From a bacterium (GTDB lineage Bacteria > Bdellovibrionota_C > UBA2361 > OMII01), in contig JAFMJG010000007.1 in assembly GCA_017853605.1 (NCBI GenBank), forward strand, positions 1 to 38,458: DNA of 38,458 bases. The letters run 5' to 3'. Below are positions 1 through 38,458 of this stretch, one piece after another. Within the stretch, counting starts at the first letter, position 1; the number at the start of each line of letters is the position of its first letter. Made by a program: the position numbers and the translations under genes. The notes beneath the pieces were generated by a model. The model was given only the letters and a program-made list of their open reading frames with translations, was not told the DNA's origin and did no database searches.

Positions 1-122
1 GAGGTGTACTCAAACTTCATCTGGCTCGGCAAGACACAGCCCCGCTAGCTTATGCTGCTAGGGTGCCATCGCGCCCGGGAGCCGAAGGTCACGCGCCGGC
101 CACCCAGAGTGTTGGGGCTTGC

Positions 123-153
123 TTGACCTGCCACTCCTGTGTGGTGCTACGCT
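123..153 (+). promoter_or_regulatory. Candidate promoter of the first gene
   Basis: TTGACC at 123-128 and TACGCT at 148-153 are separated by 19 bp. The -10 carries an upstream TG (extended -10, TGC-TACGCT), which can compensate for the long spacer. The predicted start near 160 gives a leader of about 34 nt before ATG 194. This is motif matching only. Confidence 0.4.
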
Positions 154-193
154 GGGCACCCCGCGCGGCACCGAAGTGGAAGTGGAGGATGAC

Positions 194-571
194 ATGAGCT
201 CACAGGCAGGAAAACTTGAGGAGGGGCTCCTTCAGGTCATGAAGGCGCTCGACAACCAGATTGCGAGGGCGCTCCAGCGCACCCCGGCGGAGCGTGAAGT
301 GCATGGCGTCCAGAAGTGGGAGCCGTACGAGGCTCGTGTCGAGCACCTGACGGCGTTCATCCTCAATCAGCTTGGTGAGGAGGCGGCATCCATGGACTCG
401 CTCTTCGTCCTCTCGCAGGCCTTTATCAAGGCGCTGCGCCTCGCCAGCGAAGATCTCGGCCCGGAGGGCCTGGGCTCCATGCGCACGGCGTACTGCGTTG
501 ACGCCATGGAAAAGGTGCAGCTCGATGCCGCCAAAGCGTTGAGCGGCTTGAGAAGCGGCAGGCTCGTGTAG
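194..571 (+). CDS. Small uncharacterised helical protein (125 aa)
   Basis: I do not recognise this family. The reading frame is open upstream to a TTG at 119. ATG 194 is preferred because GGAGG at 184-188 lies five bases before it. The product MSSQAGKLEEG... is predicted soluble and largely alpha-helical, with no signal peptide, membrane segment or cysteine cluster (one Cys only). A candidate extended -10 promoter precedes it and a GC hairpin follows at 579-599, so it looks like a single-gene transcription unit. The next gene starts 94 bp downstream on the same strand. Coding status rests on the ribosome site, promoter and terminator context. Confidence 0.6.
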   Translation: MSSQAGKLEEGLLQVMKALDNQIARALQRTPAEREVHGVQKWEPYEARVEHLTAFILNQLGEEAASMDSLFVLSQAFIKALRLASEDLGPEGLGSMRTAYCVDAMEKVQLDAAKALSGLRSGRLV

Positions 572-578
572 CCGTGCC

Positions 579-599
579 CCACGGGCTGGGTGCCCGTGG
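579..599 (+). terminator. Hairpin after the first gene
   Basis: A perfect 7-bp stem, CCACGGG (579-585) with CCCGTGG (593-599), closes a 7-nt loop seven bases after the stop codon. There is no T-tract, so termination is plausible but unproven. Several genes in this window are followed by T-less hairpins of this kind. Confidence 0.45.
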
Positions 600-634
600 C
601 GCCGGTCATGGCGCGTCGCCGCGGCCTGTGCGAC

Positions 635-665
635 AGAGAAGCCCTGCCTGCCGGCGGGCTTCTCT
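635..665 (+). promoter_or_regulatory. Hairpin ending exactly at the glycosyltransferase start codon
   Basis: AGAGAAGCCC (635-644) pairs perfectly with GGGCTTCTCT (656-665), giving a 10-bp stem and 11-nt loop. The last stem base is immediately followed by ATG 666. No Shine-Dalgarno is visible in front of the start. It could be a terminator for the upstream gene, a translation-control structure, or both. A hairpin of the same geometry abuts ATG 11443. Confidence 0.6.
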
Positions 666-1829
666 ATGAGGATTTTGCACTGCATAACGGGGCTGTCCGG
701 TGATGGGGCACAGCGAATGCTGCTGCGCCTCGCCGAGGGGCTTTCTGGGCGGGGCATCACGTCCACAGTTGTCTCGCTCGGAGCCCGAGGGGAGCTTGCG
801 CCGCATTTCAGGCGCCTCGGGATCCCGGTTTCCTCGCTTTCAATGGGCTCTCCGGCCGGATTTCTTCCCGGGCTGCTGATGCTGCGCCGAATTATCAGGA
901 CGGTGAGGCCGGACGTAATTCAGGGCTGGATGTACCACGCCAACGTGGTGGCGTTGGCGGCGCGCGAGATGTCGGGCTGCCGCGCGCCAGTTGTGTGGAA
1001 CATTCGCCGTGGCCTCGATGATATCGCCGAAAGAAAGAGGTCCACGCAGGCGGTTGTGCGCGGCAGCGCCTGGCTATCCCCGCGTGCGGCGGGAATCGTG
1101 TACTGCTCGCGCCGCAGCAGGGAGCAGCATGAGGGCATCGGCTTTTCGCGCCTGGCGGGTGCCGTAATTGGAAACGGCTTTGACGTGGGGCGGTTCTCTC
1201 CCTCTGAGAGCGCGCGCTGCCGAGTGCGCCAGGAGCTGGGAGTTGGCGAGGAGGAGGTGCTGATCGGCAATGTGGGGCGGCATGATGTGGCGAAGGGGCG
1301 CGAGTTCCTGCTTGATGCATTTTGCCGCCTCGCCGCATCGCGGCCACACGTGCGGCTGTTGTGCGTCGGGCGGGGCGTTTCGTGGGGAGAGCGCCCCTTT
1401 TCTGGCTACGCTTCCGCGAAGCTCGTTCGTGAGCGGGTCGTGCTTCTGGATGGGCGTGAAGACATCCAGGATATCTTCACGGCGCTCGATGTCTACTGCT
1501 CCTCATCCATAGCGGAGGGGTTCCCGAATGTAATCGCCGAGGCGATGGCGTCCGGGGTGCCCGTGGTGGCTACGGACACGGGAGCCACAGCCGAGATCCT
1601 CGGCGGCTGTGGCCGCCTTGTGGCGCCGCGAAGCGCCCGGGATCTTCACGCAGCCCTGAAGGCGCTCGTCGATGAGCCGCGAGGCAGCCTTGTGGCGCGG
1701 GGCATCGCCGGGCGCCATGAAATCGAGCGCTGTCACTCGCTCGAGAGCGTCGTTTCGAGGTATGAGGCGGCATACCGGGAGACCGCATCCGGGGACCCTA
1801 GGAGTGCTGGGGGATCGATTTTCTGTTGA
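666..1829 (+). CDS. GT4-family glycosyltransferase
   Basis: Predicted retaining GT-B glycosyltransferase that moves a sugar from a nucleotide-sugar donor to a growing glycan, most likely for lipopolysaccharide, capsule or exopolysaccharide. The start MRILHCITGL followed by Gly-rich and Arg residues is the usual GT4 N-terminal acceptor fold. The donor domain has the diagnostic E-x7-E motif (E284 and E292, EGFPNVIAE) followed by MASGVPVVATDTG. The length of 387 aa is normal for the family. The conserved N-terminus fixes the start at ATG 666, although it has no Shine-Dalgarno and directly abuts a hairpin. No other polysaccharide gene lies nearby, so donor and acceptor cannot be named. Confidence 0.88.
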   Translation: MRILHCITGLSGDGAQRMLLRLAEGLSGRGITSTVVSLGARGELAPHFRRLGIPVSSLSMGSPAGFLPGLLMLRRIIRTVRPDVIQGWMYHANVVALAAREMSGCRAPVVWNIRRGLDDIAERKRSTQAVVRGSAWLSPRAAGIVYCSRRSREQHEGIGFSRLAGAVIGNGFDVGRFSPSESARCRVRQELGVGEEEVLIGNVGRHDVAKGREFLLDAFCRLAASRPHVRLLCVGRGVSWGERPFSGYASAKLVRERVVLLDGREDIQDIFTALDVYCSSSIAEGFPNVIAEAMASGVPVVATDTGATAEILGGCGRLVAPRSARDLHAALKALVDEPRGSLVARGIAGRHEIERCHSLESVVSRYEAAYRETASGDPRSAGGSIFC

Positions 1830-1910
1830 CAGGAGAAAAAAATTTATCCGAAGTAAGCCCGAGTTTTCAGCAGGTTACCAGTAAGAACTTGTATCCTTTG
1901 TACTTCTCGT

Positions 1911-1940
1911 TTGACCATGGTTCGGCGACGCTGGTATCCT
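1911..1940 (+). promoter_or_regulatory. Candidate promoter of the RRM gene
   Basis: TTGACC (1911-1916), an 18-bp spacer, then TATCCT (1935-1940). The predicted start near 1947 would give a long leader of about 130 nt before ATG 2080. Long leaders are common in front of cold-induced RNA-binding genes. The whole 250-bp gap after the glycosyltransferase holds no convincing ORF. Confidence 0.45.
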
Positions 1941-2079
1941 CCCGCCTGGATCTGGTTACCGCTCCGGGACCGTACCGGTGGAAAGAAAATCCCTGACGAG
2001 TTGTTGGGGTGAGCAGTGTTCGTTTTCGTCACTGAGTTCCTGCGGCCTATCAGAATTGTTCGTGCCGTGGAGGAATATA

Positions 2080-2412
2080 ATGTCAAAGAAGCTGTATGTC
2101 GGTAATCTCCCGTTTTCTATCGGAGACGGAGAGTTGTCTCAGGTGTTCGCGCCAGCGGGCACCGTTGTCTCTGCTCGAGTAGTTCTCGATCCCGCAACCG
2201 GGCGCAAGCGTGGTTTCGGTTTCGTAGAGATGGGCTCAGAGGATGAGGCCAAGAATGCTGTGTCCATGTTCAATGGGACAGACGTTGAGGGCCGTTCGAT
2301 CGTCGTCGATATCGCGCGTGAGCGCGAGCCTCGCCAGGGTGGCGGTGGCGGCGGTTTTAACCGTGGAGGACCTCGTCGCCCAGGCGGCGGAGGAGGTGGA
2401 GGCCGCTACTAG
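2080..2412 (+). CDS. Single-RRM RNA-binding protein with Gly/Arg-rich tail
   Basis: A 110-aa cytoplasmic protein that should bind single-stranded RNA. RNP2 is LYVGNL (residues 5-10) and RNP1 is KRGFGFVE (43-50), with the aromatic residues Y6, F46 and F48 present. After the roughly 80-residue RRM comes a Gly/Arg-rich tail (about 86-110) ending GGGRY, as in the cyanobacterial and proteobacterial small RRM proteins often linked to cold response and RNA chaperoning. ATG 2080 is chosen because GGAGGA (2069-2074) lies five bases upstream and MSKKLYVGN is the canonical family start. It is monocistronic: promoter candidate at 1911-1940, strong terminator at 2448-2486. Confidence 0.92.
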   Translation: MSKKLYVGNLPFSIGDGELSQVFAPAGTVVSARVVLDPATGRKRGFGFVEMGSEDEAKNAVSMFNGTDVEGRSIVVDIAREREPRQGGGGGGFNRGGPRRPGGGGGGGRY

Positions 2413-2447
2413 GCTCTCCGCAGCTGAGGCCAGCCCTCAGCGAAATC

Positions 2448-2486
2448 AAGGAAGCCACAGGCAACCCCTGTGGCTTCCTTTTTTTT
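2448..2486 (+). terminator. Strong Rho-independent terminator of the RRM gene
   Basis: A 14-bp stem (AAGGAAGCCACAGG, 2448-2461, with its complement at 2467-2480) closes a 5-nt loop. It runs into eight T residues (2479-2486). A smaller hairpin, GCTGAGG/CCTCAGC, precedes it at 2423-2441. On the opposite strand the stem is followed by TTGATTT, so it may also help stop the converging HDOD transcript. Confidence 0.93.
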
Positions 2487-2531
2487 GCGCGAGCCTCCCC
2501 GGCAGCGGGGCGCAGCGGCTCACGGTGAAGC

Positions 2532-4013
2532 CTAGTCGATCATCAGTGCGTCACAAAGCGCCTGCCGGAGGGCCTTGAATGTCGAGAGGGTTTGGGAGTC
2601 ATCCTCGTGGCGCCCGTTCGATAGGGGCCTCTCAAGGTAGAGAACCCCGATGCGGCGGCGGCCCCCGAGGGAGCTTGAGATGGTCGTGACCCCGCGGTTA
2701 TCGCGATACTCCTCGCGCTCAATAATTGGCTGCACACAGGCAAAAGCGTTCGCGATGGCGTCGTCGTGGTCGTTGGCGGCCTCAATAATCTCAGTCTCCG
2801 ACAGGCCGAGGTCGATGCCGCTGAGCCCATGGCTTCGAAGCTTGATAGTTGCGAGCTGGCGGGCAGTAACCCTTCCGATGACGGTCCTGGGCGAAAGTGT
2901 CAGCGCTGCGGGATCGACAACGAACACGCACCCTCCGGTGAAGCCTGCTTTTGGGATAACATCCTTGATCAGGCGCTCCAGCACCCGGCGGTCAACCTCT
3001 CCTGGAGCCATCTCGGCGTAGAGCGACTTCAGGGCCTCTTGCACCTCCGGGGAGCAGTAGCGAACGTAGCGGTTGTCTGAGGCCCGGCTTGCCTGCTTGT
3101 GGAGCGAGATCTTCGCCTCTGGGTTAAAGCGGTCAAGAGGATTGAACGTTGTGGGGATCTCAGCTGAGTAGCCTTTGGAGTTCGAGCGGGCCCTGTTCTG
3201 GACAGCAGAGAGCCCCTCTGCGCCGACGCTCTGCAGGATGTAGTCACGCGCCAGGATCCACTCATTCTCTGCTGTTGGGTAGAGATCAGGCCGGTCCGCA
3301 TGGGCCAGCGCCTCGCCGACCTTGCAGAGGCTGTCGTAGACCTCAAAATCCTTGTTGAGCACGGCGAGGTCGGGGGAGTCCACGCGTATGTTTGATGGGG
3401 TGATGATCCGCATCGCCAGCACTGTGGGCGAAAACCCGAGCTCCTTGGTGAGCTCCTCATCGAGCGATGAGTCAGCGGGTATCGACTTCAAGATGCGCGT
3501 GTAGAGGATTGGGTAGTTCCAGGCTATGAGGTTCAGGCCGATCTCCCGCAGCACGCCCCTGCAGAAGCCGAGGTCAGGATCGAGGCTCTTCGTCTCGCTC
3601 AGGACCTCTGCCGTTGAGGCTATGATTGCGGTCTCGCGCAGCCGGTCTGCCTGGAAATCCTCAGAGGAGTGAAGTGAGTGTGCGCTCGGGAGCCCCTTGG
3701 CCGAGAGGACGATCTCCTTTACCTTCCGGGGGCCTCCCCAGCGAAGCAGCTCTATCGGATTGCAGATAATAGCCGGCGCCAGCCGCTCAGAGGACGCGAT
3801 AGGGATAAGCTCTTTGATGATGTAGGTGACGAGGGCAAAGTCCTGCTTGAGGAGGGCGAGAAGCGACTCGCGGTCCGCCTCAAAGCGTCCGTCTGCAAAG
3901 CCCTCCTCGAGCCTCTTTACGATCGACGGGTTGAAAGGGAACCACAGGCTATTGACGTGCGCGAGTGCGCGGGACAGTCGGCGATCGGACAGCTTGTCTG
4001 GGGGCGTTGTCAT
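2532..4013 (-). CDS. HDOD-type signalling protein with C-terminal GAF-like region
   Basis: A 493-aa soluble protein. Residues of roughly 35-230 look like an HDOD domain: an N-terminal LLALLKQDFALVTYIIKEL helix, then a PIELLRWGG...VKEIVLSA helix pair and LGFCRGVLREIGLNLIAW. The last replaces the usual LLHDIG, so the metal-binding His-Asp pair is absent, as in HDOD proteins, which lack phosphodiesterase residues. The C-terminal 180 residues (KAGFTGGCVFVVDP... RRIGVLYLERPL) resemble a GAF sensory domain. ATG 4013 has GGAGAGAAAGG just upstream. HDOD-GAF proteins usually act in stress, cell-cycle or second-messenger signalling; no partner is encoded beside it. The small gene at 4215-4496 lies upstream on the same strand. 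Confidence 0.7.
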   Translation of the reverse strand: MTTPPDKLSDRRLSRALAHVNSLWFPFNPSIVKRLEEGFADGRFEADRESLLALLKQDFALVTYIIKELIPIASSERLAPAIICNPIELLRWGGPRKVKEIVLSAKGLPSAHSLHSSEDFQADRLRETAIIASTAEVLSETKSLDPDLGFCRGVLREIGLNLIAWNYPILYTRILKSIPADSSLDEELTKELGFSPTVLAMRIITPSNIRVDSPDLAVLNKDFEVYDSLCKVGEALAHADRPDLYPTAENEWILARDYILQSVGAEGLSAVQNRARSNSKGYSAEIPTTFNPLDRFNPEAKISLHKQASRASDNRYVRYCSPEVQEALKSLYAEMAPGEVDRRVLERLIKDVIPKAGFTGGCVFVVDPAALTLSPRTVIGRVTARQLATIKLRSHGLSGIDLGLSETEIIEAANDHDDAIANAFACVQPIIEREEYRDNRGVTTISSSLGGRRRIGVLYLERPLSNGRHEDDSQTLSTFKALRQALCDALMID

Positions 4014-4214
4014 GCCTTTCTCTCCGGCTTTCAGGGGCTATGGGCGGGCGTCCAGCTCCACTGCTCCTAGGGTCGGAATATTGTGGGCAGACCTAAAGCT
4101 TTTGTGGCGCGCCAGTGCCGGGCGGGAAAGGTGCTGAAACACTTAAAGTTTCTCGCAGCTTTTGGGGGCTGGCGAGTCCATGCTCACCAGGCCGGTGCAC
4201 ATGAGCCCTGTTGG

Positions 4215-4496
4215 CTAGTGAAGCGGACGCCCTGCGGCGCGCAGAAGCCGCTTCCAGCCGAGCGCCATGGACACAGCCTTGCGGATATCATCGTCGCAGC
4301 ACTCGGGGAACGCTGCCCGGAGCTCGGGCAGAATTGATGGGAGTTTTTTCAGCTCACGGACCGAAAACATCTCGAAGCATGCATCAGCAACGGGCAGCAG
4401 CAGCCGCTGCTCGCTAACTGTGGGGCGGGGCTGCTCGAAGGCTTCTTGGGTTTGTGGAATGACGTGTGCTTGCTGAGCCATATGCTGCAACGACAC
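4215..4496 (-). CDS. Small uncharacterised protein (up to 93 aa)
   Basis: I do not recognise this family. The frame starts with GTG at 4496, with an in-frame ATG at 4481; neither has a Shine-Dalgarno. A Gln/Pro-rich N-terminus is followed by a likely helical core containing VADACFEMFSVRELKKLP and a CCDDDIRKA segment. There is no signal peptide or membrane helix. Its position upstream of, and in line with, the HDOD gene (201-bp gap) allows co-transcription. The 200-bp gap to that gene shows no other ORF. The promoter-like pair at 4501-4529 supports a transcript starting around the GTG, which would favour ATG 4481 as the real start. Confidence 0.5.
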   Translation of the reverse strand: MSLQHMAQQAHVIPQTQEAFEQPRPTVSEQRLLLPVADACFEMFSVRELKKLPSILPELRAAFPECCDDDIRKAVSMALGWKRLLRAAGRPLH

Positions 4497-4500
4497 TAAG

Positions 4501-4529
4501 CGATTAGCATGCCGCTGTATAGGCGCTAA
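4501..4529 (-). promoter_or_regulatory. Candidate promoter of the small gene
   Basis: On the minus strand TTAGCG (4529-4524), a 17-bp spacer and TAATCG (4506-4501) lie directly ahead of GTG 4496. The gap to GTG is only four bases, so transcription would begin at or inside the first codons and ATG 4481 would then be used. Confidence 0.35.
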
Positions 4530-4756
4530 GTTTTTTTTGCGGAATGCTTCTCTTCGGCGAGGCTACCCGAAAAGCGCTTTTCATGAGTGGCTACCGCGTT
4601 GCAGCGGACTGATCGGTGCTCAGCTGTACTGAAAGAGACCCAGAACGGGCGGCACTCGGGAGGGAGAAGATGATTTCTCTTCAGCTTCCCTCGCGTTTGG
4701 CTCTTTGGGTCGCCATCTGTCGGTTTGTCCTACTGGTGGATCGAATGAGGCACCGC

Positions 4757-4762
4757 TATACT
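4757..4762 (+). promoter_or_regulatory. Candidate -10 box for a leaderless lipoprotein mRNA
   Basis: A near-consensus TATACT sits six bases before ATG 4769, the spacing expected if transcription starts at the A of the ATG. No good -35 is seen 17 bp upstream (TGGTGG). This box argues for ATG 4769 over the longer in-frame start at 4670. Confidence 0.45.
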
Positions 4763-4768
4763 TCCCGC

Positions 4769-5350
4769 ATGAAACGATACGTTGTCTCATTTGCTGCAGT
4801 GCTCTTCTGTCTTGCCACAGCGGGATGCATTGGGGCTGGGATGAACTCAACCCTTACGCCCGCGGGGCCTGGCCAGTTCCCAATCGTCAGCGGAAAGAGT
4901 CTCGAGGGGGAGATCATCGAGCTTCCTACGCATCTCAATGGCGAGCTCAGGGTAGTGGTACTGGCATTTGAGCAGGAGCAGCAGGGGCTCGTTGACACCT
5001 GGATTGAGGCGCTTCGGCCGCACATCTCTGCGCGCCCATACGTTCAGGCCTACGAGGTGCCGGTGATATATGAGGCTTCAGCGGCCTACCGGTTCTGGAT
5101 CAACAATGGCATGCGGGCAGGGGTGGTCAGCGACGATGCGCGCCGGCACGTCATCACGGTGTACACTGACCGGGAGGCGTTTTTCCGGGAGCTTGGGGTG
5201 CGGCGCGAATCTGTGACAACGATGCTGCTCGATCGCGCGGGTGCCATCAAGTGGCGCTTTGACGGCGCAATGACTGGCGAGGCCCTCAATGGGCTCCTCG
5301 CGGCTATAGCGAAAGCTGATGCTGCCGGTGCCAGCCGGCGTGCTACTTAG
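4769..5350 (+). CDS. Thioredoxin-fold (Atp10/redoxin-like) lipoprotein
   Basis: A predicted exported lipoprotein of 193 aa: Lys/Arg start, hydrophobic stretch and a lipobox-like T-A-G-C with the lipid-accepting cysteine at residue 20. The mature part follows the layout of the Atp10/redoxin-like families: FPIVSGKSLEGEIIELP, then a VVLAF strand, a QQGLVDTW helix, the VYEVP-type strand YEVPVIYEA, and finally TMLLDRAGAIKWRFDG. No CxxC is present, so thiol-disulfide exchange is unlikely; an assembly or binding role is more plausible. The frame stays open upstream, and an in-frame ATG at 4670 has an excellent GGGAGGGA site. I favour 4769 because it gives a clean signal peptide. The stop overlaps the converging gene by 8 bp. 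Confidence 0.7.
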   Translation: MKRYVVSFAAVLFCLATAGCIGAGMNSTLTPAGPGQFPIVSGKSLEGEIIELPTHLNGELRVVVLAFEQEQQGLVDTWIEALRPHISARPYVQAYEVPVIYEASAAYRFWINNGMRAGVVSDDARRHVITVYTDREAFFRELGVRRESVTTMLLDRAGAIKWRFDGAMTGEALNGLLAAIAKADAAGASRRAT

Positions 5351-7574
5351 AGCAGGCCTCCACAAAGCGCGGAATCTTCTGCAGTTCGGCTAGGCCGTTT
5401 GTCTCTAGCCCCTTTGCTTTTACCACGATCGGGTCATTGCGCTCCGTTTTTCCGGTCTTTCTGAAATTAGTGCGGGCATTGATGCGCTTAATTGAGGCAA
5501 CCGCTTCTGCGTAGAGCCCGCGAAGGGCATCGATAGTTTGCTGCCGATCCACGGTCTTGCATGTTTTTGGCGCCAGTGGGCAGCTCGTCGCAATCTCAGG
5601 GATCTCGATCAAAAGAGATGCCGCCAGGGCAACCTGCGCGTCAGCGCGCTGGATAGCGCGCTCCGCGTCGATGAAGTCGTTCTCGGCGGCCTTGGTGGCC
5701 TTAAGGGCCGCCTTCTTTGCTGCGACATCCCTGCCCTTAGCGGCTGCTTGGGCTGCCTGAGCAGCGCTGGCAGAAACTGACTGGAGGGCGTTTGCTGCGG
5801 TTCTCGTCAGGTTGGCGAGATCGATGGCGACCTGGTTGATCTGGGTTTTGATCGTTCCAACCGGGACCTCAAAGCACTCTCCTGAACACGCGGGCAAGCC
5901 TGAGATCGAGGCCGCCTGGCCATTGATGGTCCAGGACACCTGCTCGGATGGTGACGAGAGCTTGACGTCGACGGAGGCGTTCACGAGGCCCTTAAAGAAA
6001 GTGGATGGCTGCCCTCGATCCTGGCTGCCGGGAGCGAACTGGTTCGATGGGCCGATCGGGATCGTGATGTCGAAGCTGTTCGGGTTTGAGTAACCAAACT
6101 TGACTCGCAGGCTGCTGTCAGACACGAAACCCTTGCAGTTTGCCTGTGGCGTGATCGGCTTGCAGGATGGGGTTGAGGCATTTGCCGTTGCGGTGACCAG
6201 GGCACCGCCTGGAGGCCGCACCCTCCACACTACTGAAGCCCCCGAAAACTTCACCCCAACCGCACCGAGAACCGAGCCGCCCTTGAACACGGTGAGCTGC
6301 TGAGTCGCTGTTCCTGGCGGGACGAACTCGTTGATAGTGGGCCCGCTTACGCCCAGTGGAACGGCAAGCTCAGAGCTGCCGGAGTTGCTGTAGCTGAAGT
6401 AGGCGGTCTTTGAGCCGTCGGAGTTCGCGAACACGCACTCCGCGCTCAGCGAGAGCTTAGCCGCCTCATCGGACTCGTTATTGTCTGTGCGGCTTGAGCA
6501 GCCGGGATCATTGAGGTCAGTAAGGCCGTCGTTGTCGTTGTCGGTGCCGTCCTGGCACTGGGAGGTGGCGTTGCTCTCGTCGTTGTCCGTCTTGCTTGAG
6601 CAGCCGGGGTCATTGAGGTCAGTAAGGCCATCGTTGTCGTTGTCGGTGCCGTCCTGGCACTGGGAGGTGGCGTTGCTCTCGTCGTTGTCCGTCTTGCTTG
6701 AGCAGCCGGGGTCATTGAGGTCAATAAGGCCGTCGTTGTCGTTGTCGTTGCCGTCCTGGCACTGGGAGGTCTTGTCCCCCTCATTGGTGTCGCCGGCGCC
6801 GGAACAGCCAGGATCGGTTAGGTCCGTTAGGCCATCGCCATCGTTGTCGATATTGTCGGCGCACGCTGGCAGCTGTGTTGGTGTCGGGCTAGCGGTGCTC
6901 GTGGGCGTGGAGGTGGCGGTGTTTGCCGGTGTGGGCGTCCTCGTGGGAGTGAAGGTGGGAGTGTCTGTCTTAGTTGCTGCGGCTGTCGCGGTTGCAGAGG
7001 CTGTGAAGGTCGGCGTAGCCGTAGAAGTTGCCGTAGACGTAAACGTTGGGGGTGGTATCGGCGTAGACGTTGGGGGTGGTATCGGCGTTGGGCATGCAGG
7101 GAGCGATATGGTGTAATCAATCGGGTTTCCGAAGCCGCCCCCAATTTGCGAGATCGAGGTATTTACTACAGTTGAGGCTCCGCACGTTCCGCGAACCCGG
7201 ATTCTGACAAGGAGTGTCGAGGTTCCTCCCAAAGGCACCTCCCCTTCGAGGTATGCGAGCCGGCCGGGGGCATCGTTAATCACTAGGGGCCTCGTGAAGC
7301 GCACCCAGTTTTCTGGCAGTCCCGCCTCAGCATAGAGGCCCAGGGGACCCCGCGAGTGGAATCCGACCGAGAGGTAGGTACAGCCGGTGTCGTTTGCGGG
7401 GCGTGCGACGCCCATTCGGCAATGGAGCGGGACGTCGTACGATGCGGCGCCGGTGTACCCGATCTGATCGCACTGAAGGTAGGCGACGTGGCACGCATGG
7501 GCGAGGTGAGGCGCCAACACGATCATCGCCACATGTGCCGCGACGAGCCGCAACGCGTTGCGAACTAGCTTCAT
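5343..7574 (-). CDS. Large secreted protein with Thr/Pro linker and acidic Asp repeats
   Basis: A 743-aa exported protein with a signal peptide (residues 1-27, likely cut after AHA). A Cys-containing beta-rich domain covers about 28-160. A low-complexity Thr/Pro/Ala/Ser linker follows (about 162-240), then four 34-residue repeats (about 242-365) of the type CQDGTDNDNDGLTDLNDPGC. Their spaced Asp residues resemble thrombospondin type-3 or EF-hand-like calcium sites, and paired Cys could form disulfides. Next come two beta-domain segments (about 370-560) and an Ala-rich helical region (about 580-660). ATG 7574 directly follows AAGGAG. The architecture fits a cell-surface or matrix protein; ligand and function are unknown. 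Confidence 0.8.
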   Translation of the reverse strand: MKLVRNALRLVAAHVAMIVLAPHLAHACHVAYLQCDQIGYTGAASYDVPLHCRMGVARPANDTGCTYLSVGFHSRGPLGLYAEAGLPENWVRFTRPLVINDAPGRLAYLEGEVPLGGTSTLLVRIRVRGTCGASTVVNTSISQIGGGFGNPIDYTISLPACPTPIPPPTSTPIPPPTFTSTATSTATPTFTASATATAAATKTDTPTFTPTRTPTPANTATSTPTSTASPTPTQLPACADNIDNDGDGLTDLTDPGCSGAGDTNEGDKTSQCQDGNDNDNDGLIDLNDPGCSSKTDNDESNATSQCQDGTDNDNDGLTDLNDPGCSSKTDNDESNATSQCQDGTDNDNDGLTDLNDPGCSSRTDNNESDEAAKLSLSAECVFANSDGSKTAYFSYSNSGSSELAVPLGVSGPTINEFVPPGTATQQLTVFKGGSVLGAVGVKFSGASVVWRVRPPGGALVTATANASTPSCKPITPQANCKGFVSDSSLRVKFGYSNPNSFDITIPIGPSNQFAPGSQDRGQPSTFFKGLVNASVDVKLSSPSEQVSWTINGQAASISGLPACSGECFEVPVGTIKTQINQVAIDLANLTRTAANALQSVSASAAQAAQAAAKGRDVAAKKAALKATKAAENDFIDAERAIQRADAQVALAASLLIEIPEIATSCPLAPKTCKTVDRQQTIDALRGLYAEAVASIKRINARTNFRKTGKTERNDPIVVKAKGLETNGLAELQKIPRFVEACSK
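6492..6860. repeat. Tandem 102-bp coding repeats
   Basis: The landmark GCTTGAGCAGCCGGG recurs at 6492, 6594 and 6696, an exact 102-bp period (34 codons). The first two copies are almost identical at the DNA level, the third diverges at its end, and a fourth at about 6796-6860 is degenerate. Near-identity including synonymous sites implies recent duplication or gene conversion. Copy number could vary between strains. Confidence 0.93.
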
Positions 7575-7788
7575 CTCCTTCCCCCCTCTTTCCCTGCCAG
7601 AGCGGCTTCTCTCCTGCGCGGTGACGTCTGCCCGGAGCGCCCCAAAGTGCTAGGGACTGTTTCCCTTGAGTGGAAAGTCGGTGCGGCCTCGAGTTTCCTA
7701 AAGGAATCGCCTCGCAGGGGCTCAAATATTCTCGTAGGACCGAGAAAAGAATTAAAACGCTGTGATGCCAATAGCTTGGAGGGCAGCT

Positions 7789-7817
7789 TTCAGCTTTCCG
7801 CCGAGGTGCGCTACCCT
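7789..7817 (+). promoter_or_regulatory. Candidate promoter, leaderless-type, of regB
   Basis: TTCAGC (7789-7794), 17-bp spacer, TACCCT (7812-7817), then eight bases to ATG 7826. There is no Shine-Dalgarno in front of that ATG, so transcript and coding start probably nearly coincide. The rest of the 250-bp divergent gap (7575-7825) shows no ORF. Confidence 0.35.
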
Positions 7818-7825
7818 CTGCCGCT

Positions 7826-9160
7826 ATGTTTTTCGTCCACAGGAGGGCTTCCCCGGCCTTAGAGGGGGGCACAGCGACAAAAAATTCTCCGGGTCCGGGC
7901 CTGCGCAGGTCAGAGAGCGTCAAGGGGGAGGGGCTGGTTCGCATACGGTGGGCGGCGTTCCTCGCCTACCTGTGCGTGTCTTGCGTCGTAGTGTGGCTAC
8001 TGGGGCTGCCGGCATTCCCTAGCGCAATCGTTGGAGCTCTCTCCGTTGGGGCGCTTTCCAATATCCTGCTCCTCTTCTTCGTGCGGAGGAGCGGGGCCCA
8101 GACGCGCATCTGGTGTGGGGCGGCGCTCTCGTTGGATACCGCTCTCCTTGCTGGATTGCTGTACCTGTACGGCGGATACACGAATCCCTTTAGCATGATG
8201 TTTCTCGTGTATGTGACCCTTGCGGCTTTCTTCCTCAATGCCCGCTGGACGTGGTGGATCTTCTCGCTCTCACTGTCGCTCTTTGTCGCGCTTTTCTTCT
8301 TCCACGTGCCCCTTGAGCAGCTCTCTATGCACGCGATGCACGGCTCTCAAGAGGGCTTCTCGCTGCATCTCCATGGGATGCTTATAGCCTTCGTCGTGAT
8401 CGGCTTCCTGACGTCGTTCTTTGTGGCTCGGCTCGCGCGGGATCTTGAGGAGAGATCAGAGGAGCTCGCCCGGCTGGCCGAGCGAGAGCAGGAGCAGAAG
8501 CGGCTCGCGAGCCTGGCTACTCTAACGGCGGGTGCCGCGCATGAGCTCGCGACCCCGATTGGAACGCTCACGCTGATAGCAGAGGAGCTCCAGCAGGACT
8601 TGGCCCACGAACCCCACCTGCAGGGGGAGCTGGCAGTGATGCAGCAAGAGCTGTTGCGGTGCGAAGAGGTCCTTGGCCGAATGCGCGCCCAGAGCTCCGA
8701 GCTGAGCGGCGAGGCGCCCGTTCGCGCCGCTGTATCTGAGGTCCTTGAGGGGGTGCGAGCGGCCCTTCGGGAGGGTGATGACGTTGAGTTCGGGGTAGAC
8801 GGCCCGAGCGAGGCTGCCGTGAAAACGCTCAAGGGCTCGCTCGTCTCCTCGCTGGCTGCCTTGGTGCGAAATGGCTTGCAGGCTTCGCCGAAGGGGCGCC
8901 CGGTGCGCGTCACTGCCAAGGTGCTGGGTGATGGCGTTGAGTTCGTCGTGCGAGATGAGGGCAGCGGGATGAGCCCTGAGGTGCTGTGCCGGGCGGGGGA
9001 TCCTTTCTTTACGACGAAGGAGCCGGGCAAGGGGCTTGGGCTCGGGTTGTTTCTCGTCAAGAGCTTTGCGTCCCAGGTAGGCGGGCGCTTCTCCGTGCAG
9101 TCCTCGGCGGGTTCGGGAACGAAAGCTAGCCTCTTCGTTCCCCAGGAGGTGGCCGCATGA
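7826..9160 (+). CDS. regB: RegB/PrrB-type redox-sensing histidine kinase
   Basis: A membrane sensor kinase of 444 aa. Hydrophobic helices fill about residues 40-200. Between them is GGYTNPF (116-122), matching the quinone-binding GGxxNPF signature of RegB. The phosphoacceptor box is TAGAAHELATPIGTL with His239, very close to the family's AAAHELGTPL. Cys279 in LLRCEEVLGRM matches the conserved redox-active cysteine of RegB. The ATPase domain has N349, the G1 box DEGSG (377-381) and GKGLGLGLF. The ATGA overlap with the response regulator gene shows translational coupling. RegB autophosphorylates at low redox potential and phosphorylates RegA. The first about 37 residues are poorly conserved, so the start is uncertain. 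No SenC gene lies between the pair, unlike in many alphaproteobacteria. Confidence 0.9.
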   Translation: MFFVHRRASPALEGGTATKNSPGPGLRRSESVKGEGLVRIRWAAFLAYLCVSCVVVWLLGLPAFPSAIVGALSVGALSNILLLFFVRRSGAQTRIWCGAALSLDTALLAGLLYLYGGYTNPFSMMFLVYVTLAAFFLNARWTWWIFSLSLSLFVALFFFHVPLEQLSMHAMHGSQEGFSLHLHGMLIAFVVIGFLTSFFVARLARDLEERSEELARLAEREQEQKRLASLATLTAGAAHELATPIGTLTLIAEELQQDLAHEPHLQGELAVMQQELLRCEEVLGRMRAQSSELSGEAPVRAAVSEVLEGVRAALREGDDVEFGVDGPSEAAVKTLKGSLVSSLAALVRNGLQASPKGRPVRVTAKVLGDGVEFVVRDEGSGMSPEVLCRAGDPFFTTKEPGKGLGLGLFLVKSFASQVGGRFSVQSSAGSGTKASLFVPQEVAA

Positions 9161-9687
9161 GGGCCGGACCGGGCTTCTCTAAGGTGCTTGTGTGTGACGA
9201 TGACCGGGCATTCCGGCAGCGGCTTGCGCGCTCCCTGCGCAGCGCAGGCTACACGGTATTTGAGGCGGAGGACGCGACGAGCGGGCTTGAGACCGCTCTG
9301 GAGTACCGGCCTGATGGGATTCTCGTTGACATGCGCATGCCGGGAGAGAGCGGCCTTTGGCTGCTTCCTAAACTTCGTGCATCCCTCCCGGAGAGCAGGA
9401 TCGTCGTCCTGACAGGCTTCGGAAGCATATCAACAGCGCTCGAGGCGGTTCGCCTTGGCGCGACCCACTTTGTCACGAAGCCTGCCAAGCTTGAGGCTAT
9501 CCTGGCGGCGTTCTTCCCGGAGCGCCAGGCTGCGCCGTCTCACGAAGCCCAGCTCCCCTCGCTGGCAGAGGTGGAGTCGGAGTACGTCAATCGGGTTCTC
9601 ACCGAGCACGACGGCAACGTGTCCCAAGCGGCCAAGGTGCTTGGGGTGCACCGCCGCAGCCTGCAGCGTAGGTTGCGGCGCGATTAA
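9157..9687 (+). CDS. regA: RegA/PrrA-type response regulator
   Basis: A 176-aa DNA-binding response regulator and partner of the preceding kinase (4-nt overlap). The receiver domain spans residues 8-118: acidic pocket D14-D16, phosphoacceptor D58 in LVDMRMPG, T85 and K108. A short linker leads to a Fis-type helix-turn-helix at about 140-176, where EHDGNVSQAAKVLGVHRRSL is almost the RegA signature (HDGNxSxAAxxLGxHRRxLQR). Orthologues control respiration, carbon fixation, nitrogen fixation and hydrogenase genes in response to redox. A GC-rich inverted sequence (GGGGC-AGC-GCCCC) follows the stop codon. Targets are not evident within this window. Confidence 0.93.
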   Translation: MRAGPGFSKVLVCDDDRAFRQRLARSLRSAGYTVFEAEDATSGLETALEYRPDGILVDMRMPGESGLWLLPKLRASLPESRIVVLTGFGSISTALEAVRLGATHFVTKPAKLEAILAAFFPERQAAPSHEAQLPSLAEVESEYVNRVLTEHDGNVSQAAKVLGVHRRSLQRRLRRD

Positions 9688-9886
9688 GGGGCAGCGCCCC
9701 TGCTCCCCGATGCATGAGGGGCCTCATTCCTGTTCCAACGGTATCGCCGTACTCAATGAGCCTCGAGGGGAGCAGGATTTTTGGCGCCGGAGCTGCGCAG
9801 GAATCCGGGAAGCCTTTCCCGGTGTGGCACCTTGGTGGGGCAGCGGGACGGCTGCCTGCTAGCGCCGCCATGCCCTGCTTCCCCAA

Positions 9887-9912
9887 GAGACACGGCGCAT
9901 CGCCGCTGTCTC
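9887..9912 (+). promoter_or_regulatory. Stable hairpin upstream of the exported-protein gene
   Basis: GAGACA (9887-9892) and TGTCTC (9907-9912) enclose CGGCG-CAT-CGCCG, an 11-bp stem with one bulged C. TTCCC/GGGAA flanks extend it. It lies in the 263-bp gap between regA and GTG 9951, where I see no ORF with its own ribosome site. It could be a regA terminator or a 5' leader structure. Confidence 0.55.
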
Positions 9913-9950
9913 AGGGAAAACAACAGACCGCAAACGTAAGGGAGAACACT

Positions 9951-11327
9951 GTGAGAAGAGGAATAACAACACGTGCGCGTGCCCTGTGTGCTGCGCTTGG
10001 ACTGGCTACAGCTGTGTCTGTGGCGATAGAGGCGGGAGCGCAGGAGACCGGCTCCCCCGAGGGCCAGCTCACCACAGTATACCGTGAAACCTTCGGATTC
10101 TGCACCGACACGATCGGCGCAGCAGCGGCCCGGGAGGCCAACTGGTGGGGCTTCGTAACCGGGCAAGCAGTGATGAAGTTCAGCAACCTCAAGGTGTTCT
10201 CGTACGGCAGCCGCGCCATTGGCGGCGCGGTCAACAGCGGCCCGATCGGGCTGTCACAGGGCTACGGGTTCTGGTTCCGGCCGACGCTCGGCCTGACGGT
10301 ATTCACCCAGGAGTATCCCTTCGACGCATCATTGCTGCGCGACCCCACCACCGTGGTCGAGTTCGAGCAGCGCCTGAGCGGGATCAATGAGCTCTTAGAG
10401 CCTAACAGGTCGCACCTTGCCTTCCTGGTCGACTCGACGTGGTACATCTCTGCTGAGTCTGCCGCCCAGGCGAAGATCGTCTCGTGGGAGGCGGTGGCGA
10501 TGAAGCCAGCATCGCTGTCTTGGGGCGCGGTGCCCTCGGTCGAGGGGGTCGGCCCGGCAGCGCCGGCGGCATTCGATGCCGTGCTCCCAGATGCGGGCAC
10601 GGTGCGGGCGTTCGGAATATTTCTGGCTGAGGTGAACGGCCGGGTGCGTATCGACAACTTCTCGATTCGCTCCGAAAACCCTCCGGGAGGAGCTGCCCAG
10701 TATATGGCTGTAGAGCCGGGGATCGCCGCATGCCCAGAGGGCAGCCCCGACCGTACGGGAATGGCGACCCCGCAGCCGACCCCGAATCCGGACGAGAACG
10801 ACGGCACGCCCGATCAGGGCACGCCCGAGACCGATCCATCGCCGACACCAACACCCGCGCCGCTCACCTACTCGCTCTGTCCTGCGGCTCAGCAGGGGGG
10901 AGGAAAGCAGGTGCAGCTCTCGCGCAGCGCCCTACCGGGCATGCTCAAGCCGATCGGCAAGACCCTCGTCAAGGACCTGCGCGATCGGGCTATCTTGGCC
11001 CTGTTTGCTGGGCGAAAGATGCCGATTGGCGCGCTCGTGAATGTGCTGGTCGGTGACTATGACAGGAGTGGAGGCACCCTTGCGGTGAAGAAAAAAGGCA
11101 AGGGGGGCCCCGTCACGCTTCGGCTTACGGCATCGGCCCGCAAGGCGCTCGATACGTACCTTGCTGCCCTAGGCGCTGTCGCACCGGGGGCTCCTCTCTT
11201 CGTGAGGTCCAAGGCGCGCAGCACTGAGGTCGATTCTGCGGCCGCCGCCTGCTTGCCCGAGGTAGCGTCAATGGTCAGGCGACGGGCAAGCAAGGCGAAG
11301 ATGCCCCTCTCGTCCCTGATCTTCTGA
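9951..11327 (+). CDS. Exported protein with a tyrosine-recombinase-like C-terminal fragment
   Basis: A 458-aa exported protein. GTG 9951 is chosen because AAGGGAGA lies just upstream and a good signal peptide follows (RARALCAALGLATAVSVAI, cut after about AGA-Q). The frame is open back to 9714 without signal-like sequence. Residues of about 30-250 form a beta-rich, jelly-roll-like domain I cannot name. A Pro/Thr/Asp linker (about 265-305) follows. The last about 118 residues (341-458) align by eye with the first half of a XerC/XerD-type catalytic domain: LRDRAILALF, then GDYDRSGGTLAVKKKGKGG, and LTASARKALDTYLAALG...PGAPLF. The conserved catalytic Arg is missing, and the protein stops before the His-x-x-Arg and Tyr motifs. 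It is therefore not an active recombinase. Confidence 0.7.
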   Translation: MRRGITTRARALCAALGLATAVSVAIEAGAQETGSPEGQLTTVYRETFGFCTDTIGAAAAREANWWGFVTGQAVMKFSNLKVFSYGSRAIGGAVNSGPIGLSQGYGFWFRPTLGLTVFTQEYPFDASLLRDPTTVVEFEQRLSGINELLEPNRSHLAFLVDSTWYISAESAAQAKIVSWEAVAMKPASLSWGAVPSVEGVGPAAPAAFDAVLPDAGTVRAFGIFLAEVNGRVRIDNFSIRSENPPGGAAQYMAVEPGIAACPEGSPDRTGMATPQPTPNPDENDGTPDQGTPETDPSPTPTPAPLTYSLCPAAQQGGGKQVQLSRSALPGMLKPIGKTLVKDLRDRAILALFAGRKMPIGALVNVLVGDYDRSGGTLAVKKKGKGGPVTLRLTASARKALDTYLAALGAVAPGAPLFVRSKARSTEVDSAAAACLPEVASMVRRRASKAKMPLSSLIF

Positions 11328-11342
11328 CGGCTGGGACTAGCC

Positions 11343-11368
11343 GCTTGGGCACTCCTGCCTGCCCAAGC
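11343..11368 (+). terminator. T-less terminator hairpin
   Basis: GCTTGGGCA (11343-11351) pairs with TGCCCAAGC (11360-11368), a perfect 9-bp stem with an 8-nt loop, 15 bases after the stop of the exported protein gene. No T-tract follows. Confidence 0.55.
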
Positions 11369-11407
11369 TGTGCTAGCGCCTGCGCCGCGCGTTTTGGGCG
11401 GAGACGG

Positions 11408-11442
11408 GGAGACGGCCCCTAGAGTATCATGGGGCCGTCTCT
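11408..11442 (+). promoter_or_regulatory. Hairpin ending exactly at the P-type ATPase start codon
   Basis: GAGACGGCCCC (11409-11419) pairs with GGGGCCGTCTC (11431-11441), an 11-bp perfect stem extended by a G-T pair at 11408/11442. The loop is 11 nt and contains TATCAT. ATG 11443 follows the last stem base directly and there is no Shine-Dalgarno in between. It matches the 635-665 hairpin in loop length, position and TCTCT|ATG junction. Confidence 0.65.
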
Positions 11443-13272
11443 ATGAAGTACCTCAATCCAGCGATTGCAATCGCCGCATGCTTCGCCATTCTGCTCAGCC
11501 TTGTCTTGGCGCATTGGGCGGGGGCCTCAGCTCGCGTGTCGGACCTTCCCCTCCTCGCTGTTATAGCGGCAGGAGGCGGTGCGCTGGTCGTAAGGCTTGT
11601 TATCGGCCTCTTCCGGGGCGAGTTCGGCTCTGATCTGCTTGCCGGCATCTCAATTATTGCGTCGCTGCCCCTCGGCGAGTACATGGCCGGGACGATCGTG
11701 GTCCTGATGCTCTCGGGCGGATCCGCCTTGGAGGATTTCGCGATGCGGAAAGCCTCCTCGGTGCTCGATGCGCTCGCGCGCCGGATGCCCTCTGTTGCCC
11801 ACCGCCGTGAGGGGCTTGGCATGGTTGATGTGACGGTTAATGCGATTAAGCCGGGCGACGAGCTGGTGGTGCTGCCGCATGAGCTCTGCCCCGTTGATGG
11901 GGTTGTCCTTGAGGGCCACAGCTCAATGGACGAGTCGTACCTGACCGGCGAGCCGTACCGGCTGTCAAAGATCGCTGGAGCTTCCGTGATCTCCGGGGCG
12001 ATTAACGGCGACGGGGCTCTCGTGATCCGGGCGACGCATGAAGCGCGCGACTCCCGCTACTCGAAGATCATGAATGTCATGGAGGTGTCCCGCCAGCGGC
12101 GGCCTCGCTTGCGCAGGCTGGCCGATCGCCTAGGCGCCTGCTACACGCCGCTGGCTGTCTGCATCGCGGTTGCGGCATGGGCCTCCTTCTCCTCGCCGGA
12201 GCGCTTTCTGGCGGTGCTCGTTGTCGCCACCCCATGCCCTCTGATTATCGCCATACCGGTGGCGATAATCGGGGCGATTTCGTGGTGTGCGAAGCGCGGA
12301 ATCATCATCAAGGACCCGATCGCCCTTGAGCGGGCGCGAGGCTGCCGGGTTCTCATCACTGACAAGACGGGGACCCTCACGGTGGGCCAGCCGGTGCTCG
12401 TGTCGGTTGAAACAGAGGGAATTTCTGAGCAGGAGGCGCTCCAGTTTGCAGCGAGCCTTGAGCAGTACTCGAAGCATCCGCTCGCGGAGGCCGTGCTCGA
12501 AGGTGCAGCGCGTCGCCAGATTGTGCCCGCTGATGCCTCAGAGGTAAGTGAGCGGCCGGGGGAGGGCCTCACTGGGGTAGTGCGGGGACGGCGTGTGCGG
12601 ATAACAGGCAGGCGCCTCTTGTCACCAGCCGAGACGGAGCGCTTCCCGCGCGCTGCAGCTGGGCTTGAGTGCATCGTGCTTGTGGATCAGGCGCCCGTTG
12701 CAGTGCTTAGGTTTCTGGATGAGGCCCGGCCGGAGAGCTCAGACTTCGTGTCCCACCTTGGCAGGCATCACGGCTTCGAGGAGGTCGTGCTGCTCTCTGG
12801 CGACAGGGATGAGGAGGTGCGGTACCTCGCGCAGCAGCTCAAGATCGCCAAGGTCTTCTCTGGCAGGTCCCCTGAGGAGAAGGTGGCGATCGTTCGGGCA
12901 GAGACAGAGAAGCGCCCGACGCTGTACCTCGGTGATGGAATCAACGATGCTCCTGCCCTCATGGCAGCGACGGTGGGCGTGGCCTTCGGGCCCCGCAGCG
13001 ACATAACATCAGAGGCAGCCGGGGCCGTGATCCTTGAGCCGTCGCTGCGCAAGGTAGACCAGTTTTTGCACATCAGCAGCCACATGCGCCGAGTTGCTCT
13101 TGAGAGCGCGGTTGGCGGCATGGCGCTAAGCGTCGTGGGGATGGGGTTTGCAGCAGCCGGCTTCCTAAGCCCAGTGTATGGGGCGCTGCTGCAGGAGGCG
13201 ATTGACCTCTTCGCGGTGCTAAACGCGCTGAGGGCATCATCCCTCGGCCGGCTTCAGAGCAACCACATCTAG
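11443..13272 (+). CDS. P1B-type heavy-metal transporting ATPase (TPCP type)
   Basis: An inner-membrane metal-efflux ATPase of 609 aa. Actuator motif TGE is at 168-170. The metal-binding transmembrane motif is T263-P-C-P266, the phosphorylated aspartate D307 sits in DKTGT, the nucleotide-domain HP is at H345-P346, and the hinge GDGIND is at 497-502. TPCP rather than CPC or SPC matches the group usually called P1B-5, whose studied members export Ni(II) or Fe(II); the metal here is inferred. There is no N-terminal CxxC metal-binding domain and no C-terminal hemerythrin domain. The start MKYLNPAIAIAA has no ribosome site and abuts a stem-loop. No metalloregulator lies adjacent. Confidence 0.88.
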   Translation: MKYLNPAIAIAACFAILLSLVLAHWAGASARVSDLPLLAVIAAGGGALVVRLVIGLFRGEFGSDLLAGISIIASLPLGEYMAGTIVVLMLSGGSALEDFAMRKASSVLDALARRMPSVAHRREGLGMVDVTVNAIKPGDELVVLPHELCPVDGVVLEGHSSMDESYLTGEPYRLSKIAGASVISGAINGDGALVIRATHEARDSRYSKIMNVMEVSRQRRPRLRRLADRLGACYTPLAVCIAVAAWASFSSPERFLAVLVVATPCPLIIAIPVAIIGAISWCAKRGIIIKDPIALERARGCRVLITDKTGTLTVGQPVLVSVETEGISEQEALQFAASLEQYSKHPLAEAVLEGAARRQIVPADASEVSERPGEGLTGVVRGRRVRITGRRLLSPAETERFPRAAAGLECIVLVDQAPVAVLRFLDEARPESSDFVSHLGRHHGFEEVVLLSGDRDEEVRYLAQQLKIAKVFSGRSPEEKVAIVRAETEKRPTLYLGDGINDAPALMAATVGVAFGPRSDITSEAAGAVILEPSLRKVDQFLHISSHMRRVALESAVGGMALSVVGMGFAAAGFLSPVYGALLQEAIDLFAVLNALRASSLGRLQSNHI

Positions 13273-13411
13273 CGCTGGCCGTGGTCCCCGAGGCCGAGCA
13301 GCGAGCGCCCTGGAACGAAGCTGCTGGTACGACACTTGAACGCCTCACTCCGGAGGCCCAGTTGGCGTGTGTAGCTCACAGCCGGCCCAGCCAGCACCCC
13401 GGGGGAGAACT

Positions 13412-14857
13412 ATGAAGAGATTGATTGCAACATTAGCTATTTACGCCCTCTCAAGTGGTCTCGCTGAGGCGCAGGTTCCAACCGATTTTGATGAGGACGG
13501 GATCTCTGATCTGACACAATTCTCGCTCACAGGTGACAGCCTTTTGACATGGTCAGCGGAGCTCTCCTCCACCGAGCAGGTTAGCGACCTTGGAACGTTT
13601 GGCGCAGAGGGCAGCTTTCCGGTGCTCGCCCGGTGGTCTGGTGACAAGCCCATACTAGGTGTGGTTGTGCCGAACATCGCCGCAGGGACCCTCGTCTGGC
13701 GGGCCAAGTTAGCTGACGCATCGGTTGAGAGGACCTTCGGGCGTGATGGCGACCTCGTTGTTTCGGGTGGCGACTTTAACGGGGATGGAAAGGACGATGC
13801 GGCCGTGGTCCGGCTGGTCAACGGCAAGGCGGAGTGGGAGATCTCGTACGACCTGTTCGATGCTGCCGAGGGCGCCGCAACCGTCACTTCGGTCTCATTC
13901 GGCAAGACCGGGGACCGCGTGTTCTTTGCGCGTCCTGATGGTGGCAAGGCGGATTGGGCTGGGGTGATCGGGCTCGGCCGCGCGGGCCGCTCCGTTGCCC
14001 GCATGAAGAACCTCGTTACCGGAGAGGTGAAGCAGTTCGCGCGGCTGCCGAAGTTCGCCTCAGTTGGGCTTCGGCCGCGGCCCTTTGCGGTCCCTCAGGA
14101 GGGCGCACCTGATCTCCTGGGCTTTGAGATAGCCAGCGACAGCAGCACTACGGTGAAGGTGTACTCCCTGTCGGGAAGCTTTGTGGGCTCCAAGCGATTT
14201 AAGGGCGCTGGACAGAGCCTCGTCGGGGACTTTGACGAGGCTGGGGGATACGAGGTGGCTTTTCAGGGGAAGGAGGAGAGCGCCGTTTTCAACCCCGTGT
14301 CGGGTGAGTCTTGGGACTCTGGCTACCTCGGCGGCACTGGGATTGATGAAACGAACCTCTTTACGGTGCTCTCCGCAACGCCAACACCAACTGACAACAA
14401 CAACGATGACGATTCGGGCAGCGGCGGTGGCGGAAGTGGGGGTGGCGGGGGGGGAAGCGGCGGCAGTGGGGCTCCAGCCGGCTGCACTGCAGTCGCCCCC
14501 TGGCCCAGCACGCACATCTACAAGACCGTCGGCTCAGACCACTTCACAGACATCCGCAGGAACACCATCGGGGTTATTCTCAAGGTGGGCGCCAGGGGGC
14601 CCTTCCCAGGATGCATTTCTGCCATCGACAAGAACGGCCGCTCGCTCGCTGCCCTGGGCCTTTACCAAGTTGGCGCAGGCTGGGCAGCGCGCTACTACGC
14701 GGGCGTTGGATGTGGGGCCAGCACCCCCCTCAATGGCTCAAGCGTCGCTGATGCGGCACGCCGCAGCTCCCGGAGCACCTCGATCTACCTGAAGTTCGAT
14801 CGGACATGCTACGGGCCGATAGAGGCTAACACCTGCCGAAACAGCTCCTCTTGCTAA
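13412..14857 (+). CDS. Secreted protein with FG-GAP/VCBS-like motifs and Gly-rich linker
   Basis: A 481-aa exported protein. GGGGGAG precedes ATG 13412 and a signal peptide ends about AEA-Q (20/21). DFDEDGISDLTQF (25-37), GDFNGDGKDDAAVV (about 119-132) and GDFDEAGGYEV (about 271-281) are calcium-loop motifs typical of FG-GAP or VCBS beta-propeller repeats, so an integrin-alpha-like propeller is likely. A Gly/Ser linker (about 335-355) separates it from a C-terminal Cys-containing domain of about 125 residues (SDHFTDIRRNTIGVILKVG...) that I do not recognise. It is probably cell-surface or extracellular. Like the 9951 gene, it joins an ordinary secreted module to an unusual C-terminal one. Confidence 0.75.
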   Translation: MKRLIATLAIYALSSGLAEAQVPTDFDEDGISDLTQFSLTGDSLLTWSAELSSTEQVSDLGTFGAEGSFPVLARWSGDKPILGVVVPNIAAGTLVWRAKLADASVERTFGRDGDLVVSGGDFNGDGKDDAAVVRLVNGKAEWEISYDLFDAAEGAATVTSVSFGKTGDRVFFARPDGGKADWAGVIGLGRAGRSVARMKNLVTGEVKQFARLPKFASVGLRPRPFAVPQEGAPDLLGFEIASDSSTTVKVYSLSGSFVGSKRFKGAGQSLVGDFDEAGGYEVAFQGKEESAVFNPVSGESWDSGYLGGTGIDETNLFTVLSATPTPTDNNNDDDSGSGGGGSGGGGGGSGGSGAPAGCTAVAPWPSTHIYKTVGSDHFTDIRRNTIGVILKVGARGPFPGCISAIDKNGRSLAALGLYQVGAGWAARYYAGVGCGASTPLNGSSVADAARRSSRSTSIYLKFDRTCYGPIEANTCRNSSSC

Positions 14858-14906
14858 GGCACCCCTGCGAGCTCCTCGGAGCTAGGTAAACGGAGTAGGG
14901 GCGCCT
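14857..14906 (+). terminator. Imperfect terminator-like stem after the FG-GAP gene
   Basis: AGGC-A-CCCCT (14857-14866) pairs with AGGGG-C-GCCT (14897-14906) with one internal A-C mismatch. AGCTCC/GGAGCT nests inside (14870-14882). There is no T-tract. The remainder of the gap to 15087 holds no convincing ORF. Confidence 0.4.
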
Positions 14907-15086
14907 AGGCAAATACAGCACCGCGCCGTTAAGCCGCGATTTCTTGCCGCAGGCAACAGGGGTTTTGCCCTTGCCTTCGTGGCTGCCAGCTGTGCAGCCG
15001 AGTGCCCCAGTCCGCAGAGCCAAAAGAGGCGCAGCTTCTTGAGTCTATCTCCCTCCGCGCCGATCAACCCTATAGAGGTTGTGGAC

Positions 15087-15470
15087 ATGAGCGGATGCTA
15101 CCGGTGTGGACTCCCGGAAGGGAGCGAGGCGAGGCTCTGTGAGACCTGCTACAGGCAGCGTTTTTATCGCGGGCAGCTCGTGGCCGATACGCCGTGCGGG
15201 CAGCCAGCAGGGGGCATAGAGCTCTCGCCACGGGCCCAAACGATCGTACTGGGAGGGGGGGCGCTCATGTACCTCGGTATTATCGGATTCGCGATGCTCT
15301 CTCTTGCCCACCAATCGGGAGTGACAGCGGCCTCTGCCCCATATGAGTTCTACTCATCGGGCGAGGGAACGGCTATCGTTGGCCGAACGGAGGCAGTCCT
15401 TCATGTGCCTGCGCCACAACGCGGGCCGGCGCTCCACGCTGGGGGTGATGGCAGCGGCGCGCACGGGTAG
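15087..15470 (+). CDS. Small zinc-ribbon-like single-span membrane protein
   Basis: 127 aa. C4-x2-C7 and C18-x2-C21 (SGCYRCGLPEG...LCETCYRQRF) form a four-cysteine zinc-ribbon-like knuckle at the extreme N-terminus. One strongly hydrophobic segment (about 51-73, IVLGGGALMYLGIIGFAML) follows and a polar, low-complexity tail ends the protein. The zinc ribbon would face the cytoplasm if the N-terminus is inside. ATG 15087 is preferred over upstream in-frame starts because AGAGG lies nine bases before it. It ends about 30 bp before the threonine dehydratase-type gene on the same strand, so the two are probably co-transcribed. Function unknown. Confidence 0.6.
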   Translation: MSGCYRCGLPEGSEARLCETCYRQRFYRGQLVADTPCGQPAGGIELSPRAQTIVLGGGALMYLGIIGFAMLSLAHQSGVTAASAPYEFYSSGEGTAIVGRTEAVLHVPAPQRGPALHAGGDGSGAHG

Positions 15471-15499
15471 CGCGGAAGCTGGCCAGGGATCGAGTGGCT

Positions 15500-16492
15500 A
15501 TGACAACCTCGGTATCCGAGACGCATATCTTTGTCGGGCACGACCTTATTCGCCAGGCGCATGCGCGTATCAGGCCATTTGTGCGAGAGACGGGGGTGGA
15601 GCGCGCCCCGCTTCTTGAGAGCGGCGACGGCGCAGTGTGGCTCAAGCTAGAGCTTCAGCAGGTCACCGGCTCCTTCAAGGTTAGGGGGGCCCTCAATGCC
15701 ATGTCAGCCGTCGCTGAGGGCCCTTCGGATCGGGCAAGGAGGGTCGTGGCATCGTCTGCGGGAAACCATGCGCTCGGGATCGCATTTGGCTCGCAGGTGA
15801 GCGGAGTGCCCGCCACGGTCTTTGTTCCTGACACCGTTGATCCCTCGCGCAGGAGGGCCCTGGAGGGCTACCCGGTTGAGCTAAAAATTGTGCCGGGTGG
15901 ATACGGCGGGGCAGAGGCAGCCGCCCTCTCTGCAGCGCGCGAACCTTCTGTGCGCTTCATCTCCCCGTACAACGATCCCCTCGTGATAGCGGGGCAGGGA
16001 ACGGTTGGCCTGGAGCTCCTTCAGCAGGTGCCTGATATTGATGCGGTGATAATCGCAGTTGGGGGTGGAGGGCTTCTTGCCGGAATCGGCTCATACGTGC
16101 GGGCTATGCGCCCGGATGCCGAAATTATAGCGGTTTCTCCGGCACGATCGGCGGTCATGTGCGATCGTCTGGCTGGACGCACCGTCCCGTGCCTGGGCAA
16201 CGTCCAGACGCTGAGCGACAGCACCGCTGGGGATATTCAGGAGGGCTCCATCACCGTCGATCTCTGCCGGGCGCTGATTGATCGGTGGGTGGTGCTGGCT
16301 GAGGAGGAGATCGTCGCTGCCATGAAGTACCTCTTCTATGAGCACCGCCTCGTGGCAGAGGGGGCCGGTGCGCTCGCTGTCGGCGCATACTTGCGAGAGC
16401 GCGATGGCCTTAAGGACCGCAACTGTGCACTGGTCGTGTGCGGCGGCAACATCGAGCCAGAGCGATTTTTGGGCGTGATCGGGAGGGGCTAG
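15500..16492 (+). CDS. Threonine dehydratase / serine racemase-type PLP enzyme
   Basis: A cytosolic fold-type II PLP enzyme of about 330 aa. The Schiff-base lysine lies in SFKVRGALN (K60), the substrate loop is SSAGNHALG, and the phosphate-binding loop is GGGGLLAGIG. Catabolic threonine dehydratases and serine racemases of this length lack the C-terminal ACT-like regulatory domain of biosynthetic IlvA, and none is present here. The likely reaction is deamination of L-threonine to 2-oxobutanoate plus ammonia. 2-Oxobutanoate yields propionyl-CoA, which would connect to the acyl-CoA mutase genes downstream, but that link is inference. A GTG at 15494 is an alternative start. It converges on the acyl-CoA dehydrogenase gene with a 4-bp gap. 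Confidence 0.85.
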   Translation: MTTSVSETHIFVGHDLIRQAHARIRPFVRETGVERAPLLESGDGAVWLKLELQQVTGSFKVRGALNAMSAVAEGPSDRARRVVASSAGNHALGIAFGSQVSGVPATVFVPDTVDPSRRRALEGYPVELKIVPGGYGGAEAAALSAAREPSVRFISPYNDPLVIAGQGTVGLELLQQVPDIDAVIIAVGGGGLLAGIGSYVRAMRPDAEIIAVSPARSAVMCDRLAGRTVPCLGNVQTLSDSTAGDIQEGSITVDLCRALIDRWVVLAEEEIVAAMKYLFYEHRLVAEGAGALAVGAYLRERDGLKDRNCALVVCGGNIEPERFLGVIGRG

Positions 16493-16496
16493 CTGG

Positions 16497-17642
16497 TCAG
16501 TCCTGCCCGTCAAGCAGCTCACGCGAGATAATCATGCGCTGGATCTGGTTCGAGCCCTCGACGATCTGGAGCATCTTGGCGTCCCGCATGTAGCGCTCCA
16601 CAGCGTACTCCCGAATGTAGCCAGCCCCGCCAAGGAGCTGAACCGCATCGGTCGTGATTGACATCGCGCTGTCGGTGGCAAAGCACTTTGCGACTGATGA
16701 CGAGAGCCGAGTTGAGGAGATCGACGCGCTGGGCGAGTCGAGATCCGCGGCAGCCCGCTCCGTGAGAAGGCGCGAAGCCTCCAGGCGCGAGTGCATGTCC
16801 GCAACCATGAACTGCAGCCCCTGGAACTCCGCGAGCGGCCGCCCAAACTGGCGGCGCTCCTTGAGGTGCCTAACAGCCGCATCAAGAGCCGCCCGCGAGA
16901 GCCCGTTGGCGCAAGCAGCAATGTTGACGCGCCCGCCGGCGAGCCCAGAGAGGGCGACCTTGAAGCCCTGGTGCAGCGGCCCCAGGAGCGCCGATGCCGG
17001 GACCCGCGCCCCGTCAAAGAAGAGGGAGGCTATCGGAGACAGCTCACACCCCATTTTCTTCTCCGGGGAGCCGATGCTGAACCCCTCAATCCCCGGGGGA
17101 ACCAGGAACGCCGATATCCCCGAGCCCGAGGCATCGGCCGTGCGGGCGAAAACGACGTACAGGTCTGCGAAGCCGGCGCTCGTGATGTAGCACTTGCCCC
17201 CCTTGAGCACGAACGAGGCTCCATCCTGCACGGCTTCCGTTGTAAGCGACTGGGCATCAGAGCCAGCACCCGGCTCTGTGAGGGCGAACGCCGCAAGCAG
17301 ATCGCCGGAGGCGAGCTTGGGGAGCAGCGAGGATTTCTGGTCAGCGCTCCCAAAGCGGGTTATCAGGCCGCATGCCATCGCATGCACCGAGATGAAGATC
17401 GCCGGACCCATGTCGTAGCGAGAGATGAGGTCGAAGGCGGCAGCGCTTGTCGAGGCCGAGGCTGCGATGCCCCCGAAAGCCTCAGGCACGGCGAGGCCCG
17501 CAACTCCCGCATCGCCAAAAACCTTGAAGAGGGCGCGCGGCACCGTGTTGTAGTGGGCCTCCCCCTGGAACCTGGGGATTTCGTTCTTGCAGATGCGATC
17601 GATGGTCTCAAGGACCAGGGGATCGGGGCTTGAAGGAAACAT
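16497..17642 (-). CDS. Acyl-CoA dehydrogenase
   Basis: A 381-aa FAD flavoenzyme that introduces the alpha-beta double bond into an acyl-CoA and passes electrons to ETF. Features are the FAD-binding LTEPGAGSDAQSL (after LLAAF), the KCYITSAGFADLYVVFART loop, RRQFGRPLAEFQGLQF, LLGGAGYIREYAVER, and the catalytic glutamate E362 in VEGSNQIQR, the short/medium-chain and glutaryl-type position. The start is unambiguous: AGGAGGTGA lies seven bases before ATG 17642. The unknown gene at 17723-18280 lies 80 bp upstream on the same strand. Chain-length specificity cannot be read from sequence. The N-terminus is about 15 residues shorter than usual. Confidence 0.93.
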   Translation of the reverse strand: MFPSSPDPLVLETIDRICKNEIPRFQGEAHYNTVPRALFKVFGDAGVAGLAVPEAFGGIAASASTSAAAFDLISRYDMGPAIFISVHAMACGLITRFGSADQKSSLLPKLASGDLLAAFALTEPGAGSDAQSLTTEAVQDGASFVLKGGKCYITSAGFADLYVVFARTADASGSGISAFLVPPGIEGFSIGSPEKKMGCELSPIASLFFDGARVPASALLGPLHQGFKVALSGLAGGRVNIAACANGLSRAALDAAVRHLKERRQFGRPLAEFQGLQFMVADMHSRLEASRLLTERAAADLDSPSASISSTRLSSSVAKCFATDSAMSITTDAVQLLGGAGYIREYAVERYMRDAKMLQIVEGSNQIQRMIISRELLDGQD

Positions 17643-17722
17643 TTCGAATCACCTCCTGAAAGGATCCTTCGGGACAGGATACTGCGGCAGCGGCCCTGAG
17701 GGTAGAGCAACTTCGGGCTCTG

Positions 17723-18280
17723 CTAGCTGTGGGGCGGGCCCTTGCCCTCACCTGAGCCGTGCCGGGCCGGCAGGATAATCGGGGCGCGGGGCAGCGATCC
17801 AGCGCAGATCTCGCTGCGGATCGTTTCGCTTGCGACGCTAAGTGCTTCAGCGTGCTTGAGCACGGTTGCGATGAGCTCCTCCACCGAGTCCAGGTACTCG
17901 CGCTCCTGGTCAGCAAGCTTGTCATCGAACTGGTGCGCCCCCCACACCGGGTTTGTGAAGGGGTTTGCTTCCTCGGCCCTGGAGAGCTGCTCCCGGCGCT
18001 TTGAGATCAGCGCTGGGACATCCACCCAAAACGAGAAGTCCCCCTGGTCGGCGATGCTCCGGCCGTTGCGCCAAAGAAAGATGTTTCGCTCAGTCTCTGC
18101 CAGGAACCAGAGAGGGGTACTGGGGCGCACAACACCCAGCATATCGCGCCGCCTGAGTTCATTTTCTACAGACTTGAGGACGCCGAGCAGCACGCACCCT
18201 TTCGGCACATTTTCGGCTGCAGCCCGCAAAGAGTGCGGAGTGTGCCCTGGGCCCGCTTTCGCTGTTATGCGCAAACGCAT
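17723..18280 (-). CDS. Uncharacterised protein (185 aa)
   Basis: I do not recognise the family. ATG 18280 has AGGAAG just upstream, which supports this strand over the equally long opposite-strand frame. The N-terminal half contains a predicted beta-rich segment with LWFLAETERNIFLWRNGR and DQGDFSFWVDVPALI. The C-terminal half is helical (DDKLADQEREYLDSVEELI and KHAEALSVASETI). It has no signal peptide or membrane helix. It is divergent from the REC-PAS-kinase gene across an 89-bp gap and may be co-transcribed with the acyl-CoA dehydrogenase downstream. Confidence 0.6.
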   Translation of the reverse strand: MRLRITAKAGPGHTPHSLRAAAENVPKGCVLLGVLKSVENELRRRDMLGVVRPSTPLWFLAETERNIFLWRNGRSIADQGDFSFWVDVPALISKRREQLSRAEEANPFTNPVWGAHQFDDKLADQEREYLDSVEELIATVLKHAEALSVASETIRSEICAGSLPRAPIILPARHGSGEGKGPPHS

Positions 18281-18320
18281 GATCTTCCTGTGGTTTTAAA
18301 TAGCCCAGACCCTCAAGCAT

Positions 18321-18338
18321 TTCGGCAGGGCTGCCGAA
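18321..18338. promoter_or_regulatory. Perfect inverted repeat in a divergent promoter region
   Basis: TTCGGCA (18321-18327) and TGCCGAA (18332-18338) form a 7-bp palindrome with a 4-bp centre. It lies between the divergent genes at 18280 and 18370. It could be an operator or an RNA hairpin in the leader of the REC-PAS-kinase gene. Confidence 0.45.
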
Positions 18339-18369
18339 GCAAGGATGGGACCAGGACAAAGAGGGGGCT

Positions 18370-19854
18370 ATGTCTGCCAAGAAACAATCGGTGCTCGTGG
18401 TCGACGACGACCAGATGAGCAGGCACCTGCTCAAGGCTATCCTGGTGAGCGCCGGCTTGGATGTCGTGGAGAGCAGCTCGGGAACGCAGTGCCTCGACTA
18501 TCTCGAGCGGGAGATCCCGGCGCTGATCCTGCTCGACATCATGATGCCAGACTTCGACGGGTTCCACTTGCTTGGGGAGATCCGGCGCAAGCATGCGGCG
18601 GATGTGCTCCCTGTCATCCTGGTTTCGGCCTGCAGCGAAGAGAAGGACATCGTTCACGGGCTTACCTTCGGGGCCAACGACTACCTCGTTAAGCCCTTTG
18701 AGCGCACAACCTTCCTTGCCAGGATTTACAACCACCTGACTATCAGCCAGATGCGCAAGCGCGTGGATGAAAGGTGCGACAGGCTGGCCGGGCTTCTGGA
18801 TGTGCAGCGCGCTCTCGGGGACATGATTCCGGAGGCCGTGATGGTCCACAACCAAGAGGGAGTGATCCTGTACCGCAACGAGATGCTGCAGCGGATGTGT
18901 GGCGGCGACGCTCACGCCCTTGCACATGAGGCCCTGCGTGCGCTGTTTCCCATCGATGTGATCGGGGCTATGGAGCGGGCGTTTCTGAGGCACGAGTCGG
19001 GGATCGTTGAGCAGGAGTTCTGCCTCCTCGACTCGGAGCTTAAGCACCTCGTTGTCCGTTCGGCAGTTGTGGAGGTTGGGAAGGGAGAGGTGGCACGCAT
19101 CTGGAGCTTCCGGGACGTCACCAAGCTTCGTCGGCTTGAGGCGGACATGCACGGGGAGGCCGAGCTTCTCTCAGTCACGAAGTTCGCCGGAGAGCTCTCG
19201 CACTACATGCGCGCGCTTTTGTCGCACATAGGGGAGCTCGCAGTCCAGCTCGGCACCATTCAGGACATCAACGTCCTGGCGGCGCAGCACATCAGCTCGA
19301 TAAGCCGCTCTGTGCAAGAGGGAGTGTCGTTTGCTGACAGGGTAGCGTCGCTGACGGCGGGGGATCGGTACCGCCCGGCCGAGGGTGAATCAGAGGACCT
19401 GTATGAGGCCCTACGGGTCGTGGCGGAAGCAACGCAGCTCAGCGTCGGCGAGCGGATTGCGATCAAGCTTGAGGCGGAGCCCTCGCTGCCGCGGGTGCCG
19501 CTTACGATGCGCAGCCTCTCGAGCATCTTGGGCAACGTGGTCAGCAACGCAGTGGAGGCTATCGAGGGCCAGGGGTGGATACGGATCGCTGCCCACGCCG
19601 AGCCGGGCCAGCACGCCGTGCGGGTTAGGGTTGAGGATTCCGGAAACGGCATGGACCCGGCCACCACTGAGCGTGTCTGTGAGCCATTCTTCACAACCAA
19701 GGCGCCTGGGGCCGTTGCGGCCGAGATGCGGCCCCTTAAGGGGCTTGGCATGTGGAATGTCCACGCCCTCGTCCGGGCGATGGGGGGCTCCCTAACCCTC
19801 TCAAGCAAGCCGGAGGCGGGGACGAGCGTTGTGCTTGATATTCCCTCTATGTGA
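18370..19854 (+). CDS. Hybrid signalling protein: receiver, PAS-like, histidine kinase
   Basis: 494 aa, cytoplasmic, no membrane segment. The receiver domain (about 7-120) has D13-D14 and phosphoacceptor D56 in LLDIMMPDFDG, plus K108 in YLVKPF. A PAS-like segment (about 150-255) contains AVMVHNQEGVILYRN. The dimerisation box is KFAGELSHYMRALLSHIG with His278. The usual acidic residue after the His is tyrosine, which may weaken phosphotransfer catalysis. The ATPase domain has N393, DSGNG (423-427), PFFTTK and LKGLGM. AGAGGGGG precedes ATG 18370. A receiver in front of a kinase suggests control by another sensor kinase. No cognate output regulator is adjacent, so it may act on a protein encoded elsewhere. 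Confidence 0.88.
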   Translation: MSAKKQSVLVVDDDQMSRHLLKAILVSAGLDVVESSSGTQCLDYLEREIPALILLDIMMPDFDGFHLLGEIRRKHAADVLPVILVSACSEEKDIVHGLTFGANDYLVKPFERTTFLARIYNHLTISQMRKRVDERCDRLAGLLDVQRALGDMIPEAVMVHNQEGVILYRNEMLQRMCGGDAHALAHEALRALFPIDVIGAMERAFLRHESGIVEQEFCLLDSELKHLVVRSAVVEVGKGEVARIWSFRDVTKLRRLEADMHGEAELLSVTKFAGELSHYMRALLSHIGELAVQLGTIQDINVLAAQHISSISRSVQEGVSFADRVASLTAGDRYRPAEGESEDLYEALRVVAEATQLSVGERIAIKLEAEPSLPRVPLTMRSLSSILGNVVSNAVEAIEGQGWIRIAAHAEPGQHAVRVRVEDSGNGMDPATTERVCEPFFTTKAPGAVAAEMRPLKGLGMWNVHALVRAMGGSLTLSSKPEAGTSVVLDIPSM

Positions 19855-19871
19855 GGGCGCGCCAGGCCCTC
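19853..19871 (+). terminator. T-less hairpin overlapping the kinase stop codon
   Basis: GAGGGC (19853-19858) pairs with GCCCTC (19866-19871) around a 7-nt loop. Its 5' arm starts inside the TGA stop codon. Termination is plausible but weak without a T-tract. Confidence 0.35.
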
Positions 19872-19876
19872 CGCAA

Positions 19877-19905
19877 TTGAACTCCAGCATCCGCTGGGGT
19901 AGATT
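19877..19905 (+). promoter_or_regulatory. Promoter candidate, leaderless-type, of sbcD
   Basis: TTGAAC (19877-19882), 17-bp spacer, TAGATT (19900-19905), then exactly six bases to ATG 19912. The coding start lacks a Shine-Dalgarno. Consensus spacing and position make this the best leaderless candidate in the window. Confidence 0.6.
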
Positions 19906-19911
19906 TCCGGC

Positions 19912-21081
19912 ATGCCCGCCACCCCGACTACAAAGCAATCGCTGCGCATCTGCCACCTGGCTGACGTGCACCTTGGGTACCGGCGCTACAACCGGATCTC
20001 CAAGGCGGGCATCAACCAGCGGGAGCTCGACGTTAACGTGGCCTTTCAGGAGGCTATAAGCCGCATCGTGTCGCTTGCGCCCGACGCAACGATCATCGCC
20101 GGCGACCTCTTTCACTCCGTTCGGCCGTCGAACGCGGTTGTTACCTTCTGCTTTCGGCAGCTGCGCAGGCTCGCCAAGGAGACCGGGGCGCCGGTGATAC
20201 TTGTGGGGGGCAACCACGAGACGCCGAAGCGGGCCGACACGGGCTCCGTGCTCCAGCTCTTCAGCGAGATCGATAACGTGCTTGTCGCGGACGCGGCGCA
20301 GGAGACCTTTGCCTTTAAGGAGAAAGGGCTGTCCGTGACCTGCCTGCCGCACGCAGCGCTTGCTGGCCAGGGACTGAGGGCCTTGCGCGCGGATGACAGG
20401 TTCCCGCACAACATTCTGGTCGTGCACGGGCAGGTTAACGAGAAGTGGGTGAGCGATTTCGGGGGGGCGGAGGTTGAGCTCAAGGCCCTGTCGCCGCACG
20501 AGTGGGACTACATCGCCCTCGGCCACGTGCACATGCATCGGGCCGTGGGGCTTAACGCGGCATACTCTGGCTCCCTTGAGCACACCTCCGCCAATATTTG
20601 GGGGGAGTCCTCCGAGCTCAAGGGGTTCCTGGAGGTGTCGCTTCCCTCGGCGAAGCGCGTGTTTCATCCGCTAACTTCGCCCCGCGAGGTGATCGTGCTG
20701 CCGGCCATCGATGCTTCCGGGATGGAGCCACAGGCTCTCACGGGGGAGATCGTCGAGCGCGGCCAGTCGGTGCCGGGGGGAATTGACGGCAAGATTATCA
20801 GGCTGTCGATCCAGAACGTCTCTCGTGAGACCTACCGAAACTTGGACCACAAGGAGCTGCGGGCTCTGCGGGCCCAGGCGCTCAACCTCACGCTAGACAT
20901 CACGTTTTCGGCTGCCACTCCCGATCTGCAGCAGCTGCACCAGCCGGGAAGGGGAGTGCTGAAGGACCAGCTGGTGGAGTTCAGCAGGAGCTGGGAGATC
21001 CCCGGAGTTTCCCAGGAAGAGGTCGCAAAGGTGCTCACGGACTATCTCGCCAAGGCTGAGGCGAAACATGAAGCTTCGTAG
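19912..21081 (+). CDS. sbcD: SbcD/Mre11-type DNA nuclease subunit
   Basis: A 389-aa cytoplasmic Mn-dependent phosphoesterase that forms a complex with SbcC to process DNA ends, hairpins and broken forks. All metal and catalytic motifs are visible: D18-V-H20-L-G, G64-D65-L-F-H, G99-G-N101-H102-E, V-V-H172-G and G204-H205-V-H207. The C-terminal third corresponds to the capping and Rad50-binding region. It overlaps sbcC by 14 nt, so the two are translationally coupled. MPATPTTKQSLRICHLADVHLG begins at ATG 19912, which has no ribosome site but a well-placed -10 box. Confidence 0.93.
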   Translation: MPATPTTKQSLRICHLADVHLGYRRYNRISKAGINQRELDVNVAFQEAISRIVSLAPDATIIAGDLFHSVRPSNAVVTFCFRQLRRLAKETGAPVILVGGNHETPKRADTGSVLQLFSEIDNVLVADAAQETFAFKEKGLSVTCLPHAALAGQGLRALRADDRFPHNILVVHGQVNEKWVSDFGGAEVELKALSPHEWDYIALGHVHMHRAVGLNAAYSGSLEHTSANIWGESSELKGFLEVSLPSAKRVFHPLTSPREVIVLPAIDASGMEPQALTGEIVERGQSVPGGIDGKIIRLSIQNVSRETYRNLDHKELRALRAQALNLTLDITFSAATPDLQQLHQPGRGVLKDQLVEFSRSWEIPGVSQEEVAKVLTDYLAKAEAKHEAS

Positions 21082-23215
21082 CCTGGCTCTCAACCTGTTT
21101 CGCCAGCACGTGTCGAGCGCTGTGCGCTTCCCCGACGGGTTAATTGGAATCATCGGCTCCAATGGGGCTGGCAAGACCACCATCCTTGAGTCGATCGGAT
21201 TTGCGCTCTTCGGATCGAGGGCCCTAAGGGGGCGAGTTGAGGATGCGAGAACGCGTTTTGCCCCAGCCAGGGGGGGCCGGGGCAAGAGGGAACAGGACCT
21301 GCAGGTCGAGCTCACGCTTGAGCATGAGGGGGTCTTCTACCGGATCGAGCGGACCCTCACGGACGCCGCGCTGTACGTCGGCGGGGAGCCGAAGCCGGTT
21401 GCCGCGGGAAACCGGGAGGTGTCGGCGCGAATCGGGGCTATCGTTGGGATGAGCCACGAGGAGTTCGTCGCCACCTACTGCACTGAGCAGAAGGGCCTTG
21501 AGTTCCTAAGCGGCAAGAAGGGGGCAACTGAACGGGAGAAGTTTATCCTCCGCATGATGGGCTACGATCGCCTAGAGGAGGTGCAGGATCTCCTTCGCAG
21601 TGACCGCAAGGAGAAGCGCGTTGCCCTTTCAGGCTTCGAGGCGGGGTTAGGCACCCGCGAAGAGCTTGAGGCGAGGCTGGCGGCGGAGCAGCAGGAGCTG
21701 CTCGCCGTGCGCGGCAAGCATGACGAGGCCGCGAGCGGGCTGCAGAGAGTTGAGGCCGAGTTTGGGCACATTCGGGAGCGAATGCTCAAGCTTGAGGAGC
21801 TGCGCGCAAAGTTCGCCAAGGAGAGGGAAGGGGTACAGGCCCTTGTTGTGCGCAAGGAGGAGCGGGAGCGGCGCCTGCGTGCCCTCGCGGATGCCCAGGG
21901 GCTCGCGTCAGAGCAGCTCGCGCGCGCTCTCAAGCCCCTTTCGGGTGGCCTCTCGCTCGAGGATGCCATCTCGGGCGCCAAGCGAAAGGTGTTCGAGCGG
22001 CGCGAGGCTGTAGCGGCGCTCGCGGAGGCCGCGAGATCGGCGGAGCTTGAGTGGCGCGAGGCCTTGTCAAAATCGAAAGCGGAGCTTGAGGCGGCTGCCC
22101 AGCAGGTGGCGCAGCTCAAGGCTCGCGCAAGAAAGGCTGTAGGACTCAAGGCAGGCGGGGATTGCCCGACGTGTGGCCAGTCGCTGGGCGACTCCTTCTC
22201 GCAAGTTCAGCAGCACTTTGCCTCCGAAGAGTCGAAGCTGCTCAAGCGCCACAAGGAGATTGAGGCCGCGCTCGCCGCAGCAAGCGTGGAGCCGGATGGG
22301 CTCACGGCCAAGCGAAGGGATCTGCGCGACGCTGAGCAGCAGCTCCAGGGACTCGAAGCGAAGCTGCAGGAGCTCTCAGCGTGTGTGCAGCTTCAGGAGA
22401 GGATCGAGGGGCTAGGCAAGGAGAGCGCGGCAACTGCGGCAGACCTCGCCCTCGCGGAGGAGAACCTTGCGCGCGGCCAGGAGCGCCAGGCAGCCCTAAG
22501 ATTCTCTGAGGAGGGGTACCTAAAGGAGAAAGGGGCGCACGATGCTGCTCAGCGCCTCGTTGAGGTCCACCGCCTGCAGCGGGTGCGCCTTGAGGGGGAA
22601 GCCAACACCAAGGAAGCATTGGTGCTTCGCAGCAAGGGAGATCTCGAGCGCTTCGACGAGCGGTGCCGGGAGGTTGACCGGCTGCGGCGGGAGGTGAGGA
22701 TCCTTGATGAATGTGACCGAATCCTTGCGGACTTTCGGAGGTTTGTGAACTCCTCCATTCGGCCCCGCATGGCAGAGCTCGCGAGCGAGTACCTCGCTGA
22801 CCTCACGGATGGGCGCTACTCTGCCGTGGAGCTGGCGGAGGACTTCACCCCAACAGTCGTTGAGGATGGCGAGGCCAAGCGAGTTATTAGCGGCGGCGAG
22901 GAGGATATCCTTAACCTCTGCATGCGGATCTCCCTCTCGCACATGCTTGCAGAGAGGGCCGGCCAGAACTTCTCGCTCCTCATGCTTGATGAGGTGTTCG
23001 GATCCCTTGATGAGGGGCGCAGGGGCAACGTGCTGGCCCTGCTCGACAAGCTGCGCAAGCGTTTTGAGCAGATCGTTGTCATTACCCACCTGGACGACAT
23101 CAAGGACGGTGTCCAGCACTTAATCCAGGTCGAGTACGACGAGGGCTCGGGCGCGGCTCGCATTGAGTGCGCGGACGAGGGCTCGTCCGAGCTTGCGATA
23201 GCGCTCAATGTGTGA
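21068..23215 (+). CDS. sbcC: SbcC/Rad50-type ATPase subunit
   Basis: A 715-aa SMC-like ATPase. Walker A GSNGAGKT is at 30-37. Coiled coils (about 180-360 and 380-560) flank a zinc hook, C366-P-T-C369. The ABC signature S608-G-G-E-E is followed by Walker B L638-M-L-D-E642 with the catalytic glutamate. ATP-driven opening and closing of the head controls the SbcD nuclease; the zinc hook dimerises the arms. It is markedly shorter than E. coli SbcC (about 1,050 aa), mainly in the coiled coil, and closer in length to archaeal-type Rad50. It overlaps sbcD by 14 nt, and the HIT gene follows 43 bp later. Confidence 0.93.
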   Translation: MKLRSLALNLFRQHVSSAVRFPDGLIGIIGSNGAGKTTILESIGFALFGSRALRGRVEDARTRFAPARGGRGKREQDLQVELTLEHEGVFYRIERTLTDAALYVGGEPKPVAAGNREVSARIGAIVGMSHEEFVATYCTEQKGLEFLSGKKGATEREKFILRMMGYDRLEEVQDLLRSDRKEKRVALSGFEAGLGTREELEARLAAEQQELLAVRGKHDEAASGLQRVEAEFGHIRERMLKLEELRAKFAKEREGVQALVVRKEERERRLRALADAQGLASEQLARALKPLSGGLSLEDAISGAKRKVFERREAVAALAEAARSAELEWREALSKSKAELEAAAQQVAQLKARARKAVGLKAGGDCPTCGQSLGDSFSQVQQHFASEESKLLKRHKEIEAALAAASVEPDGLTAKRRDLRDAEQQLQGLEAKLQELSACVQLQERIEGLGKESAATAADLALAEENLARGQERQAALRFSEEGYLKEKGAHDAAQRLVEVHRLQRVRLEGEANTKEALVLRSKGDLERFDERCREVDRLRREVRILDECDRILADFRRFVNSSIRPRMAELASEYLADLTDGRYSAVELAEDFTPTVVEDGEAKRVISGGEEDILNLCMRISLSHMLAERAGQNFSLLMLDEVFGSLDEGRRGNVLALLDKLRKRFEQIVVITHLDDIKDGVQHLIQVEYDEGSGAARIECADEGSSELAIALNV

Positions 23216-23258
23216 CGATAGTACGGCTCAAGGCTGCGATGTAAGGCAGGAGGTCCCG

Positions 23259-23612
23259 ATGTCCAGTGGCGGAGACACGATTTTCGGAAAGATTATTCGG
23301 CGCGAGATCCCCGCGCAGATCGTCCATGAGACGGAGCATGTGCTCGCTTTTCGCGACATAAGCCCTGTGGCACCCTCACACATCCTCGTCATCCCGAAAA
23401 AGCCGATCTCGAGCGTCGCCTCGGCGGGCCCCGCAGACAGGGAGCTGCTCGGCGAGCTGTTGCTTGAGGCTGCTGAAATCGCGCGCCGCGAGGGCCTGGA
23501 GGCTGACGGCTACCGGATAGTCACGAACATCGGCAGCTTTGGAGGGCAGACGGTGCCGCACCTGCACCTGCACATTATCGGCGGCAGGCAGTGCCACTGG
23601 CCGCCTGGATAG
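23259..23612 (+). CDS. HIT-family nucleotide hydrolase (HinT-like)
   Basis: 117 aa. H101-L-H103-L-H105 is the histidine triad of the branch-1 HinT family, purine nucleoside phosphoramidases such as those acting on AMP-lysine-type adducts. DTIFGKIIRREIPAQIVHE and APSHILVIPKKPI are the other family landmarks. ATG 23259 is chosen because AGGAGGT (23248-23254) lies just upstream; the frame is open to ATG 23208, which overlaps the end of sbcC and has no better site. It probably shares the sbcDC transcript. The length is typical of the family. Confidence 0.92.
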   Translation: MSSGGDTIFGKIIRREIPAQIVHETEHVLAFRDISPVAPSHILVIPKKPISSVASAGPADRELLGELLLEAAEIARREGLEADGYRIVTNIGSFGGQTVPHLHLHIIGGRQCHWPPG

Positions 23613-23651
23613 GGCAGCTTCTAAGGCCCGTTCCGGGGGGGCGGTTCGCTG

Positions 23652-23680
23652 TTCCATTGCTGCCCGAGGCGGGCTACATT
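23652..23680 (+). promoter_or_regulatory. Promoter candidate, leaderless-type, of purN
   Basis: TTCCAT (23652-23657), 17-bp spacer, TACATT (23675-23680), then seven bases to ATG 23688. No Shine-Dalgarno is present. A second ATG follows immediately at 23691. Confidence 0.4.
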
Positions 23681-23687
23681 CGGGCTC

Positions 23688-24302
23688 ATGATGAGGATCG
23701 GGTTTCTCGCATCCCACAACGGGTCAAACGCCCAGGCGATCATCGACGCATGCGAGTCTGGCGAGCTGCCAGCGCAGCCAGTGGTCGCGGTGAGCAACAA
23801 CGGCGCAGCCGCAGTTCTCGAGCGCGCTCGGCGCCACGGGATCCCATCCTATCACCTGAGCGCAAAGACAGCTGGCTCTGAGGATGCGCTTGACCGCGAG
23901 ATGCTCCGGTTGTTGCGGGCCCACGGCGTTAGCCTCCTCGTTCTGGCGGGCTACATGCGCAAGGTTGGGCCCGCTACGGTAGCGGCCTTCGAGGGGCGGA
24001 TTGTGAATATCCATCCTGCTCTCCTGCCTAAGTTTGGCGGCCAAGGGATGTACGGTATCCGGGTGCATGAGGCGGTGCTGCAGGCAGGGGAGGCGGAAAC
24101 GGGTATCACCATCCACCTCGCAGATGGCGAGTACGATCGCGGCAGGATACTGGCCCAGTGCCGGGTGCCGGTTGAGGCAGGAGACACGCCGGAAACCCTG
24201 GCTGCCAGGGTGCTGAACCGGGAACACCGCTTTTACGTTGAAACGCTGGCAAAGATTGCTTCCGGCGAGATAGAGCTTCCAGCCCTCACTGAGGCGGCCT
24301 AA
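23688..24302 (+). CDS. purN: Phosphoribosylglycinamide formyltransferase, folate-dependent
   Basis: 204 aa; transfers a formyl group from 10-formyl-THF to GAR in de novo purine synthesis. The phosphate loop is N11-G-S-N14. The catalytic triad is visible as N107 and H109 in VNIHPALLPKFGG and D150 in GEYDRG, with TGITIHLADGEYD the folate-binding strand. MMRIGFLASHNGSN is the usual family start, read from ATG 23688 or the adjacent ATG 23691. The length is normal. It is separate from other pur genes here. Confidence 0.93.
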   Translation: MMRIGFLASHNGSNAQAIIDACESGELPAQPVVAVSNNGAAAVLERARRHGIPSYHLSAKTAGSEDALDREMLRLLRAHGVSLLVLAGYMRKVGPATVAAFEGRIVNIHPALLPKFGGQGMYGIRVHEAVLQAGEAETGITIHLADGEYDRGRILAQCRVPVEAGDTPETLAARVLNREHRFYVETLAKIASGEIELPALTEAA

Positions 24303-24317
24303 CAAGCTGCGATTGTG

Positions 24318-24332
24318 GGCCAGTATCTGGCC
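24318..24332 (+). terminator. Short perfect hairpin after purN
   Basis: GGCCAG (24318-24323) and CTGGCC (24327-24332) enclose a 3-nt loop, 16 bases after the purN stop. No T-tract is present. The rest of the 200-bp gap before 24503 shows no ORF. Confidence 0.4.
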
Positions 24333-24375
24333 GCTCCAGGGCGGGGCGTAGAGCCTTCCGGAGCGCAATTTCTCG

Positions 24376-24403
24376 TTTCTTTATTCCAAACTGGTGTTAT
24401 GCT
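24376..24403 (+). promoter_or_regulatory. Candidate promoter of the small gene after purN
   Basis: TTTCTT (24376-24381), 16-bp spacer, TATGCT (24398-24403). The predicted leader before ATG 24503 is about 93 nt. The region is locally AT-rich compared with its surroundings. Weak evidence. Confidence 0.3.
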
Positions 24404-24502
24404 CCGGCGCGACTTGGCCCCTTGGAAGGCAGGCAACAGCTGCGGTTCTGGGCGGAGATTCCTCTTCGAAGACAGCCTTAGGGCTGCGGAACGGAGCATC
24501 TT

Positions 24503-24844
24503 ATGTTCGATATGATGCAGGTCGCGTGCGATGTTGGCCGGGGCAATCCTGGAGCCCTCGATATCGTGCGGGAGATCCTACTCAATGTGGATCGCCGCCA
24601 GGTTGCGGTGGACCTGGAGCTCTTGAGGCGCGAGGGCATAACGGGCCAGAGGCTCTACATCGCGTACAGCGACGTCAAGAACAACTACCTCCACTGCCTT
24701 GAAGACCAGCCAGAAGGGTACCAGAACCCGTTTAGCTCGATGACGGTGCGGGAGATGCTCGGGTACCTGCGGGCCCGGGATCCTCTCTACATGGACCACC
24801 TCAACCGGCTCCTGACGAGGCAGGGCTACAGCCCCCTCGATTGA
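24503..24844 (+). CDS. Small conserved-looking protein of unknown function (113 aa)
   Basis: I cannot name this family. ATG 24503 has GGAG at 24493-24496. The start MFDMMQVACDVGRGNPGALD is followed by a helical DLELLRREGITGQRLYIAYSDVKNN segment and PEGYQNPFSSMTVREMLGYLRARDPLYMDHLNRLL. It has no signal peptide or membrane segment. The GNPGAL...GI-x-G...Y-x-D-V pattern is reminiscent of small helical domains seen in hypothetical proteins and some phages, but I cannot verify that. It sits alone between purN and the acyl-CoA genes. Confidence 0.65.
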   Translation: MFDMMQVACDVGRGNPGALDIVREILLNVDRRQVAVDLELLRREGITGQRLYIAYSDVKNNYLHCLEDQPEGYQNPFSSMTVREMLGYLRARDPLYMDHLNRLLTRQGYSPLD

Positions 24845-24879
24845 TCGAGGCGGCCTTAATTTGGCGCGCGGAATTTGGG

Positions 24880-24908
24880 TTTTATCCCTATGCATGACGG
24901 GGTAACAT
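24880..24908 (+). promoter_or_regulatory. Candidate promoter of the enoyl-CoA hydratase operon
   Basis: TTTTAT (24880-24885), 17-bp spacer, TAACAT (24903-24908). The predicted leader is about 44 nt to ATG 24958, which has GAAGG only two bases upstream. Confidence 0.35.
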
Positions 24909-24957
24909 CGCCCCCAAGGCCGCACATAGGCAAAACGTACGCGTAACGCAGAAGGCG

Positions 24958-25746
24958 ATGTCACAAGAAGAAAACACCATACTCGTTCACCGCGACGGCG
25001 CAGTGCGCACCGTCGTCCTCAACCGTCCTGAGCGGCTCAACGCCCTGAACCCAGATCTCTTGCAGGGATTGGTGATTGAGCTGGGCAAGATCTCAGCCGA
25101 TCCAGAGGCGCGGGTGGTGGTCATCACTGGCGGCGGCGACAAGTCATTCGTTGCAGGGGCCGACATCCACTCGATGAGCCAGCTTGGGCCGCGCGCCATC
25201 GCTGACTATCTTGAGCTGGGACAGAGGGCCATGCGGCTCATAGAGGGGATCAACGTGCCGGTTGTGGCGGCCATTAACGGGTTTGCCTTCGGGGGCGGGC
25301 TCGAGCTCGCGCTGGCGTGCGACATCCTGGTTTGCAAGGAGAGCGCAAAGCTCGGGCAGCCTGAGGTTGATCTGGGCATCATACCCGGTTTTGGTGGCAC
25401 GCAGCGCCTCATCCAGCGCTGCGGAGTGGGCACGGCCCGCCGCCTCTGCATGACCGGCGACCGGATAGGGGCTGCTGAGGCACGCGCTCTCGGCGTGGTT
25501 GATGTTGTCGTGCCGGACGCGGAGTTCAAGGCAGAGGTGGGCAGGATCTCTGCGGTGATAGCGGCCAAAGCGCCGCTTGCAGTGCAGGGCGTCAAGCGCG
25601 TGATCCGCAGGGCAACAGAGCCGGCTGTCCTGCCAGGGCTGCGGCACGAGGTTGAGGAGTTTCTGCGCCTCTTTGCGACTGCTGATCGCGAGGAAGGGAT
25701 GGCGGCGTTTCTCGAGAAGCGGCCACCTACGTTTACCGGGCGCTAG
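24958..25746 (+). CDS. Enoyl-CoA hydratase (crotonase family)
   Basis: 262 aa; hydrates trans-2-enoyl-CoA to 3-hydroxyacyl-CoA. The oxyanion-hole glycines are in FVAGADI (about 65-70) and FGGGLELALACD. Both catalytic glutamates of true hydratases are present: E116 in GGGLELALA and E136 in GQPEVDLGIIPGFGGTQRL. Hence hydratase is preferred over an isomerase or carboxylase relative. It sits 23 bp before the acyl-CoA dehydrogenase gene on the same strand, an obvious catabolic pair for two consecutive beta-oxidation steps. The start codon is ATG 24958. Confidence 0.93.
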   Translation: MSQEENTILVHRDGAVRTVVLNRPERLNALNPDLLQGLVIELGKISADPEARVVVITGGGDKSFVAGADIHSMSQLGPRAIADYLELGQRAMRLIEGINVPVVAAINGFAFGGGLELALACDILVCKESAKLGQPEVDLGIIPGFGGTQRLIQRCGVGTARRLCMTGDRIGAAEARALGVVDVVVPDAEFKAEVGRISAVIAAKAPLAVQGVKRVIRRATEPAVLPGLRHEVEEFLRLFATADREEGMAAFLEKRPPTFTGR

Positions 25747-25769
25747 AAGGGGCTTTGTTGGGGCAGCAT

Positions 25770-26930
25770 ATGGTGTGGAGAGATAGTGTCGCCTTTGAGC
25801 TCTCGGAGGAGGAAAACTTCGCGTGCGAAACTGCCCGGGCCTTCGCCGAGAAGGAGGTTGCGCCCCTTGCTGCCAAAATTGATCGGGATCACTACTTCCC
25901 GCGCGAGCTGCTTCCCAAGATGGGGGATCTTGGGCTCATGGGCGCTATCGTGCCGGCAGAGTTCGGCGGTGCGGGGCTCTCAACGCTGGCGTACGCCCTC
26001 ATTATTGAGGAGCTGTCAGCCGCCTGCGCCTCCACCGGCATTATCGTCAGCGCCCATACCTCGCTGTGCATCTCCCCGATTATTGAGTTCGGCACTCAGG
26101 AGCAGAAGGAAGCTTTTCTGCCCCGCTTGGCGTCGGGCAAGGCGCTTGGCTGTTTTGCGCTCTCAGAGCCCGGCACCGGAAGCGATGCGGCGGCCATAAA
26201 GACGACGGTACGCCGGGACGGCGACGGGTTCGTCGTCTCTGGAACAAAAAACTGGATCACCAACGGGCCCGAGGCCGACGTCTGCATCCTCTTTGCGACC
26301 TCCGACACCGCCAAGGGCAACAAGGGAATCTGTGCCTTTGTGCACGACATGAGCCTGCCTGGCATCTCCCGCGGGAAGCGCGAGGACAAGCTCGGGATTC
26401 GAGGCTCCCCGACCTCAAGCATAACGTACGATGAAGTGAGGCTCCCGAAGGGGGCGATGCTGTACGACGAGAACCGGGGATTCCTCGTCGCCATGAACAC
26501 CCTTAACGGAGGGCGGATCGGCGTTGCTGCCCAGGCAGTAGGAATCGCCCGCGCAGCCCTCGATGACGCGATGAAGTACGCCAAGGAGCGCAAGGCGTTC
26601 GGCAAGCATATCTGCGAGCACCAGTCGATCCAGAACTATATTGCAGACATGGTGTGCCACATTGACAGCGCGCGCTACCTCACCCTTGATGCGGCGAAGC
26701 GCAAGGATCGCAAGGCCTCCTTCATTCGCCAGGCCGCCATGGCAAAGCTCTTTGCCTCTGAGACGGCGATGATGTGCGCAGTAAAGGGGATCCAGATCCA
26801 CGGAGGATACGGGTATGTGACGGACTACCCGGCGGAGCGGCACCTGCGCGACGCGAAGATCACCGAGATCTATGAGGGCACGAGCGAGATCCAGCGAGTG
26901 CTCATCGCCACGCAGCTGCTGAAGGAGTAG
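25770..26930 (+). CDS. Short-chain acyl-CoA dehydrogenase
   Basis: 386 aa, FAD-dependent, delivering electrons to ETF. LSEPGTGSDAAAIKTTV and KNWITNGPEADVCILF are the FAD and substrate loops, KERKAFGKHICEHQSIQ and IQIHGGYGYVTDYPAERHLRDAK are family signatures, and the catalytic base E369 is in YEGTSEIQR as in butyryl-CoA dehydrogenases. It has the full family length with a normal N-terminal helical domain. ATG 25770 is used, with GGGG upstream; TTG 25755 with AAGGGG is an in-frame alternative adding five residues. It is coupled to enoyl-CoA hydratase. It converges with the FkbM gene with a 9-bp gap. Confidence 0.94.
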   Translation: MVWRDSVAFELSEEENFACETARAFAEKEVAPLAAKIDRDHYFPRELLPKMGDLGLMGAIVPAEFGGAGLSTLAYALIIEELSAACASTGIIVSAHTSLCISPIIEFGTQEQKEAFLPRLASGKALGCFALSEPGTGSDAAAIKTTVRRDGDGFVVSGTKNWITNGPEADVCILFATSDTAKGNKGICAFVHDMSLPGISRGKREDKLGIRGSPTSSITYDEVRLPKGAMLYDENRGFLVAMNTLNGGRIGVAAQAVGIARAALDDAMKYAKERKAFGKHICEHQSIQNYIADMVCHIDSARYLTLDAAKRKDRKASFIRQAAMAKLFASETAMMCAVKGIQIHGGYGYVTDYPAERHLRDAKITEIYEGTSEIQRVLIATQLLKE

Positions 26931-26939
26931 CAGTCGAGC

Positions 26940-27743
26940 TCACGGGCGCCAGGCAAACACGCTCACGAGAAACTTGTCCGCCGCGCAGAAGCTGAACGGG
27001 GGCTTGCGGCCGTCGTTGGGGAGCCATGAGGCCGGGTGCAGGTCGCCAAGCACGTACCGGAACCCGGCGCGCTCTAGGGTCGCCAAAAGCTCGCCTAGCC
27101 GCTGGGGCTGGCTGAGCGCGTGAGCCTCGATGAGCAGGCAGCGGGCAGCAGGGAGCGCGTCCGCGCAGTCAGCGATGACGTCAAACTCAGCCCCTTCGAT
27201 GTCGAGCTTCACGAGATCGACAGGCCCCTGCGAGAGCAGGTCACGCAGACGGATCGAAGGCACCGTGGCTCCGCCACGGGGGCCAGAGGCGGGGTCGCCC
27301 CGCACCCGGCCTGAGTCATCGCTCGACGACTCAAACGAGACTCCATTGCCATGGACCCACACGGCGCACTGCCTGGCATCGACGTCGCGCAGGCCAAATG
27401 ACTCGATGTTAAACCGCAGGGCAGCAAAAATTGCGGGGTCTGCCTCAAAAGCGACTACCCGAGACTTCGGGTGCTGCTGCTTGAAGAAGAGCGTCGCCAG
27501 CCCGATGTGCGCGCCGCAGTCGTACACGAGCGGCGTTTCGGTTGTGGACTCGAAGCCGTACAGCTGCTGGCCGAATATCTGGGCCACCTGGTGGTAGAAG
27601 CTGTGAAGGTCGACGTAGCGGAATGCGCGACCCTCGAGGGACATCTCGCCTGCAACGCGGCGCGGCAGTGACGGCAGGATAGGCTGCAGCTGCCCCATGA
27701 TTTCGCTGAGGGAGCCACGCAGTGAGGGCAGGGGGGTATTCAT
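26940..27743 (-). CDS. FkbM-family SAM-dependent methyltransferase
   Basis: 267 aa. SAM motif I is VYDCGAHIGLATLFFKQ (about 73-89), followed by VVAFEADPAIFAALRFN with the ribose-binding acidic E100, and VDLVKLDIEGAEFDVI, the FkbM hallmark LKIDVEGxE-type strand. Such enzymes O-methylate sugars or small-molecule hydroxyls, often on surface polysaccharides. ATG 27743 is preferred over the open upstream frame to 27980 because the upstream stretch is Arg-rich with no domain. ATG 27743 lacks a ribosome site but has a promoter-like pair ending six bases before it. The substrate is unknown. Confidence 0.88.
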   Translation of the reverse strand: MNTPLPSLRGSLSEIMGQLQPILPSLPRRVAGEMSLEGRAFRYVDLHSFYHQVAQIFGQQLYGFESTTETPLVYDCGAHIGLATLFFKQQHPKSRVVAFEADPAIFAALRFNIESFGLRDVDARQCAVWVHGNGVSFESSSDDSGRVRGDPASGPRGGATVPSIRLRDLLSQGPVDLVKLDIEGAEFDVIADCADALPAARCLLIEAHALSQPQRLGELLATLERAGFRYVLGDLHPASWLPNDGRKPPFSFCAADKFLVSVFAWRP

Positions 27744-27749
27744 ACTGAG

Positions 27750-27778
27750 CACATAGCAAGCAGCCTTCGTGCTGGCAA
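27750..27778 (-). promoter_or_regulatory. Promoter candidate, leaderless-type, of the FkbM gene
   Basis: On the minus strand TTGCCA (27778-27773), a 17-bp spacer and TATGTG (27755-27750) are followed by six bases and then ATG 27743. No Shine-Dalgarno is present. The spacing is ideal for transcription starting at the A of ATG. Confidence 0.5.
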
Positions 27779-27884
27779 TCTTTCTCGCTCGTGGGCACAG
27801 ACTGAGGGCGCCGCACGTGCGCCTCGTGCGGGTGGCGTAGCTGCTCCCAGCCCGCCGAAAGGGGCTTTTTTGGGGCTTTTGCCG

Positions 27885-28034
27885 TATACTGGATAAAGGG
27901 CGCCGTGCGAATCGGCCGGCTCCTCTGTAAGTGTTATGAATCACTGTAGATATGGGGCATGTCGTCGTGCGATAGTTCATCCCCAGAGGCCAGCAACGGC
28001 CGGCTGAGGCACGACAAGGCTTGAGGACCCTCGC
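27885..28034 (+). promoter_or_regulatory. Leader of the acyl-CoA mutase operon, with -10 box and repeats
   Basis: TATACT at 27885-27890 is a near-consensus -10, but no matching -35 is obvious; GGGGCTTTT occurs twice just upstream (27861 and 27873). The predicted leader is about 137 nt. CGGCCGGCT occurs at 27913-27921 and 27997-28005, and GTGCGA at 27905-27910 and 27967-27972, so two degenerate copies of one module may be present. CGGCCG is palindromic, so the copies could pair in RNA. I found no cobalamin-riboswitch consensus. Confidence 0.35.
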
Positions 28035-29711
28035 ATGACGAAGAAGAGAGATGCAGCGGCGCAGTTTTTCAAGAGCCCGTCGTACCGTGCATGGCGCGAA
28101 AAGGTGTACGCCTCGCAGCGCGAGCGCAAGGCCTCGTTTGAGTCAATCAGCTTCCGCGAGCAGCCTGAGCTTGTGACCCCAGAGAACGGCGGAACGGTTG
28201 ACTACGACAGGGACCTCGGCAATCCGGGAGAGTATCCGTACACGCGGGGAGTCCAGCCCACCATGTACCGCGGCAGGCTGTGGACGATGCGCCAGTTCGC
28301 CGGTTTCGGCACCCCAGAGGACACCAATAAGCGGTTTCGGTACCTGCTCGACCATGGACAGACGGGATTATCAACCGCCTTCGACATGCCATCGCTCATG
28401 GGCTACGACCCTGATAGCCCTCGCGCTCTCGGGGAGGTTGGCCGCGAAGGGGTGAGCGTAGCAACGGTCGAGGACATGGATACCCTCTTCGGCGGAATTG
28501 CGCTGGACCAGGTCACGACCTCGATGACGATCAACTGCACCGCAACGGTGGCATTTGCGTTCTACTTTGCGGTCGCAAGGCGCCGAGGCATACCGTTTGA
28601 AAAGATCGGCGGCACGATCCAGAACGACATGCTCAAGGAGTTTATCGCCCAGAAGGAGTGGATCTCGCCTCCGGCTCCCTCCGTCAAGCTGGTGTGCGAC
28701 GTCATAGAGTTTTGCGCCCAGTCAGCGCCGAAGTTTAACCCAGTGAGCATTAGCGGCTACCACATCCGCGAGGCTGGGGCGACGGCGGTCCAGGAGCTCG
28801 CGTTCACTATTGCAGACGGGCTGGCGTACGTTGACCACTGCCTCGGACGCGGCATGAAGCTGGATGACTTTGCGCCTCGTCTCTCCTTCTTCTTCGATGT
28901 GCACAATGACTTCTTTGAGGAGATAGCCAAGTTTCGGGCCGCCCGGCGCCTGTGGGCCAAGCTGATGCGCGAGCGGTACGGCGCCAAAACCGATGCCGCG
29001 TGCAAGCTCCGCACTCACGCGCAGACTGCAGGCGTGAGCCTCACGGCCCAGCAGCCGGTCAACAACGTCGCCCGGGTCGCCATGCAGGCGCTCGCGGCAG
29101 TCCTCGGGGGCGTGCAGTCGCTGCACACCAACTCCATGGACGAGACGCTCTCCCTTCCAACCGAAGGCGCTGTGCGAATTGCGCTGCGCACCCAGCAGAT
29201 TATTGCAGAAGAGAGCGGGGTCACGAACGTCATTGATCCCCTAGGAGGCTCGTACTACGTCGAGCGGCTTACCAGCGAGGTCGAAGAGGAGGCGATGCGG
29301 TACATCAGGCAGATCGACGCGCTCGGCGGCATGCTGCATGCTGTTGAGGCGGGATTTCCCCAGAAGGAGATAGCAGAGGCTGCCTACCAGTTCCAGCTCG
29401 GCGTTGACGCCGGGGAGCAGGCTATCGTGGGGGTCAACTGCCACGCCGAGGGCGGCGAGCAGGAGATCCCGACTCTCAAGATAGAGCATGAAGTGGAGCG
29501 CCAGCAGATCGAGCGGGTGAAGGAATTCAAGGCCCGCCGCGACCCGGCTGCCCTCGCAGCGTCCCTGAGCCTCGTTGAGCAGGCATGCCGTGAAAATCGC
29601 AATGTGGTTCCGGTGCTTATCGACGCCGTTGAGGTGGGGGCCACGCTCGGCGAGGTATCGGACATTTACCGAAAGGTGTTCGGGGTGTATACAGATCCGG
29701 GGATGTTATGA
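28035..29711 (+). CDS. B12-dependent acyl-CoA mutase, large (catalytic) subunit
   Basis: 558 aa, TIM-barrel catalytic subunit without the B12-binding domain, which the next gene supplies. It is related to the two-subunit methylmalonyl-CoA mutases: [40 protein letters not shown] (active-site His) and [17 protein letters not shown] are all recognisable. The residue at the MCM Tyr89 position is Tyr (Y78). The residue at the MCM Arg207 position, which binds the substrate carboxylate, is Gln (Q206, in FIAQKEWI). MCM is Tyr/Arg, isobutyryl-CoA mutase Phe/Gln, 2-hydroxyisobutyryl-CoA mutase Ile/Gln. Specificity is therefore uncertain. GAGGA precedes ATG 28035. Confidence 0.9.
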
Positions 29712-30127
29712 TGTCACAGGGCAAAGCGACTCGGCCGGTTCGAATACTGATCGCCAAGGCGGGCCTCGACGGCCATGACCGAGGCGCGAAAGTGATCGCC
29801 CGCGCCCTGCGAGACGCAGGCATGGAGGTAATTTATACCGGCCTCCACCAGACCGTGGAGAACATCGTGCGGGCGGCTATTCAGGAGGACGTTGACTGCA
29901 TCGGCCTCAGCATCCTCTCTGGGGCGCACATGACCCTGTTCCCGGAGCTGCTCAAGCAGCTCAAGGCCGAGAAGGCGGAGGACATCGTTGTCTTTGGCGG
30001 AGGCATCGTGCCGAAAGACGACATCGAGGCGCTCTTGGCAGCCGGAGTGAGGCAGATCTTCATTCCGGGCACGCACACCAAGGACGTGGTAGAGTGGATT
30101 CAGGCAAACGTGCCCGTGCATGAGTAG
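29708..30127 (+). CDS. B12-binding small subunit of the acyl-CoA mutase
   Basis: 139 aa Rossmann-like cobalamin-binding domain: D21-G-H23-D-R-G is the DxHxxG motif whose His is the lower cobalt ligand, SILSGAH is the nucleotide-loop, and GGGIVP completes the site. It shares an ATGA overlap with the large subunit, so the two are produced together and should form the heteromeric mutase. No MeaB/ArgK-type G-protein chaperone and no epimerase occur within the window. ATG 29708 or the adjacent ATG 29711 is the start. Confidence 0.94.
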
Positions 30128-30160
30128 CCACTGCCGAGCACTGCTGTAGCGCCGCACCTC

Positions 30161-30715
30161 ATGAGCAAGGCATTTACCAGGGATGGCGACGAGAACGCCA
30201 AGGACGTTGAGCCGGAGGCGGACGCCGCAGTTCCGGGCGGCAAGAATTACATTACGCCAGCTGGCGCAGAGCGCCTGCGCCAGGAGCTCAGGAAGCTTAG
30301 GCATGAAGAGCGCCCTGAAGTGACCAAGACCGTTGCCTGGGCGGCAGGGAACGGGGACCGCTCAGAGAACGGCGACTACCTGTACGGCAAGAAGCGCCTT
30401 CGTGAGATCGACCGCCGAATGAGGTTCCTGGCGAAACGGCTTGAGGCGGCCGAGATCGTCGATCCTTTGCAGGTGGCTGTCTGCCATGTCCAGTTTGGGG
30501 CGACCGTGACCCTGCGCTATGAGGATGGTAGCGAGCGAACGTACTCCATTGTTGGCATTGATGAGGTCGATGTTGCGCGGGGGCGCATCAGCTGGCAGGC
30601 GCCGCTTGCCCGCGCATTGCTCAAGGCCCAGGCCGGTGATGTCATCACTTTTCACTCCCCCAAAGGGCCGCAAGACGTCGAGGTGCTTGAGGTCATGTAC
30701 ATCACTATCGATTAA
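30161..30715 (+). CDS. greB: Transcription elongation factor GreB
   Basis: 184 aa. It rescues backtracked RNA polymerase by stimulating transcript cleavage. The N-terminal coiled coil contains NYITPAGAERLRQELRKL and the basic-patch and tip sequence GDRSENGDYLYGKKRLREI, with acidic tip residues D66 and E69 that bind catalytic Mg. LRYEDGSERTYSIVGIDE and KGPQDVEVLEVMYI form the C-terminal FKBP-like domain. The first about 28 residues (acidic, low complexity) extend beyond typical GreB. ATG 30161 lies 34 bp after the mutase small subunit; no good ribosome site is visible. The 255-bp gap after greB contains no ORF. Confidence 0.92.
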   Translation: MSKAFTRDGDENAKDVEPEADAAVPGGKNYITPAGAERLRQELRKLRHEERPEVTKTVAWAAGNGDRSENGDYLYGKKRLREIDRRMRFLAKRLEAAEIVDPLQVAVCHVQFGATVTLRYEDGSERTYSIVGIDEVDVARGRISWQAPLARALLKAQAGDVITFHSPKGPQDVEVLEVMYITID

Positions 30716-30970
30716 GGGCAACAAGGGGTGGCCTCCCAAAGCGCCGCACCGTCGGCAGCTTGCGAGTTTTTCGTAGCGCTTGCGCCGTGAGGCGGAGCTG
30801 CAGAGGCCCTTAAGGTGTTGGGCGCTCTAGACAGCTGCCGGGAGTTCCAGGAGCGAGGAGCAAAGAGCCCCATTCTCGCGTTCCATAAGGTCCTCGGGGC
30901 TCCATAACTAACTAGATGCCTTGCGTACGGACGCAGCGGAGGGGCGAGCCCCCTCCTTGAGGATTCCCGC

Positions 30971-33037
30971 ATGAGTTTAGAACCCAAAAACAAGGGCTCA
31001 TCAGTCGACCGCCAGGCCGCGGCAAGGGCTGTGCCGGCGCGGCAGGCCCCAAAGGCTGAGCTCATTAAGGAAGAGCTCGCGGCGATGGTGCGGGCGGTGG
31101 ATCGGGAATTTGATCTAGTGATCGAGAAGGCGATTGAAGGGGAGCGGGCATTCGTGCGCGCTGAGCCAGCAATAGCGCGGCTCTTTATTGACAGTGACGG
31201 CAAGACCTACCGGTCAAAGAGGGATCTTGTGGACGAGGATCACGGCCCTGGCCCCGCGCCCTTGGCGACGTTTGAGTACTCAAAAAAGTTCGTTGGCCCC
31301 CTCGCGGCGGCGGGCCGCGTGCGGGGTGAGCTGACGGTGCAGTCTGGCCTCCCCGCGCGAAACTCAACCCAGGTGCTCTCCCTTGCGGGCGCGGAACGCG
31401 CTGGCCAGCTCGTTGAGCTGTCGGGGCCCCTCGTTGTGACGACGGGAACGATCTTTATGCTTCCTGGGGACTTCTCCTTCTCCATCCCCCGCCGCGTGGC
31501 GCGCAGGCCGTCTACGTGTCAGGAGCTGGCTGAAAACCTGATAGCCACCGCGCCGCTGAACGTTGACGTGCCGCTTGGCCGGAACTCGGTGCCTGGCCTC
31601 AACAGCTACATAAGCCGGAAGCACTGCTCCGCCCGTGTGATCGAGCGCAACGAGCATCCAGATGGCTCGTTTGACCTCGTCGTTGAGGTCTTCCCGGGAG
31701 CTCGGGGGCATCGGGATATCGCCATCAAGCTCGCGAATGGAGAGGAGAGGGCAGTAGCAGGCAGGACCTCCCTTGCGCCAGGCTCCACCGTGCTGCTTGG
31801 TGATGGCATCGGCGCGGTTCCGCTCCCCCTGGAGGAGGGGCCGATCAGGAAGATGATGCGTGGCGTCGCGGAGTCCGTGGGGGCTGGCGACGATGCCCGT
31901 GCGGTGTCGATGGTCGAGTCCTTTCGGAGCGTGCAGGCGCCTGAGCTTTTCCCTGTGGCCGATGCGGGAGTCTCCCGACGCCCGCCAGCCGTGTCTCAGG
32001 AGCGGCAGGAGAGGGCTGCTATTGTGCGCGAGCTCCTGGTTCAGGCGCTTGCCATGGTAAGGAGTGGCGCAAGCAGGCAGGCGATCCTTCTCATGTCATC
32101 ACCTGCGGCTGCGGTGCCCTTTGAGCAGCTGAACTACCAGCGCAGCAGCGCGAGAGAGATCGTGGCTCCAGAGCCTGCCAGGGAAACGCTGGGGCGCGCC
32201 CTCGCTGAGGCGGCTGAAGGAACGGGATTTAGCAGCGAAAGCCGCCGCATCATCCTGGCGCCGATCGCCTTGAAGCGAGAGCCCAAGACCGCGGAGGAGC
32301 GATCTCTCGTGTCTGACATGGAGAGGGACCTGGCGCTGATACACGCAAAGGCGCTTGCGCACGCGGCCCAGCACATGCTTGGCGACGGCATGCTGTCGCT
32401 GCATGCCTGCCTCCTCCCCACAAGGGAGCGCAAGGCAGATGTGGTGCTCTTTTTCCTGGAGCAGGGAATTGACCTGGATCCGGAGTCAAGGATGGGGTTT
32501 CTCAGCCGCTATTCAGAGAGCCCAGGCGCTGCCGACGTGTATCGTGGCTACCAGACAGAGGCTGATGCCGCCGCGTTTAGGGCGGCCTACGTGCGCACAC
32601 CGATCGGAGGGAAGCTCTACATCGGGTCCAATGCGTGGGCTTTTCACAATCCAGCAGAGGGAAGATTCGCCGTCTCGCTCCAAGAGCCCCCGAGAGCGGA
32701 TCTGCTTCCAGAGCAGCCTTCGCTCGAGGAGCACCGCAGGTTTGAGCGCGAGAGGAGCATCCGCATCGCCTTTGCCAACCTCCTTGGAGGCGGTGTAGAG
32801 GCAGTCCTGCAGCGCACGGCAGAGGGTGCGATCCTCTCCCCGTGGCCAGAGCCCGGTGCTGCTGAGGCTGCCCGTCCGGCCGCGGCCAAGGCGATGGTCT
32901 TCGCTGCAGGCGCCGATGGCAGCCTCTCACGGCTGTCTGGGCCGATTGCCCTGCATCCAGGCCAGACGTTCTTCATCGGGCGCGCCTACCGGTTCCAGGT
33001 CCCGGAGTCGGCAGACTTCGGCAAAGAGCCCTCCTAG
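30971..33037 (+). CDS. Large FHA-domain-like protein of unknown function (688 aa)
   Basis: No signal peptide or membrane segment. An N-terminal helical region is followed by a domain at about 195-285 whose key residues match an FHA fold: G203-R204-N205-S206, S215-R216-K217-H218, and later APGSTVLLGDG. FHA domains bind phosphothreonine. Two short related beta segments bracket the protein: LVELSGPLVVTTGTIFMLPG (about 146) and a copy near the C-terminus, LSRLSGPIALHPGQTFFIG (about 652). The region at about 470-620 looks like a mixed alpha/beta domain. GAGGA precedes ATG 30971. No Ser/Thr kinase gene is adjacent. I do not recognise the full-length family. Confidence 0.65.
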   Translation: MSLEPKNKGSSVDRQAAARAVPARQAPKAELIKEELAAMVRAVDREFDLVIEKAIEGERAFVRAEPAIARLFIDSDGKTYRSKRDLVDEDHGPGPAPLATFEYSKKFVGPLAAAGRVRGELTVQSGLPARNSTQVLSLAGAERAGQLVELSGPLVVTTGTIFMLPGDFSFSIPRRVARRPSTCQELAENLIATAPLNVDVPLGRNSVPGLNSYISRKHCSARVIERNEHPDGSFDLVVEVFPGARGHRDIAIKLANGEERAVAGRTSLAPGSTVLLGDGIGAVPLPLEEGPIRKMMRGVAESVGAGDDARAVSMVESFRSVQAPELFPVADAGVSRRPPAVSQERQERAAIVRELLVQALAMVRSGASRQAILLMSSPAAAVPFEQLNYQRSSAREIVAPEPARETLGRALAEAAEGTGFSSESRRIILAPIALKREPKTAEERSLVSDMERDLALIHAKALAHAAQHMLGDGMLSLHACLLPTRERKADVVLFFLEQGIDLDPESRMGFLSRYSESPGAADVYRGYQTEADAAAFRAAYVRTPIGGKLYIGSNAWAFHNPAEGRFAVSLQEPPRADLLPEQPSLEEHRRFERERSIRIAFANLLGGGVEAVLQRTAEGAILSPWPEPGAAEAARPAAAKAMVFAAGADGSLSRLSGPIALHPGQTFFIGRAYRFQVPESADFGKEPS

Positions 33038-33081
33038 AGCCGTCCCTAGCCCCCTCTACCCCGTAGTGGTAAGAAGTCGGC

Positions 33082-34302
33082 ATGCCCGACACGAAGCCAC
33101 GATTGTTTTCTCTCGCTCTCCTAGTTGCGACCCTGGGGTACTTCGTCGATGTCTACGACCTAGTGCTTTTCATCGCCCTCAAGAGCCCCTCGCTGCGAGA
33201 CCTCGGAGTGCCCCCTGAGGGGCAGCTCGCCGCTGGAGCGTCCCTCCTCGACACGCAGATGCTGGGGACGCTAGTCGGCGGCCTGGTGTGGGGAGTGCTC
33301 GGCGACAAAGTTGGACGCACAAAAGCCCTCTTCGGCTCAATTATCATGTACTCGACTGCCAATATCCTCAACGCCTTCGTCCAGTCGCTCCCGAGCTATC
33401 ACCTCTGTCGGGCGCTGGCTGGCTTTGGCCTTGCAGGGGAGCTCGGCGCAGGGGTGACCCTTGTTGCCGAGGCGCTGCCGGTCGCGCTGCGTGGCTACGG
33501 AACCACAATTATCGCCTCAGTCGGGGTTCTCGGCGCTGTTGTGGCGGGGCTAACGGGGGAGTTTCTTCCGTGGCGCGACTCCTACATTATCGGTGGAGTG
33601 CTGGGGATTGCCCTGCTCGCCGTGCGGGTGTCGGTGTCCGAGTCGCCTCTTTTCAAGGCGCTGCACTCAGCCGGGGTGGCTCGTGGGAGCCTCCGCATGC
33701 TGCTCTGCACGCCGGAGAGGCTCTACCGCTACTCCCTCTGTATCTTCTTGGGTGTGCCGACGTGGTACATTGTGGGCATCCTAATGGCAAACGCAAACCC
33801 CCTCTCGCAGGCTCTCGGGGTTGATGGGGCGCCGAAGCAGGCTCTCTGCCTCGTATGGTGCTACCTTGGCCTCGTCGTTGGCGATGCGCTAGGAGGGCTC
33901 GCGAGCCAGCTTCTGCAGAGCCGCAAGCGGCCTATGTGGGTCTTCATGGCGCTCGGAACGGTGTGCCCCCTCTGGTTCCTCAGTAGCCGCGGAATGACGG
34001 TGAACGCAGTCTATGCCCACTACCTCGTGCTGGGCTTCTCGGCTGGATACTGGATCCTGATGCTAACCTCGGCTGCAGAGCAGTTTGGCACTAACCTGCG
34101 TGCAACCGTCACGGTGACTATCCCCAATTTTATTCGTGCGTCGGTTGTGCCGATGAATGCGGCCCTTATCTGGCTGGGCTCGGATCTCGGTATTGTCGAT
34201 GCGGCGCGGGTAATTGGCCTTGCCGCCTCAGCCCTCGCCATAGCGAGCCTCGCGCTCCTCAAGGAGACCTTTCACCGTGAACTAGACTTTGTGGAGCGCT
34301 AG
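33082..34302 (+). CDS. MFS transporter
   Basis: 406 aa with about 12 predicted membrane segments. The N-terminus LGYFVDVYDLVLF and the loop 2-3 motif GDKVGRTKAL (MFS motif A, GxxxDxxGR type), plus LAGFGLAGELGAGVTLVAE, place it in the sugar-porter / proton-coupled solute-symporter part of the superfamily. RETFHRELDF-like residues end the C-terminus. The substrate cannot be predicted. ATG 33082 has no ribosome site; a TAAGAA box lies six bases upstream, a weak leaderless candidate. The gene lies 44 bp downstream of the FHA-like gene and converges on the sigma gene's terminator. Confidence 0.85.
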   Translation: MPDTKPRLFSLALLVATLGYFVDVYDLVLFIALKSPSLRDLGVPPEGQLAAGASLLDTQMLGTLVGGLVWGVLGDKVGRTKALFGSIIMYSTANILNAFVQSLPSYHLCRALAGFGLAGELGAGVTLVAEALPVALRGYGTTIIASVGVLGAVVAGLTGEFLPWRDSYIIGGVLGIALLAVRVSVSESPLFKALHSAGVARGSLRMLLCTPERLYRYSLCIFLGVPTWYIVGILMANANPLSQALGVDGAPKQALCLVWCYLGLVVGDALGGLASQLLQSRKRPMWVFMALGTVCPLWFLSSRGMTVNAVYAHYLVLGFSAGYWILMLTSAAEQFGTNLRATVTVTIPNFIRASVVPMNAALIWLGSDLGIVDAARVIGLAASALAIASLALLKETFHRELDFVER

Positions 34303-34335
34303 AGCCTGTGCCGGGCCGGCGTGCGTGCGCTCCCC

Positions 34336-34372
34336 AAAAAAAAAGCGGCTGCGCAGGGAGGTGCGCAGCCGC
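34336..34372 (-). terminator. Strong terminator of the sigma-factor gene
   Basis: Read on the minus strand, GCGGCTGCGCA (34372-34362) pairs perfectly over 11 bp with TGCGCAGCCGC (34355-34345) around a 6-nt loop, then a run of nine T (34344-34336). Part of the stem, GTGCGCAGCCGCC (34361-34373 on +), is identical to a unit of the repeat array at 35598-35610. Confidence 0.93.
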
Positions 34373-34387
34373 CGCAGATTCACAAAC

Positions 34388-35035
34388 CTAAGCAGCAGCG
34401 TCGGTAGCGAAGTCGTCGCTCGTGTCGTCGATAACTGCCTTGTTGCCCGTGAAATCTTCGTAGTAGCGCTGCAGCTTCTTGCGGAGCATGATGCGCGAGC
34501 GGTGCAGCCGAGACTTGACCGCCGGGATTGAGAGGTCAAGGATCCGGCCCGTCTCCTGGTTTGAGAGCCCGTCAACATCCCGCAGGACGAACACGGCCCG
34601 GTACTGGTCAGGAAGCTTGTCGATCGCCCGCTGCAAGACCTCCTGCAGCTCGTGAGTAACGGCGATGTTGTACGAGTGCGATGCCGCAACCACATCCCGC
34701 TCCATGCAGTACTGCTTGACTGCAGGGGCGAGGTCGTCCATCGAGACCGTCTGCGACTGCTTCCTCTTGCGAAGCTTCATGAAGGCGGCGTTCACGACGA
34801 TACGGTACAGCCAGCTTGAGAACGCCGACTGCCCCCGGAACCCCTCTATCTTGCGGTAGACGGTGGTGAACACGTCCTGCATTACCTCCTCGGCATCTTC
34901 TTGGTTGCGCGTGAAGCGCAGCGCGAGGTTCATCACCTTGGTCTCATAACGGGCGATGATCTCCTCAAAGGCCTCAACCCGGCCCGCCTTGAACTCATCA
35001 ACGAGCGCCACATCTGAAATCTTTACGTCCTTCAT
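34388..35035 (-). CDS. RNA polymerase sigma factor, ECF/sigma-70 family
   Basis: 215 aa. Region 2 (about 18-95) contains QEDAEEVMQDVF, followed by FRGQSAFSSWLYRIVVNAA, the region 2.2/2.3 core-binding and -10 melting signature. Region 4 (about 138-190) contains LPDQYRAVFVLRDVDGLSNQ, then AVKSRLHRSR, the -35 recognition helix. Lack of region 3 and the size mark it as an ECF-type (group 4) factor. ATG 35035 is chosen because GGGAGGAG lies a few bases upstream. No anti-sigma gene is next to it. A very good terminator follows. Confidence 0.93.
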   Translation of the reverse strand: MKDVKISDVALVDEFKAGRVEAFEEIIARYETKVMNLALRFTRNQEDAEEVMQDVFTTVYRKIEGFRGQSAFSSWLYRIVVNAAFMKLRKRKQSQTVSMDDLAPAVKQYCMERDVVAASHSYNIAVTHELQEVLQRAIDKLPDQYRAVFVLRDVDGLSNQETGRILDLSIPAVKSRLHRSRIMLRKKLQRYYEDFTGNKAVIDDTSDDFATDAAA

Positions 35036-35590
35036 TGTCTCCTCCCTTTTTTTTCGACAAGTGTCGCTGGGCACGCCCAAGCAACGGGGAGCGTTCTCTC
35101 ATGCCGACCTCTTTCAGTTGTCACAGCGCGCCGAAAAGGGTGTAAAAACTTTGTCCCAGATTGCAGAAAAACCGCGTGCAAACGCGCTAACCACCCGGAC
35201 AGACTGGACAAAAACGGGACGCCTGCAAGACGCCCCTCAGCCTGGGCAGGCGTGTTTTTGTTGAAAATTGCGGGATTCAGGGGTGAGCAATCCGCGAAAA
35301 ACGGCTTCCGCTGCCCCTTCCTTGGCAAGGGCGCGGGCCCTGCATGCCGCCACAAGTGGGCAGCCCGTTGCGCGTGCGGCCGGCTCATATCGCTTTGTTG
35401 CGCCCCAGAGCGCCCTCATACTGGAGGAGTAAAGAGGGGCAGCCAGGAGGTATCGGCTGAATCATTCTGAGAGCAGGCGCGGATATAGTGGCAAGAGCAG
35501 CTGTATCGTCGCTCGACTCCCCCGGGGGAAATCAGGTTTTTCAACGTTTTAGCATCCAACTCGTGGCGCCGCATGGAGCCCGTTTAGGAG
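35036..35590. other. Non-coding stretch between the sigma gene and the repeat array
   Basis: No ORF here has a convincing ribosome site or protein-like composition. The minus-strand promoter for the sigma gene must lie within the first about 250 bp, but I cannot pick a clear one. It contains an orphan hairpin (35210-35259), the palindrome CCCCCGGGGG near 35520, and a TATAGT box at 35484-35489 without a good -35. Confidence 0.5.
35210..35259. terminator. Orphan bidirectional terminator-like hairpin
   Basis: ACGCCTGC (35219-35226) pairs with GCAGGCGT (35246-35253). AAAAAC (35210-35215) and GTTTTT (35254-35259) flank it and could extend the stem. Read on either strand it ends in five T. No gene stops here, so the transcript it would terminate is unidentified. 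Confidence 0.5.
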
Positions 35591-35750
35591 TGCAGGTGTG
35601 CGCAGCCGCCAGGAAGCGTATGCAGCCGAACGCAGGTGTGCGCAGCCCAAAGGAGGCATGCGCAGCTGCCAGGAGGCGTGTGCAGCCGAACGCAGGTGAG
35701 CGCAGCCGAAACTAGGGATGCGTAGCTGCCAGCAGGTGTGCGCAGCCTAG
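35591..35750. repeat. Tandem array of about eight 20-bp units (iteron-like)
   Basis: Consecutive 20-bp units share a TGCGCAGC-like core at the same offset: GTGCGCAGC, TATGCAGC, GTGCGCAGC, ATGCGCAGC, GTGTGCAGC, GAGCGCAGC, ATGCGTAGC, GTGCGCAGC. A 60-bp higher-order period is also visible, because every third unit is most alike. The array ends about 75 bp before ATG 35825. It encodes only low-complexity peptide in the open frames. Confidence 0.85.
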
Positions 35751-35824
35751 AGCTGCCACTGTTTTATATCCCTCCCGGTAGTACGATTAAGACAGTGGGC
35801 CATACGCGGCCAGGGAACGTTCTT

Positions 35825-37147
35825 ATGAGCATATTTTCCTCAAGGGTGTTGCTTCCGCAGCAGTTGAGTATGGAAGGTGCATCAGACGCTATCTCGAAGG
35901 CAGCCGAGGCGATCGCAGCAGCCCTGCCAAAGATAAACAGGAGTGCGCTCTTCGCTGCCAAGCCGGCAGCTGCACGTGCGGTGGTAGAGGACGTGGCGAT
36001 GCCTGTCGCGCCGGATGCCCCGAGATGCGAGAGCGCGAGTTTCAACGCGACGATGCGGGCGTGCAGCGACCCAAAGTGGCTTGCTTCGCACGGCCCCTCG
36101 TTCACCATCCTAAGGGAACAGCAGAGCCTGATCGAGGCCCCGTTCACGCAGGTTCACGCCATCCCTTCGCCCTCCTACACAGCGAGCAACTACGCTCCGG
36201 GCAGGCACGCCGAGGAGCTCTATTATGTCAACGGGATGAACGTGGGGCCCCGCGACATGGAGGCGCACCTCGCCTCGCTCGTGAAGACCTTCGGGCGTCC
36301 AGTGACCGCAGTGATAAACGGCGAGGACGCGTCTCTCGATGACCCAAGGCGGCCCAGCATGCTCCGCTCTGTGTGGCATGCTGCGTGCGGACTCCTCTCT
36401 GCGGACGCGGGGCGCCGGGTGGAAGGGGCTGCCGTCACCCGTGTCGAGCAGGCGATCGAAGAGCACGTTAAGGCTGGACAGCCCCTGCACCTTGTGGCGC
36501 ACAGCCAGGGCTCGATCATCGTCGCCAACGCCATCGAGCGGATGCTATCGGACGGATCGCCACTCTCCCCAGAAGAGCGCGAGAGGGCACGCGCCCTGGT
36601 CAGGGTGTCGACCTTTGGGGCAGCGGAGCACTACTTTCCTGCGGGTATCCGGGTCCAAGAGTACGCACACGCCGGAGACCAGGTATCGTGGCTTACTGGC
36701 AAGCTCACCGACCTCCGTGAGGGAGTAAAAGGGGCGTGGGGCACTGCGAAGTCTGCGGTCCGCTCGGGTGTTGGGCAGGCTCTTGAGTGGGCAGGAATCT
36801 CAACGAGCTTTCTTAAGCCCTCCCTCGAAAAGAGCAGGGCGCCCGTGGCGATGCTCCCTGGTGACCACGCGTTTGGGCCCTACCTCGACAAGATCCCGGG
36901 CTTCTTCATCGAGAAGCACGGGGAGGGTTCTCCGCATGCGGGGCTTCGGGTGGCAGAGGACCTCCGGCGCTCAATCATGTCGGGACAGCTCTCTGACGTT
37001 ATGCACGGCATGATCATCGCCGAGATGATCGGCAGGAACGACCGCCTCTTCGCCCGCGAGCTGCTTGGCAAGAGCGAGCATGGGCACATCGGAGCATTCA
37101 AGATCCCCTTTGCTGACCGGCTAAAGATCTTGGCAGGGAGGCTGTAG
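35825..37147 (+). CDS. Predicted alpha/beta-hydrolase with Ser-Asp-His triad
   Basis: 440 aa with no signal peptide. The nucleophile elbow is A225-H226-S227-Q228-G229 in HLVAHSQGSIIVANAI. D285 in AHAGDQVSWL and H348 in GDHAFGPYL are well placed to complete a catalytic triad; YYVNGMNV supplies the oxyanion strand and STFGAAEHYF the beta-strand before the Asp. The layout (GAAEHYFP...GDQVS...DHAF-x-x-YL) recalls lipase/esterase relatives. About 120 residues of unknown N-terminal region precede it. ATG 35825 has AGGGAA upstream; the frame opens back to 35738. It is preceded by the 20-bp repeat array. The substrate is unknown. Confidence 0.72.
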   Translation: MSIFSSRVLLPQQLSMEGASDAISKAAEAIAAALPKINRSALFAAKPAAARAVVEDVAMPVAPDAPRCESASFNATMRACSDPKWLASHGPSFTILREQQSLIEAPFTQVHAIPSPSYTASNYAPGRHAEELYYVNGMNVGPRDMEAHLASLVKTFGRPVTAVINGEDASLDDPRRPSMLRSVWHAACGLLSADAGRRVEGAAVTRVEQAIEEHVKAGQPLHLVAHSQGSIIVANAIERMLSDGSPLSPEERERARALVRVSTFGAAEHYFPAGIRVQEYAHAGDQVSWLTGKLTDLREGVKGAWGTAKSAVRSGVGQALEWAGISTSFLKPSLEKSRAPVAMLPGDHAFGPYLDKIPGFFIEKHGEGSPHAGLRVAEDLRRSIMSGQLSDVMHGMIIAEMIGRNDRLFARELLGKSEHGHIGAFKIPFADRLKILAGRL

Positions 37148-37320
37148 TGGCGCGCGGAGCGCCGCAGGGACAGTTGCGCGAGGCAGTAAGGGGCAGGCGT
37201 GAAGCCGATCAGTGGTGGTTGGCACTGCGTTGCGCGAGTGTGGCCTCGCTCCAAAAAAATCGTCGAAAGCGTTGAGGAAAATGTGCGGCAAAATGCAACG
37301 CTGCCGAGATCGGGGGTCAT

Positions 37321-37374
37321 ATCGTTAGTGTCAATGAAAATAACCTCATCGTTATTCAAGGAGGAATATCGTTA
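37321..37374 (+). promoter_or_regulatory. Three ATCGTTA boxes and a palindrome before the last gene
   Basis: ATCGTTA occurs at 37321-37327, 37348-37354 and 37368-37374; the last ends on the A of ATG 37374. The middle copy lies within AATAAC-CTCATC-GTTATT (37339-37356), a perfect 6-bp palindrome. AAGGAGG (37358-37364) lies between, so a bound protein could also block the ribosome site. The AT-rich composition contrasts with the genome. Confidence 0.45.
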
Positions 37375-38458
37375 TGGGTAAGTTGTGCCAAAAGAGATCG
37401 TCACACGGGACCGGACAGGCGAGGCAGGAAGCCGCGATGACCGAGATGCTCCAGGAGGAGCAGGTTCCCGACACCTACGCGAGGGGCTCAGTCAAGGACC
37501 TCGTCAACCAGGCTAGCGCGTCAGTCCACTCAGGAGAGGCGAAGCTCTACTCCAGGTCGAAGGGCCTGGCAGTGGATGACGACACGCGCACCGTTGATCT
37601 GGCGGCTACGGACGACACCGTTGTCGTCGGCAACCGGACCGTCACCACGATACAGCGTGTGAGGGGCCCGCTTGGGCTGCGGAGCCGGAACGTGCTTTCA
37701 CAGAGCCAGGTTGAGGTTCATCAGGCGCAGTCGCAGTCAGCCAAGCTTGTTGACCTGAAAGGGGGAGAGAAGCCCTACACCTTGAGGATTGGGTCGCAGG
37801 ATCGGGTGCAGATCGCGATTGACCAGCTTACAGAGAGTGGCTCCTTTGCCATTGAAAAGCGGGCTGGGAGTGGGGCTAAGGTGCAGGTCATAGGCAGCGA
37901 CGATGCAGCTGGTGCCGACGTGAGCTACGACAGCGACAAAAAGACCTGCACGATGAGGGTTGGCGGGAAGACGCTCACCTTCACGGGAGTTGATAAGGCG
38001 GAAGACCTTATCTTTGCGACGAGCAGCTCGGCAGCGGGAGCGGGAAAGTTCAGCGATGTTGGCCGGCTTGCGCAGATTACAGAGGCTCGGGGAAAGAAGA
38101 GCGAGAGCGGCGGGGCCGAGCCCGGCGCGGCTCCCACGCCTCCATCGCCAGGCGTAGATGCCAAGGTCAAGGAGCTTGAGGCGAAGCTTAAGGAGAAAGA
38201 TGAGTTGATCGCCAGGCAGGCAAAGCAGCTTGAGCAGAAGGACAAGGAGATCGCTGCGCTCAAGGATGCACAAGCCGGCCAGGCAAAGCAGATCAGCGAT
38301 CTTCAGGACGCTGTGAAGCAGCTGCAAGAGGCGATGAAGCCGAAGGAGGGTGCGAAGCCAGCGGTTCCTGAGGTCAAGCCCGATGCCTCGAAGCCTAAGG
38401 TAGAGGTGAAGCCGATAGTGCCGGAGGCTCCGAAGCCAGCGGTTCCTGAGGTCAAGCC
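37374..38458 (+). CDS. Coiled-coil, Lys/Pro-rich protein, 3'-truncated by the window
   Basis: The frame is open from ATG 37374 to the window end (361 codons), with AAGGAGG nine bases upstream. There is no signal peptide. A Ser/Gln-rich and beta-like region (about 30-230) includes VVGNRTVTTIQRVRG and the strand-rich YDSDKKTCTMRVGGKTLTFTG. A Pro-rich joint (about 250-260) leads to a heptad coiled coil (about 261-322, VKELEAKLKEKDELIARQ...). The end is a Lys/Pro/Val-rich repeat region (AKPAVPEVKP twice). It does not resemble a family I know. It continues beyond the sequence given. Confidence 0.75.
   Translation, partial: MGKLCQKRSSHGTGQARQEAAMTEMLQEEQVPDTYARGSVKDLVNQASASVHSGEAKLYSRSKGLAVDDDTRTVDLAATDDTVVVGNRTVTTIQRVRGPLGLRSRNVLSQSQVEVHQAQSQSAKLVDLKGGEKPYTLRIGSQDRVQIAIDQLTESGSFAIEKRAGSGAKVQVIGSDDAAGADVSYDSDKKTCTMRVGGKTLTFTGVDKAEDLIFATSSSAAGAGKFSDVGRLAQITEARGKKSESGGAEPGAAPTPPSPGVDAKVKELEAKLKEKDELIARQAKQLEQKDKEIAALKDAQAGQAKQISDLQDAVKQLQEAMKPKEGAKPAVPEVKPDASKPKVEVKPIVPEAPKPAVPEVK
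38353..38458 (+). repeat. 78-bp-period coding repeat at the window edge
   Basis: A 28-bp segment beginning CGAAGCCAGCGGTTCC occurs identically at 38353-38380 and 38431-38458, 78 bp (26 codons) apart. It encodes the PAVPEVKP motif. Further copies may lie beyond the window. Confidence 0.8.

Follow-up and report, generated by a model that had tools for sequence, protein, structure and literature searches.

A predicted exported protein with a probable non-catalytic half of a tyrosine-recombinase domain as its tail

Introduction

Can part of a DNA recombinase become a domain of an exported protein? This question is raised by a gene located in the stretch of DNA analysed here, 38,458 nucleotides of bacterial contig JAFMJG010000007.1 (referred to as the window). 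An initial annotation, made without database searches, had suggested that its product carries an inactive recombinase-type fold, exported behind a Pro/Thr linker. A tyrosine-recombinase fold which lost recombination and took on a new job has been reported in MrpR, an inactive recombinase that still binds DNA (PMC10516654), and previously known inactive recombinase folds are intracellular DNA-binding repressors. No exported recombinase fold was found described in the open-access literature that we searched.

Results and discussion

The window gene encodes a predicted exported protein

The gene and the first part of its product have the following features.

9938..9944, + strand: likely ribosome-binding site AAGGGAG, 6 nt 5' of the GTG (from sequence)
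9951..11327, + strand: whole gene, stop included, for a 458-aa predicted exported protein; GTG start; supported by syntenic full-length homologues
9951..10040, + strand: predicted signal peptide, aa 1-30, cleavage AGA/Q (from sequence; AxA in relatives)
10074..10736, + strand: N-terminal beta-sandwich, jelly-roll-like, aa 42-262 (AF2 model of partly low confidence; Foldseek; Cys)
10737..10868, + strand: acidic Pro/Thr/Asp-rich linker, aa 263-306 (low pLDDT; net charge -7)

From its N-terminus, the protein thus consists of a signal peptide, a beta-sandwich (approximately 42-262), the acidic linker (263-306) and, at the C-terminal end, a further domain (307-458), which we call the tail. Its N-terminus, VRRGITTRARALCAALGLATAVSVAIEAGA followed by Q, resembles a signal peptide when read by eye, and an AxA site is aligned in all complete relatives (ALA/Q, AVA/Q, AHA/Q, ASA/T). 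Export of the window protein and its relatives rests on this signal-peptide reading and is inferred from sequence alone. An Rfam scan of the window returned no match, and a promoter and terminator scan at the locus gave nothing useful.

In the whole-protein AF2 model, whose confidence we read as pLDDT per ten-residue block, the beta domain scores 74-94 over residues 111-250 and below 50 at 47-57 and 74-110. Foldseek related this partly low-scoring model to CBM11 and lectin-like folds (E ~5e-4, TMt ~0.5). The likeness to CBM11 and other jelly-roll carbohydrate-binding or lectin domains is one of fold; in contrast to them, the window domain matches no Pfam family, and its model is in part of low confidence. 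It contains the invariant Cys51 (10101-10103) and Cys261 (10731-10733).

The tail resembles the first half of a tyrosine-recombinase catalytic domain

The features of the tail are given below.

10869..10925, + strand: family-specific cap at the N-terminal end of the tail, aa 307-325, without recombinase counterpart
10923..11306, + strand: aa 325-452, very likely a homologue of the first half of a tyrosine-recombinase catalytic domain (profiles, alignments, fold)
11022..11024, + strand: Pro358 in place of catalytic Arg I (alignments)
11094..11096, + strand: Lys382, approximately where the catalytic Lys of the beta hairpin would lie (alignment; uncertain in the hairpin)
11250..11252, + strand: invariant Cys434, proposed to form a disulfide with Cys310 (alignments)

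Scanned on its own, the window sequence gave no recombinase match in Pfam or PHROGs, and the signal surfaced only via NCBIfam, relatives or a profile. In NCBIfam, the C-terminal part alone matched five families, all of them Xer-type recombinases and in a single register (best 8.3e-4), while the whole window protein aligned with a genuine recombinase from genome G018 at 1.2e-6 over aa 310-453. We built a profile, A2, from the alignment of ten relatives' tails. Searched against PDB, it matched XerA (4a8e, 9.2e-10; 5hxy, 3.5e-7) and XerD (5dcf, 3.1e-7; 1a0p, 3.7e-7), and of the 46 genomes searched in the phylum, 30 gave matches, complete recombinases among them at up to 9e-17. PF00589 itself was matched by six of ten tail members (E up to 1; best 7.7e-7).

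The predicted structure gave the same picture. The tail mostly has pLDDT 74-93 in the whole-protein model and, modelled alone, reaches pLDDT 88.7 and pTM 0.86. The top 50 PDB matches of the tail-only model were all recombinases or their inactive derivatives; XerA, XerD and Cre were matched with prob 1.00, with modest E-values (2e-4) and over the first half of the domain only. In a viral fold library, the best named matches were only integrases or recombinases. With XerA, XerC and XerD (PF00589; 4a8e, 5hxy, 1a0p, 5dcf), the tail shares both sequence-profile similarity and the first-half catalytic fold (the LRDRA helix, the beta hairpin and subsequent helices), at TM ~0.6 over the query and rmsd 3.2-3.7. 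Unlike these enzymes, it is predicted to be exported, lacks the core-binding domain, HxxR, H/W and Tyr, has mostly lost Arg I, and bears an additional cap and Cys pair.

Catalytic residues and the second half of the domain are missing

In the Arg I column, the window protein has Pro, as do five congeners; Arg stands there in G007 and G015-C73, Lys in G015-C46 and Gly in G028, so that only two of the nine tails other than the window's keep Arg. Most exported members have also lost the acidic residue at Arg I +3, which is near-invariant in recombinases. All exported members end where the helix preceding HxxR ends, so that HxxR, H/W and the nucleophilic Tyr are absent (two rows of this comparison, L047 and L015, run into the edge of a contig or locus). 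The same profile list splits cleanly into ten exported tails without HxxR and Tyr and complete recombinases having both. No remnant of the missing half could be read downstream of the window gene in the three forward frames. The helical core-binding domain expected at the N-terminal side is absent too, and the signal peptide, beta domain and linker stand in its place. A basic K or R is found approximately where the catalytic Lys should be in those genus members that have the region, with the reservation that the hairpin alignment is uncertain. With Pro358 at Arg I and a chain that stops before HxxR, H/W and Tyr, recombination chemistry is impossible for the window protein. Taken as one joint claim, it is very likely that the tail is a real homologue of the catalytic half-domain and is devoid of catalysis.

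The nearest precedent for this loss of catalysis is MrpR. Like the tail, the prophage repressors MrpR/YopR and SroF (8a0a, 8bj6, 9rgl) are repurposed recombinase folds; MrpR was placed here by its paper; for YopR and SroF, only the fold match and the title of the entry point to this. However, they act in the cytoplasm as DNA-binding repressors and have both domains of the fold in full, and MrpR keeps Lys and Tyr, whereas the window tail is a half-domain on a predicted exported protein.

Most of what the initial annotation had proposed was borne out. Its reading of the tail as the first half of a XerC/D catalytic domain held in both the profile search against tyrosine recombinases and the fold comparison with XerD, XerA and Cre, and the motifs it had quoted, LRDRAILALF (aa 343-352), KKKGKGG (380-386) and APLF (414-417), are present and in frame, as are GDYDRSGG (368-375) and LTASARK (392-398). 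The claimed absence of the catalytic Arg is true for the window protein and only partly for the family, Arg being found in G007 and G015-C73. Termination before HxxR and Tyr was confirmed in the window protein and in all exported relatives, as homologues with signal peptides share the truncation. An inactive recombinase-type fold behind a Pro/Thr linker is supported, with its export inferred from sequence. The proposed start of the segment at 10970 held in part: the domain is larger and begins at about 10869 (aa 307), which includes Cys310. The conserved cap and the new Cys pair had not been noticed before. A further refinement is the basic residue that persists at about the catalytic-Lys place.

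The tail carries a cap, a cysteine pair and strong positive charge

The cap comprises the 19 residues preceding the recombinase-like part (YSLCPAAQQGGGKQVQLSR in the window protein). Members of the genus share it around the pattern F/LCxxxxQGxG; outside the genus, the Cys alone is kept. This Cys is the invariant Cys310 (10878-10880). The column of Cys434 is occupied by Ser or His in the complete recombinases compared. Every complete relative has exactly four cysteines past the signal peptide, equivalent to 51, 261, 310 and 434 in window numbering (in L011, a Cys at 255 takes the place of 261). Because there is one pair per domain, two disulfides are suggested, and a C310/C434 disulfide in the oxidising exterior is a likely inference.

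The tails carry a net charge of +16 to +26 (pI 10.4-12.0), while N-terminal domains are near neutral or acidic. Mean charge per residue is 0.135 in tails versus 0.084 in matching recombinase segments (rank test, p 6e-4); it needs to be mentioned that this test ignores the relatedness of the sequences and that the recombinase segments are basic themselves.

The tail is under purifying selection and is confined to the phylum in our searches

Apart from the window's own genome, the gene is present in seven congeners, in two of which it is cut by contig ends. Full-length relatives are 41-55% identical and have a similar neighbour order, which is largely a histidine kinase and response regulator, the tail gene, a P-type ATPase and an FG-GAP-like protein (the kinase/regulator pair is absent at L022 and L024, and L023 and L025 are cut off). 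More divergent tail genes occur in two other families (G015, G028). The carrying lineage is freshwater and delta-proteobacterial. The gene is missing from some congeners, among them G011, whose genome is 97% complete. Genomes that have it usually carry a single copy, namely one in the genus and up to two overall. A scan of genome contigs with the single sequence found none, and with the alignment it found eight loci; the full profile, run against 383 genomes mostly outside the phylum, revealed no member beyond the phylum at 1e-15.

Within the genus, the tail is under purifying selection (pN 0.13 and pS 0.89 for the closest pair), and it changes faster than the N-terminal domain, with 36-44% identity to the window protein as compared with 48-62%. 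A pseudogene reading of the window gene was rejected on the basis of the intact frame, syntenic relatives, conserved cysteines and low pN versus pS. In a tree of tails and recombinases, eight exported tails grouped together and two G015 tails fell near the recombinase base. A single origin of exported tails is possible, neither rejected (AU p 0.42) nor proven, as bootstrap support is low and only 14% of bootstrap trees show it.

Other architectures and loci that carry the tail

In G015, an exported glucose/sorbosone dehydrogenase (GSDH) with two PKD domains ends in the half-recombinase tail (L058 2148-5216, - strand). As an in-frame TAA occurs shortly past the first Cys and before most of the tail, this example may be broken or mis-assembled; a nonsense mutation, recoding and an assembly error all remain possible. 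Conversely, in G033 the N-terminal jelly-roll-like domain lies on an 847-aa frame with TSP3-like repeats and without the recombinase tail (L061 3423-5963, + strand).

An exported pectate-lyase-like protein, named from sequence reading, adjoins all three carrier loci outside the genus.

L058 5401-7419, + strand: pectate-lyase-like protein
L059 3874-5661, - strand: pectate-lyase-like protein
L060 2-790, - strand: pectate-lyase-like protein

The two complete ones have very basic, Cys-containing ends (+19 and +35), and the one scanned against Pfam gave no match. Tandem pectate-lyase-like copies are present in the genus. At two of the three loci that carry the tail outside the genus, a flippase, an O-antigen-ligase-like protein or sugar transferases also lie nearby, names which again come from sequence reading, without family matches.

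A captured half-domain as a binding or retention module

The explanation that we favour, with a confidence only slightly above even, is that of a captured non-catalytic half-domain serving as a polyanion binding or retention module. Homology, truncation, the missing catalytic residues, conservation, the Cys pairs and the charge are demonstrated by the data; the export route, the disulfide, the ligand and the role are inferred. In this scenario, a piece of an ancestral recombinase gene would have been captured behind an exported protein, lost catalytic Arg I together with everything from HxxR to Tyr, gained the short cap and the C310/C434 pair (probably a disulfide) and turned more basic; at the C-terminus, the half-recombinase would now be a folded module for binding or retention. 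The jelly roll may bind a glycan (by analogy of fold, with no binding data), the acidic linker would space it from the half-recombinase, and the latter would hold the protein on a polyanion of the cell surface or matrix, be it an acidic exopolysaccharide, lipopolysaccharide or extracellular DNA. The module reading is supported by the tail on GSDH-PKD-PKD in G015 and the N-terminal domain without it in G033, the polyanion reading by the strong positive charge and by polysaccharide-assembly genes beside two of the three carrier loci outside the genus. The usual single copy per genome, weak for a general retention tag, speaks against this reading, as do the congeners without the gene, the possibly broken GSDH example and the basic character of the recombinase segments themselves.

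A possible alternative is specific binding of extracellular DNA, in which the half-domain keeps the ancestral DNA-facing surface, for matrix or uptake, and the jelly roll sits on polysaccharide. Basic residues are kept or gained, one of them near the catalytic-Lys position, and inactive recombinases such as MrpR retain DNA binding (PMC10516654). However, the tail lacks half of the DNA-clasping domain and all of the core-binding domain, Arg I is lost in most members, and the neighbourhoods that we examined contained no identified competence genes.

It is unlikely that the tail is a sorting signal, i.e. a C-terminal secretion or anchoring domain for a dedicated export machine, comparable to type IX or PEP-CTERM. 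Like those tails, it follows a linker at the C-terminus of exported proteins, and it does so on more than one architecture. On the other hand, its fold and ancestry are different, it occurs in one or two copies per genome (one in the genus), and no type IX or PEP-CTERM sorting-tail family in Pfam or NCBIfam was matched at E up to 10.

We regard as very unlikely a decaying fusion, in which an accidentally joined recombinase fragment drifts without function. The faster evolution of the tail and the internal stop in the G015-C46 copy would fit it, but the intact frame in three families, the common end point, invariant Cys310 and Cys434, purifying selection and the lack of a downstream remnant of the missing half all oppose it. 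Finally, chance or convergent likeness of an unrelated alpha/beta fold, to which the missing Pfam match and the modest Foldseek E-value might point, is all but excluded by the consistent register across several independent methods and by almost every informative match being a recombinase, and is ruled out in practice by the family profile matching PDB recombinases (9e-10 to 4e-7).

Returning to the captured half-domain, half of a catalytic domain appears to have been turned into a stable exported module. A bolder wording, towards which we lean only slightly, is that this is the first described tyrosine-recombinase fold outside the cytoplasm: halved, probably disulfide-stapled, and shuffled as a C-terminal module of exported polysaccharide-associated proteins. 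If true, the N-terminal half of the catalytic domain can fold alone when it has a cap, and the exported proteome can draw on fragments of mobile-element enzymes. For annotation, weak integrase matches on signal-peptide proteins may reflect true homology without recombination.

Neighbouring genes in the window

Directly upstream lies a two-component pair (7826-9687, + strand), syntenic in several congeners and consisting of a PilS-like 6TM kinase (Pfam, just below the cut-off) and a response regulator with a Fis-type HTH; whether this pair regulates the tail locus is no more than a possibility. Downstream, the exported FG-GAP-like neighbour (13412-14857, + strand), which the initial annotation had credited with an odd C-terminus, ends in a Cys-rich module (approximately aa 361-481). 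That claim gained some support, the C-terminus being a separate module: it recurs at 65% identity on an exported, otherwise different frame of 250 aa in G015 (C54, L106), as a second case of a shuffled C-terminal module.
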